Shown here: in pieces, positions 1 through 52,768 of the stretch | Layout of the letters: the number at the start of each line of letters is the position of its first letter | Position numbering within the stretch: position 1 is the stretch's first letter | Source: Chloroflexota bacterium | GTDB taxonomy: Bacteria; Chloroflexota; Dormibacteria; Dormibacterales; Dormibacteraceae | Direction: 5' to 3' | NCBI GenBank assembly: GCA_005882135.1 | Contig: VBDR01000034.1 | Location: 1-52,768 of the forward strand | Length of the DNA stretch: 52,768 bases | The notes under the pieces: model-generated | Seen by the model: the letters and a program-made list of their open reading frames with translations, nothing else | Told to the model about the DNA's origin: nothing | Database searches by the model: none | Made by a program: the position numbers and the translations under genes

Positions 1-2013
1 GATCTGGGTCTCCTCCTCGGGGGCAGCACGCTCCGCGGTCGCGGTGCCGAGGTAACGCTCGTACCAGGCGGCGATACGGCGCAGCCGCTCGACGCGCCGG
101 TCCGGCCGGCCACTCCGCGAAAGGTCGTGCGACTCCTCAGGGAATCGCACGAGCTCGACCGTCTTGCCCAGCAGCCGCATGGCCCCGAACATCTCCTCCG
201 ACTGCGACATGGCGCACCGGAGGTCCATCTCGGCCGCCGTCAGCAGCAGGGGCGTGCTGATGTTCTGCACATAGCGGATCGGCGATCGCCGCCACAGCTC
301 ATCGAGGTCTGGCCAGGGCGGCGGGCCAAACTGCAGAACGCCCCAGAGCACGATGTCGTGCTGCGCGTACTCGCTCACGAGGTTGCAGATCGAGCGCATC
401 GAAACCGCCGCGGCGAAGCGGTTGGTCTGGCCGATGATCCAGTTCGTCATGTAGCCGCCGTACGACCCCCCGCCCACCCCAAGTCGGGTTGCGTCCATGT
501 AACCGGTGCGCTCGATGACCTGGTCGAGCGAGCTCATGATGTCGACGTAGTCCTTGCCCGCCCAGTCGCGCACGACCTCGCGCCGGAAGCGTTCGCCGTA
601 GCCGTCGGAGCCGCGCGGGTTCATGTAAAAGACGACGAATCCCATGCCGGCGAGGATCTGCAGCTCGTGGAAGAACGACCAGCCGTACTGGCCGTGCGGC
701 CCTCCATGAATCTCCAGCACGGCCGGATGCAGACGGTTGGGGTCGTAACCCGGTGGCTTGAGCACCCAGCCCTCGAGCCTCCAGCCGTCAGGAGCGTCGA
801 AGTGGTGCTGTTCCGGTTGAGCGACATACCGGTCGTGCAGCCAGGGATTGAGGTCCGTGACCCGAGCTTCAGCCCCATTGGTGAGCATGTAGAGCTCGCC
901 CGGATGGTCCGGATCCGAGGCACAGAATGCCAGCACGCCGGATGCGACATCAAAGTCGTAGATGCGCCGCTGCCCGCCCGCCTCGTCGCGCACGTTGCCA
1001 TCGAGATCGACCGACTGGACGGCGGTCACGCCTGGGCCGCTGGCCAGGAAGTAGACGCGGTCGCCCCCGGTCGACCAGCAGATCCTGGTCGCATGGCCCG
1101 CGCGCATGTCATTGATCACGCTGTCGCCGACGGCCCGGTCGAAGTTCAAGGTCAGGCAGCGCGGCCCGCCGCCGTTCAGCGGCACGACCCACAACCGCTC
1201 GAGCAGACCGACGTCGAGGCCGTTCGGCGCGATGAAGGCGATCTGGTCTCCCCTCGGCGACCAGATCGGAGAGCTGAGATAAAAACCCCCGCCGAGGCGG
1301 AGTCGGTTGGCGTCGAGGTCGATGAGGTAGAGGTTCAGCTCCCGCTGCAGATCGGCCCCAGTTTCAGCATTGCCCGCGACGACGAGACGTTTGCTGTCGG
1401 GAGACCAGTCGAAGTCGGTGACGTCCCAGGAGCCGCTGGTCAGCTGATTGGCGTCGCCGCCGACCGCGGAAACGGCAAACAGGTGGCGATAGCGGCCATC
1501 CACGTAGCCCTGGCCGTCGTGCTTGTAGTCCAGCCTGCGCACTACCCGCGCGACCGGCGGACGGCGAACTTGCTCACGACCTTCGGGCAGCCGTGGGTCG
1601 TCGACCACCGCTTCCGGATCGGAAAGGACGCCGCCGGTGAACGCGATGCGGGCGCCGTCAGGCGACCACAGCGGACTCGATACGCCTTCGGGCAGGGTCG
1701 TCACCTGTCTTGCCGGCGCGCCGGTGGTCAGGTCGAGGACGAAAAGCTGGTCTGACGCGCCCACCTTGCTCAGAAATGCCAGCTTGCGGCCATCCGGAGA
1801 CCACTCCGGCGAGTGGTCTCGCAGCGCCCCGCCGGTCGGTTCGATCGGCTCGGGATCGAGCAGGCGCCGGACCACGATCCGGCTGCGGTTCTGCCGTGAG
1901 GTCGCGTCCGCCCAGCCGACCTGATACGCGACCCGCTCGCCGTCCGGGGCGAGGCGAACGTGGTCGATCCAGCGAAAGCGATAAAGGTCTTCGGGGGTGA
2001 TCGGGGCGGCCAT
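1..2013 (-). CDS. S9 family prolyl oligopeptidase-like serine peptidase (C-terminus cut by window edge)
   Basis: Reading from an ATG at 2013 the frame stays open to base 1, giving 671 residues with the last few missing. The N-terminal half carries repeated WSPDG-type blades (EWSPDGRKLAF, LWSPDGARIAF, DWSPDSKRLVV, IWSPRGDQIAF) typical of the TolB/DPP-like beta-propeller of S9 peptidases. The C-terminal half is an alpha/beta hydrolase with nucleophile Ser517 in GGGSYGG, Asp597 in EMDLRC and His629 in EESHD, a complete triad in the right order. This is the acylaminoacyl-peptidase (S9C) type, cleaving short peptides. I see no signal peptide, so it is probably cytoplasmic. It is divergent from the molybdoenzyme at 2116, with about 100 bp between them. 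Confidence 0.93.
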   Translation of the reverse strand, partial: MAAPITPEDLYRFRWIDHVRLAPDGERVAYQVGWADATSRQNRSRIVVRRLLDPEPIEPTGGALRDHSPEWSPDGRKLAFLSKVGASDQLFVLDLTTGAPARQVTTLPEGVSSPLWSPDGARIAFTGGVLSDPEAVVDDPRLPEGREQVRRPPVARVVRRLDYKHDGQGYVDGRYRHLFAVSAVGGDANQLTSGSWDVTDFDWSPDSKRLVVAGNAETGADLQRELNLYLIDLDANRLRLGGGFYLSSPIWSPRGDQIAFIAPNGLDVGLLERLWVVPLNGGGPRCLTLNFDRAVGDSVINDMRAGHATRICWSTGGDRVYFLASGPGVTAVQSVDLDGNVRDEAGGQRRIYDFDVASGVLAFCASDPDHPGELYMLTNGAEARVTDLNPWLHDRYVAQPEQHHFDAPDGWRLEGWVLKPPGYDPNRLHPAVLEIHGGPHGQYGWSFFHELQILAGMGFVVFYMNPRGSDGYGERFRREVVRDWAGKDYVDIMSSLDQVIERTGYMDATRLGVGGGSYGGYMTNWIIGQTNRFAAAVSMRSICNLVSEYAQHDIVLWGVLQFGPPPWPDLDELWRRSPIRYVQNISTPLLLTAAEMDLRCAMSQSEEMFGAMRLLGKTVELVRFPEESHDLSRSGRPDRRVERLRRIAAWYERYLGTATAERAAPEEETQI

Positions 2014-2115
2014 GCCGACCCGCGGATGCTACCAGCAGCGGCGAATCACCTACAGTGCGCGCGTACCTTTCGTTGGTAAAGAAAACGACATGAATTGGTC
2101 CCACCGGGAGTCCCC

Positions 2116-3606
2116 ATGACCCGCAAGGAAGCGGCGTTCGGAGGGTTCGGCTGGGGTTGCATCGGCGGCGTGGCGCTCGTCGGGTTGATGTACTACGCGG
2201 GCGTATTCCTCGGGCTGCGTCCGCTCCCCCAGCTCCTCAACGAGCCGCTCCTATCGCTCATGCCTGGCTTCGTCTTCGGCTTTCTGATCGACACCTTGCA
2301 GCACGCGGGCAAGGTGGTGGAGGAGCTCGGCCTGATCATCCTGATGGTCGCCCTGCTGGGAGCGCTAGGCGCTGCCTCGGCGGTGGCCGGCCTGCGCTGG
2401 ACGTCTCGATACCTGCCCTTCGCGTTTGCGGCGATCGGGTGGCTCGCGGTCACTGCCATTGTGCTTCCGCTGGGCGGAGCCGGATTCCTCGGCCTCAACG
2501 ACGGACCGGCGACGCCGCTGATCTGGGCGGCGCTGTTTGCGATCTACGCCGTGGTGCTCCAGTTCGGCGAGCAGCCGCCGTCAGGGGTCGATGCCGGTCG
2601 ACGCCGCCTGCTCAGCACCGTGCCGGTCACGATCGGCGTCGTCAGCCTCGGGGCGCTTGGCCTGCGCCTCCTGCCCGACTGGTACCGGGCGATCTTCAAC
2701 GCGCCCGAATCGGGGACAACCGGGATTTCGCCCCCCGTGACGCCGGTCGGGAACTTCTACGTCGTCTCCAAGAACTTCGGCGATCCGGCTGTTGACGGCC
2801 AGGCCTGGCAGCTGCACGTGGGCGGACTCGCGGAGCGACCGCTCAACCTCTCCCTCGCCGAGCTCCGGGCGCTGCCTTCAACGGACGAGTATGTGACCCT
2901 CGAGTGCATCAGCAACAACGTCGGCGGCGAGCTGATGAGCACCGGCCAGTTTCGCGGCGTGCGGTTGCGCGACCTGGTCGCGATGGTGCTGCCGCAGGCT
3001 CAGGCCAGCTGGGTCTCGTTCAAGGCCCGCGACGGGTACACGGAAAGCCTGCCGCTGAGCCTGGTCGAGGGCGCCCCGGAGATCCTCGTCGCCTACCAGC
3101 TCGACGGCGCGCCGCTTCCGGTCAACCATGGATTTCCGGCCCGCATCCTGATCCCCGGCCACTACGGGATGAAGGGTCCCAAGTGGCTGGAGAACATCGA
3201 CCTGGCCAATCACGAGACGGGGGGCTACTGGGAGCAGCAGGGCTGGGACCACAACGCGGTCGTGAAGACGACGGCCCGATTCGACGTGCCGCGCGAGGCA
3301 GAGATCCTCAAGGTCGGCACGATGGAGATTGGCGGTGTTGCGTTTGCCGGGACGCGGGGCATCAGCAAGGTCGAGTACACGACCAACGGCGGATCGACGT
3401 GGGAGGTCGCGCAGTTCGATGCGGCGCTGTCACCTCTCACCTGGGTCGTGTGGCGGGCGACGTGGACCCCCGGGTCAGAAGGCGCTTACCGGCTCATGGT
3501 GCGGGCTACCGACGCCTCCGGCGCGACGCAGGATTCGCACAACGCGCCGAGCTATCCGAGCGGGGCCAGCGGATTCCACACGATCCACGTCAACGTCAGC
3601 GGGTAG
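2116..3606 (+). CDS. Membrane-anchored sulfite-oxidase-type molybdopterin oxidoreductase
   Basis: 496 residues. The ATG at 2116 is chosen because CGGGAG lies 5 bases upstream; a TTG seven codons earlier is possible. Residues about 13-190 hold five or six hydrophobic segments. From about 210 on comes a sulfite oxidase-like Moco domain with Cys264 in TLECISNNVGG (the Mo-thiolate ligand position), then HYGMKGPKWLENI, and a C-terminal Mo-co dimerisation-like domain (VEYTTNGGSTWE). The catalytic half probably lies on the outer face of the membrane. There is no evident heme-binding His pair in the helices, so the electron partner is unknown. Family members oxidise sulfite or reduce S- or N-oxides; the substrate cannot be told from sequence. 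It ends 12 bp before the convergent fixC-like gene. Confidence 0.9.
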   Translation: MTRKEAAFGGFGWGCIGGVALVGLMYYAGVFLGLRPLPQLLNEPLLSLMPGFVFGFLIDTLQHAGKVVEELGLIILMVALLGALGAASAVAGLRWTSRYLPFAFAAIGWLAVTAIVLPLGGAGFLGLNDGPATPLIWAALFAIYAVVLQFGEQPPSGVDAGRRRLLSTVPVTIGVVSLGALGLRLLPDWYRAIFNAPESGTTGISPPVTPVGNFYVVSKNFGDPAVDGQAWQLHVGGLAERPLNLSLAELRALPSTDEYVTLECISNNVGGELMSTGQFRGVRLRDLVAMVLPQAQASWVSFKARDGYTESLPLSLVEGAPEILVAYQLDGAPLPVNHGFPARILIPGHYGMKGPKWLENIDLANHETGGYWEQQGWDHNAVVKTTARFDVPREAEILKVGTMEIGGVAFAGTRGISKVEYTTNGGSTWEVAQFDAALSPLTWVVWRATWTPGSEGAYRLMVRATDASGATQDSHNAPSYPSGASGFHTIHVNVSG

Positions 3607-3618
3607 GGGGTTACCGGC

Positions 3619-4932
3619 TCACTTCATCGCCCACAGGCTCTTGAGGCCGTCCCAACCCAGGCGGAAAAGGCCTTCCTTGCGCAGCATCTTGAAGATTCTT
3701 CTCTGCTTGTCCCACTTCGATGTTCCGTCGACACGGAAGAATTCGTCCAACGCTCGATCGAGCACCTGGACATCCTTGGTGAGCAGCTGCGGGTTGTGCT
3801 CGAGCAGCGGCACCGCCTTGTCGTACTTCTTCATGTCGGCCATGATCCAAGAGTGGTCGAGCCGGCCCCGGTACTCGGCCAGCCGGCGTTCTGAGAAATC
3901 GCCCGCCTCTTTGCAGTGGACGATGGTCTCACCCGCAAGCCGTCCCGACTCCATGGCCAGGTTCGAGCCCTCGCGGTGGACCGGGTTCGAGAGCATCGCC
4001 GCGTCACCGCACACGAGATATCCCGGCCCGTAGACCTTGGGGATGCCGCGATAACCGCCTTCCGGGATCAGGTGCGCCAGGTACTCGACGGTTTCGGCGC
4101 CGCGCAGCAGCGGCTTGACCGCCGGATGTTGCTTGAAGTGCTCCATCAGGTCGTTGGGTGTGCGCAGCGTCTTGTTGAACTCGCTCAGCAGCGCGCCGCC
4201 GCCCACGGACAGCGTGTCGCGGTTGGTGTAGATGAACATGAATCCCGACATCCCCATCGTCGAGTCGCCGAAGCACTCGACGGTGCAGCCTTCACCGGCC
4301 TCGCAGTTGAACCTTTCTTCGATGAGGCCCGGGTCGAGCTGCATGATCTCCTTGACCGCCATCGCGACTTCGTTGGGGCGGAGCTTGCGGCGGAGCGGCC
4401 TGCCGTCGATCACGGTACTTTCCAGCAGCCCCGCGCCCAGCCCGATGCCCTCGCAGACGATCGTGACCTCTGCGTAGACATCGTCGCCGCGCCCCGTGCC
4501 CACGCCGACAACGCGCCCGTTCCTGGTGATCAGGCGCTCGACGACCGTCTCGGGCACGACGGTGGCACCTGCCTTTTCCGCCTGCTCCGCGAACCACGCA
4601 TCGAAGCGCGCCCGCAGGACCGAGTAGGAATGCGGATGGGTGCGGTTGCGGAGGTTCTTGTAGTCGAGGCTGATCGCGGCATCCGGGGTCATGATCCAGC
4701 GCCGCTCCTCGATGATCGGTCGCTCGAGCGGAGCCTGCTTCCAGTCCTCGCCTACGATCTGCTCGAGGTAGTGGTTGTAGAGGATGCCGCCCATCACGTT
4801 CTTTGATCCAGGCTTGGCGCCTCGCTCGAGGATGGCGACCTCCAGCCCCGCCTTCGCCATGGTGATCGCGGCCGCCGTGCCCGCCGGCCCGGCGCCGACC
4901 ACCACCGCGTCAAATTTCTCCTCTTCAGCCAC
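3619..4932 (-). CDS. fixC: FixC-like FAD-dependent oxidoreductase (ETF-quinone oxidoreductase family)
   Basis: 437 residues from a GTG. The N-terminus has the Rossmann FAD motif VVVGAGPAGTAAA (about 9-21) followed by LERGAKPGSKNVMGG, and the C-terminal FAD contact is GYLVCGDAAMLSNPVHREG. Overall this matches FixC/YgcN-type flavoproteins (about 430 residues), which lack the C-terminal 4Fe-4S domain of longer ETF-QO enzymes. FixC normally passes electrons from the FixAB flavoprotein to quinone with the ferredoxin-like FixX. None of fixA, fixB or fixX is next to it, so partners must be encoded elsewhere. The start is only 9 bp from the divergent coaE start. Confidence 0.88.
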   Translation of the reverse strand: MAEEEKFDAVVVGAGPAGTAAAITMAKAGLEVAILERGAKPGSKNVMGGILYNHYLEQIVGEDWKQAPLERPIIEERRWIMTPDAAISLDYKNLRNRTHPHSYSVLRARFDAWFAEQAEKAGATVVPETVVERLITRNGRVVGVGTGRGDDVYAEVTIVCEGIGLGAGLLESTVIDGRPLRRKLRPNEVAMAVKEIMQLDPGLIEERFNCEAGEGCTVECFGDSTMGMSGFMFIYTNRDTLSVGGGALLSEFNKTLRTPNDLMEHFKQHPAVKPLLRGAETVEYLAHLIPEGGYRGIPKVYGPGYLVCGDAAMLSNPVHREGSNLAMESGRLAGETIVHCKEAGDFSERRLAEYRGRLDHSWIMADMKKYDKAVPLLEHNPQLLTKDVQVLDRALDEFFRVDGTSKWDKQRRIFKMLRKEGLFRLGWDGLKSLWAMK

Positions 4933-4941
4933 TCACGCAAA

Positions 4942-5538
4942 TTGAAGCTCATTGGGCTGACAGGCGGCGCGGGGTCGGGCAAGTCCACCGCGGCCGAGAT
5001 GTTTCGCGAGCTCGGAGCCGCGGTGATCGACGCTGATGAGGCCAGCCATGCCGTCTACGCCCCACAAACCCCTGGCTTCGACGCCGTGGTGCGTGAATTC
5101 GGTCCCGAATATGTGCGCGGCGGCCAGGTCGACCGCGCGCGCCTGGGAGAGCTGGTCTTCCATGACGACGACGCTCGCCGGCGCTTGAACGCGATCGTGC
5201 ATCCGCTGGTCCGGGAGTGGATGGCCGAACGCACGGCCGAGGCGGACCGCGACGGCGCCGAGGTCGTGATCCACGACGTGCCTCTGCTTTTCGAGAATGG
5301 GCTCGAGGGACTTTACTCCGACGTGGTCCTCGTGTACGCACCGGAGCGTGTCCAGATCAAGCGCCTCGTGGAAGGCCGGGGCATCAGCGAGGATCGGGCT
5401 CGTGCCATCATCGCCGCCCAGCTGCCGATCGACGAAAAGCGCGGCCGCGCCCAGCGCGTGATCGACAACAGCGGCAGCCGCGAGGTGACGCGCGCTCAGG
5501 TGAACAGGGTCTGGGACGAGCTGGCGCCGGCTAGATGA
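4942..5538 (+). CDS. coaE: Dephospho-CoA kinase
   Basis: 198 residues. It phosphorylates the 3'-OH of dephospho-CoA, the last step of CoA synthesis. The P-loop GLTGGAGSGKST sits at residues 5-16, and DADEASHAVY and the LL(F)EN segment (PLLFENGLEG) are the expected CoaE motifs. The TTG at 4942 is the only start that puts the P-loop at its usual distance from the N-terminus; no other start codon lies in frame upstream. The gap to the divergent fixC-like start is 9 bp, too short for a conventional leader. The 3' end overlaps the convergent CoA-transferase gene by 8 bp. Confidence 0.95.
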   Translation: MKLIGLTGGAGSGKSTAAEMFRELGAAVIDADEASHAVYAPQTPGFDAVVREFGPEYVRGGQVDRARLGELVFHDDDARRRLNAIVHPLVREWMAERTAEADRDGAEVVIHDVPLLFENGLEGLYSDVVLVYAPERVQIKRLVEGRGISEDRARAIIAAQLPIDEKRGRAQRVIDNSGSREVTRAQVNRVWDELAPAR

Positions 5539-6670
5539 CGCCGGCCGTTTTCAGCTCCTCGAGCGTCGAGTCGTCGATGCCAAGCTCGGCGAGCACCTCC
5601 TTGCTGTGCTCACCGAGCCTGGGTGCGTCCCGGCGGCGCCAGCCTTCGCTCAGGCGAATCGCGGGTCGGACCTCGACGCCCGTCTCGTGGGTTTCGATCA
5701 GGCGTCGCGCCGCGATCTGCGGGTGCGATGGGACTTCGTCAATGTCGAGCACCGGCTCGCAGCACGCGTCGAGAGCAGACAGCCTTCGCTGCCACTCGAG
5801 ACGCGTGCGCGACGCGAACATCTCCTCGAGCGCGACATGGACGACCGAGTCGTCGGAATACTGCAGGTCGACGAGGTCAGGGCGCTCGAGCGCGCTGCAG
5901 AGCGCGCTCCAGAACTTCGGCTCCAATGCGGCCACGCTGTAGTAGCCGCCGTCCTTGCACGCGTAAACGCGATAGCAGGCAAACCGTCCGGAGAGCCGCT
6001 GGTGGCCCCGCGCGACCGTCTCACCTCCCGCGTGGGTGGCGAGCGCCAGGGCGAGCCAGCTCACAGCGCCGTCCGTCATCGAGGCGTCGATCCAGCGGCC
6101 TTCGCCTCCACGCTGCACGCCTACCAGGGCGCCCAGGATGGCGACCGCCGGCTGGAGCCCTCCGCCGCCGATGTCCGCGACCTGGACCGCGGGCGGTACC
6201 GGCGGACCGTCGCGCTCGCCGTTGAGACCCAGGCCCCCCGCTGTCGCCATGTAGTTGAGGTCGTGGCCTGCGCGGGACGCGAACGGTCCGTCCTGCCCGT
6301 AGCCGGTGATCGAACACATGACCAACCGCGGATTTCGCGCGTGCACGACTTCCCATCCGAGACCCAGCCTGTCCATCACGCCGGGACGATTGCCTTCAAC
6401 CAGCACGTCCGCACCTTCCACCAGGCGCAGCAGGAGGTCACGCCCGGCATCCGCCTTCAGGTTCAAGGTCACGCTCCGCTTGTTGCGGTTGATGGCGTTG
6501 AAAAGGGCGCTCTGGCCGCCGGCGAGCGGCGGCGTCCAGCGCATGTAGTCGCCGGCGCCCGGCTCTTCGACCTTGATCACGTCGGCGCCCATATCCGCGA
6601 GCAACAGGGTGCAATAGGCTCCGGGGAGGAGCCGCGTCAGGTCGAGGATGCGGATCCCCGTCAGCGGCAT
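5531..6670 (-). CDS. CaiB/BaiF family CoA-transferase, alpha-methylacyl-CoA racemase-like
   Basis: 379 residues from the ATG at 6670, which fits the conserved start MPLTGIRILDLTRLLPGA. The frame extends 18 codons upstream without homologous character. Signature features are ADMGADVIKVEEP (26-38), FNAINRNKRSVTL and GHDLNYMATAGG. His136 and Asp166 are 30 residues apart, the same spacing as the catalytic His126/Asp156 pair known in mycobacterial alpha-methylacyl-CoA racemase, which favours racemase-type chemistry on 2-methyl-branched acyl-CoA over a formyl- or carnitine-CoA transferase. A role in branched fatty acid or sterol side-chain breakdown is inference. Confidence 0.88.
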   Translation of the reverse strand: MPLTGIRILDLTRLLPGAYCTLLLADMGADVIKVEEPGAGDYMRWTPPLAGGQSALFNAINRNKRSVTLNLKADAGRDLLLRLVEGADVLVEGNRPGVMDRLGLGWEVVHARNPRLVMCSITGYGQDGPFASRAGHDLNYMATAGGLGLNGERDGPPVPPAVQVADIGGGGLQPAVAILGALVGVQRGGEGRWIDASMTDGAVSWLALALATHAGGETVARGHQRLSGRFACYRVYACKDGGYYSVAALEPKFWSALCSALERPDLVDLQYSDDSVVHVALEEMFASRTRLEWQRRLSALDACCEPVLDIDEVPSHPQIAARRLIETHETGVEVRPAIRLSEGWRRRDAPRLGEHSKEVLAELGIDDSTLEELKTAGVI

Positions 6671-6737
6671 CGATAAATTGTGCCTTGCTACTGCGTTGGT
6701 AGGAGACTTTCGGTAGCCGGCCATGCGTTAATAGGAC

Positions 6738-7280
6738 ATGGAAGAGTCCGGTCCCAGCATGCGTTCCAGCCCCCAGAGCCGAAATCTTGGCGAGATGACC
6801 ATCAAGGTTCCCGCGCCGTTTGCTGGGATCTCCGACCTTGGGTTCACGGCTCAGTACCGCGCGCAGAACTTCAACGAGCCGCAGCGGGACGTGGCGTTCC
6901 TCTTCGAGGGTCCACAGCCGCCGATGCGTAGGCTCACCGAGGTGCTGCAGCAACTCAGCGAGACCCACTCCCTCACCTATGCGTGGACGGATCCGGTGAT
7001 GCTCAGTGATGAGATCGTGATCCTTGCGTATCGGGACCGCAGCGTCGCGGGTCAGAGGCTGGCCGACGGCGCGCGGATCGCGGACTACGTGCTGAACCTC
7101 GTCCGCCCTGTGGTGTTCACGTTCCTGCACGACTGCGCGGTGATCGCGGATCTGCGCCTGTCAGAGGTCATCGAGATGCGCGTGAGCGCCGAACGCAAGT
7201 CAGTGGTCGAATTCGCGCTTCCCCTGCAGGACATCGTGCAGCCGAACGGCGAACGACTCCTCTGGGGAGTAGCCGGTTAG
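6738..7280 (+). CDS. Hypothetical protein, soluble, unknown function
   Basis: 180 residues from the ATG at 6738; an internal ATG at 6798 (MTIKVPAPFAG) would drop a low-complexity N-terminus and may be the true start. I do not recognise the family. The protein is mixed alpha/beta, has no membrane segment or Cys cluster, and looks like ordinary coding sequence (strong third-position GC bias, few rare codons). It is divergent from the CoA-transferase (67 bp gap), and its stop interlocks with the convergent small membrane protein at 7277 through a shared TTAG. Confidence 0.7.
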   Translation: MEESGPSMRSSPQSRNLGEMTIKVPAPFAGISDLGFTAQYRAQNFNEPQRDVAFLFEGPQPPMRRLTEVLQQLSETHSLTYAWTDPVMLSDEIVILAYRDRSVAGQRLADGARIADYVLNLVRPVVFTFLHDCAVIADLRLSEVIEMRVSAERKSVVEFALPLQDIVQPNGERLLWGVAG

Positions 7281-7486
7281 GGACTGGGCGAGGGCGACCT
7301 TGCAGGGCTGGCAGTCTCCACGCTGCTGGCGCGCGCGCTGCTGGTGACGGAGATGTTCGGCGTCGCCACCGGACCCGGTCCCTGGTTGGCGAAGTAGAGC
7401 GCGAGCGGAACCACGATCATGCCCGCGATGACCGTCAACACGAACGTCACCGCCCCCCACTCCCGACGCAGCAAAGCCCAGTTCAC
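7277..7486 (-). CDS. Small single-span membrane protein, unknown
   Basis: 69 residues from a GTG. A short charged N-terminus (NWALLRREWG) precedes one strong hydrophobic helix at about 13-33, then a Ser/Thr/Ala/Pro-rich low-complexity tail, probably extracytoplasmic. No family recognised. There is no good ribosome-binding site. It is convergent with the gene at 6738, sharing 4 bp at the stops. Confidence 0.5.
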   Translation of the reverse strand: MNWALLRREWGAVTFVLTVIAGMIVVPLALYFANQGPGPVATPNISVTSSARASSVETASPARSPSPSP

Positions 7487-7558
7487 GAGCCGAAAAGTCT
7501 AGCGGTCACCAAAAATCGTCGTCGCGATAGAGGTCCTGACCTGGCCCCCCGCCCCAGC

Positions 7559-7642
7559 CCCCTCCGGCGCTGCCCCTCCGGCGCCGCCCCTCCGGCGCTG
7601 CCCCTCCGGCGCCGCCCCTCCGGCGCTGCCCCTCCGGCGCTG
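7559..7642. repeat. Six tandem copies of a 14-bp unit (CCCCTCCGGCGCTG / CCCCTCCGGCGCCG)
   Basis: Six units start at 7559, 7573, 7587, 7601, 7615 and 7629. They differ only at the next-to-last base, with T in units 1, 3, 5 and 6 and C in units 2 and 4. The array sits directly beside a palindrome (7650-7669) and matches the left part of the dispersed two-hairpin repeat described elsewhere in this window, so it looks like a slippage expansion of one arm. There is no spacer variation, so it is not a CRISPR. Confidence 0.9.
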
Positions 7643-7693
7643 CGCGCCACCTCCCCACAAGTGGGGAGGAGCCACCTCCCCTAAATCGGGGAG
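7629..7693. repeat. Two-hairpin palindromic repeat, copy 1
   Basis: The element consists of GGCGC-TGC-GCGCC (7636-7648), then CCTCCCCAC-AA-GTGGGGAGG (7650-7669, perfect 9-bp arms), then a further CTCCCC-TAAATC-GGGGAG (7676-7693). The architecture (pyrimidine tract, short G/C hairpin, CCTCCCC...GGGGAGG hairpin) recurs at 31009-31057, 39952-40001 and 41011-41049. It lies just past the stop of the 87-residue gene at 7698, where it could also help end transcription. Confidence 0.8.
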
Positions 7694-7697
7694 TTGG

Positions 7698-7961
7698 CTA
7701 GTAGTCGTCCTCTTCGGAGGCCCCTTCCTCTTCCTTCTTCTTACGCTGGTTCAGGAGTCGGATGAAGTCTTGCGCCCGCGCGAGCGCTTTCCAACGCTCC
7801 GGGAAGAAGTCTTGAACCAGGATCTGGCGGTCCGGCTGCTGGTAGACGGTGACGCACCATTTGTTGAGGGTGCGCGAGACTTCGACCTCGAAGTCCTTCT
7901 CCGCGGTCTCATACCGAACAACTTTGTCGTCTTCGAACCTTCTTCGTCCTGAAACAGCCAT
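7698..7961 (-). CDS. Small conserved-looking hypothetical protein with acidic tail
   Basis: 87 residues. The body (RRFEDDKVVRYETAEKDF, then VYQQPDRQILVQDFF) looks like a small beta-rich domain followed by a helix, and the last 15 residues are Lys then Glu/Asp-rich (RKKKEEEGASEEDDY). No family recognised. A clear AGGAG Shine-Dalgarno (rc of 8001-8005) and a TATAAT hexamer (rc of 8007-8012) lie upstream, but they are positioned for an ATG at 7993 in another frame. The frame given here has much the more protein-like composition. Confidence 0.6.
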   Translation of the reverse strand: MAVSGRRRFEDDKVVRYETAEKDFEVEVSRTLNKWCVTVYQQPDRQILVQDFFPERWKALARAQDFIRLLNQRKKKEEEGASEEDDY

Positions 7962-8006
7962 AGGTAAATCACTCGGGCGGGAATTCGGCTCATTGAGCGT
8001 CTCCTG

Positions 8007-8012
8007 ATTATA
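8007..8012 (-). promoter_or_regulatory. Candidate -10 box TATAAT for the gene at 7961
   Basis: On the minus strand a perfect TATAAT is followed within two bases by AGGAG and then an ATG at 7993. No TTGACA-like -35 box is visible 16-18 bp upstream. If it is used, transcription would start near 8000, leaving a leader of about 40 bases before the ATG at 7961. It lies just downstream of galU, so it would give the small gene its own promoter. Confidence 0.35.
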
Positions 8013-8022
8013 GGGCTGGGAT

Positions 8023-8931
8023 TCACGAAGCCTCGGGAGAGGTTTGGAGCAGCTCCCGGAGCAGCGGATACAGGTCCTCGCGGAGCCCTTCCCGCCGCAT
8101 CGCGAGCATCAGGTTGGCCCTCAGGTAACCCGGCACGGTCCCGGTGTCGTAGTAGTCACCCTCGAACTCCAGGGCCACCACGGGGTGGTGGCCCAGCACG
8201 CGCTTGATGGCGTCCGTGAGCTGGATCTCCTTGCCGGCGCCCGGCTCGGCGCGATCCAGCGCCGCGAACACCGCCGGCGTGAGGATGTAGCGGCCGAGGA
8301 TCGCCAGGTCTGACGGCTCGGTGCCTGGCTCCGGCTTTTCGACCATGTCGGTGACCTCGTGGATCCGCCCCTGGCTGCCGTTGGTGACAACCACCCCGTA
8401 GCGGCCGATCTCGCTTCGCGGGAAGCGGCGGACCGCGATGACCGTGGCGTCGGTCTTCTGGTGAGCCGCAATCAGCTGCTTGAGGCACGGCTCGTCGCCC
8501 AGAATGACGTCGTCGGCAAGCAGCACCGCGCAGGCCTCGCCCTCGACGAGCCGGCGCGCCGTCCAGACCGCGTGCCCGAGGCCGAGCGGCTCCTTCTGCT
8601 GGATGTAGGTGATGTCGACCTGGTTGCTGAGGTCGTCCACCTCGCTGAGGATGTGGAGCAGGTCGCTTTTGCCACGCTCCTCCAGGTAGTGCTCGAGCTC
8701 GAGCGAGCGGTCGAAGTGGTCGACGATGGCGCGCTTGCCGCCGCCGGTGACCATGATCACCTGCTCGATGCCGCTGGCGATCGCCTCCTCGACGCCGTAC
8801 TGGATCGTCGGCTTGTCGACCAGCGGCAGCATCTCTTTGGGTTGGGCCTTCGTCGCCGGCAAGAAGCGCGTGCCGAGACCGGCGGCCGGAAATATCGCCT
8901 TGCGTATAGGTCGGGTCGTCACAAGCGACAA
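8023..8931 (-). CDS. galU: UTP--glucose-1-phosphate uridylyltransferase
   Basis: 302 residues, makes UDP-glucose from UTP and glucose-1-phosphate for cell-envelope glycans. The nucleotidyltransferase signature FPAAGLGTRFLPATKA is at about 14-29, followed by PKEMLPLVDKPTIQY, AVLLADDVI (the metal-binding Asp motif) and GDYYDTGTVPGYLRAN near the end, all typical of bacterial GalU. The start is either the TTG at 8931 or an in-frame GTG at 8922. Both lie within 17 bp of the divergent thioesterase start at 8940. Confidence 0.95.
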   Translation of the reverse strand: MSLVTTRPIRKAIFPAAGLGTRFLPATKAQPKEMLPLVDKPTIQYGVEEAIASGIEQVIMVTGGGKRAIVDHFDRSLELEHYLEERGKSDLLHILSEVDDLSNQVDITYIQQKEPLGLGHAVWTARRLVEGEACAVLLADDVILGDEPCLKQLIAAHQKTDATVIAVRRFPRSEIGRYGVVVTNGSQGRIHEVTDMVEKPEPGTEPSDLAILGRYILTPAVFAALDRAEPGAGKEIQLTDAIKRVLGHHPVVALEFEGDYYDTGTVPGYLRANLMLAMRREGLREDLYPLLRELLQTSPEAS

Positions 8932-8939
8932 TCTATCTG

Positions 8940-9305
8940 GTGGACACGATCGAAGGCATCCGGCCAGGCCTCGAGGGCCGGCTGGAACGTGTCGTGGAGG
9001 GCGACTTGCTGACGCGTCATGTGGGCGGGAAGGGTACGTTCTCCACGCCGGCCATGATCGGCCTAATGGAAATCACCTGCCATCGCTCCATAGAACCCTT
9101 GCTGCCCGAAGGTCACACATCGGTTGGCTATGAGGTTCATGTGCGGCACCTCGCGCCGACCGCGCCCGGAAGCACCATCGTCGTTACCACACGCGTCACC
9201 GAGGTGAAGGGCAACAAGCTGCTCTTCGAAGTGGACTGCTACGAAGGCGAGACCCTCCTCGGCTCGGGCATCCACAAGCGGGCGGTCGTCCCGGCCACCT
9301 TTTAG
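8940..9305 (+). CDS. FlK-like hotdog-fold acyl-CoA thioesterase
   Basis: 121 residues from a GTG. The protein is one hotdog domain related to fluoroacetyl-CoA thioesterase FlK: FSTPAMIGLMEITC holds the Thr and Glu, and VRHLAPTAPG the His, of the Thr-Glu-His set known for that family. It probably hydrolyses a small acyl-CoA; fluoroacetyl-CoA itself is unlikely to be the normal substrate. It begins next to galU on the other strand and is followed 2 bp later by the membrane protein at 9308. Confidence 0.82.
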   Translation: MDTIEGIRPGLEGRLERVVEGDLLTRHVGGKGTFSTPAMIGLMEITCHRSIEPLLPEGHTSVGYEVHVRHLAPTAPGSTIVVTTRVTEVKGNKLLFEVDCYEGETLLGSGIHKRAVVPATF

Positions 9306-9307
9306 AC

Positions 9308-10273
9308 ATGCCGTACTGGGATGTCGTCATGCGCTCGTTCCGGATCAGCTGGAACCACAAATACCTGTGGCTGATTGCCCTGTTCTCGGGCGAGGGCGGC
9401 GGCGGCTTCAGCTTCAACTACTCCCAGCCTTCCACTGGCAGAGGCGCTTCTCCCAACTTCGCCACCATCCAGCAGCAGGTCACGACCTGGGTTGCCGAAC
9501 ATGTGGCGCTGATCGTCCTGCTGGCGATCCTCTGGCTGCTGCTGGTGATCGTGTTCTTCATCCTGGCAGCGGTCTGCGAGGGGGCGACGGTGCGGGCTTC
9601 CGCCGAGCACGACGCCGAGCGTCAATTTGGACTGCGCTGGGCATGGAGGTCGGGGGTGACGACCATGTGGGTGATCGTCCGCTTCCGGCTGCTCCTGCTC
9701 GCCCTCGTCCTGCCCGTCTTTCTCGTCGCCGTCGGCCTGGGGACTGGAATCGCGGTGTCGCTGGCGAACGGAAACTCGGGTGCGGTCGCGGGGCTGGTGG
9801 TGCTGGGTCTCTGCTTGGCCCTGCTCACGATCCCGTACCTGATCTATCTCTCGCTGCTCGATCGCCTCGGCTCGCGGGCCGCGGTGCTGGAGCAGATCTC
9901 CGCCAGGCCCGCCATCGTCCGCGCCCACCGGTTGCTGCGAAAGCGACTGGGCCGCGCACTGCTGGTCTGGTTGCTTTCGATCGCCGTCGGCATCGTGCTG
10001 GCGATCGCCCTGGCGTGCTTGCTGGCGATCGTCTTCGTCCCGCTGTTCCTGATCGGAGCCGTCGCTTTCGCGAGCGGCACGGCCGCGTTCCTGCCCTTCG
10101 TGATTCTCGGGGTGGTCATCCTGCTTCCCGTGGCCCTGGTCGTCCAGGGATTCGTGGCTGCGCAGAGCTCGACGTACTGGACCCTCGCCTTCAGGCGGCT
10201 CGACCTCGAGCAGGCCCCGGCCTACTCCTACCCTTACCAGCCGACGCCTCAGCCACCGCAGATTACCTCGTGA
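9308..10273 (+). CDS. Multi-pass membrane protein, unknown function
   Basis: 321 residues. The N-terminal stretch (about 1-30) fits an amphipathic start, followed by a Gly/Ser-rich loop and about six membrane helices (roughly 65-95, 122-148, 150-175, 215-240, 240-265, 265-285), then a Pro/Tyr-rich cytoplasmic tail (YSYPYQPTPQPPQ). The layout resembles uncharacterised membrane proteins related to the glycerophosphodiesterase membrane domain family, but I cannot assign it firmly. Its TGA overlaps the GTG of the next small gene, so the two are probably translated together. Confidence 0.8.
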   Translation: MPYWDVVMRSFRISWNHKYLWLIALFSGEGGGGFSFNYSQPSTGRGASPNFATIQQQVTTWVAEHVALIVLLAILWLLLVIVFFILAAVCEGATVRASAEHDAERQFGLRWAWRSGVTTMWVIVRFRLLLLALVLPVFLVAVGLGTGIAVSLANGNSGAVAGLVVLGLCLALLTIPYLIYLSLLDRLGSRAAVLEQISARPAIVRAHRLLRKRLGRALLVWLLSIAVGIVLAIALACLLAIVFVPLFLIGAVAFASGTAAFLPFVILGVVILLPVALVVQGFVAAQSSTYWTLAFRRLDLEQAPAYSYPYQPTPQPPQITS

Positions 10274-10428
10274 GTGACGAGCTGGATCGCCTTTCGCCGC
10301 GCGAAGACGCCCACGCAAGGGCCCGCGACAAGAAGGTGCGCGGGCCGAAGGTCGTCTCGGTCAATCCAGGGTTGAAAAAGCTGGCGCAGCACCTGGCCGA
10401 CAAGCGGCGCAAGAAGAAGACCCGCTGA
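10270..10428 (+). CDS. Small basic protein, unknown
   Basis: 52 residues starting at a GTG that overlaps the previous stop (GTGA). The C-terminal half is strongly basic (LADKRRKKKTR at the end). The coupling to the upstream membrane protein gene and continued codon bias argue that it is translated. It could bind nucleic acid or acidic lipid heads, but nothing in the sequence proves it. Confidence 0.5.
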   Translation: MSDELDRLSPREDAHARARDKKVRGPKVVSVNPGLKKLAQHLADKRRKKKTR

Positions 10429-10467
10429 CGATCGAAGCCACCACCGTCTCGACAATCACCACCGCCC

Positions 10468-10551
10468 TACGTCCAACGAGAAGTCGCGGTGCTCCTGACC
10501 GGCGCCAACGTCACTGAACAGGTGCTGCTGCGGGCGCTCAAGACGCGCTGA
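10468..10551 (+). pseudogene. Possible remnant of a PLP-dependent threonine/serine dehydratase C-terminus
   Basis: In the gap after the small basic gene, one frame reads VAVLLTGANVTEQVLLRALK and ends in TGA at 10551. This resembles the VVLSGGNVD...LL ending of threonine dehydratase-like enzymes. Nothing upstream in that frame looks like the rest of the enzyme and no start is evident. The rest of 10429-10602 shows nothing recognisable. The match is short, so this is tentative. Confidence 0.35.
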
Positions 10552-10602
10552 CGCGAGTACGCTGAGGCAATTCCGGCCACGTAAAAGACTGGGGGTTAGA
10601 CG

Positions 10603-10830
10603 ATGAAGGCCTACGTCCTCATCAACGCGTCACCTGGACGGGCGCTGGAGGTGGCCAAGAAGATGGAAGGCGTGCAGGGCATCTCCGCCGCTGACGCCAT
10701 CACTGGCGAGTACGACGTCATCGCGGTTTGCGAAGCCCCCGACGTCAACTCGATCGGGTCGCTGATCGTCGACAAGATTCAGAAGATCGACGGCGTGTTC
10801 AAGACGATCACCTGCCTCGCGGTGAAATAG
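10603..10830 (+). CDS. Stand-alone Lrp/AsnC ligand-binding (RAM) domain protein
   Basis: 75 residues, ATG preceded by GGGGG (spacing 8). The whole protein is one alpha/beta AsnC_trans_reg domain: MKAYVLINASPGRALEVAKK, then GVQGISAADAITGEYDVIAV, and KIDGVFKTITCLAV at the end. It has no helix-turn-helix, so it cannot bind DNA by itself. Such stand-alone domains assemble into rings that bind amino acids and may modulate a full-length Lrp protein or an enzyme. It is followed by a terminator-like hairpin. Confidence 0.88.
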   Translation: MKAYVLINASPGRALEVAKKMEGVQGISAADAITGEYDVIAVCEAPDVNSIGSLIVDKIQKIDGVFKTITCLAVK

Positions 10831-10972
10831 CGCGGGTGAGGACAGATGTCGCGCGCGGAGCGCGATAAGGATGGTCCTTACTGATTGCTCCCCCGCGGGA
10901 TCCCTGCTCTCCCTAGCAACGATTGGACGCCAGGGGACGGCCGGAATGAATCCGGCCTGCATGCAGCGTTTT
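10831..10972. other. Structured non-coding stretch with a duplicated 15-mer
   Basis: No gene is visible. It contains TAAGGA-TGG-TCCTTA, CCCGCGGG, a TTGCT...AGCAA pairing and the terminator hairpin listed separately. The 15-mer CTGCCTCGCGGTGAA at the 3' end of the Lrp-like gene (from about 10813) recurs at about 10977, inside the 3' end of the convergent SDR gene, so the stretch is bracketed by a direct repeat. It may be a 3' UTR, a small RNA or an insertion scar. Confidence 0.35.
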
Positions 10973-10974
10973 TT
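10939..10974 (+). terminator. Terminator-like hairpin after the Lrp-like gene
   Basis: GGCCGGA-ATGAA-TCCGGCC (7-bp perfect stem), then the palindrome CTGCATGCAG, then a run of six T. This fits an intrinsic terminator for the plus-strand gene ending at 10830, although the T run is about 12 bases from the first stem. The T run overlaps the TAA stop of the convergent SDR gene. Confidence 0.5.
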
Positions 10975-11932
10975 ATCTGCCTCGCGGTGAAGTAACCCCC
11001 GCCGCGACAGGCGGCTCGACGAGGGCCGCGGAAACTTCCGGCAGGCGCGCCAGCCACGGCGCCATCGCAGGCATCTCCTGTTCGAAGCTGCCGACCGATG
11101 GCGACCACGTCAGCTCGCGCCGCGAATACGAGTCGTCGTAGTAATGGGGTTTGCCGATCACGTCGACGGCATAGATCCCTGGCCAGACCACCGCGCCCTG
11201 AGGGGTAAGAGTCTCCATGCCCAGCGCGCGCAGGTAGGCGACGTCGTAGGGGATCGATCCCACATCGGCGGCGAAGCCGACCGCGCGCGCAGACGAGACA
11301 AGAAGGTCGCGCCACGTGGAGTCGAAGCCTCCGACGAGATAGCGATGCCCAGGCCGGCCGCGGTCGGACGCCGCCAGGCACGCGCGACCGACGTCCTCAG
11401 CGGAAACGAAGGTCTGCTTGGCCCGCCCTCCGCCGGGCAGCCAGACGCGACCGTGCACCATCGCGTTCATCAGACGCGGCAGGATCCAATCCTCGCCCTC
11501 GCCGAAGACACGGGCGGGTCGCAAGATGACGACCTCGAGATCCTCGGCCGCCCCTAGCAACCACTCCTCTTCGAAGAGCTTCATGCGTTCGAAGGCATGC
11601 GCCGGCTTGATCGCGGACTTCTCGTTGACGCGCGCGAAATGTTCGGGGCCGTAAACGTCGGCGGTCGAAACATGGACGAGACGGCGCACCCGCGCCGCCC
11701 TCGACGCGTCCACGACCCGCCCCAAAATCGTGGGCGGAGTTTTTCGGTAGCGGACGCGGCGCGCGGGCGAGCTGGTCTGGGCGCAGAAAACCACGACCTC
11801 GATTCCGGTGATGGCGTCGGACAGAGTTTCGTCATCCGCGTCGGCGTTGAGCTCGATCACCGGCACGTGAGCCGCGAGCGCGCGCGAGACGTGATGCCCG
11901 AGGAACTCGCCGGCGCCGATGACCAGGTGCAA
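10973..11932 (-). CDS. NAD(P)-dependent epimerase/dehydratase (extended SDR)
   Basis: 319 residues. N-terminal MHLVIGAGEFLGHHVSRAL is the Rossmann GxGxxG region (GAGEFLG). VHVSTADVYG and the active-site segment around residues 105-120 correspond to SDR positions, but the usual YxxxK reads FERMK here, so the catalytic Tyr may be replaced by Phe. RPARVFGEGE and AEDVGRACL are typical of extended SDRs. The TTG at 11932 is the only start that keeps the Rossmann motif at the N-terminus. It is probably a sugar-nucleotide-type or regulatory SDR; activity is uncertain because of the changed Tyr. It follows plsC by 12 bp. Confidence 0.82.
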   Translation of the reverse strand: MHLVIGAGEFLGHHVSRALAAHVPVIELNADADDETLSDAITGIEVVVFCAQTSSPARRVRYRKTPPTILGRVVDASRAARVRRLVHVSTADVYGPEHFARVNEKSAIKPAHAFERMKLFEEEWLLGAAEDLEVVILRPARVFGEGEDWILPRLMNAMVHGRVWLPGGGRAKQTFVSAEDVGRACLAASDRGRPGHRYLVGGFDSTWRDLLVSSARAVGFAADVGSIPYDVAYLRALGMETLTPQGAVVWPGIYAVDVIGKPHYYDDSYSRRELTWSPSVGSFEQEMPAMAPWLARLPEVSAALVEPPVAAGVTSPRGR

Positions 11933-11944
11933 AGCTGACAGATT

Positions 11945-12511
11945 CTATGCGCGGCGGCGTGACAGGGCGGTTGCGATGGCTTTTCGCACGCTCTCGACGA
12001 CGCTGGACACTCGACGGCCGAGCTCCCACCATGCCGGGACGTCGGGCAGGATCGGCGCTCCGATCGACACTTCGACGCGGCCGAACGGCCTGAGCGCGTC
12101 GGTGCCTCTGACCGCCACCGGGCAGATCGGCACGCCTGCCTGGAGCGCGAAGTAGCCGATGCCGTTTTTCAGCGGCCGCAGGGCGCGACCGCGGGAGTAG
12201 CGGCCCTCCGGAAAGATCAGCATCACGCCGCCTCGCTCGAGCACCTGGTACACGGTGCGCAGGCCCTGCTCGTCGAGCTCACCCCTGTTCGGCGAGATCG
12301 GGAAAACGCCAAGCATGGGCAGCAGCTTTCGCTTCCACGCGCGGTTGAAGACGGTCTCGCGCTTGGCCATCGTGTAGATGAGCGGACGCTCCGGATAGAA
12401 CGGGATGATGAACGCCGGGTCGAACCACGCCTGATGGTTGGCGGCGATGATGAAGGGCGGCTTGGGGATGTTCTCGAGGCCGCTGACAGTGACGCGAAAG
12501 AAGTGCGTCAC
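11945..12511 (-). CDS. plsC: 1-acyl-sn-glycerol-3-phosphate acyltransferase family protein
   Basis: 188 residues from the GTG at 12511. The acyltransferase motifs NHQAWFD (H-X4-D), FPEGRYSRG and VPICPVAVRG are all present. PlsC adds the second acyl chain in phosphatidic acid synthesis at the inner membrane. The frame stays open well upstream and encodes a basic-hydrophobic stretch (LYLFLRRLVRWIVTHFF) that looks like the usual membrane anchor, but there is no ATG, GTG or TTG there before the previous gene. The true N-terminus may therefore be longer and use a rare start. Confidence 0.85.
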   Translation of the reverse strand: MTHFFRVTVSGLENIPKPPFIIAANHQAWFDPAFIIPFYPERPLIYTMAKRETVFNRAWKRKLLPMLGVFPISPNRGELDEQGLRTVYQVLERGGVMLIFPEGRYSRGRALRPLKNGIGYFALQAGVPICPVAVRGTDALRPFGRVEVSIGAPILPDVPAWWELGRRVSSVVESVRKAIATALSRRRA

Positions 12512-12647
12512 GATCCACCTGACCAGACGCCTGAGGAAGAGGTAAAGGCGCGGAGGCTGCCATGGCGTCGGATGGACGAGCGGGTCGAGTGGGGCGGCGA
12601 CCAGGTCCCGATATTCGGGACTCCGGTAGCGGTCCTGGCCGGGCGGA

Positions 12648-13550
12648 CTACCGGTCGAGGAAGGCGTGGAGGACGCGGTTGAACTCCTCTGGCCGTTCGG
12701 CCTGCGGCGTGTGGCCGGCGCCGTCGATGACAGCCAACCGGCAGCGAGCGATCAATGAGCTCGCTCGCTCGGCATGCGCGAGCGGGAAGAGAGGATCATC
12801 CGCCCCCCAGATGAGCTGAACGGGAATCTTCAGCTCGTTCAACCGCTGTGTCACATCGTGGTGGCCGCCGAACAGCGAGCGCGGATTCACCAGCGAGCGC
12901 AGCGTGGAGAGGTAGGCGTTGCGGAACGCATCTGTCGCGTACATCTCGCGCAGGTCGTCGAGGTAGATGTTGTCCATGGTGCGATTGAGGTCGGAGGTCG
13001 CGCCCGAATATCGAGCGGCGACACGGCGGACCATCGCGGCGGGCGCCCACGTCAGGGCGTCCCGCGTGAATCTCATCACCGCCTCCCCCACACGCGGGAT
13101 GGTCACGAGGCCGTAGGCCATCTGCGCCATCCGGACCTTGGGCCGGCCGAGACCCAGCGTGTTGACCAGCACGAGCTTGCGCACGAGCTTGGGCTGCTCG
13201 AGCGCCACCTCCAGGGCGATTCGTCCGCCGAGTGATGCGCCGACAAGCGCGGCCGAGCGAAGGCCGCGATCCTCCATGTAGCGCCGGATGAAGCGGGCGA
13301 AGTACGGGACCGTGTAGCGGACGCGCGGCTTGTCGGTGCGGCCGTAACCCGGGAGGTCAGGGGCGAACACGCGATGCCTGCCCGTCACCTCCTCCAGGTT
13401 GTGCCGCCACTCCATGTAGCCCGACGAGCCGAGGCCGTGGACAAAGACCACGGCCGAGCCGTGGCCGCCCTGCATGTGATGCACCCGAAGCGAGCCGATG
13501 TCGACGAATCCCGAACGCACCGTAGACGTCCGTCTGGCGGGCTGGATCAC
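12648..13550 (-). CDS. Alpha/beta hydrolase
   Basis: 300 residues. Canonical fold markers are the oxyanion segment VHGLGSSG (about 39-46), nucleophile Ser in GASLGG, acid in IWGADDPLFP and His in DGAGHTPQAE. This is a single-domain alpha/beta hydrolase of the lipase/esterase or C-C hydrolase type; the substrate is unknown. The GTG start overlaps the stop of the upstream S51-like gene (GTGA), so the two are translationally coupled, and plsC follows. Confidence 0.88.
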   Translation of the reverse strand: MIQPARRTSTVRSGFVDIGSLRVHHMQGGHGSAVVFVHGLGSSGYMEWRHNLEEVTGRHRVFAPDLPGYGRTDKPRVRYTVPYFARFIRRYMEDRGLRSAALVGASLGGRIALEVALEQPKLVRKLVLVNTLGLGRPKVRMAQMAYGLVTIPRVGEAVMRFTRDALTWAPAAMVRRVAARYSGATSDLNRTMDNIYLDDLREMYATDAFRNAYLSTLRSLVNPRSLFGGHHDVTQRLNELKIPVQLIWGADDPLFPLAHAERASSLIARCRLAVIDGAGHTPQAERPEEFNRVLHAFLDR

Positions 13551-14278
13551 TGGCTCGGAAGCATACGGGCGGGGGTCGCAAGCCCGGTGATCTTCAAGCC
13601 CGTCGTGAATCGCCGCGTCTCAGTCCCTTGGATGACGGTCACAGCGCCCGGGCCCGCCGCGCGCCAGGCGCCGTCAGTCCATACCGCCGCACTGCGCTCG
13701 TCGATGCCGAGCAGCGTCACGCCCGGCAGCTCTCGCTGGGCGGACTCGACCCAGCGATTGCCAAAGGTGTCGAAGTGCGGAAGCACCGCCGTCTCCGGCA
13801 CGACGCCCAGGGCGCCGGCCGGCCGGCGGTTGAACCGGTTCGGCCAGCTGGCCCGGATCAGGGTGTGGCTGCAAAGTGCCATCGCCCCAGCTGATGATCC
13901 TGCGAGCGAGGCTCCGGCCCGCCAGGCGTCGAAGATCGCTGCCCACACGCGTGATTCGCGCAGCACCTGCGCGACCAGGCCAGGATCCCCGCCGGCGAGA
14001 TAAAAGAACCCCGCCGCGCGGGCCTTCTCGGCCAGCTCCTTCGAGTTGGCGTCCGCGCGCTTGAGCACGGGAAGCTCTTGCAGCGTGAGCCCCAGGCCGT
14101 GGAACCACGCGGTGGCGTGGGCGACGGCCTGCTCTGGACCCTGCCGCGCCGCGGCGGTCGGGACCACGAAGGCCGGACCACGCTTGGCCCGCGCGGCCAG
14201 CAGCCGGTCCTGGTCGTCATTGCCCGCCTTGAACTCGTCGCCTCCGACCAGGGCGAGCACTCCAGGGGCTTCATTCAC
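13547..14278 (-). CDS. Cyanophycinase / peptidase E-like (S51 family) protein
   Basis: 243 residues from a GTG. The class I glutamine-amidotransferase-like fold of S51 peptidases is indicated by LALVGGDEF, FYLAGGDPGLVAQVLR and the nucleophile elbow LAGSSAGAMAL, where Ser replaces the Cys of true amidotransferases. The segment GVVPETAVLPHFDTFGN carries the conserved His/Asp. Members cleave cyanophycin or Asp-X dipeptides. No cyanophycin synthetase is in the window, so a dipeptidase or stress role is as likely. Its start is 11 bp from the gltX start. Confidence 0.85.
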   Translation of the reverse strand: MNEAPGVLALVGGDEFKAGNDDQDRLLAARAKRGPAFVVPTAAARQGPEQAVAHATAWFHGLGLTLQELPVLKRADANSKELAEKARAAGFFYLAGGDPGLVAQVLRESRVWAAIFDAWRAGASLAGSSAGAMALCSHTLIRASWPNRFNRRPAGALGVVPETAVLPHFDTFGNRWVESAQRELPGVTLLGIDERSAAVWTDGAWRAAGPGAVTVIQGTETRRFTTGLKITGLATPARMLPSQ

Positions 14279-14289
14279 GTCCGTAGGAT

Positions 14290-15678
14290 ATGGCGGTGTC
14301 CGTCCGGGTCAGGATCGCGCCGAGCCCCACCGGGTTTGCTCACCTCGGCACCGCCAGCACCGCGCTCTACAACGTGCTGTTCGCGCGCCAGCGAGGCGGC
14401 ACTTTCGTGCTGCGCATCGACGACACCGACATCGAGCGCAACCGTCCTGAATACGAGCTGCTGATCTACGAGAGCCTGCGCTGGCTCGACCTCGGCTGGG
14501 ATGAAGGCCCGGACCGGGGCGGTCCTCACCAGCCATACCGCCAGTCAGAGCGCCTGGACCAGTACAGGGAACAGGCCGAGCGCCTGCTGACTGACGGGAA
14601 GGCTTACCGCTGCTACTGCACGCCCGAAGAGCTGGAGGCCGAGCGCAAACAGGCGCAGCTCGAAAAACGGCCCTACAAATATTCACGCCGCTGCCTGACC
14701 AACCCGCCGGCGGGCCGGGCGGTGTCTGCTGTGCGCTTCAAGGTGCCGGGTGGTGAGGTCACCTTCACGGACATGGTCCGCGGCGAGATGAAGTTCGACG
14801 CCGACCTGATCGGCGACTTCATCATCATCAAGTCAGACGGCTATCCGACCTACCAGTTTGCGAGCCCGGTCGACGACGCGGTGATGAAAATCACACATGT
14901 GATCCGCGGTGAGGAGCACCTTTCCAATACGCCCTACCAGCTCATGCTCATCGACGCGCTGGGCTACGAGAGGCCGATCGCTTACGCGCACATGCCCCTG
15001 ATCCTTGCCCACGACGGAGCCAAGCTCTCCAAGCGAAGGCATCCGGAAGCCAACCTCATCCTCTTTCGTGAGCAGGGCTATCTTCCGGAGGCGCTCCTCA
15101 ACTACCTGGCCCTCCTGGGCTGGAATCCGGGCACTCCGCAGGAGCTCTTCACGTTCGACGAGCTCGTGCAGAAGTTTTCGTTCGAACGCGTTCAGCACGC
15201 CGGCGCGCGCTTTGATTGGGAAAAGCTCAACTGGATCAACGGCGAGTACATCCGCACGCTCGATGACTCCGAGCTGGCGAGGCGGTTGCAGTCATTCCTT
15301 CCGAACCTCGATGTGGCAACCATCGAGCGCGCGATTCCCGCGCTCAAGACGCGGATGCACAAGCTCGCGCAGGCGGTCGACTATCTGGACTACCTGTGGA
15401 GCGATCCCACTCCGCCGGTCCTCGAGCCAGACACGTCGGAGCGCGTGCGGGCGGCGATCGACGCGTTGAAAGACGTGTCGTGGGAGCCGGCCGCAATCGA
15501 GGCTGCGCTGGAGAAGGCCGTCCAGCAATCAGGCGTCGGAAAGGGCAAGTTCTACACGCCATTGCGCGATGTCCTGACGGGCAAGAAAGTTTCGCTGCCG
15601 ATCCACTACACGCTGGCCTTGCTGCCCAGGGAAATCGCACTTTTCCGGTTGCAGCGAGCCACCAACCCCCCTGATTGA
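14290..15678 (+). CDS. gltX: Glutamate--tRNA ligase
   Basis: 462 residues, a class I aminoacyl-tRNA synthetase that charges tRNA-Glu. IAPSPTGFAHLGTAS (9-23) is the HIGH region, here HLG; LRIDDTD, GGPHQPYRQSER and the KMSKS equivalent KLSKR (245-249) follow. Length and order match non-discriminating or discriminating bacterial GluRS; which it is cannot be told here. The TGA overlaps the ATG of lgt by one base (TGATG), so lgt is coupled to it. Confidence 0.95.
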   Translation: MAVSVRVRIAPSPTGFAHLGTASTALYNVLFARQRGGTFVLRIDDTDIERNRPEYELLIYESLRWLDLGWDEGPDRGGPHQPYRQSERLDQYREQAERLLTDGKAYRCYCTPEELEAERKQAQLEKRPYKYSRRCLTNPPAGRAVSAVRFKVPGGEVTFTDMVRGEMKFDADLIGDFIIIKSDGYPTYQFASPVDDAVMKITHVIRGEEHLSNTPYQLMLIDALGYERPIAYAHMPLILAHDGAKLSKRRHPEANLILFREQGYLPEALLNYLALLGWNPGTPQELFTFDELVQKFSFERVQHAGARFDWEKLNWINGEYIRTLDDSELARRLQSFLPNLDVATIERAIPALKTRMHKLAQAVDYLDYLWSDPTPPVLEPDTSERVRAAIDALKDVSWEPAAIEAALEKAVQQSGVGKGKFYTPLRDVLTGKKVSLPIHYTLALLPREIALFRLQRATNPPD

Positions 15679-16505
15679 TGCCGCTGACCATCATCATCGA
15701 CCTCGACCCCAACATCGTCCGCCTCGGGCCGCTGCTCATCACCTGGCATGGCGTTTTCGCAGTCCTGGGCATCATCGCGGCCGCGCGCCTCGGCTTCTGG
15801 CTGCTGGAAAAGGATGTCCCCCATCTGGAGGGGACCGGGGACGGGCTGTCCTGGATGGTGGTGGCGGGGTTGATCGGCGCGCGTCTTCTATATGTGTGGG
15901 AGAACTTCAGGCTCTTCGCAGGCGGCCAGCTCCTTCGCGTCTTCGCCTTGACCGAGGGCGGCATCAGCCAGTGGGGCGGGCTCTTCGGAGCGATGGTCGG
16001 CGCCTATGTGTGGGCGCGGCGCTCGAGGTTCTCGTTCTGGAAGATCATCGACGCGGGAGGCGCGGCCGCGATGATCGGGCTCGCGGTCGGTCGCATCGGC
16101 GACGTGATCAATGGCGAGCACCATGGGACCCCGACCAGCCTGCCCTGGGGCGTCGAGTACGTCAACCAGAACACGCTGGGGGAGCCTGGCAAGGTCGTGC
16201 ACCCGGAAGTGGCGTACGAGATGGCGCTGTGCCTGCTCATCCTCGGCGCGCTGCTGCCCTTCCACCAGCGCCTGAAGGCGCGGCTTCCGAACGGGGTGCT
16301 CGGTCTTCTTTATTTCGCGGTCTACGCGGCGGGACGGTTCTTGCTCAGCTACCTGCGCACCGATCCGGGCATCTTCCTTGGCCTGCGACAGGCGCAGATC
16401 GCCTCGCTGTTGATGGTGCTGATCGCGCTCATCGCCGCACCGGTTCTTTTCCGGCGAGCCGGAGCAGGCGCTGCGCCAACGCCGGCGACCCCGAGTCGTG
16501 TTTGA
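15678..16505 (+). CDS. lgt: Prolipoprotein diacylglyceryl transferase
   Basis: 275 residues, a polytopic inner-membrane protein of about seven helices. It moves diacylglycerol from phosphatidylglycerol to the lipobox Cys of pre-lipoproteins. ITWHGVFAVLG, EGGISQWGGLFGA and the Lgt signature GRIGDVINGEHHG are present (Asp in place of the usual Asn in GRxGNFxN), then VHPEVAYE. The 3' end overlaps the convergent DUF72 gene by 77 bp. Confidence 0.95.
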   Translation: MPLTIIIDLDPNIVRLGPLLITWHGVFAVLGIIAAARLGFWLLEKDVPHLEGTGDGLSWMVVAGLIGARLLYVWENFRLFAGGQLLRVFALTEGGISQWGGLFGAMVGAYVWARRSRFSFWKIIDAGGAAAMIGLAVGRIGDVINGEHHGTPTSLPWGVEYVNQNTLGEPGKVVHPEVAYEMALCLLILGALLPFHQRLKARLPNGVLGLLYFAVYAAGRFLLSYLRTDPGIFLGLRQAQIASLLMVLIALIAAPVLFRRAGAGAAPTPATPSRV

Positions 16506-17199
16506 AATAGACATGCACCTCGTCGTGGGTTGCGACGGCTGACCGGACCTCGTCGACCCACGGGCGTAGCGAAGCCGCGGAATAGCCGCGCCGCAAACGA
16601 AAATAAGCGACGGAGCCCAGGTCGACCAGCGGGGCCCGCGGCCACTTCGCCTCATCGGTGACCACGAGCGCGCCGCCGTGCTCGCGGATGACCCCGTACG
16701 TCTCCTCGTCGAACCAGGACTCGTGGCGGAATTCCGCGGCGGCGGGCCGGCCGAGTGCCGACAGCAGCGAATCGAGCAGCAGGATGTTCTGCTGCCGCGC
16801 GGGTGGGAACTGCAGGAGGACCGGCCCCAACCGCTCGCCAAGGACGGCGATGCGCCGGGTGAAGATGCTTGCCAGCCCAACCCGGTCGAAGCCCTCGGCA
16901 GAATAGGTCAGGCCCCGATTCGCCTTCATGCAGAAGCGAAAGCCGGGTGGCGTGTCGCTCGCCCATTTGAGCAGGGTCGACTCGGGCGGCGTCCGGTAAA
17001 AGCTCCCGTTCAGCTCGACGCCGGTCAGTTTTTGCGCGTAGTAGTCGAGCATCCTGGCCCCGGCCAGCGCCGGCGGGTAGAACTTGCCCTTCCACGTTGC
17101 ATAGCTGAACCCAGACGTCCCGGTATAGAGCGTTGGCTCAGACTCCGGCGGTCTGGCGACTGCGCATGACGCGTTCGTGCAGCTGCCCGCAAGCCGCAT
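16429..17199 (-). CDS. DUF72 (YecE-like) TIM-barrel protein
   Basis: 256 residues from the ATG at 17199; a GTG at 17214 is also in frame. LYTGTSGFSYATWKGKFYP and YAQKLTGVELNGSFYRTP are hallmark DUF72 segments, followed by FCMKANRGLTY, GPVLLQFPP and VAYFRLRRG. The biochemical role of the family is not settled. The gene overlaps rlmN by about 62 bp upstream and lgt by 77 bp at its 3' end. The real conserved core begins only around residue 22, so part of the overlap may be untranslated. Confidence 0.88.
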   Translation of the reverse strand: MRLAGSCTNASCAVARPPESEPTLYTGTSGFSYATWKGKFYPPALAGARMLDYYAQKLTGVELNGSFYRTPPESTLLKWASDTPPGFRFCMKANRGLTYSAEGFDRVGLASIFTRRIAVLGERLGPVLLQFPPARQQNILLLDSLLSALGRPAAAEFRHESWFDEETYGVIREHGGALVVTDEAKWPRAPLVDLGSVAYFRLRRGYSAASLRPWVDEVRSAVATHDEVHVYFKHDSGSPALAQRLLRLAGKEPVRR

Positions 17200-18193
17200 C
17201 CGCCTCCCGCCCACGAGTGTCGCGGACGGTCACGTTCAAGCCCTGGGCTTCGATCATATCTTTGAAGGCACGGATGGACGCCCGATCCGGAGCGCGATAC
17301 GGCGTGTCCTCGACCGGGTTGAACGGAATCAGGTTGACGTGCGCCAGCTTGCCCTTCAGCAGCGCGCCCAGCTCCCTCGCGTCGCGCTCCGACTGATTGA
17401 CACCGGCGAGCATCACCCATTCGTAGCTGACACGGCGCCCCGTCCTGTCCGCGTACGCCTGCGCCGTGTCGACCAGGTCGCGCACGGGGTACTTGCGGTT
17501 GATCGGCACCAGCACGTCACGCAGCTCGTCGCGCGCCGCATGGAGGGAGATCGCGAGGGTGACTGGAATTTTTTCCTCGCCGAGCTGGGTGATGCGCGGG
17601 ATCAGGCCGCTGGTCGAGACCACGATCCGGCGCGGGCTGATGCCGAGGAGGTCGGGGTCGGCGAGCCTGCGCACCGAATCGACCACGGCGTGGTAGTTCG
17701 CCATCGGCTCGCCCATGCCCATGAAGACGACATGCGAGAGGCGGCGGCCCTCCTGCGCGAGGACGCGCGCCGCGTCGACCGCCTGCTCCACGATCTCGTG
17801 TGCCTTCAGGTTGCGCCCAAACGGGAACTTGCCGGTCGCGCAAAACGGACAGCCGATCGGACAACCAGCCTGCGAGGAGATGCAAAGCGTGGAGCGGTCT
17901 GCGTAGCGCATGACGACCGCCTCCACCGAGTGGCCGCCGTCGAGCTCGAAGAGGGTCTTGGTGGTGAGACCGCGGTCGGCCTCCGAGACCGCGATCGGCC
18001 GGAGCGAGGTCGCACGAAAGGCGGTGTCGAGCGCACCCCGCAACGCCTTCGGCACGTCAACCATGGCCTCAAAGGTGGTGGCCCCACGAGCGAGCCAATC
18101 CCAGATCTGCTTGCGCCGATAGGTGGGCGCGCCGTGATCGGCGAGCCATTGCTCGAGCTCGGTCGCGGACAGGGAGAGGATCGGCGGGGCCAC
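17138..18193 (-). CDS. rlmN: 23S rRNA (adenine-2503-C2)-methyltransferase
   Basis: 351 residues from a GTG. It is a radical SAM enzyme with the 4Fe-4S cluster Cys111, Cys115 and Cys118 (CPIGCPFC), GEPMANY, VSTSGLIP and the C-terminal DTRGREADAACGQL segment, with Cys335 at the position of the methyl-carrying Cys. It methylates A2503 of 23S rRNA and often also A37 of some tRNAs. It lies 5 bp after the MBL hydrolase gene on the same strand. Confidence 0.95.
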   Translation of the reverse strand: MAPPILSLSATELEQWLADHGAPTYRRKQIWDWLARGATTFEAMVDVPKALRGALDTAFRATSLRPIAVSEADRGLTTKTLFELDGGHSVEAVVMRYADRSTLCISSQAGCPIGCPFCATGKFPFGRNLKAHEIVEQAVDAARVLAQEGRRLSHVVFMGMGEPMANYHAVVDSVRRLADPDLLGISPRRIVVSTSGLIPRITQLGEEKIPVTLAISLHAARDELRDVLVPINRKYPVRDLVDTAQAYADRTGRRVSYEWVMLAGVNQSERDARELGALLKGKLAHVNLIPFNPVEDTPYRAPDRASIRAFKDMIEAQGLNVTVRDTRGREADAACGQLHERVMRSRQTAGV

Positions 18194-18198
18194 CGCGC

Positions 18199-18957
18199 CT
18201 AGATTACCGACGCTTCGTAGACCTCACCGCGCTCGCGCACCACGCCGTCGTCGACCAGCTTGCGCAGGTGCGCGCGGAGCGTCATCTCGGCCGCGACCAT
18301 CAGCCTGTCGTCCAGGTCGCCGTATACGCGCCGGGTCAGGTCAGTCGGGGTGCCGGCGCCGCGCCTCACCTCGGCCAGCACCTGCGCCTCGCGTTCGAGT
18401 CGGTGCCGGCGGTACTCGTCGATCTTCGCCATCGCCTCCGTCACAGGATCCCAATGCCCGGGAAAAAGGATCTGCGGTTCAAGGGAGGCCAGGCGATCGA
18501 GCGAGTGCAGGTAGGCGGCGACGTCGCCCTCGGGGTAGGTGACCATCGAGCTGCCCTGGCCGAGGATCAGGTCGCCGGTGAAGACCGCCCGATCTTCCGC
18601 GATGAGGAAGCAGAGGTGGTCGGCGCTGTGTCCGGGCGTGTACAGGGCGGTGAGGTTAAGCGCGCCGGCGCGGACGATCTCACCGTCGCGCAGCTCCGGA
18701 TATCGCTGCACGGAAGCGTGGTGGGGAGCGGCAAATCGCTCGGCGAGGGGAAGGTGGTCCGGATGCCCGTGTGTGACGAGCACCACCGCGACCGTCTTGC
18801 CCGCGAGGCGCTTGTCGAGCGCATCGAGATGAGCATCGTCGTCGGGGCCGGGGTCGATCACGGCGACGACCGGCCCGCCGTCCACGATCCAGGTGTTGGT
18901 CCCAGGCCCCGTGTAAGGACCGGGGTTCGGAGCCACGACCCGGCTGACTAAAGCCAC
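18199..18957 (-). CDS. MBL-fold metallo-hydrolase, LACTB2-like, with C-terminal winged helix
   Basis: 252 residues. The metal-binding motif THGHPDHL is complete, followed by YTPGHSADHLCF, FTGDLILG and FPGHWDP, giving the His/Asp set for two zinc ions. Residues about 205-252 form a winged-helix-like tail (AHLRKLVDDGVVRERG). LACTB2-type enzymes act on RNA or thioesters; the substrate here is not evident. First gene of a pair with rlmN. Confidence 0.88.
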   Translation of the reverse strand: MALVSRVVAPNPGPYTGPGTNTWIVDGGPVVAVIDPGPDDDAHLDALDKRLAGKTVAVVLVTHGHPDHLPLAERFAAPHHASVQRYPELRDGEIVRAGALNLTALYTPGHSADHLCFLIAEDRAVFTGDLILGQGSSMVTYPEGDVAAYLHSLDRLASLEPQILFPGHWDPVTEAMAKIDEYRRHRLEREAQVLAEVRRGAGTPTDLTRRVYGDLDDRLMVAAEMTLRAHLRKLVDDGVVRERGEVYEASVI

Positions 18958-18985
18958 ATCCGGGACCCTGACCGGGGCTCGAGCG

Positions 18986-19729
18986 TCAACGCGAGCGATA
19001 GGCCGGCAGGTAGATGTCGGCGCCGTCGGGCCTGCTGGCGTCCAGCCAGCCGTCGAGCTGGGTGTCCACGATGAGCCGGACGAGCGGTTCGCCCAGCTCG
19101 GGGACGCCCTGGGCGTTCGCTTCGCCGGTCGCGGTGACGTGGATCTTCCACCAGGAGCCCAGGGGCTCCGCCGCGATGCTGAGCGAGCTCCCCAGCCAAT
19201 CGCGCGCGCGGGTGAAGGCTTCGACCAGCGCCGGCTCCGAACCGAGCACCGCGGCGTCCGGGGGCAGGTCCTGCGCCGCGGTCGGCAATGCCAGGTTCAG
19301 CACCGCGCCGAGCACGACGCCCCGCGCGCTGTCCTTCGGCTCGACCGCCGCCGCCTCGAGGGCCGCGGCGCGCCGTCCAACCTCCTGGGCCTGCTCGAAC
19401 AGCCCCTCGAGCAGCTCGGGACGGCCGAATGCGGCCTGGCGGGCCGATTCCTGGAGGGCGAGCACCGACGATCGGAGCTTGTGGCCGAGGCGCGCCAGGA
19501 GGTAGTCGCGCTGCTCGTGGGCCAGGCGCTGCCCGATCTCGGCGCTCTGTCTCGCGACACGCAGCCCGCCGTGCTCGGCCCAGCCCACCAGGCGGCCGTT
19601 CAGGAGGAGCGCCTCCCAGGGTCCGCCGGGCGGCGGAAAGTCGGTGTCGGCGGGGCCGTGGCGAAGGTGATCGGGAACCGACTCCATCCCGCCGCCGACC
19701 CGAACCCAGATCGGCGCCGTGGCGCTCAT
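18986..19729 (-). CDS. Degenerate histidine-kinase-like protein, possible Spo0B/ChpT-type phosphotransferase
   Basis: 247 residues from the ATG at 19729; a TTG at 19747, one base after the kinase stop, is also possible. Residues 60-125 form a long helical region containing LLARLGHKLRSSVLALQ, which aligns with the H-box of a HisKA dimerisation domain with His83 as candidate phosphoacceptor, but with Lys where kinases have Glu. The C-terminal half (about 135-247) has the length and pattern of a HATPase domain but lacks the N-box Asn and the DxGxG and GxGxG motifs, so it should not bind ATP. This is what Spo0B and ChpT look like. It follows the multi-GAF kinase directly. Alternatively it is an inactive kinase or an antagonist. 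Confidence 0.72.
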   Translation of the reverse strand: MSATAPIWVRVGGGMESVPDHLRHGPADTDFPPPGGPWEALLLNGRLVGWAEHGGLRVARQSAEIGQRLAHEQRDYLLARLGHKLRSSVLALQESARQAAFGRPELLEGLFEQAQEVGRRAAALEAAAVEPKDSARGVVLGAVLNLALPTAAQDLPPDAAVLGSEPALVEAFTRARDWLGSSLSIAAEPLGSWWKIHVTATGEANAQGVPELGEPLVRLIVDTQLDGWLDASRPDGADIYLPAYRSR

Positions 19730-19747
19730 AAAGCCGTCTAACGGCAA

Positions 19748-22700
19748 CTAGGTGCGAATCCGGGCAGGAACCGTGAATCTAAATGTCGTTCCGCGGCGAT
19801 CGCTCGCCGCGACCCAGATCCGGCCGCCGAACGAGCGCTCGACGACCAGCCTGCAGAGGTAGAGGCCGAGGCCGAGGCCTCCCTGCGAGCGGCTGCGACC
19901 TGCCGGGCCCGTCTTTTCGAACACGGTTTCGAGGGTCGCCGCGGGCAGACCCTGCCCGCTGTCGGAAACGGTGATCTCGAGCCATCCCCGCTGGACCTGC
20001 CGGGCCTCGACCAGCACCGCCCCCGACGTGTACTCGAGCGCGTTGCCGATCAGGTTGGTCAGCACCTGGCCGAGGTGGGCCGGCTCGCAAAAAGCCGGCG
20101 GCAGCGCCTCGGGCAGGTTGACCCGCACCGCCGCGGTCCGCTCCGCGTAGCGGTGATTCAGGACGGCGAGCACCCCTCCCATCGCGGAGGCGAGGTCGAC
20201 CGGTTCCGGCGCCGGCTCGAAGTGCCGCGTCTCGAGCTTGGCGATGATCAGCTGGCTTTCGACCAGGCTGAGCAGGCGGTCCGAGGACTCGTAGGCCTCC
20301 TGCAGCAGGGTCCGGCGCCCCGTGGAGTCGATCGTCTCGTCCCACTGCATGATCCCGGCCAGCGTGTTCTTCATCGCGGCCGCCGGGCTGCGCACCTCAT
20401 GCCCGATCGCGCGCAGCATCAGGTCCTTTGCTTCCAGGGCCTGCCGCTGCGCGGTGACATCCTCGTGCAGGGTCAGCACGCCGGCCGGCTCGCCCTCGAG
20501 TCCCGGGATGACGACCCGCCGGACGTGGACGGTGCGGTCGGGATCCTTCATCCGCAGCTCCAGGGTGCCTTCGGCGTCGGCGTCCTCGGCGGGCGCGGCG
20601 CCGGCGGCGGCGAAGACCTCGTCGGGCGTGCGGCCTGGCATCTCGGAGGCCTGGAGGCTGTAGATGGATTCGATCTCCGGGTTGGCGTAAACGATGCGCC
20701 CGGCGGCGTCCTCCAGCATCACGCCGACCGGCGAGTGGCGAAGGATCGCGTTCATCATCCGGCGCTCGCGGTCGAGGGCGTCGACGAGCTCGAGCTGGCC
20801 GAGCAGGACGGCTGCCTGGCCGGCGAGCACCGCAGAGAGCCGGCGGGTCTCCGCGGCGCCCGACGTCATCCGCGCCACCAGCAACCCCGCGAACCTGCCT
20901 TCGACCTGGATCGGGATGGCGAAGGCGTCTTGCGGAGCGCCCAGCAGGTCGAGCAGCGCGCGTAGGCGGCGACCTCCAGCCGTCGACGTGAGGGCGCGCA
21001 GCAGCTGGGCGCTGTCGGTGACCGGCACCTTCGGCGAGACGTCGCCGTCGTCTGACCGCCGCACCAGCTCGCCGTCTTCCAGGAGCCACAGCTCACCCTG
21101 CGAGCCGGCGAGGGCGCGGCTGACGAGGCGAGCCATCTCCGAGCGGGCGCGGTCGGGTTCGGTCGGCGTCAGCTCGGTGAAGGCGGCGACCGCTTCGAGC
21201 GTTCGGATCCGGCCGCGAGTCTCGGCCACGAGCCGGGCGTTCTCGATGGCGACCGCCGCGTGGCGCGCAAAGTCAAGGGCGGCCGCGCTTGGCTCGGCGA
21301 CCAGCGTCGAGGCATGGACCGCGCCGATCGCGCCCACCAGGCGGTCGCCATACCAGAGCGGGATCAGGTTCCACGCGAAGTCGTGAGCGGTGCCGCTGAT
21401 GATGCCCGCCGGCGGCACCCGGTCGTCGGAGCTCAGCCCGGCCCAGCCCAGCACCTCTTCGGCCGGCGTATCGCCGCTGCCGCGCGTGGCGGTCACACGG
21501 CCATCGGTGTCGAACGCCCAGCACGCGGTACCGGCGCACTCGAGCATGGTTCGCGCCTGGTCGGCGATGTTGGCGACCACGCTCATCAGCTCGTGGCCGG
21601 CCAGCGCGGCCAGCTCCTGGATGCGCACCGACTGCGCGAGGGCCAGCTCGTTGGCGTGGTGCAGCCGCATGGTGCGCAAGGCGATCCCGACCACCGGCAT
21701 GGCTGCCTCGAGCAATTTCAGATGCGTGGCCTGGAAGCGTGCGCCGTCGTTGCGCATCACCACCAGGCCGGCGACGACGCGGTCGTTCTGCGTGATCGGG
21801 GCCCACGCGACGTGGCTGGGCGAGCGCGTGAAGACATAGCTCCCGATCGGGCCGGCAAGGTCTCCCGGCTCGGGCACCACGGCTTCGACCACCTCGGTGC
21901 CGCCTTCGATCATGCGGCGGAAGAAAGGCGCGCCTTCGATGGCGACCGGACCGATGAGGGTCGTCTCCTCGCCGCTAGCACCCGCGAATCCCGCCACCAG
22001 GCCGGCCACGTCGACGTACGCGAGCACCGTGTGGGTCGAGCCAAGATAGTCGGCCACCACCGAGAAAACCGCTTCGGCGAGCTGGCGCTCATCCGATGCG
22101 CTGGCCACGCCCATCTCGAGGACGTGAAGGGCTTCCAGGCGCGCCCGCTCGGTCTGCGCCTGAGCGAAGTGATCGGCGTTGGCGAGGGCCAGGCTTACAT
22201 GCGCGGCCACATCCTGCAGCAGCTTCACGTGCCAGTCGTCGAATGCGCCCTCCGTGTAGGACTGCAGTGAAAGCATGGCGGTGATGCGCTCCCCGCTGAG
22301 CACCGGCACCCAGACGAAGGAGCGGGACACCCGCCGCTGGTCGGAGGGCGGGCCGGAGACGAACACGGCCGCGCCCTGGCCGACAGTCCAGACCTCGCGC
22401 TCGAGGGTTTTGCCCTCGAAAGAGCGCGCCCAGGGCGACTTGCGCACGAGCACCGGTTTGCTGGTCTCGTAGGCCTCGCGCGAGGGACCGGTGACGGCCA
22501 GCGCGACGGGCGGCACGACCTCTTCTACGCCGCCCACGTACTGGTAACCCTCGGCCAGCGGCCCCTCGGGAGTCTGGGTGATGGTGGCGAGGATGAACCC
22601 GTCGAAGCTCAGGTTCGCAGACAGCTCCTCGCGCAGCGTGCGCATGATCGACCATCGGTCGAGGCTCGAGGCCAGCCGTCGGCCGACCGAGTTGACGACC

Positions 22701-23773
22701 TCCAGCCGCCGCCGCTGGTCTTCGATCGCCTCGTAGCTGCGTGCGTTGCGCAGGGCGAGGGTGACCTCATCGGAAACGAGCTCCAGGAAGGCCGCCGTCG
22801 AGTCTTCGTACGCGTAAGGGCGCGAGCATTTGATGCCCAGCGCGCCCCTCGCGGCGCCGCCCTCTTTCAGCGGCACCCAGAGCGACGAGTGCGGGTGGTG
22901 CACGAGGACTCGCTTGTTCTCGCCGACGACGTCGCGCGCGGTGGCCGCCAGCGGCGAACGCGCGGGAAGCGAACGCGAGGTGAGAACAGCGTCGCCTTCC
23001 ATGTGCAGGTAGCGCGCCCGGTCGGCGCCATCCTGAAGGGTGATCATCTCGAGGGCGTCGACAGGGAGCAGCTCCCGCAACGTGCCATAGAGGCCGGTGA
23101 GAACGCTGGTCTCGTCCAGGGTGGAGGTCATCGCGCGGGCAATGCTGTTCAGCGCCTCCAGGCGCCGGGCCTGGTTGCGTGTGAGCTCGTTGAGCGATGC
23201 ATTGGCCAGCAGCACCCCGAGCCTGCGGTGCACGTCTTCGAGGAACTGCAGCTCCACCGTCGGCACCCGGCGCTTGCGATAGGTGTGATACGCGACGCTG
23301 CCGATGACCTCGCCCTGGTGCATGACCGGGACCCAGATCACGAGCTTGCTGCGGACGCGGGCGCCGGGGCCCTTGCCGACCTCCTGCCGCGCCGACTCGA
23401 CTGGCAGGACGGTGGTCTTCGGGTTCGAGTACTGGCGCGCGAAGGTCGACTCGCGCACCGGCCGGCGACGCACGTCCTGCAGCACGCCGGCGTCCATGGG
23501 CAACGAGTGGTACCAGCCCTGTCGTTCCAGGACCTGCAGGTTGATGGCGTCGTAACCGAACCTCGCCCCCAGCCCCCGATAAAGGACCTGGACCAGGTCC
23601 GCTTCGGTGACGCAGCTGCTCAGCTCGTGGACCAACGCGGCCGCCGACGGGCCTGACGATTTGCTGACGGCCAGGGTTCTGAGCGCGGGCTTCGCCCCCC
23701 TCAAAGGTGGCTTGACCGTCGCCGCCGAGGCATGCGACCTGCCGTTACGCCGGGCTGGAGTGGCCATTGCCAC
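19748..23773 (-). CDS. Large soluble multi-GAF/PAS sensor histidine kinase
   Basis: 1341 residues from a GTG, with an ATG two codons later. There is no membrane segment, so it is a cytoplasmic sensor. By pattern there are about five or six GAF-type modules (roughly 45-195, 205-350, 360-540, 550-710, 720-865, 875-1015), then a PAS domain (about 1020-1110; MLEDAAGRIVYANPEIESIY). HisKA follows with His1125 in AIGHEVRSP, and a HATPase domain with N-box Asn1244 (NLIGNALEY), DSGQGLP (about 1271) and GGLGLGLYLCR (about 1299). All catalytic motifs are intact. The repeated GAF modules could read small molecules, redox state or light; no chromophore Cys stands out. It is divergent by 24 bp from the lone receiver. 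Confidence 0.93.
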   Translation of the reverse strand: MAMATPARRNGRSHASAATVKPPLRGAKPALRTLAVSKSSGPSAAALVHELSSCVTEADLVQVLYRGLGARFGYDAINLQVLERQGWYHSLPMDAGVLQDVRRRPVRESTFARQYSNPKTTVLPVESARQEVGKGPGARVRSKLVIWVPVMHQGEVIGSVAYHTYRKRRVPTVELQFLEDVHRRLGVLLANASLNELTRNQARRLEALNSIARAMTSTLDETSVLTGLYGTLRELLPVDALEMITLQDGADRARYLHMEGDAVLTSRSLPARSPLAATARDVVGENKRVLVHHPHSSLWVPLKEGGAARGALGIKCSRPYAYEDSTAAFLELVSDEVTLALRNARSYEAIEDQRRRLEVVNSVGRRLASSLDRWSIMRTLREELSANLSFDGFILATITQTPEGPLAEGYQYVGGVEEVVPPVALAVTGPSREAYETSKPVLVRKSPWARSFEGKTLEREVWTVGQGAAVFVSGPPSDQRRVSRSFVWVPVLSGERITAMLSLQSYTEGAFDDWHVKLLQDVAAHVSLALANADHFAQAQTERARLEALHVLEMGVASASDERQLAEAVFSVVADYLGSTHTVLAYVDVAGLVAGFAGASGEETTLIGPVAIEGAPFFRRMIEGGTEVVEAVVPEPGDLAGPIGSYVFTRSPSHVAWAPITQNDRVVAGLVVMRNDGARFQATHLKLLEAAMPVVGIALRTMRLHHANELALAQSVRIQELAALAGHELMSVVANIADQARTMLECAGTACWAFDTDGRVTATRGSGDTPAEEVLGWAGLSSDDRVPPAGIISGTAHDFAWNLIPLWYGDRLVGAIGAVHASTLVAEPSAAALDFARHAAVAIENARLVAETRGRIRTLEAVAAFTELTPTEPDRARSEMARLVSRALAGSQGELWLLEDGELVRRSDDGDVSPKVPVTDSAQLLRALTSTAGGRRLRALLDLLGAPQDAFAIPIQVEGRFAGLLVARMTSGAAETRRLSAVLAGQAAVLLGQLELVDALDRERRMMNAILRHSPVGVMLEDAAGRIVYANPEIESIYSLQASEMPGRTPDEVFAAAGAAPAEDADAEGTLELRMKDPDRTVHVRRVVIPGLEGEPAGVLTLHEDVTAQRQALEAKDLMLRAIGHEVRSPAAAMKNTLAGIMQWDETIDSTGRRTLLQEAYESSDRLLSLVESQLIIAKLETRHFEPAPEPVDLASAMGGVLAVLNHRYAERTAAVRVNLPEALPPAFCEPAHLGQVLTNLIGNALEYTSGAVLVEARQVQRGWLEITVSDSGQGLPAATLETVFEKTGPAGRSRSQGGLGLGLYLCRLVVERSFGGRIWVAASDRRGTTFRFTVPARIRT

Positions 23774-23776
23774 CGA

Positions 23777-23782
23777 TATACT
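23777..23782 (+). promoter_or_regulatory. Candidate -10 box TATACT between kinase and receiver
   Basis: TATACT lies 15 bases before the GTG of the lone receiver, which would put the transcript start within about 8 bases of the start codon. There is no good -35. Only 24 bp separate the two divergent start codons, so the kinase promoter must overlap or lie inside the receiver gene. Confidence 0.3.
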
Positions 23783-23797
23783 GCCCCAGAAACTTAC

Positions 23798-24232
23798 GTG
23801 CCGTTCACCCCGCCGAAGCCAATTGCGCCCACACCCGAAGAATTGCGGGGCTCAACCGTGCTCGTGGTAGACGATGAGCGCGCGTGGCGGGTGATCCTCG
23901 AGACCGACCTCAAGATGCTCGGCTACAGGGTCTCGATGGCGGAGGATGCCGACCAGGCGCTCGTCCGGGCGCAGGCGGACAAACCCGAGGTCGCGATCAT
24001 CGACCTCATGCTCCCCGAGCCGATGGACGGTTGGGGATTGCTGAACGAGCTGCGGGCCCGCGGGCAGAAGGTGCCTGTCATCTTCTACACCGCCTACCCC
24101 GTTTTCCCCTCGGGCACCGACGATCCGGACGTCGTCGGCTACATGAGCAAAGCGATCGATCGGGCGGATCTGTACGCCCTTTTGCCGGTCGCCATCCGGC
24201 GCTCACGCGAGCGCCGAGATGCAGATTCTTAG
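23798..24232 (+). CDS. Single-domain response regulator (Spo0F/CheY-like receiver)
   Basis: 144 residues from the GTG at 23798. The frame is open further upstream, but that part overlaps the kinase start and is not protein-like. An 18-residue Pro-rich N-terminus precedes one receiver domain: acidic pair Asp25-Asp26 (VLVVDDE), phosphoacceptor Asp69 (IIDLML), Thr98 (FYTAY) and Lys118 (YMSKA) are all present, so it should be phosphorylated. There is no output domain. Placed head to head with the kinase, it fits an intermediate phosphate carrier. Confidence 0.9.
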   Translation: MPFTPPKPIAPTPEELRGSTVLVVDDERAWRVILETDLKMLGYRVSMAEDADQALVRAQADKPEVAIIDLMLPEPMDGWGLLNELRARGQKVPVIFYTAYPVFPSGTDDPDVVGYMSKAIDRADLYALLPVAIRRSRERRDADS

Positions 24233-24236
24233 TGGC

Positions 24237-24350
24237 TTACCAGTCGAGACTCGAGAAGGCGTCGACCCACTGCGCGCCAGCGGCGAGCGCGAGTGCACCA
24301 AGCACGAGCAACGCGACGACCACACCCTGGATCTTGAATCGCCAAGTCAT
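24237..24350 (-). CDS. Very small single-span membrane protein (37 aa)
   Basis: ATG at 24350, TAA at 24237. The protein starts MTWRFKIQG, then a strong helix of about 20 hydrophobic residues (VVVALLVLGALALAAGA), then a short WVDAFSSLDW tail. The positive N-terminus and acidic C-terminus predict an inside-to-outside single span. GGGG lies both 1 and about 13 bases upstream. It lies between the lone receiver (convergent) and the AT-rich promoter region of the OmpR-type gene. Only its size and context support it; it has no recognised homologue. Confidence 0.5.
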   Translation of the reverse strand: MTWRFKIQGVVVALLVLGALALAAGAQWVDAFSSLDW

Positions 24351-24471
24351 CCCCAATTTACCCCTTTGTTTTTCCAACTACGCTAAGTCCGGCCCAAAGT
24401 ATGACGAAATCCGGACGTATTTGATCATTCAAGTTTAATCAATTCTCGTTAATAATGATATAGGACAGGTC
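24351..24471. promoter_or_regulatory. AT-rich divergent promoter region with inverted repeats
   Basis: This is the most AT-rich stretch of the signalling block. It contains GTCCGG (24387-24392) and CCGGAC (24411-24416) as a 6-bp inverted repeat with an 18-bp spacer, TTGAT (24421-24425) with ATCAA (24438-24442), and AT-rich hexamers (TTAATAATGATATAG, from 24449) just before the OmpR-type gene. It would serve the regulator operon rightward and the 37-residue protein leftward. The repeats may be operators, perhaps for autoregulation. Confidence 0.45.
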
Positions 24472-25272
24472 TTGGAAAACCGAAGCATTCGACATGGATC
24501 GGGCAACGGCGCAAGGCGCGAGGTCCGGCTGCCGCCGCTGCCGCCGGGGCTCGAGGTCTACCGTCCGGTCGATGTTCTCGGCTCCTCCGTCCTCGTGGTG
24601 GAGGACGAGGCCGCGATGCTGCAGCAGCTCCGGATCGACCTGCACGATCTCGGTTACCGACCTTCGGTAGCCGCGAATGTGCCGGAAGCGCGCAACGTCC
24701 TCGAGCATGAGCGGGTCGCGGCTGTGCTCCTCGATCTCGTGCTGGACGAGCACGAGGACTCGGGGTTCGAGCTGTTGACCTGGATCCGTCAACACCATCC
24801 CGGGCTGCCCGTGATCGTCCTCTCGGCGGCGCAGGTGAACTCGGCCGCCATCCGCCGGGCCTACGAGCTGGGCGCCAGCTCGTACTTCGTCAAGGGCAAC
24901 GTGCCGATGGCGCACATCTACTCCGACCTCGCCGCGCGCCTGGTCGAGCGGGGCACCGGGCGGCCCGGGAGCTATCGCTTCGGGCGCCTCGAGTTCGATC
25001 CCACCCGCCGCACCGTAAAGGTGGGCGAGCGTGACGTCCGCCTTACCCAGCAGCAGGCCGCGCTGGTCCTGTTCCTCGCCCAGGGCTCGAAACCGGCGAC
25101 CGCCCGCGACCTGATCCATGCCGGCCTCTTCCGCAACAACGCGGCCCACTCGACGGTGCACTCCGCGCTCCTCACCCTGCGGCGCCGCCTCGACGAGCTC
25201 GAGCCAGGGCTGGGGGCGACCTTCGTTCGTGCCTCGGCCCGCGGGTACAGCCTGGTCGCCATTCATGAGTGA
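24472..25272 (+). CDS. OmpR/PhoB-type response regulator
   Basis: 266 residues from a TTG with AGGA six bases upstream. A 35-residue N-terminal extension precedes the receiver: Glu44-Asp45 (VVEDE), phosphoacceptor Asp88 (LLDLVL), Ser118 (VLSAA) and Lys141 (YFVKG). Residues about 166-266 form a winged-helix DNA-binding domain (YRFGRLEFDPTRRTVKVG, then VHSALLTLRRRLDE and RASARGYSLV). All phosphorylation residues are present. It heads a tight rightward run with M20, DUF5317-like, FtsH-like and transglycosylase genes, and would be the output of the neighbouring kinase system. Confidence 0.92.
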   Translation: MENRSIRHGSGNGARREVRLPPLPPGLEVYRPVDVLGSSVLVVEDEAAMLQQLRIDLHDLGYRPSVAANVPEARNVLEHERVAAVLLDLVLDEHEDSGFELLTWIRQHHPGLPVIVLSAAQVNSAAIRRAYELGASSYFVKGNVPMAHIYSDLAARLVERGTGRPGSYRFGRLEFDPTRRTVKVGERDVRLTQQQAALVLFLAQGSKPATARDLIHAGLFRNNAAHSTVHSALLTLRRRLDELEPGLGATFVRASARGYSLVAIHE

Positions 25273-26449
25273 GGAGCACGCGACCACACCGCTGCCGAGC
25301 AAGTCGGTCCTCGACGACGTGGTCGACCTGCGCCGCCACTTCCACAAGCATCCGGAGATCAGCTTCAGCGAGCACGAGACGACGCTCTACCTGAAGGAGC
25401 GGCTGCGCGAGCTGGGCGTCGACCTGGAAAGCGGACCGACGGAGACAGGTGCGGTCGCGCTGCTAGACACGGGCCGGCCAGGCAAAACGGTGATGCTGCG
25501 CGCCGATATCGACGCGCTTCCGATTCAAGAAGAGTCGGGCGTCGACTTTCAATCTCGCATCGACGGCCGCATGCACGCGTGCGGACATGACGCGCACATG
25601 GCGATCATGATCGGCGTCGCGCGCACGCTGATCGACCGCATCTCGGACCTCGGCGGCAAGTACCTGTTCGTCTTTCAGCCGGCCGAGGAGATCGTCGAGG
25701 GCGCGAAGGCGATGATCGCGCGAGGCCTGCTCGACGACCACCGACCCGATGCGGTCATCGGCCTCCACATCGTGAGCTTCATGGAGTCCGGCACAGTCAT
25801 CTCCAGGCCTGGCTTGATGTGGTCGGGCTCGGATGCCTTCGACGTCAGCTTCTCCGGCCCAGGCGGGCATGGCGGGATGATGGGGCGGCGCGGCAACGTG
25901 CTCGCCGCGCAGGCTTTCTTCGTCGAGCGTCTGCATACCGTCGTGGAAGGTCTCGAGCACGAAGGTGTGCAGTGCCACACGACGATCGGCAACATCAGCA
26001 GCGACGGGGCGTGGAACATCGTGCCCCGGGGGGTGCTCGTCCAGGGCAGCCTGCGCACGTTCAACGACGAATTGCGAGAGCAGGCCCTCGACCGAATGCG
26101 CGACCTGCTGCGCGAGGCCCAAAGCGAATTCGAGGTCCAATCGAACCTCGAGCTCGTCCATGGCACGGTGCCCTTGATGAACGCACCCAATGTGACGCGC
26201 ACTGTGATGGAGGTCGGGCAGGAGCTCATCGGCGACCGGGCGAGCGTGCTTGGCCGGCCACTGACGGTGAGCGATGACTTCGCCGAGTTCCTCACCCGCA
26301 TCCCGGGGTGCTACTTCATGCTGGGCGCGCGGCCTGAAGGCGACACGCCGCCCGCGCATCACTCGCCGGGGTTTCGCATCGACGAGGCCGCCCTGCCGGT
26401 GGGTGTGAAAGTGCTCGCGGGAGCCGCGTCTCGACTCGCCGCCGAATAG
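25265..26449 (+). CDS. M20D family amidohydrolase/peptidase
   Basis: 394 residues from the ATG at 25265, overlapping the regulator's 3' end by 8 bp. Metal-site features are Cys106 and His108 in HACGHDAH, Glu141-Glu142 in PAEE, His168 in GLHIV and a C-terminal His in HHSPGF. These are the hallmarks of the IAA-amino acid/N-acyl-amino acid amidohydrolase group (HipO, AmaA, DapE-like). It would remove an acyl group from an amino acid or open a small cell-wall-type amide; the substrate is unknown. The close coupling to the regulator is notable. Confidence 0.92.
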   Translation: MSEEHATTPLPSKSVLDDVVDLRRHFHKHPEISFSEHETTLYLKERLRELGVDLESGPTETGAVALLDTGRPGKTVMLRADIDALPIQEESGVDFQSRIDGRMHACGHDAHMAIMIGVARTLIDRISDLGGKYLFVFQPAEEIVEGAKAMIARGLLDDHRPDAVIGLHIVSFMESGTVISRPGLMWSGSDAFDVSFSGPGGHGGMMGRRGNVLAAQAFFVERLHTVVEGLEHEGVQCHTTIGNISSDGAWNIVPRGVLVQGSLRTFNDELREQALDRMRDLLREAQSEFEVQSNLELVHGTVPLMNAPNVTRTVMEVGQELIGDRASVLGRPLTVSDDFAEFLTRIPGCYFMLGARPEGDTPPAHHSPGFRIDEAALPVGVKVLAGAASRLAAE

Positions 26450-26455
26450 ACCCTC

Positions 26456-26977
26456 ATGCTGTGGTTGTTTGCGATCGTGGCCGGCCTCCTCTTCGGCCTG
26501 GTCGTCGGCGGCCGCATCGGCAACCTGGCGCGGCTGCGATTTCGCTGGCCCTGGCTGATCCTCGCCGCGGTGGTGGTGCGAGAAGCCGTCGCTCTCACGC
26601 CACTCAATCGCGTCCCCGGCGCGCAGTACCTCTACGTCGTCTCGCTGGCGGCGATCGTCGCCTGGACGATCTGGAACTTCAGCCGCTTCTACGGAATCTG
26701 GCTGATCACGGCCGGCGCCGCGCTCAACCTCGTGGTGATCACGGTCAACGGAGGCCGCATGCCGGTGGCGCCGGAGTTCGCCGGCTCCCTGGTCCGGCAC
26801 GGGAGCTCCGGTCAGTACACGGTCATGGGATCGGCGACCCACCTCAACCTGTTGGGCGACTGGATCTCGCTCTACCCGGTGCCCGAGGCGTACAGCCTCG
26901 GCGATGTGCTGATCGCGATCGGGCTGGCGATCCTGGTCTTTGTCTCGACCGCAACCCCAACCCGTATAGTGGATTGA
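26456..26977 (+). CDS. DUF5317-like membrane protein
   Basis: 173 residues with about five membrane helices (roughly 3-21, 33-50, 58-76, 78-96, 145-165). The segment VITVNGGRMPVAPEFAG followed by HLNLLGDWI matches the pattern I associate with DUF5317 proteins. Function unknown. It is 6 bp after the M20 gene and 7 bp before the FtsH-like gene, so it is part of the same transcript. Confidence 0.78.
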   Translation: MLWLFAIVAGLLFGLVVGGRIGNLARLRFRWPWLILAAVVVREAVALTPLNRVPGAQYLYVVSLAAIVAWTIWNFSRFYGIWLITAGAALNLVVITVNGGRMPVAPEFAGSLVRHGSSGQYTVMGSATHLNLLGDWISLYPVPEAYSLGDVLIAIGLAILVFVSTATPTRIVD

Positions 26978-26984
26978 CCCCGCC

Positions 26985-29093
26985 GTGATCATCTTCTGGA
27001 TCTTGACCCTGTTCGTCGGCGCCTCCGCGTTCGCGTTCGCGCTGATCGCACTCCAACTCGGCCTCGCGTGGTCCTTGGTGTACGCAATCGTCGCGATGCT
27101 TGTTTGCCGCGGAGTTCTCACGCTGCTGAAACGTTGGCTGATCCTCAGTGAGCGCATCGCACCTGAGAACGACCCTGATGAGCGAACCCTCGAAACCAAC
27201 CGGGCTTTGTTCTGGCGCCGGATGCGGAGCTTGGCGATCCTCTTCGGAATCTACTTCGGTGTTTTCTTTTTGTTCTACGGCCTGAGTCCGCTGGAAGCGA
27301 TGGACGCGTTACCCGGCGTCATTGCCGCCGCCATACCCCAACTTGCGTATTTCCTGGTGATCATGGTGGCCAACTTCATGCTGTTCTTCGGGGCCTTCTT
27401 CATCTACGGGCGTATCGGACGCAACTATGTGGATCCGGGAGAGGCCAACTACGAGGTCAAGATCGAAGACGTGCGCGGCCAGAAGTCGGCGGTCGAGGAG
27501 ATGCGCCGGATCCTGACATTGATGGAGCAGGGCCGGAACTACGTGCGCGCGGGTGGGAAGCGCGAGCGCGGCGTCCTCATGGTCGGCCCTCCAGGCACCG
27601 GCAAGACGATGCTGGCCAAAGGCATCGCGTCGTCGATGCACGTGCCGATCATCATCACTTCGGGCTCGTCCTTTCAGGGCATGTTCCTCGGCATGGACGC
27701 GCTCAACGTTTTCATGACGGTGCGGGCCGCGAAGAGCCGCGCCAAGCGCTGGGGTGGAAGCATCGTCTTCATCGACGAGTTCGATGCCCTCGGCAATCGC
27801 CGCAGCGGGATGAGCGGCGGCGGGGCGGGTGGCATGGGTGGGATGTTTGGTGGAGGCCAGCTCGGTCTCAACACGCTGCTCGTGATGATGGACGGCGTCG
27901 ACAACCCCGGCTATTTCAAGCAGATGGGCCGGCGGATGGTGAACATCACGCTGGATGGGCTCTTCTTGCCCAGGCAGATCGGAGTGAACGGCTCGAAGAT
28001 CAAGCTTCGCGTCCCGATCCTCCGTGCGCCTCGCTACAACATCCTCTTTGTCGGCGCGACGAACCGGCCGCAGGTCCTCGACGAGGCGGTCGTTCGTCCG
28101 GGCCGGTTTGGTCGCCAGATCATCTTCCGGATGCCGACGAAAGACGACCGCAAGGACATCGCGGATCTTTACTTTGCGAAGAAGAGGCACGATCCCGAGC
28201 TGGACACGCCCGCTCGGCGCGATGAGTTCGCGCGCGTCGCCGATGGTTACTCGCCGGCCATGATCGAGCAGGCGCTCTCCCTCGCGCTGATGTACGCGTT
28301 CGAAGACAACCGCGACGCTTTCACTTGGCGCGACATTCGCGAGGCGATGGGCAACATCGAGGCCGGCCTTGCGCACCCCGTCGTGTACACGGAGCGCGAA
28401 CGCGTCGCGGTCGCCCGCCACGAGCTGGGCCACGCGGTCGCGGCGCGATATTTCTTGCCCGACGCGGTATCGGTGCGACTCTCGATCCGAATGCGATCAG
28501 GATCGCTGGGCCATCACCGCGCTGTGGACAAGGAAGAAGAGTTCTCCAAGTTCAGGTCGCATGCCGCCGGTGAGCTGCGCCATGGTCTCGGAGCGATCGC
28601 ATCCGAACGTGTCTTTTATGGCGAGAACTCGACCGGCGTGAGCATGGACCTCATCCAGTCGACGGACCTCGCGTCGAGGATGATCGTGAACTGGGGCATG
28701 GGGCCTGACCCGCTGCCGCCGCACGTCTCGCGCCTTGCGGTCAGCATCGGCGAGTACCTGATCTCGATGGCGGCCTCCGTGCAGAGCGAGCTGACCGGCG
28801 AAGCAAGCCCCGCCGCGAAGGCCATGCAGAATCCGCGATCCCGTCAGGCAGTCGCCCAGGTTTTAGGCTCGGCATACATCGACGATTGGCGCGTGATGAA
28901 CGTGAACAAAGAGGCGATCGACCTGGCGGCCGAGGCGCTGATGGCGCAGGGCGAGCTGGTCGGAGACGAGATCGGCGGCCTCCTCGACTCGGTAGGGCTC
29001 CGGGAACCGAATGAGAAGGACCCGTATCCGGCCGAGATCCCGCTGCCGCCGGTGCTCGAGCCGCTCAAGATCGAAGCGGAGCAGACGGCCTGA
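26985..29093 (+). CDS. Atypical FtsH-like membrane AAA+ zinc protease
   Basis: 702 residues from a GTG. There are four membrane helices in two pairs (about 3-27, 30-50, 83-103, 118-142) where FtsH has two. The AAA module has Walker A GPPGTGKT (201-208), Walker B IVFIDEFDALG (260-270) and the arginine fingers in RPGRFGR (371-377). The M41 protease site is intact: HELGH (479-483) and third ligand Asp555 (GVSMDLIQST). Odd points: the pore loop reads FQGMFLG where FtsH has FVEMFVG; a Gly/Met-rich loop (276-291) and about 45 extra residues (306-352) lie between Walker B and the SRH segment. It would extract and degrade membrane proteins, perhaps special ones. Confidence 0.88.
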   Translation: MIIFWILTLFVGASAFAFALIALQLGLAWSLVYAIVAMLVCRGVLTLLKRWLILSERIAPENDPDERTLETNRALFWRRMRSLAILFGIYFGVFFLFYGLSPLEAMDALPGVIAAAIPQLAYFLVIMVANFMLFFGAFFIYGRIGRNYVDPGEANYEVKIEDVRGQKSAVEEMRRILTLMEQGRNYVRAGGKRERGVLMVGPPGTGKTMLAKGIASSMHVPIIITSGSSFQGMFLGMDALNVFMTVRAAKSRAKRWGGSIVFIDEFDALGNRRSGMSGGGAGGMGGMFGGGQLGLNTLLVMMDGVDNPGYFKQMGRRMVNITLDGLFLPRQIGVNGSKIKLRVPILRAPRYNILFVGATNRPQVLDEAVVRPGRFGRQIIFRMPTKDDRKDIADLYFAKKRHDPELDTPARRDEFARVADGYSPAMIEQALSLALMYAFEDNRDAFTWRDIREAMGNIEAGLAHPVVYTERERVAVARHELGHAVAARYFLPDAVSVRLSIRMRSGSLGHHRAVDKEEEFSKFRSHAAGELRHGLGAIASERVFYGENSTGVSMDLIQSTDLASRMIVNWGMGPDPLPPHVSRLAVSIGEYLISMAASVQSELTGEASPAAKAMQNPRSRQAVAQVLGSAYIDDWRVMNVNKEAIDLAAEALMAQGELVGDEIGGLLDSVGLREPNEKDPYPAEIPLPPVLEPLKIEAEQTA

Positions 29094-29113
29094 TCCGACT
29101 CCGGCTCGCGGTT

Positions 29114-29929
29114 GTGGTTGCCGTGGTCCTGGCGCTGCTGCCGCGGGCGGCTTCGGCCCAAGATCCCGGCGCGGGGCCCAACGCGCACCACGAGGCCGCG
29201 CGGATCATCGCCGCCGAGCTGGCGATGCAGGACGCGTCCACCAGGCTGGAGGCGCTTGCCGCCGAGAAACCATCGGGGCTGGCCGAGAGCGTCCGTCATG
29301 AGCTCGCGGTCTCGGCGGCCACCTACAGCTTCCGGCAGGCGGCGCGGCTGGAGGAGCTTCGCGTCTACGAGCTGGGCGGGTACGCGAGCGTCGAGTCCGC
29401 TGTCGTCCCGCTCCTGCCGAGCGGCATGCGGGGCTCGCTCCAGGATTCGATCTCGGCCCTCCACTCGCTCTTCATCCTCGCCGGGATCGATGAGTACTAC
29501 CTGGTCAACGTGCACTTCACTCACGCGTACTTCGATGCGGCGCCCCTGAGCTCGCTGCGCTCGTTCTACCTGGAGGCGCAGCGGCGGTACGGCGTCGACG
29601 CGAGCTACCTCGCCTCGATCAACTTCATCGAGAGCAACTTCGGCCGCGTCAACGGACCTTCGACAGCGGGCGCCATGGGACCGATGCAGTTCCTGCCCGG
29701 TACCTGGAACAACTACGGGCAGGGCGGCAACGTCATGGACCCGCACGACTCGATCCTCGCCGCCGCCCGCTACCTGGTGCACTACGGCGCGCCGTACAAC
29801 ATGCGCGTTGCCATCTGGCACTACAACCTCGACTACGACTATGTCGACGCCGTGGAATCGCTCGCCAGGGCCTATCGGGCCAACCCCGGCTGGCTCGACC
29901 GCATGTACTACTGGAACACCTTCGGCTAG
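29114..29929 (+). CDS. Secreted lytic transglycosylase (SLT-type)
   Basis: 271 residues from the GTG at 29114. The signal peptide looks truncated with this start. Eight more codons upstream, from a CTG at 29090 overlapping the protease stop, would give a proper n-region (IRLRLAVVVAVV), so a CTG start is possible. Residues about 15-20 (ASAQDPG) form the cleavage region. The mid part is helical. The C-terminal domain carries SINFIESNFG with catalytic Glu173, GAMGPMQFLPGTW and DPHDSILAAARYL, all SLT motifs. It cuts peptidoglycan outside the membrane and is last in the regulator-led operon. Confidence 0.88.
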   Translation: MVAVVLALLPRAASAQDPGAGPNAHHEAARIIAAELAMQDASTRLEALAAEKPSGLAESVRHELAVSAATYSFRQAARLEELRVYELGGYASVESAVVPLLPSGMRGSLQDSISALHSLFILAGIDEYYLVNVHFTHAYFDAAPLSSLRSFYLEAQRRYGVDASYLASINFIESNFGRVNGPSTAGAMGPMQFLPGTWNNYGQGGNVMDPHDSILAAARYLVHYGAPYNMRVAIWHYNLDYDYVDAVESLARAYRANPGWLDRMYYWNTFG

Positions 29930-29993
29930 GGTCCGCGTCCGCGGATAAACCCTGTCGCCCGGCGCACCGGGTCACGCGCCATCAGCGCGATAG

Positions 29994-30015
29994 GCATAGG
30001 TCAAATGTCCTATGC
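29994..30015. promoter_or_regulatory. Inverted repeat GCATAGG-N8-CCTATGC
   Basis: Perfect 7-bp arms at 29994-30000 and 30009-30015 with an 8-bp spacer. The right arm includes the ATG of the small open frame at 30012. It could be an operator for a dimeric repressor or a hairpin in the leader. The rest of 29930-30011 holds only a short CCCGG-CGCA-CCGGG hairpin and no gene. Confidence 0.45.
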
Positions 30016-30245
30016 AAAGACCCGACGGATTCGAGCCTCGACGACGTTGGTCAGAGTCGGTGGGAGTGCTGACTCGACTCGTCGGAAGCGCGCGCCCAGG
30101 CCGGAAGACCTGGTGCTGCGAGAGCTGTCGCAAGGCGGCCCTGCGTCATGAGCACGACGCCGCCAAGCTGGAGGGCAACGCGCCTGCACGACAGCCGGCT
30201 CAGGCCGGCCCTGAGTATCGCCTCTCCCGCCAAGCCGCCGAGTAG
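30012..30245 (+). CDS. Small hypothetical protein with Cys/His cluster (uncertain)
   Basis: 77 residues in the 366-bp gap between the transglycosylase and the MerR-type gene. The middle reads WCCESCRKAALRHEHD, with three Cys and two His in a spacing that could hold a zinc ion. The first third has weaker codon bias than neighbouring genes, the rest fits better. No family recognised. It may instead be a chance frame. Confidence 0.33.
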   Translation: MQRPDGFEPRRRWSESVGVLTRLVGSARPGRKTWCCESCRKAALRHEHDAAKLEGNAPARQPAQAGPEYRLSRQAAE

Positions 30246-30284
30246 CCGGCCTGGCGGCTGCGGCCCGGCCTCGTGCGATCGTTA

Positions 30285-30296
30285 GAGTAAGTACTC
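30285..30296. promoter_or_regulatory. Palindrome GAGTA-AG-TACTC directly before the MerR-type gene
   Basis: Perfect 5-bp arms separated by AG, ending at the base before the ATG at 30297. MerR-family regulators bind short dyads between -35 and -10 elements and often control themselves; if the mRNA is leaderless this dyad would lie across the core promoter. No separate Shine-Dalgarno is seen. Confidence 0.4.
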
Positions 30297-30992
30297 ATGG
30301 AGTATCGGATCGAACAATTGGCCCGGGCGGCCGGCGTGGCCGTGGACACGATCCGCTTCTACCAGGGCAAGGGGTTGCTCGAGTCGCCGCGGCGGGAGGG
30401 CCGCGTGACCTGGTACGGCGACACCCACGTCGAGAGGTTGAAGAGGATCAAAGAGCTCCAACAGCAGGGCTTCACGCTGACCGTGATCCAGCGCTTCCTG
30501 GCCGGCGAGCTGGAGGCGTCAGATGAGGCCCTTGTAGCGGCGGTGACCCGGCCCACGGCCCCGCAGAACCTGACCCTGGGCGAGCTGGCCGAGCGCAGCG
30601 GCGTCGCGGAGCCATTGCTCAGCAGCCTCGAGCAGGCCGGCTTGTTGGTGCCGGTCGAGGGCGGCGAGCAGCCCCTCTACCCCGCCGACGATCTCGAAGC
30701 GATCGCCGCCGGCATGAAGCTGATCGCCGCGGGAGTCCCTCTCGGCGCCCTGATGGAACTCGGCAAGGAGCATGCGGCGGCCGTCGATCGGACCGCGCGC
30801 CAGGCGGTCGACCTGTTCGATCACCATGTGCGCGAGCGGATCCAGGCCGAGGGCGGCGAGACCGAGGCCGCGGAGCGCAAGCTCCTGCAGACATTCAACG
30901 ACCTGCTCGAGGCCAGCGGCACGCTGGTCCGTCATCACTTCCAGCGCAGCCTGCTGCGCGCGGCGCGGGAGCACATCGAAAAGAGGGGATGA
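30297..30992 (+). CDS. MerR family regulator with two tandem MerR-like DNA-binding domains
   Basis: 231 residues. Residues 1-70 are a MerR helix-turn-helix and wing (MEYRIEQLARAAGVAVDTIRF, then LKRIKELQQQGFTL). Residues about 92-160 repeat the pattern (LTLGELAERSGVAEPLL, LYPADDLEAIAAGMKLIAAGVPLGAL), so the protein has two MerR-like modules in one chain. The C-terminus (160-231) is helical without Cys, so a metal sensor is unlikely. Its TGA overlaps the first ATG of menF (ATGA), tying it to menaquinone synthesis. Confidence 0.9.
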   Translation: MEYRIEQLARAAGVAVDTIRFYQGKGLLESPRREGRVTWYGDTHVERLKRIKELQQQGFTLTVIQRFLAGELEASDEALVAAVTRPTAPQNLTLGELAERSGVAEPLLSSLEQAGLLVPVEGGEQPLYPADDLEAIAAGMKLIAAGVPLGALMELGKEHAAAVDRTARQAVDLFDHHVRERIQAEGGETEAAERKLLQTFNDLLEASGTLVRHHFQRSLLRAAREHIEKRG

Positions 30993-32347
30993 GGAGCAAG
31001 TCCGGCGCAGCCCCTCCGCCTGGCTTCGCCAGGCACCTCCCCATGAATGGGGAGGAGCTGAAATCGTGGGAGCTCGATCGCAACCCCGACCTGATCGATC
31101 TGGTGAGTGCCGCTCGCGACGCCGGGCATGAGGTGATGCTCATCGAGCGGCCGATGCCCGACGCGGTGAGCGTGGCGGCGATCGGGCGCGCGTTCGACAT
31201 CGTGGCGGCGCCTGGCGGCGTCGCGCTCGAGGGCGCTGACGGCAAGACGATCGATTTCGAAGCCGGCGACAACCGGATCCTGGCCGCCTCCCGGCTCTGG
31301 CACAGCCTCAGCGCGTCGCTCGACACGATCGCGGTCGGGGGATTCGCCTACCGGCCGGACCGCGATCCAGGCGGCGCCTGGTCCGGCTTCCCGGCGCTCC
31401 TCTTTCGCGTCCCGGCGTTGGCAGTCTTGCGGCGCCGGGGCCGCACCTATCTGTCGGCGGCGACCCCTGACGCCGAATCGCTCCTGGAGCTGACCGCCGC
31501 CACCGTGCCCGCGCCCGCGGCACGGCGGCTCGACGTGACGGCGGTGCGAAACCCGGTCGCGTGGACAGTGGCCGTGGAAACGGCCGCGACGCGGCTTCGT
31601 GCCGGCGAGGCGGAAAAGGTTGTGCTCGCCCGTGAGGTGCTCGCACGCGGCGATGGCGTCGTCTCGGCAGGGACGGTCGTCCGCGGTCTGCGGGCGGCGT
31701 ATCCATCGTGCTTCACCTACCTCGTCACCGGCGCCGACGGGACCGCGTTCGCGGGGGCGTCGCCGGAGCTGCTGATCCGACGGTCCGGAACCCACGCCTT
31801 CGCGCAGCCCATGGCCGGATCGGTGGCGCGTGGTGTGAGCGACGCCGACGATGAGCGCCTCGCGCGGCAGCTTACTGAGAGCGCGAAGGATGCGATCGAG
31901 CACCGGGTGGTGTCCGAGTTCGTGGTTGGGGCGCTGCGGCCGTTTGCGTTGCATGTCACCGCCCACGACCCAGAGGTCGTGCGCTTCACCAACATCCAGC
32001 ACCTGGCCACGAGTGTGGCCGCGGAGCTGGCGCAGCCTCCGGCGGACACGCTCACGCTGGCCGCCGCGCTTCATCCCACACCGGCGGTCGGCGGCTGGCC
32101 GCGGGCAGCGGCCGATGCGCTGATCGACGAGCTCGAAGGCATGGAGCGCGGTTGGTATGCGGGTGCGGTCGGGTGGATCGACGGACGCGGCGACGGCGAG
32201 CTCGCGGTCGCGCTGCGCTGCGGCCTCTTGTGGGAGGACGGCGCCCGGCTCTATGCGGGCGTCGGAGTGATGCCCGACTCCGACCCGGCGCGCGAGCTGG
32301 AGGAAACGGAGCTGAAGTTCAAGGCGCTGCTGACCGCGCTCGTCTGA
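30989..32347 (+). CDS. menF: Isochorismate synthase
   Basis: 452 residues from the ATG at 30989, or 434 from the ATG at 31043 that lies inside the palindromic repeat. It converts chorismate to isochorismate, the first committed step of menaquinone synthesis. Chorismate-binding motifs are EKVVLAREVLARGDG, FAGASPELLIR, PMAGSVARG, SAKDAIEHRVV and LHPTPAVGGWPR, ending with AGVGVMPDSDPARELEETE. The first 18-22 residues (SKSGAAPPPGFARHLPMNG) are encoded by the repeat and match nothing in the family. Confidence 0.93.
   Translation: MRSKSGAAPPPGFARHLPMNGEELKSWELDRNPDLIDLVSAARDAGHEVMLIERPMPDAVSVAAIGRAFDIVAAPGGVALEGADGKTIDFEAGDNRILAASRLWHSLSASLDTIAVGGFAYRPDRDPGGAWSGFPALLFRVPALAVLRRRGRTYLSAATPDAESLLELTAATVPAPAARRLDVTAVRNPVAWTVAVETAATRLRAGEAEKVVLAREVLARGDGVVSAGTVVRGLRAAYPSCFTYLVTGADGTAFAGASPELLIRRSGTHAFAQPMAGSVARGVSDADDERLARQLTESAKDAIEHRVVSEFVVGALRPFALHVTAHDPEVVRFTNIQHLATSVAAELAQPPADTLTLAAALHPTPAVGGWPRAAADALIDELEGMERGWYAGAVGWIDGRGDGELAVALRCGLLWEDGARLYAGVGVMPDSDPARELEETELKFKALLTALV
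31009..31057. repeat. Two-hairpin palindromic repeat, copy 2 (in menF start region)
   Basis: AGCCCCTCC, then GCCTGGC-TTC-GCCAGGC (31018-31034), then CCTCCCCAT-GA-ATGGGGAGG (31036-31055, perfect 9-bp arms). It resembles copy 3 at 39952-40001 read on the opposite strand. The ATG at 31043 lies in the second hairpin, and GGGGAGGAG lies just downstream of it. Confidence 0.85.
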
Positions 32348-32416
32348 TGGAAGCGGACCGCTGGCGCCAGACAGGCTTAACCTGACGCTCGGACGCGCCC
32401 CGCTGACGACAAAGAT

Positions 32417-32428
32417 GCGGAATTCCGC
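32417..32428. repeat. 12-bp perfect palindrome between menF and menD
   Basis: GCGGAATTCCGC in the 90-bp convergent gap 32348-32437. The gap holds no gene and no clear T-rich terminator. The palindrome might form a small hairpin ending both transcripts, but without T runs this is weak. Confidence 0.3.
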
Positions 32429-32437
32429 TAGCGCCGG

Positions 32438-34117
32438 CTAACCCTTGAGCGCGGAGGCAGCCGCCTCCCAGCACAGGCGATGGCCGTTGACGCTGTCCTC
32501 GCGCTTGAACCGGACGACAACCATCGTCGGAGTCGGGGCGGCGATGGCGTCGGCGATCGCGGGCTCGAGACCCGAGCGGTCGGACACCGGGCTGTAGACC
32601 AGCCCGTACAGCCTCGCCACCTGCGACAGATCAAGACCCAGCGGGGTGGCGAAGATCTCCTCGAAAACGTCCAGGTGCTCGGCCTGGGGCAGAAAGTTGA
32701 AGATGCCGCCGCCGTTGTTGTCGCAGACGACAAGCGTGGCCCTGATGCCGTGCCGCTGCAGCGCCCACAGGCCGTTCATGTCGTGATACAGCGACAGGTC
32801 TCCCAGGAGCAAAACCGTCGGCACGGCGTCGCGACCCGTCGCCACTCCGAGTCCGGTCGACACCAGTCCGTCGATCCCGCTGGCGCCGCGGTTGCCGAAG
32901 AATCGCTGCTGCGGCCGGGCCAGCGGCCAGAAGCTGTCGGCCGCGCGGATGGGCATGCTCGAGCCGATGAAGACCTGGCCCGGGTCGGGCATGCGCGAGC
33001 TCAGCGCCCGGACGACGTGGCCTTCATGCATGGGCGTCGACACCATGGTGGCCGCGATCGCCGCCGTGGCACGCTTGCCGGCGCTCACCCACTGCTCGCG
33101 CCACGCCGACCGGTCGGGCACGGGCAGGGCCTCGAGCAGCGGCTGTGGATCGCACACCATCACGTTGGTCGCCACGTGGTCTTCGTCGCGCCACGCCCGG
33201 TCGGGATCGATGAGAAACGTCGGCGCGGCCGCCGCGGCCAGCCATCGGTTCATGACTCGCGACGTCGGTGTGGCGCCGATTCGAATGACCAGGTCGGGGC
33301 CGTGCTGCAGAGACCAGCCGGCACGGAGCAGCGCCTCATACGACTCGACGACCGCCCCGGCCTCGCTGCGCCGCAGCTGCGATGTGGGCTCGGCGAGGAG
33401 GGGCAGGCCAAGTCGGTGCAGCGCCGGCGCCAACCGCTCACCTTCCCGAATCTCTCCGGCCACCAGCAGCGGACGTTGCGAGCGCTGGAGCGCCGACGCA
33501 AGCGACGCGACCTGGGCCTGGTTTGGCAGCAGGCGACCGCCTGTCATCGACTGCGCCGGCGCGGCCTCGGCGGTGGGGACCTGGCCAGGTGGCGGCACCA
33601 GCGGCTCGCGAAACGGAAGGTTGACGTGAACCGGCCCGGACTCTGCTTCGGCGACGGCCCGGGCGGCGAGTCGACGCCACACGCGCGCGGCGTTCGGCAT
33701 CTCGACCGGGACACCCGGATCGACGAACCAACGCACGGCGCTGCCGAAGAGGTGCTGCTGGTCGATCGCCTGGTTGGCCCCCACCCCCTGCAGCTCGGGC
33801 GGACGGTCGGCGGTGACGACGATCAGAGGTGTGCGCGAGTACGAAGCCTCGACCACCGCGGCATGAAGCTCCGCGGCGGCGGTCCCCGACGTGGTCAACA
33901 CCAGCGCCGGTTTGCCCGTCGCCTTACCGAGTCCGACGGCAAAAAAAGAGCCGCAGCGCTCGTCGATGTGGACGATGACCTTGATCCGCGGATGCCGCTG
34001 GAGAGCCATCGCCACCGGCGCCGAGCGCGACCCCGGGGAGACGCATGCAAACTCGACACCGTGCGCTGCCAGCTCGTCGACAAAGGTGGCGGCAAAGGAC
34101 TGGGCGACGTCGGTCAT
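32438..34117 (-). CDS. menD: 2-succinyl-5-enolpyruvyl-6-hydroxy-3-cyclohexene-1-carboxylate synthase
   Basis: 559 residues from the ATG at 34117. It is a thiamine-diphosphate enzyme joining isochorismate and 2-oxoglutarate in menaquinone synthesis. The N-terminal PYR domain has CVSPGSRSAPVAMAL, HIDERCGSFFAVGLGKATGKP and LTTSGTAAAEL. The C-terminal PP domain has GNRGASGIDGLVSTGLG, LLLGDLSLYHDMNGL and CDNNGGGIFNFLPQ, with the ThDP/Mg motif GDLS...NN. Start codons of menD and divergent menH are 11 bp apart. Confidence 0.95.
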   Translation of the reverse strand: MTDVAQSFAATFVDELAAHGVEFACVSPGSRSAPVAMALQRHPRIKVIVHIDERCGSFFAVGLGKATGKPALVLTTSGTAAAELHAAVVEASYSRTPLIVVTADRPPELQGVGANQAIDQQHLFGSAVRWFVDPGVPVEMPNAARVWRRLAARAVAEAESGPVHVNLPFREPLVPPPGQVPTAEAAPAQSMTGGRLLPNQAQVASLASALQRSQRPLLVAGEIREGERLAPALHRLGLPLLAEPTSQLRRSEAGAVVESYEALLRAGWSLQHGPDLVIRIGATPTSRVMNRWLAAAAAPTFLIDPDRAWRDEDHVATNVMVCDPQPLLEALPVPDRSAWREQWVSAGKRATAAIAATMVSTPMHEGHVVRALSSRMPDPGQVFIGSSMPIRAADSFWPLARPQQRFFGNRGASGIDGLVSTGLGVATGRDAVPTVLLLGDLSLYHDMNGLWALQRHGIRATLVVCDNNGGGIFNFLPQAEHLDVFEEIFATPLGLDLSQVARLYGLVYSPVSDRSGLEPAIADAIAAPTPTMVVVRFKREDSVNGHRLCWEAAASALKG

Positions 34118-34128
34118 ACGATCGAGTC

Positions 34129-34968
34129 GTGATTCTGGAGGGTAGGGACGCCAGGCTGAGCTACTTTGTGGCCGGCGACGGACCGCCGGTGACACTCCTG
34201 CACGGTTTCACTCAGAGCGGCCGCAGCTGGCGGGAGGTCATCGCGAAGATGCCCGAAGGTTGGCGATGGATCGTGCCTGACCTCCGCGGTCACGGCGAGA
34301 CGCAGACCCCGCCTGGCGAGCCGTGTTCGATGGACGCCTGCGCGGATGACCTGGTCGCGCTGTGGAACGAGCTCGGCTTCGAGCAAACGCACCTCGCCGG
34401 CTACTCGATGGGCGGACGGCTCGCCCTCCACGTCGCGGCGCGGCGGCCGGAGCGGGTCCTCTCGCTGCTGACGATCGGCGCCCATGCCGGGCTGGACAAG
34501 GATGCGCGCGACGAGCGTCGACGAGACGACGAGGCGCTCGCCGAGCGAATCGAGAGGGAAGGCATCGAGCCCTTTGTCAACTACTGGGGCGCGCTGCCGA
34601 TTTTTGCCGGCCTCGAGCGGCGCGGACCTTCGTACGTCGCCCAGGTGCGGGCCGAGCGCTTGCAGAATCGCGCGGCCGGGCTCGCCTGCTCGCTGCGCGG
34701 GATGGGTGCCGGCGCGATGGAACCGCTGTGGGACGAGCTCGCGGAGGTGAGCTTCCCCTGCACGTTTGTGGCCGGTGAGTCCGACCAGCGCTACGTCGCC
34801 ACCGCGCACCGCCTGGCAGCCGCGGTGCGCCAGGGTCGATACGAGATCGTTCCCCGGACCGGGCACGCGGTGCATCAGGAGCGGCCCAATGCCTTCGCTC
34901 GCGTGCTCGACGCTCACCTCGCCGCCGCCGCGGCGGACGTCTCGGCTTCGAGCTCGACCTTCGACTGA
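34129..34968 (+). CDS. menH: MenH-like alpha/beta hydrolase (SHCHC synthase)
   Basis: 279 residues from a GTG. Fold markers are LLHGFTQSGRSW, nucleophile Ser in LAGYSMGGRLAL, PDLRGHG, Asp in FVAGESDQRYV and His in TGHAVHQERP. GxSMGGR together with GFTQSGxSW is the usual MenH pattern, and the position against menD supports the role (elimination of pyruvate from SEPHCHC). Its last 55 bp overlap the small minus-strand gene at 34914. Confidence 0.9.
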   Translation: MILEGRDARLSYFVAGDGPPVTLLHGFTQSGRSWREVIAKMPEGWRWIVPDLRGHGETQTPPGEPCSMDACADDLVALWNELGFEQTHLAGYSMGGRLALHVAARRPERVLSLLTIGAHAGLDKDARDERRRDDEALAERIEREGIEPFVNYWGALPIFAGLERRGPSYVAQVRAERLQNRAAGLACSLRGMGAGAMEPLWDELAEVSFPCTFVAGESDQRYVATAHRLAAAVRQGRYEIVPRTGHAVHQERPNAFARVLDAHLAAAAADVSASSSTFD

Positions 34969-35126
34969 AGCCCGGCCGCGTATCGGGCCGCGCCAAGCCG
35001 CTCCAGGTCGAGCATGCCGCCGTTGTCGACGCGGCAGAGGACGAACCTTCGGTGCCCGTCGCGAGTCAACATCTCGACCTGACGCGCAACCTCGATCGGG
35101 CGTATCGCTGTGAGTCGCGCCCTCAC
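34914..35126 (-). CDS. Small unknown protein translated after menA
   Basis: 70 residues. Its GTG overlaps the menA stop (GTGA), the pattern of a coupled gene. Central REGION-like segment IEVARQVEMLTRDGHRRFV then LCRVDNGGMLDLERLG suggests a small alpha/beta fold; the tail is Ala-rich. No family recognised. It overlaps menH antisense by 55 bp. The conserved-looking core and operon position suggest a menaquinone-linked accessory role, which is inference. Confidence 0.55.
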   Translation of the reverse strand: MRARLTAIRPIEVARQVEMLTRDGHRRFVLCRVDNGGMLDLERLGAARYAAGLQSKVELEAETSAAAAAR

Positions 35127-36019
35127 AGCAGGATCCCAACCGTGAAAAGCAATGCGTAGGCGAGCTGGGCCGCCGCCATCCGTTTGAGTGCCAGCACGAG
35201 CACCGCGGGGGACGTGCTGGCGAACGCGGTCCGCACCGGCACGGAGGCGATCGGGATCCCGAAATGCATCGCCATCACCGTCACCGCAGCGAGCTTGGTC
35301 ATGAAGATGACGATCGGGACCGCGAACGCCGCGGCGACGAGCACGAGCAGCAAGATGCGGGTTCGCTCACGGCCCAGCCGCGTGGCCAGCGTTCGTTTGC
35401 CGGCGGCCGCATCGGTTTCGATATCGCGCAGGTTGTTGAGGACAAGGATCGCCGTCGCGAGAAATCCCATCCCGCATCCCATCAAGACGCTGAGCGCGGT
35501 GATCCGACTGGTCTCCACGTAAACCGTGCCGACCGTCGCCACGAGGCCGAAGAAGAGGAAGACGAAGATCTCGCCCAGGCCGAGGTAGCCGTATGGTCGC
35601 GGCCCCCCCGTGTACAGCCAGCCCGCGAGCAGGCACGCCGCGCCGACGATCAGCAGCCGCCAGTCGACGGCCAGGCTGAGTCCGACCCCCAACACGGCGG
35701 CGACGCCGAAGGCGGCGATCGACGCCCGCCGGACCTGCGCAGGAGCGACAACCCCCGACGAAGCGGCGCGAACGGGCCCGACTCGCCTGTTGTCGGCGCC
35801 GCGCACGAAGTCCGAGTAGTCGTTGGCGAAATTGACCCCGACCTGCATGCCGAGCGCGACCACCAGAGCGGCAACGCCGGCGGCCCATCGCCAGTCACCC
35901 TCATGAACTGCAATCGCCGTCCCCGCGAGCACGGGCGCGACCGAGGCCGCCAGCGTTGCCGGTCGCACGGCCGACCACCAGACTCGCGAGGCGCGCAGAG
36001 GAGCCGCGGCGCCGACCAT
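35123..36019 (-). CDS. menA: 1,4-dihydroxy-2-naphthoate polyprenyltransferase
   Basis: 298 residues from the ATG at 36019, which overlaps the menB stop (TAATG); the frame is open upstream but that is the menB region. A UbiA-type membrane prenyltransferase with about eight or nine helices. The two Asp-rich motifs are NFANDYSDFVRGAD and NNLRDIETDAAAGKRTLATRLG. It attaches the isoprenoid tail to DHNA, giving demethylmenaquinone. It forms an operon menB-menA-small protein. Confidence 0.94.
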   Translation of the reverse strand: MVGAAAPLRASRVWWSAVRPATLAASVAPVLAGTAIAVHEGDWRWAAGVAALVVALGMQVGVNFANDYSDFVRGADNRRVGPVRAASSGVVAPAQVRRASIAAFGVAAVLGVGLSLAVDWRLLIVGAACLLAGWLYTGGPRPYGYLGLGEIFVFLFFGLVATVGTVYVETSRITALSVLMGCGMGFLATAILVLNNLRDIETDAAAGKRTLATRLGRERTRILLLVLVAAAFAVPIVIFMTKLAAVTVMAMHFGIPIASVPVRTAFASTSPAVLVLALKRMAAAQLAYALLFTVGILL

Positions 36020-36849
36020 TACGGTCGCTTTGGAAACTTCGCGAAGTTCGGCTTGCGCTTCTGCACGTAGGCGTCGCGACCTTCCTGCGCCTCTTCGCTC
36101 ATGTAATAGAGGAGAGTCGCGTCGCCCGCGAGCTGCTGGATGCCGGCGAGGCCGTCGTCGGTCGCATTGAGGCCGGCCTTGAGCATGCGCAGCGCGAGCG
36201 GGCTGAGCTCGAGCATGCGGCGGCACCAGGCCACGGTTTCCTTTTCCAGGTCAGCGAGCGGGACGACCTTGTTGACGAGTCCCATGTCGAGGGCCTGCTG
36301 CGCGTCGTATTGCTCGCAGAGGAACCAGATCTCGCGCGCCTTCTTCTGGCCCACGATGCGGGCGAGCAGACCGGCCCCATACCCGCCGTCGAAGCTCCCG
36401 ACACGTGGCCCGGTCTGGCCGAAGCGCGCGTTGTCGGCCGCGATGGTGAGGTCGCAGACCACGTGCAGCACATGGCCGCCACCGATCGCGTAGCCGGCCA
36501 CCATCGCCACCACGGGCTTGGGCAGGCGCCGGATCTGGACCTGGAGGTCGAGCACATTGAGTCGACCGGTGCCGCCGGCGTCCACGTAGCCGTCCTCGCC
36601 GCGCACCCGCTGGTCGCCTCCTGAGCAAAACGCTTCGGTGCCCGCCCCGGTCAGGATGACGACCCCGATCTCGGGATCGTTGCGCGCGACTTCGAACGCC
36701 TTCGACATCTCGACCACGGTCGCCGGCCGGAAGGCATTCCGCACCTCGGGCCGGTTGATGGTGATCTTGGCGATGCCGTCGGAGGTCTCGTACAGGATGT
36801 CCTCGTACTCGCCCGTGCGATTCCATCCGGGCGTTGACTCATCTTTCAA
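36019..36849 (-). CDS. menB: 1,4-dihydroxy-2-naphthoyl-CoA synthase
   Basis: 276 residues from a TTG preceded by GGAG, 8 bases upstream. A crotonase-fold enzyme that closes the second ring of the naphthoquinone from O-succinylbenzoyl-CoA. Typical MenB features are [53 protein letters not shown] and the C-terminal [19 protein letters not shown]. First gene of the menB-menA operon. menC, menE and menG are not in this window. Confidence 0.96.
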
Positions 36850-36911
36850 GTCATCACTCCTAGAGCGATCACTAGCACGAATGAAATGCTACGCCGTCAA
36901 CCATGCCGGAG

Positions 36912-36938
36912 GGTCATCCCCTCACCCACATGGTGGGG
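36912..36938. repeat. Degenerate GGGGAG/CTCCCC palindrome after the MocA-like gene (tentative family member)
   Basis: CCCCTCACCCACATGGTGGGGAG shows CCCAC-ATG-GTGGG with imperfect outer pairing. It resembles the second hairpin of the dispersed repeat but lacks a clear first hairpin. It lies in the 92-bp gap between menB and the MocA-like gene, immediately past the latter's stop. Confidence 0.4.
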
Positions 36939-36941
36939 AGC

Positions 36942-37868
36942 CTAGGCGCGCTGGCGGGGACGGCGGCGCGGAAACAGGCGGACGATCTTGGCGTAGTCGT
37001 CAGGGGTGTCGATATCGTCGGGCCGGCCCGGGGCAGGAACGATGTCGAGCAGCTCGGGGCGCCCCTGCAGCACCTGGCGCGCGCCGGCGTCACCGGTGAG
37101 CGCAAACAGCTCGCCCCACAGCTCACGCGCCAGGATCACGGGCGGCGCCCAACCGTCGTCGTCCTGCGAGACAGCGACCGCAGGGCGCGACCCCTCGCGG
37201 CGCCAAGCCCTCAGCAGGGTCGCCACCGTCCTCGAGCCTACGAGCGGCTGGTCGCCCAGCACCACCATCGCGGCCTCGATCTCCGGCCTCATCGCGCGCA
37301 ACCCAACCTGAATCGATGACGCCATGCCGGTCTGGGCCTTGGCGTTGAAGACGAGCTCGGAGCGGCCGTTGATCGCGCGTTTGACGTCGTCCTCGGCGTA
37401 GACGACGACGGTCTGGTGACAGCCGCCTTCGGACGCGGCCTCGAGCACGCGCCGGACCATCGGCACCCCGTCGATGTCCAGCAACAGCTTTTGCGATCCC
37501 GGCATCCGCGAGCTGCGACCCGCGGCAAGCACGACGCCCCCGACCGGCAGCAGCGCCGCCGCCAGCCTCTCGAAGGGAGGCCGCACCGAGCGGATCCATT
37601 CCACCTCGATGCCGGCGCGGATGGCGACCTCGGCGAAATCGCGAAGGCGCCCGCTGTCCCCGTCAACCAGCAGCAGGCGGCGTCCAACCAGCGCTCCAAG
37701 ATCAGGCACCTGCTCGGGAAGACCAACCACGGCCACCGAGCGGCAGTCGCTCCGCGCGGACACGTGCTGCAGCGCGGAATCGAGGTCCTTCCCGCGCACG
37801 ACCATCGAATGCGGCCCGTCAGGCTCGCGATAAGTGCGGCCTCGAATGGCGAGGTCGAGGTCCCCCAT
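36942..37868 (-). CDS. mocA: MocA-like molybdenum cofactor cytidylyltransferase with N-terminal extension
   Basis: 308 residues from the ATG at 37868. Residues about 107-308 are a MobA-like NTP transferase: VVLAAGRSSRMPGSQKLLL, VVYAEDDV, VLGDQPLVGSRT and PVILARELWGELFAL, closest to MocA, which puts CMP on molybdopterin for enzymes of the xanthine oxidase/CO dehydrogenase family. Residues 1-105 are an additional domain I do not recognise (VAVVGLPEQVPDLGALVGRR, then LLLVDGDSGRLRDFAEVA). With the cox cluster 2 kb away, a role in its MCD cofactor is likely. It is divergent from nfo. Confidence 0.85.
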   Translation of the reverse strand: MGDLDLAIRGRTYREPDGPHSMVVRGKDLDSALQHVSARSDCRSVAVVGLPEQVPDLGALVGRRLLLVDGDSGRLRDFAEVAIRAGIEVEWIRSVRPPFERLAAALLPVGGVVLAAGRSSRMPGSQKLLLDIDGVPMVRRVLEAASEGGCHQTVVVYAEDDVKRAINGRSELVFNAKAQTGMASSIQVGLRAMRPEIEAAMVVLGDQPLVGSRTVATLLRAWRREGSRPAVAVSQDDDGWAPPVILARELWGELFALTGDAGARQVLQGRPELLDIVPAPGRPDDIDTPDDYAKIVRLFPRRRPRQRA

Positions 37869-37928
37869 GACAAATACTGACAAAGCCCGCCCAGCATGCC
37901 AGATGGGACCCGAATTACTCTCTCTTGG

Positions 37929-38774
37929 ATGCCGGTTCTTGGAGCTCACGTCGATTCGTCCGGAGGCCTCCACCTTTCCTTCGAGCGCGCCAAGGCGATG
38001 GGGGCGGATGCCATACAGATCCACCCTACTCCGCCCGGGTTCTGGGGATCGCCGAAGCTCGACGAGAACCGGATCGCGACCTTCAAGGAGGCGGCGGCGA
38101 AGCACGGCCACCCGCCCTTTTATTTTCACGCCGTCTACCTGATCAACCTGGCAGGCGATGACCCCACGCTGCGCCAGCGTTCCGAAAGCACGCTCGCCGG
38201 CTATCTGAAAGCCGCTGACGAGCTCGGCGTCAACGGTGTCATCTTCCACACCGGTTCGCACAAGGGCGCCGGCTTCGAAGCACGCCTACCTTCGATCACC
38301 GAGCACCTGCAGCACGTGCTCGAGCGCGCCAGTCCGACATCAGCGCGCCTGTTGATCGAGAACAACGCGGGCCTCGGCGGATGCGTGGGGGCTCGGTTCG
38401 AAGAGATAGCCCAGATGCTCGGCGCGCTCGACAATGATCCAAGGGTCTCGGTTTGCTTTGACACATGCCACGCGTTCGCCTCGGGCTATGACGAGCGCAC
38501 CACGCCTGACGTGAAGAAGACCATCGACGAGCTCGATCGAGTCGTGGGACTCTCGCGCATCGAGGTTATCCACTGCAACGATTCGGTCACCGGGCTGGGT
38601 TCCAACCGCGACCGCCACGCGAACATCGGAACCGGCCAGATCGGCGAGCAGGGCTTTCGCGCCCTCCTGCACGAGCCGCGGCTGGCGAAACTTCCTTTCA
38701 TCCTCGAGGTTCCCGGCGCGGGCGGCGGTCCCGACGCCGAGCAGGTGGCCGTGCTGAAACGGCTGGCAGCATAG
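37929..38774 (+). CDS. nfo: Endonuclease IV (deoxyribonuclease IV)
   Basis: 281 residues from the ATG at 37929, which places MPVLGAHVDSSGGL like other Nfo proteins; an ATG at 37896 would add 11 residues. A TIM-barrel AP endonuclease with three metal ions: HAVYLINLA, FHTGSHKG, LLIENNAG, CFDTCHAFASGYD, HCNDS, DRHANIGTGQIG and LEVPG carry the expected His/Asp/Glu ligands. It repairs abasic sites in DNA. It is followed 11 bp later by the GerW-family gene. Confidence 0.94.
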   Translation: MPVLGAHVDSSGGLHLSFERAKAMGADAIQIHPTPPGFWGSPKLDENRIATFKEAAAKHGHPPFYFHAVYLINLAGDDPTLRQRSESTLAGYLKAADELGVNGVIFHTGSHKGAGFEARLPSITEHLQHVLERASPTSARLLIENNAGLGGCVGARFEEIAQMLGALDNDPRVSVCFDTCHAFASGYDERTTPDVKKTIDELDRVVGLSRIEVIHCNDSVTGLGSNRDRHANIGTGQIGEQGFRALLHEPRLAKLPFILEVPGAGGGPDAEQVAVLKRLAA

Positions 38775-38785
38775 GAGGTCAGAAA

Positions 38786-39106
38786 ATGAAGATCCTGGAC
38801 CAGATCCGAGAGCTCGTGACGGGGACGACGGTTTTTCGCGAGCCATATGAGAAGAACGGCGTCACCGTGATCGCGGCGCTGAAAGTCAGCGGCGGCGGCG
38901 GTGGAGGTGAGGACGCCTCCGCGGCGGGCGGCGGAGGGGTCGGCCTCGATGCGAGGCCGGCGGGTGCCTTCGTCATCAAGGGTGAGGATGTCTCCTGGAT
39001 CCCGGCGATCGACCTCAACCGGATCATCCTTGGCGCGCAGGTCCTGCTGATCGTCGCCATCCTCAGCTGGCGGTCGGTCGCGAGAGCCCGAGCCCGGAAG
39101 CGCTAG
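38786..39106 (+). CDS. GerW/YtfJ-family protein with C-terminal membrane helix
   Basis: 106 residues. Strong AGGAGG (38773-38778) seven bases before the ATG, unusual in this window. GTTVFREPYEKNGVTVIAAL then Gly-rich runs (GGGGGG and GGGG) and GAFVIKGEDVSWIPAI match the GerW (YtfJ) family, named from Bacillus spore germination but widespread in non-sporulating bacteria. Residues about 80-97 form a membrane helix followed by a basic tail. The role is unknown here. Confidence 0.85.
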   Translation: MKILDQIRELVTGTTVFREPYEKNGVTVIAALKVSGGGGGGEDASAAGGGGVGLDARPAGAFVIKGEDVSWIPAIDLNRIILGAQVLLIVAILSWRSVARARARKR

Positions 39107-39327
39107 GCCACATCCTCGGCGGCCGAGGGTCCCTCGATCTCGAGCGTGGGGCGGCGGCGGGGCGGGCGGCGTGTGGCCAGCCCGGCAAGCGAAAGGAGGC
39201 GGCGGCCGAGCTGCTGAATCAGCTTCGGCAGCGACGGTCCGCCGCCGTAGAGGCGCGAGTTCTCGACCTCGCGCTGGATGTCCTTCAGCCGCTGCCACAT
39301 CACGTCCTCGTTCGCATACGGGTTCAT
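39103..39327 (-). CDS. Small basic hypothetical protein
   Basis: 74 residues. The ATG at 39327 has a strong GAGGAGG six bases upstream. The N-terminal half is a charged helix (WQRLKDIQREVENSRLY), followed by LIQQLGRRLLSLAGLA and an Arg/Pro-rich stretch (ATRRPPRRRP) with an acidic end. No family recognised. Its TAG interlocks with the GerW-family TAG in a shared CTAG. Confidence 0.6.
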   Translation of the reverse strand: MNPYANEDVMWQRLKDIQREVENSRLYGGGPSLPKLIQQLGRRLLSLAGLATRRPPRRRPTLEIEGPSAAEDVA

Positions 39328-39415
39328 CGCCAGCCTCCTCTAACCTGCTAATTACCTACGTCAGTTATTATAACCGATGTTCTGGCTTGTGTGGTTATGG
39401 GTAAACTAGACCTCG
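39328..39415. promoter_or_regulatory. AT-rich divergent promoter region with palindrome GTTAT-T-ATAAC
   Basis: Between the small basic gene (left) and the CGNR regulator (right). Perfect 5-bp arms around one base at 39364-39374. TATGGGTAAACT (39396-39407) just before the CGNR start may hold its -10 box, with a very short or absent leader. The palindrome is a reasonable operator, possibly bound by the CGNR protein itself. Confidence 0.45.
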
Positions 39416-40015
39416 ATGTCTGAACGGGAAACCGCCAGGGGCGAGCTCGGCCTGGTCCAGGCGTTCGTCAACTCGGTCGACCTGCAACCCGAAGTAGAGG
39501 AGCTCAAAGACCCAAACACGCTTCGGGACTGGCTGGTTGCAAGGGGCCTGATGGACGGCGCCGAGCCGGTGGATGAATCCGACCTGAAAAACGCCATCGC
39601 CGTCCGCGAGGCGATGCGAGGCGTGATCGGCGGGAACTCGGGCCTGCGGATCTACCCCGTCGTGCTGGCGACCCTCAACCAGGCCGCCGCGGCCAGCCGT
39701 CTGCGCATGCGTTTTGCCCCCGATGGCCGGCCGCGCCTCGAACCGGAGGCGTCCGGCGCCGTGGGCGCGATCGGCCGGCTGGTCGCCGCCCTCTACTCGG
39801 CCATGCAGGACGAGGACTGGGAGCAGCTGAAGCTGTGCGGCTCAGACAGCTGCCGTTGGGCCTTCTATGACCGTTCCAAGAACCACTCCAGCCGCTGGTG
39901 CAGCATGGCCTCCTGCGGCAACCGCGAGAAGGCCCGCCGCTTCCGGCAGCGCTCTTCCCCATTTATGGGGAAGTCCCCGGCGAAGCCGGGGGATGGGGCT
40001 GGCGGGACTCCCTAG
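39416..40015 (+). CDS. ABATE/CGNR zinc-finger transcription regulator with repeat-derived tail
   Basis: 199 residues. Residues 1-130 match the ABATE-type N-terminal domain (FVNSVDLQPEVEEL, LRDWLVARGL, AIAVREAMRG). Residues about 141-175 are the CGNR zinc finger: LCGSDSCRWAFYDRSKNHSS, then WCSMASCGNREKARRF, with four Cys and the CGNR box. The last 20 or so residues (SSPFMGKSPAKPGDGAGGTP) are encoded by the palindromic repeat at 39952-40001 and are not family sequence. It probably binds DNA. It is convergent with the XdhC/CoxI gene via a shared CTAG. Confidence 0.88.
   Translation: MSERETARGELGLVQAFVNSVDLQPEVEELKDPNTLRDWLVARGLMDGAEPVDESDLKNAIAVREAMRGVIGGNSGLRIYPVVLATLNQAAAASRLRMRFAPDGRPRLEPEASGAVGAIGRLVAALYSAMQDEDWEQLKLCGSDSCRWAFYDRSKNHSSRWCSMASCGNREKARRFRQRSSPFMGKSPAKPGDGAGGTP
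39952..40001. repeat. Two-hairpin palindromic repeat, copy 3 (in 3' end of CGNR gene)
   Basis: CTTCCCCAT-TT-ATGGGGAAG (39954-39973, perfect 9-bp arms) followed by CCCCGGC-GAA-GCCGGGG (39975-39991) and GATGGGGCTGG. Read on the minus strand it aligns with copy 2 (31009-31057) across its whole length, including the TTC loop of the shorter hairpin. Confidence 0.85.
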
Positions 40016-40971
40016 GCCCGAGCCTCTCGCATCGAGACGCCGGATCCCCCGAAACGGACCGCGGTGATCTCGGCGAGGATGCCTAGCGCGGTCTCCTCCG
40101 CCCCCCGACCACCCAGGTCCAGTCCGATCGGTCCGTGGACGCGCGCAAGCTGCTCCTCGGTGAAGCCCTCCTTTCGCAGCGCGTCGAAACGATTCTGGTT
40201 GGTCTTGCGGCTGCCAATCGCTCCGATGTAGCCGGCTTTCTGCTTGAGCACCGAACGCAGGGCGGGCAGGTCGAATTTCGGGTCGTGGGTCAAAACCACG
40301 ATGTAGGTGGACTCGTCGATCGGAATCTTGGCGAGCGCCTCATCCGGCCAGGCAACGATCAGCTCGTCCGCCTCGGGGAACCGTTCCCCGGTCGCGAACT
40401 TCGCACGGGCGTCAATCACCGCGACGCGATAGCCCATCAGCTTTGCGAGTCGATGCAGCGGGATCGCGATGTGGATCGCGCCGACGATCACCAGGTGGGC
40501 CGGCCGGCGGAACGGTTCGATGAACAGGTCGCCCTCGCGCCGGGGAAGCTCGCTTTCGAGCGCCAGGCCCTCGATCAGGTCGGCTTCCCCCGAGACCAGG
40601 TTCGTGCGCAGCGTGACCGGGCGGTCTTGATTGATCATTCCGAGCAGGTGCTCATGGACCGCGCCGAATGGTTCGATGAAGACCTCGATGTGCCCGCCGC
40701 AGGCAAGGCCGACGTCGAAGGCCACGTCGTCCGCAACCCCAAAGGCCGCGACTTTCGGCTTGCGGGTCTTGAGCACCTTCTGCGCCTCTTCGAAAACAGC
40801 GCCCTCGATGCATCCGTTGGAGACCGAGCCGGCCATCTTCCCGGAGCCGGTCACGAGCATCTTCGAGCCGAGCGGGCGCGGGCTCGATCCCCATGTTTCG
40901 ATCACCGTGGCGATGGCGATCTCTTCGCCCTCGCGCGTCCACTCATTCAGCTCATGCAGTACTTCTCTCAT
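40012..40971 (-). CDS. coxI: XdhC/CoxI family molybdenum-hydroxylase maturation protein
   Basis: 319 residues. N-terminal XdhC_CoxI domain (IATVIETWGSSPRPLGSKML, GSVSNGCIEGAV, ACGGHIEVFIEP) and C-terminal Rossmann domain (LVIVGAIHIAIPLHRLAK, VIDARAKFATGERFPEA, YIGAIGSRKTNQNR, HGPIGLDLGGRGAEETALGI). XdhC proteins bind the Mo cofactor and help insert the sulfur of the active site before loading into the large subunit. Last gene of the cox operon; its ATG overlaps the coxE stop (ATGA). Confidence 0.92.
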   Translation of the reverse strand: MREVLHELNEWTREGEEIAIATVIETWGSSPRPLGSKMLVTGSGKMAGSVSNGCIEGAVFEEAQKVLKTRKPKVAAFGVADDVAFDVGLACGGHIEVFIEPFGAVHEHLLGMINQDRPVTLRTNLVSGEADLIEGLALESELPRREGDLFIEPFRRPAHLVIVGAIHIAIPLHRLAKLMGYRVAVIDARAKFATGERFPEADELIVAWPDEALAKIPIDESTYIVVLTHDPKFDLPALRSVLKQKAGYIGAIGSRKTNQNRFDALRKEGFTEEQLARVHGPIGLDLGGRGAEETALGILAEITAVRFGGSGVSMREARA

Positions 40972-42362
40972 GTCGATTTTCGGATTCGTAACTCCCCATC
41001 CGACCGGCCGCTCTCGCGGCGGGTCACCTTCCCCGGCGAGCGGGGAAGGGAAGAGAGCAGCCGGCCGAGGTCTTCGAGCGCGTGGACGTTGTGGGCGGTC
41101 AGGAAGTCGTCGCAGTGCGGCAGCGCCGCGGCCATGCCGCGTGTCAGCGGCTCATAGCCCTCGGAGCCGAGCAGCGGGTTCAGCCAGATCAGGCGGTGGG
41201 CGGAGCGATGCAGGTGCGCGAGCTCGGTGGACAGATGCGCAGGATCGCCGCGGTCCCACCCATCGCTGACGATGATCACCACCGCCCCATGGCCGAGCAC
41301 GCGACGTGCCCAGCGGCGGTTGAAATCGCCGAGCGAATCGCCGATGCGGGTGCCACCGCTGAAGTCGTGCACGCTCTTGCTGACCGTGTCGAGTGCGCGG
41401 TCGAGGTCGCGCTGGCGCAGCAGCCGGGTGATGCGGGTCAGCCGGGTCGAGAAGACGAACGCTTCGAGGTCTTCGCGGCGCGCAATCGCGTGGGCAAAGA
41501 TCATCAGCAGTCGCGAGTAGCGCTCCATCGAGCCACTGACATCGCTGATCAAGACCAGCGGCCGCCGACGGACGCGCGGTTTGCGCCGGAACAAGGTGAT
41601 GAGCTCGCCGCTGGAGCGGATGGCGTGTCGGGCCGAACGCCGGAGGTCGATGCGCCCGGTGCGCGAGGGGCGCAGCCGGCGCGTCCGTCTTTCGGCGACC
41701 CGCCACGGAGCCTGCTCGAGAAGGCGCCTGACCTGTTCGGTCTCCGCCCACGTCATCTCGTCGAAGTCCTTGTGGCGAAGCAGCTCCTCCGCGCTGTACC
41801 CGCTCGAGCTCGCCGGGAATTCGGCGGGATTCTCGCGGTTCATCTGCGACGCATTCAGGCCGAGCGCGTTCGCCCACGCCTTCGCGCGCTCCGGCGACAG
41901 CGGCAGCGAGCGGCCTCGCCCCGGGAGCATGCCGGCGGACGCACGCGGGTCCGGTGGCGCCCAGAAGATGTCGAACGCCGCCTCGAAGGTCGGAATGTCT
42001 TCCTTCCGGCTCACGAAGACCGAGCGCAGGGCGGTCCGAAAATCGTCCTGCTGCCTGAGGTCGATGAAGGCGAGAGCACGCGTGGCGTCCGTCAGCCGGC
42101 GCGGTCCAGCCTCCAGGCCGGCGTCGTGCAGCAGCCGCGCGAATCCTCCCAGGCGCGGCAGGAGATCTGGACGGGCGGCCGGGAAAGCCCTCGACGGAGC
42201 TTCGGCGCCCAGGCGACCCATCTCCGGGCTCAGCGGCTGTGCTGCTCGTTCACGCATGCTCGATGCGCTCTCTGCGCTGCTCGCCGCTTCGCCCGGATCT
42301 GGGCCACCTGGATCACCGAATCTCTCGCCGAGGTTTTCCGGCCGCCCGTCCTGTTCAGGCAC
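40968..42362 (-). CDS. coxE: CoxE-like vWA domain protein
   Basis: 464 residues from a GTG. The first 60 residues are Pro/Ala/Gly-rich and disordered. Residues about 85-180 and 190-280 match the CoxE-type N-terminal part. The C-terminal vWA domain has the MIDAS motif ISDVSGSMERYS, GGTRIGDSLGDF and IIVSDGWDRGDP. With CoxD it forms the MoxR/vWA pair that builds the [CuSMoO2] or related site of Mo hydroxylases. The last 25 or so residues (SPGKVTRRESGRSDGELRIR) are encoded by repeat copy 4. Confidence 0.92.
   Translation of the reverse strand: MPEQDGRPENLGERFGDPGGPDPGEAASSAESASSMRERAAQPLSPEMGRLGAEAPSRAFPAARPDLLPRLGGFARLLHDAGLEAGPRRLTDATRALAFIDLRQQDDFRTALRSVFVSRKEDIPTFEAAFDIFWAPPDPRASAGMLPGRGRSLPLSPERAKAWANALGLNASQMNRENPAEFPASSSGYSAEELLRHKDFDEMTWAETEQVRRLLEQAPWRVAERRTRRLRPSRTGRIDLRRSARHAIRSSGELITLFRRKPRVRRRPLVLISDVSGSMERYSRLLMIFAHAIARREDLEAFVFSTRLTRITRLLRQRDLDRALDTVSKSVHDFSGGTRIGDSLGDFNRRWARRVLGHGAVVIIVSDGWDRGDPAHLSTELAHLHRSAHRLIWLNPLLGSEGYEPLTRGMAAALPHCDDFLTAHNVHALEDLGRLLSSLPRSPGKVTRRESGRSDGELRIRKST
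41011..41049. repeat. Two-hairpin palindromic repeat, copy 4 (in 3' end of coxE)
   Basis: GCCGC-TCTC-GCGGC (41008-41021) followed after a few bases by CCTTCCCCG-GCGAG-CGGGGAAGG (41027-41049, perfect 9-bp arms). It has the same order and spacing as copies 1-3, with a longer loop. It lies in the terminal codons of coxE and just before the coxI start. Confidence 0.7.
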
Positions 42363-43251
42363 GCTGCGCTTTCTCGACCAGCGCGGGCACCTGCTCGCGT
42401 ACGCGCTCCAGGTCCTCCTGGTATTTCAGTGCGGCGCCCATCGTCGCGCTGACGAGGTTGGCATCGATGCGCGTCGCGCCGAGCGCGGCCAGCGAGCGCG
42501 CCCAGTCGAGCGTCTCCGCCACTCCCGGCACCTTGTAGAGATCCATCCCCCGGAGGCCCTGCACCAGGGCGGCCACTTCGCGCGCCAGCCCGTCCGCCGC
42601 CTCGGGCGCACGTGCACGCACGATCTCCACCTCTTTATCCAGGTCCGGGTAGTCGATCCAGTGGTACAGGCAGCGGCGCTTGAGGGCGTCATGGACCTCG
42701 CGGGTGCGGTTGGAGGTGATGACCACAAACGGCACCTGCCGCGCCTTGATGGTCCCGATCTCGGGGATCGAGACCTGGAAGTCGGACAGCAGCTCGAGCA
42801 GAAACGCCTCGAACTCCTCATCGGAACGGTCGATCTCGTCGATCAGCAGCACGGGCGGCGTCGCATCGTCGTTGTCGATCGCATCGAGCAGCGGGCGCCG
42901 GAGCAGGAACTCGGAGCTGAAGATCTCGCGCTCAGCGACGAGCCTGTCTGTCTTGTTCGTGCCCTCGCCCATCAACCGGATGTGCAGGAGCTGTCGCGGA
43001 TAGTTCCACTCGTACACGGCGTGCGCGAGGTCGATGCCCTCATAGCACTGCAGGCGGATCAAGCGGGCGCCGAGCACCTCCGCCATGACCTTGGCCGCCT
43101 CCGTCTTGCCGACGCCCGCCTCGCCTTCGATGAACAGTGGCTTCTGCAGCTTCAGGGCGAGAAAGATTGAAGTCGCGAGCGAGCGATCGCCGATGTAGCG
43201 CCGCTCGCGCAGGCGGCTCTCGATGTCCTCGATCGTCTGCGGACCGCTCAC
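42355..43251 (-). CDS. coxD: CoxD-like MoxR family AAA+ ATPase
   Basis: 298 residues from a GTG. Walker A GEAGVGKT (43-50), Walker B VLLIDEIDRSD, sensor 1 ITSNRTREVHDALKRRC. It is a chaperone ATPase that works with the vWA protein CoxE to mature the Mo active site; in Oligotropha CoxD is needed for the Cu/S ligand. It overlaps coxE by 8 bp. A 10-bp hairpin lies upstream of the start. Confidence 0.94.
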   Translation of the reverse strand: MSGPQTIEDIESRLRERRYIGDRSLATSIFLALKLQKPLFIEGEAGVGKTEAAKVMAEVLGARLIRLQCYEGIDLAHAVYEWNYPRQLLHIRLMGEGTNKTDRLVAEREIFSSEFLLRRPLLDAIDNDDATPPVLLIDEIDRSDEEFEAFLLELLSDFQVSIPEIGTIKARQVPFVVITSNRTREVHDALKRRCLYHWIDYPDLDKEVEIVRARAPEAADGLAREVAALVQGLRGMDLYKVPGVAETLDWARSLAALGATRIDANLVSATMGAALKYQEDLERVREQVPALVEKAQRA

Positions 43252-43268
43252 GGAGACAAAGCGTACGA

Positions 43269-43297
43269 GGTGGCTCGGTCAGACGGGCCGAGCCACC
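43269..43297 (-). other. Strong hairpin between coxM and coxD
   Basis: GGTGGCTCGG - 9-base loop - CCGAGCCACC, a perfect 10-bp stem in the 58-bp gap. There is no T run after it on the minus strand, so rather than a full terminator it may protect the upstream coxSLM mRNA from 3' decay or attenuate transcription. This would yield more structural than accessory protein. Confidence 0.55.
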
Positions 43298-43309
43298 CCT
43301 GGCATTCTC

Positions 43310-44122
43310 TTACTGGCCTTGCGCCTGCTGAATCGCCCGCTTGGTCAGGACGCGGGCAAGGTGCTTTTTGTACTCAGGGCTGGCGCGCAAGTCTCCGGCC
43401 GGATCGAGCCCGTCCGACGCGTGCTGCGCTGCCTCTTCCGGCTTGGCTCCCGTCTTGAGAGCCTCCTCGACCGCGTTCGCCCTGACTGGAGTTGGCCCGA
43501 CGTTGGTGAGCCCGATGCGCCAGCCACCGTTCATCTTCTGGGCCGCCACACCGACGATCGCCCAGTCAAAGAGGCGGCGGCGGAATTTGATGTACTTGTG
43601 CGGACCGTTGGCGACAGGAAACACGACCTCAGTCACTATCTCGTCCGCCGCCAGCGGCGTCGTGAACAGGTCCTTGAAGAAATCTTTGGCCGCGATCGTT
43701 CGCTGGTTGGTCACGATCTCGGCGTCGAGGATCAGGGCGATGGTCGGGTAGTCGCCGGCGGCGTCTGCGTGCGCGACGACACCACCCATGGTGCCCATGT
43801 TGCGCACCTGGTTGTCGCCGACCTCGCCGGCGACCTCGGCCAGCAAGGGGAGCTTCTCGTGGACCACCTTCGAGTTCTGGATGGTCACGTGCCGCGTCAG
43901 GGCGCCGATGCGCAGCTTGTGTCCATCCTCTTTGATGTGGTCGAGGTCCTTGATGCCGTTGATGTCGATCAGAGCCTTGGGCTGCGCAAGGCGCAGCCGC
44001 ATCAGCGGGATGAGGCTGTGCCCGCCGGCCAGCACCTTGGCATCCTCGCCGTACTTGTTGAGCAGCTTGGAAGCCTCCTCGACTGAGGAGGCGCGGGCGT
44101 ATTCGAATGCGGCTGGTATCAC
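43310..44122 (-). CDS. coxM: Molybdenum hydroxylase FAD-binding (medium) subunit, CoxM-like
   Basis: 270 residues from a GTG overlapping the coxL stop (GTGA). FAD motifs are VLAGGHSLIPLMRLRL (31-46) and RNMGTMGGVVAHADAAGDYP (107-126), followed by the CO_deh_flav_C domain (FRRRLFDWAIVGVAAQ). It takes electrons from the 2Fe-2S clusters of CoxS and passes them on to quinone or another acceptor. Confidence 0.94.
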   Translation of the reverse strand: MIPAAFEYARASSVEEASKLLNKYGEDAKVLAGGHSLIPLMRLRLAQPKALIDINGIKDLDHIKEDGHKLRIGALTRHVTIQNSKVVHEKLPLLAEVAGEVGDNQVRNMGTMGGVVAHADAAGDYPTIALILDAEIVTNQRTIAAKDFFKDLFTTPLAADEIVTEVVFPVANGPHKYIKFRRRLFDWAIVGVAAQKMNGGWRIGLTNVGPTPVRANAVEEALKTGAKPEEAAQHASDGLDPAGDLRASPEYKKHLARVLTKRAIQQAQGQ

Positions 44123-46473
44123 TTGCCTGCCCCCTTCATCATGTGCCAGAGCCTATCCGGGCTCGCCGGCATGTCGACGTGCTTGATGCCGAGTGGGCTC
44201 AGCGCGTCGCAGATCGCGTTGATAACCGCGGCGCTCGCCGCGATCGTGCCGGCCTCGCCTATGCCCTTTACCCCAAGGTCGTTGGTTGGTGATGGTGTGA
44301 TCGTGTGGTCGAGATTGAGCGTCGGGATCTCTCCCATCGACGGGACCATGTAATCGATCATCGTCCCAGTCTTCAGCTGACCGGTCTCGTCGTCGTACAC
44401 CACTTCCTCATAAAGCGCCTGTCCGATTGCTTGCGCCACACCGCCGTGGATCTGGCCGTCGACGATCATCGGGTTGATGATGTTTCCGCAGTCATCGACC
44501 GCGACGTACTTCTGGAGCTGAACAGCCCCGGTCTCGGCGTCGACCTCGACGACCGCTATGTGTGTGCCGAACGGCCAGACCAGATTGGGCGGATCGAAGT
44601 ACGCCACGGCTTCCAGGCCCTGCTCCATCCCCTCGGGAAGGCCCATGCCGTAGCTGGCGAACGCAACCTCGCCGAAGGCCTTCGCTTTGTCCGGCGAGCC
44701 CTTGACGTGGAAGCTGCCATTTTCGTATACGACGTCCTCTTCGGCCGCCTCGAGCATGTGCGCCGCGAGCTTCTTGCCCTTGTCGATGACCTTACCGGCG
44801 GCCATGCTGATGGCCACCCCGCCAACCGCCAGGCTGCGGCTGCCGTATGTGCCGTAACCGAATGCCGTGCCCTCAGACGTATCGCCGTGACGGAGCTCGA
44901 CGCTGTCGTACGGCACGCCGAGCTGGTCGGCAACGATCTGGCTGAATGTGGTTTCGTGACCTTGGCCGTGTGAGTGAGTGCCCGTGTACACGATCACGGA
45001 GCCAGTCGGCGTCACGCGGACCTGGGCCGATTCGACGAGCGCGATGCCTCCAGTGGCCGGCGCGGTGGCCGCGCTCGGACCAAACCCACATAGCTCGATC
45101 CAGGTGGAGAATCCGATCCCAAGGTAGCGGCCCTGCTTGCGCAGCTCGGCCTGCTTCTTCCGCAGGTCTTCGTAGCCGACCATCTTCAGCGCCACCTCGA
45201 GCGCCTTCTCGTAATCGCCCGAGTCGATGACAAGGCCGAAGTTCTGTGTGTATGGAAACTCTTTCGGCTGGATGAAGTTCTTGCGTCGGATCTCGACCGG
45301 ATCCATCTTCAGTTCGAGGGCGACGAGGTCCACCATCCGCTCAACCAGATGAGTGGCCTCGGGCCGCCCCGCGCCGCGGTAGGGGTCGGTGGGTACACGG
45401 TTGGTCAGGATCCCGATCGTGCGCGCCGATATGCCCTTCCATTTATATGCGCCGCCTGCCATCAGGCACGCGCACGCCTGGAAAGCGCTGAAGGTACCGA
45501 CGTAGGCGCCGACATCCAGGTACTGCGTCATCCGCATCCCCAGCAGCGTGCCGTCCTTCTTGGCCGCGACCTCGACGTCGTAGTACTGGCCGCGACCGTG
45601 AGTCGCGTTCTGGATTGACTCAGTCCGCGTCTCGGTCCACTTCACCGGGCGCTCCGAGAGCCGTGACAGGGCCGGCACGAGATAGTCCTCGGGATACGGG
45701 CTGATCTTGCTGCCGAATCCACCACCGACGTCGGGCGAGATCACACGCACCTGGCTCTCCTTGAGGCCCATCGCGCCCGAAACGAACAGGCGGATGAAGT
45801 GCGGATTCTGGCTCGACATCCAGATCGTCAGCTTCTTGTCATACGTCTCGTACTCCGCGAGAACACCCCGGGGCTCCATCGGGATGGGCGCGAGCCGGTT
45901 CTGCAGGATCCGCTCCTTGACGACGACGTCCGCTTCCTTGAAAGCCGCGTCGCTGACCTCAGCGCCGGTGTAGGTGAGATCCCAGGAGATGTTGTCGGCG
46001 GCGCCTTCATGCGCGAGCGGGCTGCCCTTCGCCATTGCTTTCTCGGTATCCATGACTGCCGGCAGCTCTTCGTAGTCGACCTGGATCAGGTTGGCCCCGT
46101 CGACCGCCTGACCTCTTGTCTCGGCCAGCACGGCGGCGACGATCTCGCCCTGGTAGCAAACTTCCTTCTCAGCGATCGGGAACCGCTCGGGGATGTACTT
46201 CTTCTCCGCGACGAACGCCGGCGCGGCCGGGTGCGTGCCCGCGAGCTGACTTTTGAAGTCGCGCGCTGTGTAGACGCTGGTCACGCCCGGCGCTTTGCTG
46301 GCGTCGGTGATGTCGATGCTCTTGATGCGCGCGTGCGCGAAGGGGCTGCGCACGAACGCCGCGTAAGCCGTGCCTTGGCGGGTGAAGTCATCGATGTAGT
46401 GGCCGTGCCCGGTGATCAGCCGAGGGTCTTCGCGGCGATGGATCTTGGCCCCGACGAGCTGGGTGACCGCCAT
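44119..46473 (-). CDS. coxL: Form II CO-dehydrogenase-type molybdopterin large subunit, CoxL-like
   Basis: 784 residues. Start MAVTQLVGAKIHRREDPRLI, SPDVGGGFGSK, and the active-site loop PYRGAGR with Tyr365 to Arg370; Glu740 in GIGEAGT is the catalytic glutamate. True form I CO dehydrogenases carry AYxCSFR with the Cys that binds Cu; here that Cys is absent and the loop is of form II (AYRGAGR-like). It therefore belongs to the xanthine oxidase superfamily, but whether it oxidises CO or another small organic or aldehyde substrate is unknown. It begins 1 bp after coxS. Confidence 0.93.
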   Translation of the reverse strand: MAVTQLVGAKIHRREDPRLITGHGHYIDDFTRQGTAYAAFVRSPFAHARIKSIDITDASKAPGVTSVYTARDFKSQLAGTHPAAPAFVAEKKYIPERFPIAEKEVCYQGEIVAAVLAETRGQAVDGANLIQVDYEELPAVMDTEKAMAKGSPLAHEGAADNISWDLTYTGAEVSDAAFKEADVVVKERILQNRLAPIPMEPRGVLAEYETYDKKLTIWMSSQNPHFIRLFVSGAMGLKESQVRVISPDVGGGFGSKISPYPEDYLVPALSRLSERPVKWTETRTESIQNATHGRGQYYDVEVAAKKDGTLLGMRMTQYLDVGAYVGTFSAFQACACLMAGGAYKWKGISARTIGILTNRVPTDPYRGAGRPEATHLVERMVDLVALELKMDPVEIRRKNFIQPKEFPYTQNFGLVIDSGDYEKALEVALKMVGYEDLRKKQAELRKQGRYLGIGFSTWIELCGFGPSAATAPATGGIALVESAQVRVTPTGSVIVYTGTHSHGQGHETTFSQIVADQLGVPYDSVELRHGDTSEGTAFGYGTYGSRSLAVGGVAISMAAGKVIDKGKKLAAHMLEAAEEDVVYENGSFHVKGSPDKAKAFGEVAFASYGMGLPEGMEQGLEAVAYFDPPNLVWPFGTHIAVVEVDAETGAVQLQKYVAVDDCGNIINPMIVDGQIHGGVAQAIGQALYEEVVYDDETGQLKTGTMIDYMVPSMGEIPTLNLDHTITPSPTNDLGVKGIGEAGTIAASAAVINAICDALSPLGIKHVDMPASPDRLWHMMKGAGK

Positions 46474-46474
46474 C

Positions 46475-46984
46475 TCAGTTGCCTCCCGCCGTGACCGTGG
46501 TTTTCCTGGCCGGTGCGGTGCTCATCGTCTTGGCGGCCGTCTGCACCGCCTTGATGATGTTCACGTAGCCGGTACACCGGCAGAGGTTGCCCTCCAGACC
46601 CTTGCGGATCTCGTCCTCGGTCGGGTTGGGATTTTGCTCTAGCAGGTAGGCCGCGGCCATGATGAAGCCGGGCGTGCAGTAGCCGCACTGCAGACCATGC
46701 TCGTCCCAGAAGGCCTGCTGGATCGGGTGCAGCTGACCATCTTTGGCCATGCCCTCAATCGTCGTCAGGCTCTTGCCCTCGGCCTGGACCGCAAACATCG
46801 TGCAGCTCTTGACGGCTTTGCCGTCGACCAGGATCGTGCAGGCGCCGCACTGGCTCGTGTCGCAGCCGATGTGAGTGCCGGTGAGCCCCAGGTTGTCGCG
46901 GAGGTGGTGCACGAGCAGCAGGCGAGGCTCGACCTCATGCTCGTGCCGGCGGCCGTTGACGGTTGTCGCGACCTTGTGCTTCAT
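46475..46984 (-). CDS. coxS: Molybdenum hydroxylase 2Fe-2S (small) subunit, CoxS-like
   Basis: 169 residues, ATG with a strong AGGAGGA 4 bases upstream. N-terminal plant-type 2Fe-2S cluster Cys41, Cys46, Cys49, Cys61 ([10 protein letters not shown]); second cluster Cys100, Cys103, Cys135, Cys137 (CGYC, CRC). Carries electrons from the Mo site in CoxL to FAD in CoxM. First gene of the operon S-L-M-D-E-I. Its C-terminus has about 15 extra residues ([14 protein letters not shown]) of no known role. Confidence 0.95.
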
Positions 46985-47088
46985 ACGGTCCTCCTACTCC
47001 CCATGACGGCAGCGCAGGGAGCGCCGCCGTGTCCCAGACCAAGCCAGCGACGAACGGACCTCACTATTGCGCTACTTTTAGGCGGGAA
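46985..47088. promoter_or_regulatory. Divergent coxS/coxG control region with leader hairpin
   Basis: 104 bp between the start codons of coxS (minus) and coxG (plus). An imperfect hairpin ACGGC-A-GCGC-AGGGA-GCGC-C-GCCGT is at 47006-47030, about 22 bases upstream of coxS, where it would lie in the coxS leader or over its promoter. TACTTT at 47074-47079 could be the -10 box for coxG. No clear -35 boxes or regulator site. Confidence 0.4.
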
Positions 47089-47691
47089 ATGCAACTGGAG
47101 AATAGTTTTCAGGTGGGCGCGTCACCCGACCAGGTGTTCGCCTATCTCCTCGACGTCAACAAGATCGTGGGCTGCGTGCCCGGCGCCGAGCTGTCGGAAG
47201 TCGTCGACCCCACCACCTTCAAGGGCAAGGTGAAAATCAAAGTCGGCCCGATCACGGTCGCGTACAGCGGGACGGCGAGGATCTCAGAGCGGAACGACGC
47301 TGACCGCCAGGCGACCCTGACGGCCGAGGGCCGCGAGACGACCGGTCCGGGCTCGGCCCGCGCGACGGCACAGATGAGCGTTCAAACCGCCGGGGAGGGT
47401 TCGCTGGTTCAGATCGTGACCGAGTACCACGTAGCCGGTCGTGTGGCGCAGTTCGGGCGGGGCGTGATGGAGGACGTCTCCAAGCGCCTGATCAAGGACA
47501 TGGCCAACTGCATCCAGGCCAACCTCGAGGGCGCCGACGAGGCAAGCGATGACGTCGCCGCGGCCGTTGCTCGTTCCGAGCAGTCGCATCCGCCACCACC
47601 CCGTGCCGCCCAGAACATCAGCGCGTTCTCGCTGCTGCTGCACGTGATCTCCGTCCGGCTCCGGAGGCTCTTCGGCCGGACGTCAGCCTAG
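47089..47691 (+). CDS. coxG: CoxG-like SRPBCC family protein
   Basis: 200 residues from the ATG at 47089. The SRPBCC fold covers residues 1-150 (MQLENSFQVGASPDQVFAYL, VNKIVGCVPGAELSEV, TFKGKVKIKVGPITVAYSG, EYHVAGRVAQFGRGVMEDVS), all typical of CO dehydrogenase subunit G. The tail has a Pro-rich hinge (HPPPPRAAQ) and a hydrophobic C-terminal segment with basic residues (LLLHVISVRLRRLFGR) that fits a membrane anchor. In Oligotropha CoxG is needed to bind the enzyme to the membrane. It is divergent from coxS. Confidence 0.92.
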   Translation: MQLENSFQVGASPDQVFAYLLDVNKIVGCVPGAELSEVVDPTTFKGKVKIKVGPITVAYSGTARISERNDADRQATLTAEGRETTGPGSARATAQMSVQTAGEGSLVQIVTEYHVAGRVAQFGRGVMEDVSKRLIKDMANCIQANLEGADEASDDVAAAVARSEQSHPPPPRAAQNISAFSLLLHVISVRLRRLFGRTSA

Positions 47692-48201
47692 ATACACCGC
47701 CAGCATCAGATCGCGGTTGACCCAGATGTTGGGCTGCGTCCAGCTCTTGCCCGTGACCCCAAAGACGGTCACGGTCGCGTCGAGGATCGGGAAGAACCGG
47801 GACTTCATCAGGATCTCCGTGTGCATCGACGGCTCGGTCGCCTTGGGAAACTCGGCCGCCCCGGTGACCATGAAGTTCGAAGCCTGGAACATGACGTAAC
47901 GCCGAATCATCTCCGCCACCTGGTCGGCGGGAGGCGGCTCGGGCTCGATGGTCCGAATGCCTCCGATCAGGTCTTTGTTGAAGAGACCTTCCGGGACTCC
48001 GCTCAGCGGCACCGCCCCTGGAAGCAGCGGCTCGGCGCTGACGTTGCGCATGTGAAACAGCGGTTCCGGATCGTTGATCGTCTCCCGCAGCCGGCCACCG
48101 CGAACCTGGACCTCGGCGGTGAGGCGCTGGTAGGGCGTCAGCACGTCGACTTTGCTCCAGGAGAGGTTCGCGCTGGTAAAGCCTCCTGACGGGGTCGACA
48201 T
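47683..48201 (-). CDS. Hypothetical protein, unknown
   Basis: 172 residues from the ATG at 48201; a frame extension of 15 codons upstream is not protein-like. Mixed beta-rich sequence (LTAEVQVRGGRLRETIND, MIRRYVMFQASNFMVTG, TEILMKSRFFPILDATVTV) with no membrane segment and no motif I know. It overlaps coxG by 9 bp tail to tail and starts 44 bp from the divergent amidase. I cannot tell whether it is linked to the cox genes. Confidence 0.65.
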   Translation of the reverse strand: MSTPSGGFTSANLSWSKVDVLTPYQRLTAEVQVRGGRLRETINDPEPLFHMRNVSAEPLLPGAVPLSGVPEGLFNKDLIGGIRTIEPEPPPADQVAEMIRRYVMFQASNFMVTGAAEFPKATEPSMHTEILMKSRFFPILDATVTVFGVTGKSWTQPNIWVNRDLMLAVYLG

Positions 48202-48245
48202 CAGCCGGCAAGGATAACGCGACGGCCCCCGATCAGAGCCTGACA

Positions 48246-49406
48246 ATGGATTCGATGGACCTCGATCAGGCGCGAGCCCGGATCCGGGAGCGCAGCGAGC
48301 TCAACGCCTTCATCTCGGTCTCTGATGAACGGGGCGGCGGGGATGTGGTGGCCGTCAAAGACCTCATCGACGTCAAGGGGATGGTCACCACCGCGGGCGC
48401 CGTGATCCTGCCCAACGTTCCCGCCGCCGACGACGCACCCGTCATCAAGCGACTCCGGCGGGCGGGCTGCGCGATCGTGGGCAAGGCGAACCTCCACGAG
48501 TTCGCCTACGGCGTCACCAGCATCAATCCGCACTACGGGACGGTGCGCAATCCACACGATCCTGCGCGGGTCGCGGGCGGCTCCTCGGGCGGGTCGGCCG
48601 TGGCGGTGGCGACCGGGATGTGCGACTGGGCGATCGGCAGCGACACCGGCGGCTCGATCCGAATCCCCGCGTCGCTGTGCGGCGTGGCCGGGTTCAAACC
48701 CGCCTTTGGGAGCATCGGCATCGGCGGCGTGATTCCGCTCAGCAAATCGCTGGACACGCTCGGCCCCATGGCCCCGGACATCGCCTCCACCGCGCGCGCC
48801 TATTCGTTGCTGTCAGGGGAATCGATCTCTCTCGACCAGCTGTCGCGACCGCGACTGGCGATTCCGCGCGGTTGGGTGACCGGCCTCGATCAGCCGACCG
48901 CCGAGGCATGGGCGGCGGTCTCAGGCGGAATCCCCGAAGTCGAGCTCGGGGACCGCGAGCCCTTCTTCCAGGCCGGGCTGACGATCCTGCTCTTCGAGGC
49001 CGCGGCCTACCACCGGCGGTGGGCGGACGAGTGCCCCGAGAAGTACGGCGCCGACGTGCTCGGCCTCATTCGTCGCGGATTCGCGATCACCCAAGCCGAC
49101 TTCGAGGCCGCGATGCGCGAGCGGGCCCGCCTGCAGAACGCTGCCGAACGCGCGCTTGACGCCATCGACGCCCTCATCCTGCCGGCGACGGCGATCGTGG
49201 CTCCGCCCGAGGACACCGCGGACGAGGTTCGAGAGCCACTCTCCCGTTTCACCCGGCCGTTCAACACCACGCATCAACCGGTGGCGGTGGTGCCCGCGCC
49301 GGTCAGCGGCCTCCCCGTCGGCATCCAGGTGGCCGGTCGGACAAACGCCGAAACGCTCCGCGCGGCGGCGTGGTTGGAACGAGAATGGAAGAGGCGCGCG
49401 GGCTGA
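48246..49406 (+). CDS. Amidase signature family protein
   Basis: 386 residues from the ATG at 48246, with another ATG three codons later. Catalytic triad Lys38 (VVAVKDLIDVKG), cis-Ser113 (AGGSSGGSA) and nucleophile Ser137 (SDTGGSIRIPAS) are present in the right spacing. It is related to GatA and AtzF-type amidases, but it is short and lacks the GatCAB neighbours, so a stand-alone amidase is likely. It overlaps the following methyltransferase by 22 bp. Confidence 0.92.
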   Translation: MDSMDLDQARARIRERSELNAFISVSDERGGGDVVAVKDLIDVKGMVTTAGAVILPNVPAADDAPVIKRLRRAGCAIVGKANLHEFAYGVTSINPHYGTVRNPHDPARVAGGSSGGSAVAVATGMCDWAIGSDTGGSIRIPASLCGVAGFKPAFGSIGIGGVIPLSKSLDTLGPMAPDIASTARAYSLLSGESISLDQLSRPRLAIPRGWVTGLDQPTAEAWAAVSGGIPEVELGDREPFFQAGLTILLFEAAAYHRRWADECPEKYGADVLGLIRRGFAITQADFEAAMRERARLQNAAERALDAIDALILPATAIVAPPEDTADEVREPLSRFTRPFNTTHQPVAVVPAPVSGLPVGIQVAGRTNAETLRAAAWLEREWKRRAG

Positions 49407-50224
49407 AGTCGAAGCAGCTGTTCCCGGCCATCTTCAGCCGTCACGCGACCGCGTACCAGCGGCGGCTGGACGGCATCATGGCTCGCGGAGAGGCTAGGGG
49501 CCGGCAGCGGGTGATCGAGCTGCTCGATGTCAAAGCGGGGATGCGAGTCCTCGACCTGGCCTGCGGTCCCGGGACTCTGACCAGGCCGCTCGCCGGCCAG
49601 GTCGCGCCCGATGGCGAGGTGGTCGGGGTCGACCTGGCGCCGGGAATGATCGACCTGGCTCGCGCCGCGGGCATTGCCCACGCACGCTTCGAGGTGATGG
49701 ACATCGAGCACCTCGGTTTTGCCGACGCGTCGTTTGACGCCGCGGCGTGCGGCCACGGGCTGCAGTTCGTGCCCGACCTTTCGCGCGCTTTGCGCGAGGC
49801 GCATCGCGTGCTGCGGCCGGCGGCACGATTTGCGGCCAGCGTGCCGCTCAACGGCGGCAAGCAGCGGCCATGGGTCCTGCTCGACGAGGTGGTCGATCGA
49901 TGGCTGCCTCCCGCGCCGGTGGCGATGGACCAGGCGGCGACCCGCACCACGGTGGCCGACCCCGACGTGTTTCGTGACCAGATCCTGGCCGCCGGCTTCG
50001 CCGAGGCCGCGGTCGAGGTCATCGAAGAGCGCGTCCACTGGCAATCGGCGGAGCAGCTCGTTGAGCTCTGCATGAGCTGGTGGGATCTCGCCTCCCGCGT
50101 GGAGGCACTCCCGGCTGAGCGGCGTCAGGCGTTCATCGACGATGCCATCGCCACTGTCCGGCGCGAACATCCCGGAGCGATCGAAACGGTCGGCCGCAAC
50201 CACGTGGCGTTCGCCAGCGCGTGA
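49385..50224 (+). CDS. Class I SAM-dependent methyltransferase
   Basis: 279 residues from the ATG at 49385. SAM motif I VLDLACGPGTLTRPLA (about 54-69), GVDLAPGMIDLA and the post-motif segment FDAAACGHGLQFVPDLSRALREAHRVLRP. UbiE/Methyltransf_11 type. It is not an obvious MenG (no DMK-specific motif I can name), so the substrate is unknown. Its stop overlaps the start of the next gene. Confidence 0.88.
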   Translation: MEEARGLKSKQLFPAIFSRHATAYQRRLDGIMARGEARGRQRVIELLDVKAGMRVLDLACGPGTLTRPLAGQVAPDGEVVGVDLAPGMIDLARAAGIAHARFEVMDIEHLGFADASFDAAACGHGLQFVPDLSRALREAHRVLRPAARFAASVPLNGGKQRPWVLLDEVVDRWLPPAPVAMDQAATRTTVADPDVFRDQILAAGFAEAAVEVIEERVHWQSAEQLVELCMSWWDLASRVEALPAERRQAFIDDAIATVRREHPGAIETVGRNHVAFASA

Positions 50225-51558
50225 TGCGGCGCCCGGCCGCCTCGTTCCTGTGCGGCCTGTCCCTCCTGACCGCGTCGCCCACACCTTCGCCCGCGCCGAT
50301 CGCGCTCGGGCCGCCTGAGTACCGCGCGATCTGGGTCGACGCGTTCCATACCGGAATCAAGTCAGCAGCGCAGGTGGAAAGGCTCATCGCCGACGCCCGC
50401 CGCGCCAACCTGAACACGCTCATCGTCCAGGTCCGCAAGACAGGCGACGCGTACTTCAACCACTCGGACGAGCCGCGCGCGAAGGACATCGTGGGGCCTG
50501 CGGACTTCGACCCCCTGGCCTACGTGATCCGGCTGGCGCACGCCTCGGAGCCGCGGATCGAGGTCCACGCCTGGGTCAACACCTTTTTCTCCGGGCAGGG
50601 GAGCCGCGTCTACGCGCAGCACGGCGACGAGTGGGGGAACCGCACGGCTGACGGCCAGACCGGGGGCTACCTGGATCCAGGCGTGCCCGAGGTTCAGATC
50701 TATATGCACCGCGTCTTCATGGACCTCGCCCAGAGCTACGACATCGACGGCATCCACCTCGATTTCGTGCGCCATCCCGGAGCCGACTGGGGCTACAGCC
50801 CTTCGTCGGTTGGGCCGTACATGGCCGCGACCGGCGCCACCAGCGCGCCTGATCCCGGTGATCCGCAATGGCAGGCGTGGCGGCGTGCGCGAGTGACCGC
50901 CTTCGTGCGCGACCTGCACCACGACCTGCAGCAGCAGAAGCCGTCGGTGAAACTCAGCGCCGCCCTGATCTGCTACGGCGGAGGTCCGGTGACTGCCTCT
51001 GACTGGACCCTGACCTCGGCCTACTCGTCAGTCTTTCAAGACTGGCGCGAGTGGATCGTCAAGGGATACCTCGACTTCGCCGTGCCAATGAACTACGACA
51101 GCGAATGGAGCGCGCGCCAGCAGGGATGGTTTGGTCGCTGGCTGGCCTTCGAGAAGGATTCGGGTTTCGCGAATCGAGTTGTGATCGGAGTCGGCGCGTT
51201 TCTCAATTATCCAGAGGACGCGTTGGCGCAGGTGCGCCGGGTGCTCTCTGCATCACCCGGGGGAAATCGAGTGCTCGGCGTCGCGATCTATTCGTATGCC
51301 TCCACATCGGTGTATGGGACGGACGACTTCTATACCTCACCTGACCTGGCGAGCGGGCTTCCGCGCCAGCCCTACGCCGACGGAATCAGCAGCGACTCGG
51401 GACTCGCCGCCCGGGCGCGGACGTTCAATGAGTGGTTCATGACCCAGCTCGCGCAGCCCGACTACTACCGCGACGTGCAGCGGGGCTGGGTCGCGACGCA
51501 ACCCGTCTTCGTGCAGCCGGCGCCGGTGCCGGTCGTGACGCCCGCGACCGAGCGGTGA
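50224..51558 (+). CDS. Secreted GHL10-type glycoside hydrolase-like protein
   Basis: 444 residues from the ATG at 50224 (TGATG overlap with the previous stop). N-terminal signal peptide (RRPAASFLCGLSLLTASP) followed by a Pro-rich stretch. The TIM barrel begins at YRAIWVDAFHTGIKSAAQ and has IVQVRKTGDAYF, EVHAWVNTFF, DIDGIHLDFVRHP and LDFAVPMNYDSEW, matching the glycosyl-hydrolase-like 10 (YngK) family. It likely acts on cell-wall or extracellular glycan; activity in the family is poorly known. Confidence 0.9.
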   Translation: MRRPAASFLCGLSLLTASPTPSPAPIALGPPEYRAIWVDAFHTGIKSAAQVERLIADARRANLNTLIVQVRKTGDAYFNHSDEPRAKDIVGPADFDPLAYVIRLAHASEPRIEVHAWVNTFFSGQGSRVYAQHGDEWGNRTADGQTGGYLDPGVPEVQIYMHRVFMDLAQSYDIDGIHLDFVRHPGADWGYSPSSVGPYMAATGATSAPDPGDPQWQAWRRARVTAFVRDLHHDLQQQKPSVKLSAALICYGGGPVTASDWTLTSAYSSVFQDWREWIVKGYLDFAVPMNYDSEWSARQQGWFGRWLAFEKDSGFANRVVIGVGAFLNYPEDALAQVRRVLSASPGGNRVLGVAIYSYASTSVYGTDDFYTSPDLASGLPRQPYADGISSDSGLAARARTFNEWFMTQLAQPDYYRDVQRGWVATQPVFVQPAPVPVVTPATER

Positions 51559-51568
51559 TGGTCTGAGA

Positions 51569-51958
51569 GTGCCGCATCCGAGCGCCGTTTTGCGGCTGCT
51601 GGGCTTCGCGGTCGCCGCCGGACTGGCGATGGCCGGGGTTCAACCCCTCGTTGCCGCGACCACCGGCTCCATCGACATCCGTTGGGCGGTCGGGCTGACT
51701 GGACCGGCGGTGCTCACGGCCGGCCTCGTCTTCGGCGCGGGGCAGCTGTCCGACCGAGGCGATGGCGTGCAGCCGCCGTGGTACTCGGCGTGGCTGCTGA
51801 TGCCTGGTTCCTTCCTGCTGGCGGGCGCGGCCGCGATGTGCATCTTCGGCGCCCTCGTCCAGTTCTCGCTCATCCCCTGGACGATGTGGGTGCTGTTGAT
51901 CAGCGGCGGCGTGCTCTGGACCGCGGCCATGGTCCTGGTCCGCAGCCACTCGCACTAG
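51569..51958 (+). CDS. Small four-helix membrane protein, unknown
   Basis: 129 residues from a GTG, 10 bp after the GHL10 gene and probably co-transcribed. About four membrane helices (roughly 8-30, 40-57, 73-97, 102-122). Ends RSHSH. No family recognised. The TAG interlocks with the convergent small gene at 51955 in a shared CTAG. Confidence 0.65.
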   Translation: MPHPSAVLRLLGFAVAAGLAMAGVQPLVAATTGSIDIRWAVGLTGPAVLTAGLVFGAGQLSDRGDGVQPPWYSAWLLMPGSFLLAGAAAMCIFGALVQFSLIPWTMWVLLISGGVLWTAAMVLVRSHSH

Positions 51959-52125
51959 CCAAGGCCGAGCCGGCGGTCGATCCGGTCCTCCAGCGCCCAC
52001 CGTGCCTCGCACTCGCGCACGACGCCGAGGATCTCCTCGAGGTGCGCCCGCAGAGGGCGGTCAGCCTGGCGGCTCTGACGCCTTTGCGCCATCTTCTCGA
52101 GGTAGAACCTGTAGTTCTCGCTCAT
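51955..52125 (-). CDS. Small helical hypothetical protein
   Basis: 56 residues from the ATG at 52125; the frame is open 19 codons further, but that part is not helical like the rest. Very charged helices (YRFYLEKMAQRRQSRQ, then LRAHLEEILGVVRECEARW, then LEDRIDRRLG) suggest a coiled-coil or helical hairpin. Function unknown. It is 103 bp downstream of the TetR gene on the same strand; that gap shows no gene. Confidence 0.5.
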   Translation of the reverse strand: MSENYRFYLEKMAQRRQSRQADRPLRAHLEEILGVVRECEARWALEDRIDRRLGLG

Positions 52126-52228
52126 GCCGTTCAGACTAAAAATCCGAGGGCCGGCGGCAAAGGTGAGAACTACCTGATCCATGCCCGGGCGGGTACCCCA
52201 AGTTGGATACCTGCCCGCGCTGCGGTCC

Positions 52229-52768
52229 TTACTCTCCCTTCGTCTGGATGTGGGTCAGGGGTCTGGCGGCGGCGGTGGCCGCGCGCGACAGGCGGTCCCG
52301 GATCCCTCGGCGCCCGCGCTCGATCGCTCGCACGCCGTCGTCGCCCTTGAAGCCACTGTTCGCCCCACCGAGCAGGCTGTCGAGCTCCCAGGCGAGCTGT
52401 TCTGGATCGACACCGGGGTCGATCTCGCCTGCTGCCTGGGCTTCGCGGACGGCACGCTGCAGGCTGTACGACCAGTAGTTCTTTTTCTCCAGCACTGAAT
52501 CGCGGACGGGCCCCGGCCGACGGCTGTCGAACTCCTCCGCCACCGCCCAGAAAAAACAACCGCCTGGGAAGACGCCCCGCTCGAGGTAGGACAACCACGA
52601 GTTGCACAGGGCCCAGACCCGGCCGAGACCTCGCGGCACCTGGAGCGCCGGCCGCAGGACCTCGTCGGTAAAGATCTGCGCGGCCGCCTCGATGGTCGCC
52701 ATGTGCAGCTCCTCCTTGGAGCCGAAGTGGGCGAAGAGCCCGCTCTTGCTGATGCCAAGGTCGCCGGC
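52229..52768 (-). CDS. TetR family transcription regulator (N-terminus cut by window edge)
   Basis: The frame is open to the right edge, giving 179 residues. The visible start holds the second half of the TetR helix-turn-helix (AGDLGISKSGLFAHFGSKEE), followed by LHMATIEAAAQIFTDEV and a helical ligand domain with FFWAVAEEFDSRRPG and ELDSLLGGANSGF. The first 25-30 residues of the HTH lie outside. The C-terminal domain looks like the TetR_C class seen in YcdC-like repressors, with an Arg-rich end. The ligand is unknown. Confidence 0.88.
   Translation of the reverse strand, partial: AGDLGISKSGLFAHFGSKEELHMATIEAAAQIFTDEVLRPALQVPRGLGRVWALCNSWLSYLERGVFPGGCFFWAVAEEFDSRRPGPVRDSVLEKKNYWSYSLQRAVREAQAAGEIDPGVDPEQLAWELDSLLGGANSGFKGDDGVRAIERGRRGIRDRLSRAATAAARPLTHIQTKGE

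Follow-up and report, generated by a model that had tools for sequence, protein, structure and literature searches.

The window, the whole 52,768-nucleotide stretch of Dormibacteraceae DNA that was analysed, carries four signalling genes within 6.3 kb: a histidine kinase (HK), a stand-alone receiver (REC), a kinase-like protein that lacks ATP-binding boxes (HPT) and an OmpR-type regulator (OMPR). An earlier note had placed these four genes there, and their positions are confirmed; it lacked a fifth conserved gene, a small ORF of 37 residues that lies between REC and OMPR. The features of the locus are as follows.

18986..19729, minus strand: HPT, 247 aa from an ATG; degenerate kinase-like protein, proposed histidine phosphotransferase.
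19747, minus strand: alternative TTG start of HPT, giving 253 aa.
19481..19483, minus strand: codon of the HPT histidine proposed to be phosphorylated, numbered His89 in the 253-residue frame and His83 in the 247-residue frame from the ATG; present in 37/37 orthologues and paired with HK His1125 in hhalign.
19748..23773, minus strand: HK, 1341 aa; soluble-looking GAF/PAS histidine kinase with GAF units, PAS, HisKA and HATPase.
20399..20401, minus strand: codon of HK His1125; 35/35 orthologues.
23777..23782, plus strand: TATACT, a possible -10 box of REC; it lies immediately upstream of the start codon of HK, which is on the opposite strand.
23798..24232, plus strand: REC, GTG start, 144 aa; stand-alone receiver, proposed intermediary.
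24002..24004, plus strand: codon of the REC phospho-acceptor Asp69; 32/32 orthologues.
24083..24097, plus strand: FxTAY segment of REC (F96-Y100), similar to the FATGUY motif and to FxSGY of CckA.
24237..24350, minus strand: small ORF, 37 aa, with one predicted hydrophobic helix.
24441..24463, plus strand: AT-rich conserved block that precedes OMPR and contains a repeat of about 10 bp; candidate binding site for OMPR, or promoter.
24472..25272, plus strand: OMPR, TTG start (true start uncertain), 266 aa; receiver and OmpR-type winged helix, proposed terminal regulator.
24733..24735, plus strand: codon of the OMPR phospho-acceptor Asp88; 33/33 orthologues.

The kinase has the intact H, N, D and G boxes ascribed to it before, and the key residues are invariant in all 35 aligned orthologues: His1125-Glu1126, Asn1240/1244, Asp1271-x-Gly1273-x-Gly1275 and Gly1299-x-Gly1301-x-Gly1303. 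The six GAF domains of the earlier note stand in part, as two units lie above Pfam cut-offs and three more are weak and GAF-like, and for the sixth stretch there is no match. Pfam places a PAS domain ahead of the kinase core. Pfam finds no receiver domain within HK itself, so that a carrier is needed between HK and HPT, for which REC is the local candidate.

REC is well preserved. Asp25, Asp26, Asp69 and Lys118 are identical in 32/32 orthologues and Thr98 in 31/32 (once Ser), in an alignment numbered from 22 residues further upstream than the numbering used here; its active site is thus as intact as had been claimed. Following beta4 is the FxTAY motif (F 31/32, T 31/32, A 32/32, Y 31/32), in which the G of the FATGUY type is replaced by A, and the AlphaFold model (pLDDT 88.6) has no alpha4 helix between beta4 (94-98) and beta5 (112-117). 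A FATGUY-like motif and a missing alpha4 are features of intermediary receivers such as CckA-Rec and SdrG (PMC9981736). By a crude pattern, REC is the sole Response_reg match with such a motif in the window's genome (30 matches, 29 of them long enough). Tyr115, the beta5 Tyr of canonical Y-T coupling, is kept in 30/32 REC sequences, and MrrA-type proteins differ in this respect. The best fold matches of the model are OmpR-type receivers (PhoP, VicR), with neither SdrG nor CckA among the 50 matches listed. In 29/32 loci TATACT is found no more than 150 nt upstream of REC. REC is not a fragment of HK, as it is a separate gene on the other strand. If the REC and OMPR receivers shared a partner they might be expected to be mutual nearest relatives, and this is not borne out in the window's genome: five other receivers are slightly closer to REC than OMPR is, and another ranking puts OMPR fifth, the query counted.

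Does the motif fix the place of REC in a pathway? CpdR, which is terminal under ChpT, is also FATGUY-like (PMC9981736), so the motif alone leaves the position of REC unfixed. A branched or reversed flow, whereby HPT would share phosphate between OMPR and REC, the latter a terminal output or a drain as CpdR is, can be drawn from this comparison. It is very improbable, however, as HK without a receiver domain would still need a carrier to reach HPT, and REC is the candidate at hand.

HPT is the part on which most depends. The earlier note had its His83 (His89) unaccompanied by ATP-binding motifs, and proposed conservation of this residue and a DHp-type fold as checks. The histidine is identical in 37/37 orthologues, and the RLGHKLRS box around it is kept with it; the residue that follows is Lys in 37/37, where the HK equivalent is Glu in 35/35. 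His89 is the sole invariant His in a diverse 15-row alignment, but 55 columns there are equally invariant, and the invariance by itself is not exceptional. Aligned with the HK core by hhalign, the HPT family profile covers 175 columns and sets His against His (E 2.2e-6 for the single comparison, probability 89). N-, D- and G-box residues are not retained against HK, nor is there an HATPase match (Pfam, E<=1), and on both grounds we reject an active kinase. A classical Hpt domain is rejected for lack of a PF01627 match (Pfam), and the window's genome (85% complete) yields no PF01627 protein at E<=0.01. No Pfam family at E<=1 matches HPT or 15 members of its family, any Spo0B family included, and no NCBIfam family matches at E<=0.1; a sequence search of the PDB gives unrelated proteins at best (E 0.41 and 2) and no ChpT.

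The DHp-type fold is predicted for the monomer, with medium confidence. In the AlphaFold model (pLDDT 62.4, the five models ranging over 46-62; alignment of 23 rows at >=70% identity), helices 62-106 and 110-134 form a DHp hairpin that is followed by a Bergerat-like alpha/beta domain. Foldseek matches the model to histidine kinases and to the ChpT structures 4fpp, 4fmt and 4qpj, at ranks 13 (E 5.7e-5), 35, 39 and 45 among the 50 matches listed, with TM-scores to the matches of about 0.3-0.5; Spo0B is absent from these 50. The fold fits ordinary kinases equally and is thus by itself no proof of a phosphotransferase. From sequence and model together, we propose that HPT is probably a former histidine kinase turned phosphotransferase. 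Could it instead be a pseudokinase that carries no phosphate and acts on OMPR by sequestration or dephosphorylation? PhyT offers a precedent, with a dual role in PhyR sequestration and phosphate transfer (PMC5898713), and alignment and model show a conserved N-terminal beta domain in HPT (residues 13-57). A mere binder, however, needs no RLGHKLRS box with His89, and sequestration leaves unexplained why REC is retained together with HPT even where the two are unlinked; we consider this quite improbable.

Such unlinking is seen in genus g5 (two genomes), where OMPR and HPT adjoin but REC and HK, the latter shorter, are found on other contigs, the four-gene set being retained though scattered over three contigs. 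The unlinked REC copy of one of these genomes (G020) reads FYSAAY at the motif. Co-occurrence in related genomes, another check set earlier, is borne out: all four genes are present in 37 of 42 genomes of the family, none was detected in four, and in one a contig end truncates the locus. Most of the genomes seen have the four parts together at a single locus, so that, if the relay is real, its wiring can be read from the sequence. Outside the family no HPT was found.

OMPR has the intact receiver described before, with Asp88 in 33/33 orthologues, and aligns over nearly its full length with solved OmpR-family regulators (residues 38-261 of 266 with KdpE). An OmpR-type DNA-binding domain is not in its Pfam list (E<=1); acidic pocket, Asp and Lys are intact and a winged helix is present, as in the OmpR family. 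The AT-rich block upstream is matched by a regular expression in 26/32 loci. A search of the window's genome for a second copy with up to three mismatches returned only that block, and a regulon can therefore not be proposed. The codon pattern of the neighbouring small ORF was set against an upstream control, an ungapped and crude one; the peptide may modulate the system or be among its targets.

Is this, then, an ordinary two-component system, in which HK phosphorylates OMPR directly, with REC serving as a competitor or a sink for phosphate and with a helper or phosphatase role for HPT? HK and OMPR are each canonical, and with the active sites of both receivers intact HK could use either. Against direct transfer are the full conservation of the HPT H-box despite lost ATP binding, the intermediary-type features of REC, and the g5 arrangement, where the neighbour that stays by OMPR is HPT and not HK. 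These observations make direct transfer unlikely.

The preferred reading is a four-step His-Asp-His-Asp phosphorelay, HK to REC to HPT to OMPR, to which we give a probability of roughly 0.74 and which is well supported by sequence. Its support consists of conserved intact catalytic residues, a kinase-derived HPT fold without ATP boxes, a receiver of intermediary type, and four genes that occur all or none. The individual phosphotransfer steps and their direction, as well as signal and targets, are what we infer. The GAF/PAS units of HK would sense a signal, probably cytoplasmic, upon which HK would autophosphorylate at His1125 and pass the phosphoryl group to Asp69 of REC, here a carrier and not an output. 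HPT, without ATP binding of its own, would receive the group on His89 and hand it on to Asp88 of OMPR, and phosphorylated OMPR would bind DNA, probably at sites that include its own promoter region.

A broader reading goes further, and we hold it tentatively, at somewhat less than even odds: that this is an independently evolved, complete phosphorelay in an uncultured phylum, probably Candidatus Dormibacterota, and a further conversion of kinase to phosphotransferase beside Spo0B, ChpT and PhyT; that REC convergently gained a FATGUY-like motif and lost alpha4, which would make both a general signature of intermediary receivers; and that the 37-residue membrane peptide is a feedback or signal component. 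What the FATGUY motif is for is an open question (PMC9981736), and if the relay is real, the occurrence of FxTAY together with the loss of alpha4 in so distant a phylum would put it to the test. FATGUY regulators have been proposed to be hubs that evolved in alphaproteobacteria (PMC5964349), and a case outside that group would bear on this proposal. Relays built on worn-down kinases would have arisen again outside Firmicutes and Alphaproteobacteria, and for soil bacteria that are scarcely cultured the locus would provide a first regulatory system open to testing.

The mechanism itself is known, from Spo0, CckA-ChpT and Pak-SdrG-PhyT-PhyR; new is a lineage-restricted version of it. In Bacillus the Spo0 phosphorelay, which controls sporulation, runs from KinA/B through Spo0F and Spo0B to Spo0A, and in Caulobacter the CckA-ChpT-CtrA relay governs the cell cycle. 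HK, REC, HPT and OMPR would repeat the Spo0 order of kinase, lone receiver, kinase-derived dimeric phosphotransferase and DNA-binding regulator. Spo0B is a dimer (PMC3433190); the HPT fold is predicted here for the monomer. They differ from Spo0 in that HPT matches no Spo0B Pfam family, that the output of OMPR is OmpR-type and not Spo0A-type, and that most of the genomes seen have the relay candidates gathered at a single locus. ChpT is a worn-down kinase with a DHp hairpin and a Bergerat domain that does not bind ATP (PMC3433190), and CtrA is OmpR-like (PMC9981736). The HPT model matches ChpT structures, and REC shares with CckA-Rec an FxSGY-like motif and, in its model, the missing alpha4; in contrast, REC is a separate protein and not a receiver within the kinase, and HPT has the extra N-terminal beta domain and no sequence-level match to ChpT. 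In the Pak-SdrG-PhyT-PhyR system of Sphingomonas melonis, Paks belong to the HWE/HisKA_2 kinases and are dispersed in the genome, PhyT sits in the membrane, and PhyR acts via a sigma factor and not by OmpR-type DNA binding. The likeness lies in the arrangement, with SdrG as a FATGUY-type receiver that is a protein of its own and PhyT as a phosphotransferase that derives from a kinase and feeds the regulator (PMC5898713, PMC5964349).

The four genes that the earlier note placed at one locus were all found there, with HK followed by HPT on the minus strand and REC and OMPR on the plus strand:

18986-19729, minus: HPT, the proposed histidine phosphotransferase
19748-23773, minus: HK, the GAF/PAS histidine kinase (phospho-site His1125)
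23798-24232, plus: REC, the lone receiver (Asp69)
24472-25272, plus: OMPR, the OmpR-type regulator, from TTG (Asp88)

The best reading of these parts is a relay in the order HK, REC, HPT, OMPR. The phosphoryl group would pass from HK to REC, from REC to HPT and from HPT to OMPR. The order is suggested by four intact catalytic sites, a kinase without a receiver domain and a putative phosphotransferase predicted to be unable to use ATP, and further by the carrier-type features of REC and by HPT staying with OMPR when the other genes move.

What is HPT? Pfam, NCBIfam and PDB sequence searches gave no identifying match. Among 37 orthologues (window protein included; 53-83% identical to it), the histidine singled out earlier as His83, or His89 in the 253-residue frame, is present in 37/37. 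It is the sole invariant histidine and lies in a conserved box, RLGHKLRS, whose Lys90 is also found in 37/37. It is one invariant position among many: a diverse 15-sequence alignment has 55 invariant columns, including some in a conserved N-terminal stretch (residues 14-56) and in the C-terminal PELGEPL segment. In a single comparison, the HPT profile aligned with the HK core over 175 columns (probability 89, E 2.2e-6), with His over His and PELGEPL over the kinase G2 region. The AlphaFold model, of medium quality (pLDDT 62.4, pTM 0.56), predicts a small beta domain, helices at 62-106 and 110-134, and a final alpha/beta domain. The best 50 of 68 Foldseek matches (E up to 0.001) include histidine kinases as well as ChpT structures, the latter ranked 13, 35, 39 and 45. 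Of the two folds anticipated for HPT, ChpT was thus matched, but Spo0B is absent from these best 50 of 68. It is from the His box, the profile alignment and the kinase and ChpT fold matches that HPT is read as kinase-derived, with a conserved putative phospho-acceptor histidine and without ATP-binding boxes. ChpT is described likewise in passages of PMC3433190. Judged by its sequence, HPT cannot charge itself from ATP. A main rival to its role as a phosphotransferase is that it acts by sequestration or as a phosphatase. Residues 13-57 (19577-19711, minus), the N-terminal beta domain, are strongly conserved and match no family.

In HK, Pfam finds a HATPase domain (86 bits), PAS and GAF units, and a HisKA match slightly below cut-off; no receiver domain was found by Pfam. 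The catalytic boxes, described earlier as intact, are invariant in 35/35 aligned orthologues. The count of six GAF domains held up in part: two units exceed the Pfam cut-offs and three are weak, but the sixth is unmatched. Alignment bore out the intact acceptor sites of REC and OMPR, and OMPR aligned over nearly its full length with OmpR-family regulators of solved structure. Another main rival has HK signalling straight to OMPR, with REC and HPT as accessories.

REC differs from the usual receiver type, as its sequence and model indicate. After beta4 it reads F96-x-T98-A99-Y100 (F 31/32, T 31/32, A 32/32, Y 31/32), and in the model (pLDDT 88.6) the alpha4 helix is absent between beta4 and beta5. 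By a crude pattern, REC alone carries the motif among 30 receiver matches of its own genome (29 testable). According to the abstract and sections 11, 14 and 18 of PMC9981736, the intermediary receivers CckA-Rec, SdrG and Sma0114 have an FxSGY/FATGUY motif, whose meaning the authors call unresolved, and a missing or disordered alpha4. Two findings count against this parallel: the beta5 Tyr of REC is kept in 30/32, and the best fold matches of its model are OmpR-type receivers. Also a main rival is branched flow in which REC acts as a drain; it gains from CpdR, a terminal receiver that, in the same parts of that paper, carries a similar motif (PMC9981736). A second REC-like gene occurs in one genome, away from the relay locus (G029, L069 8891-9775); it is 56% identical to REC and has the motif FYSAH.

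Do the four genes occur together? HPT was found in 37/42 genomes of the family (f1) and in 0/59 genomes of the class outside it. HK, REC and OMPR, expected to accompany it, are each present in all 37, at the locus or on another contig. G021, G025, G028 and G034 (completeness 84, 94, 59 and 94%) have no relay gene at the thresholds used, and their kinase matches cover PAS and kinase core only. In G040, a 5119-base contig carries HK, REC and an incomplete OMPR; HPT is not visible because the contig ends 109 bases past HK. Shared loss may represent few events, since the relay genes are adjacent outside one genus, g5 (G020, G032). This genus, where the genes are scattered, is the more telling case, though it is one genus. 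Here OMPR sits beside HPT in divergent orientation, and REC (45-46% identity) and a shorter HK orthologue lie on two other contigs. The kinase (L113 4414-7350, L114) matches HK 45-533 and 995-1338, the counterpart of about 534-994 being missing. In a 400-genome draw from the phylum, with six candidates scored per genome, HPT occurred in 21, every one in f1. A generic OMPR-like match in G064 and REC-like matches in G057 and G059 (30-35% identity) were left out of the counts. Hpt-domain proteins number 0 in the window's own genome (2.7 Mb, 85% complete) and occur in 3/9 genomes tested, each within an open frame of 773-866 codons. HPT relatives on named genome contigs number 22 (69-83% identity). 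In most of 36 loci fetched, the relay keeps the same neighbours (17138-18957, minus; 25265-29093, plus): RlmN, a metallo-beta-lactamase-fold protein, an M20 peptidase, a small membrane protein and an FtsH-like AAA protein. A tRNA scan of the window found none.

Three smaller features lie among these genes:

24237-24350, minus: 37-codon small ORF between REC and OMPR that starts MTW and has a single hydrophobic stretch
24441-24463: AT-rich block with a repeat of about 10 bp, upstream of OMPR, pattern match in 26/32 loci
within 23771-23798: TATACT, at most 150 nt upstream of REC in 29/32 loci

The small ORF, absent from the earlier note, recurs by start-and-length pattern in 28/32 loci. Over its first 28 codons, 27 comparisons with the window give 247/126/377 differences at codon positions 1/2/3, against 372/370/348 in an ungapped upstream control; from this pattern it is likely translated, which speaks for a fifth gene at the locus. 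A profile search of 61 genomes was positive in 28, all in f1 (28/37 f1 genomes searched); those in G006, where the frame is apparently broken, G012 and G023 are weak. Two further weak matches, in G000 and G001, lie away from the locus. The ORF went undetected in g5, in G027, G029 and G036, whose loci are the three most diverged, and in the four genomes where no relay gene was detected. Within the 61 genomes the ORF is thus restricted to f1 and essentially to the relay locus.

As candidate regulatory DNA, the AT-rich block and TATACT are suggestions only. Allowing up to 3 mismatches, the block has no second copy in the window's own genome. In the window, TATACT lies 15 nt before the REC start and, read on the opposite strand, comes just before the HK start codon. 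The two start codons stand back to back with 24 bases between them (23771-23798), and an overlapping or bidirectional promoter with nearly leaderless mRNAs is possible. TTGGAAAA has exactly two copies in the window, each oriented with its own gene, one upstream of the small ORF (24368-24377) and one at the annotated TTG of OMPR (24472-24479). The true OMPR start may lie further downstream.

How does this set compare with known relays? Judged from the genes alone, it would work in the same way as Spo0F-Spo0B-Spo0A and CckA-ChpT-CtrA. Nearest in layout, from the abstract and passages of PMC5898713, is Pak-SdrG-PhyT-PhyR, whose parts are likewise separate; its authors class PhyT, Spo0B and ChpT together as degenerate kinases (PMC5898713). 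By sequence, HPT falls outside both the ChpT and Spo0B families, and its N-terminal beta domain does not appear in the ChpT descriptions consulted. In the open-licence literature, which excludes most subscription papers, no paper was found that links this phylum with histidine kinases or phosphorelays, and none on its two-component systems treats such a relay by its title. Because HPT lacks sequence relatives, the relay is apparently of separate origin. What is new here is apparently the lineage's own version of a mechanism already known from the Spo0, CckA-ChpT and PhyT relays.
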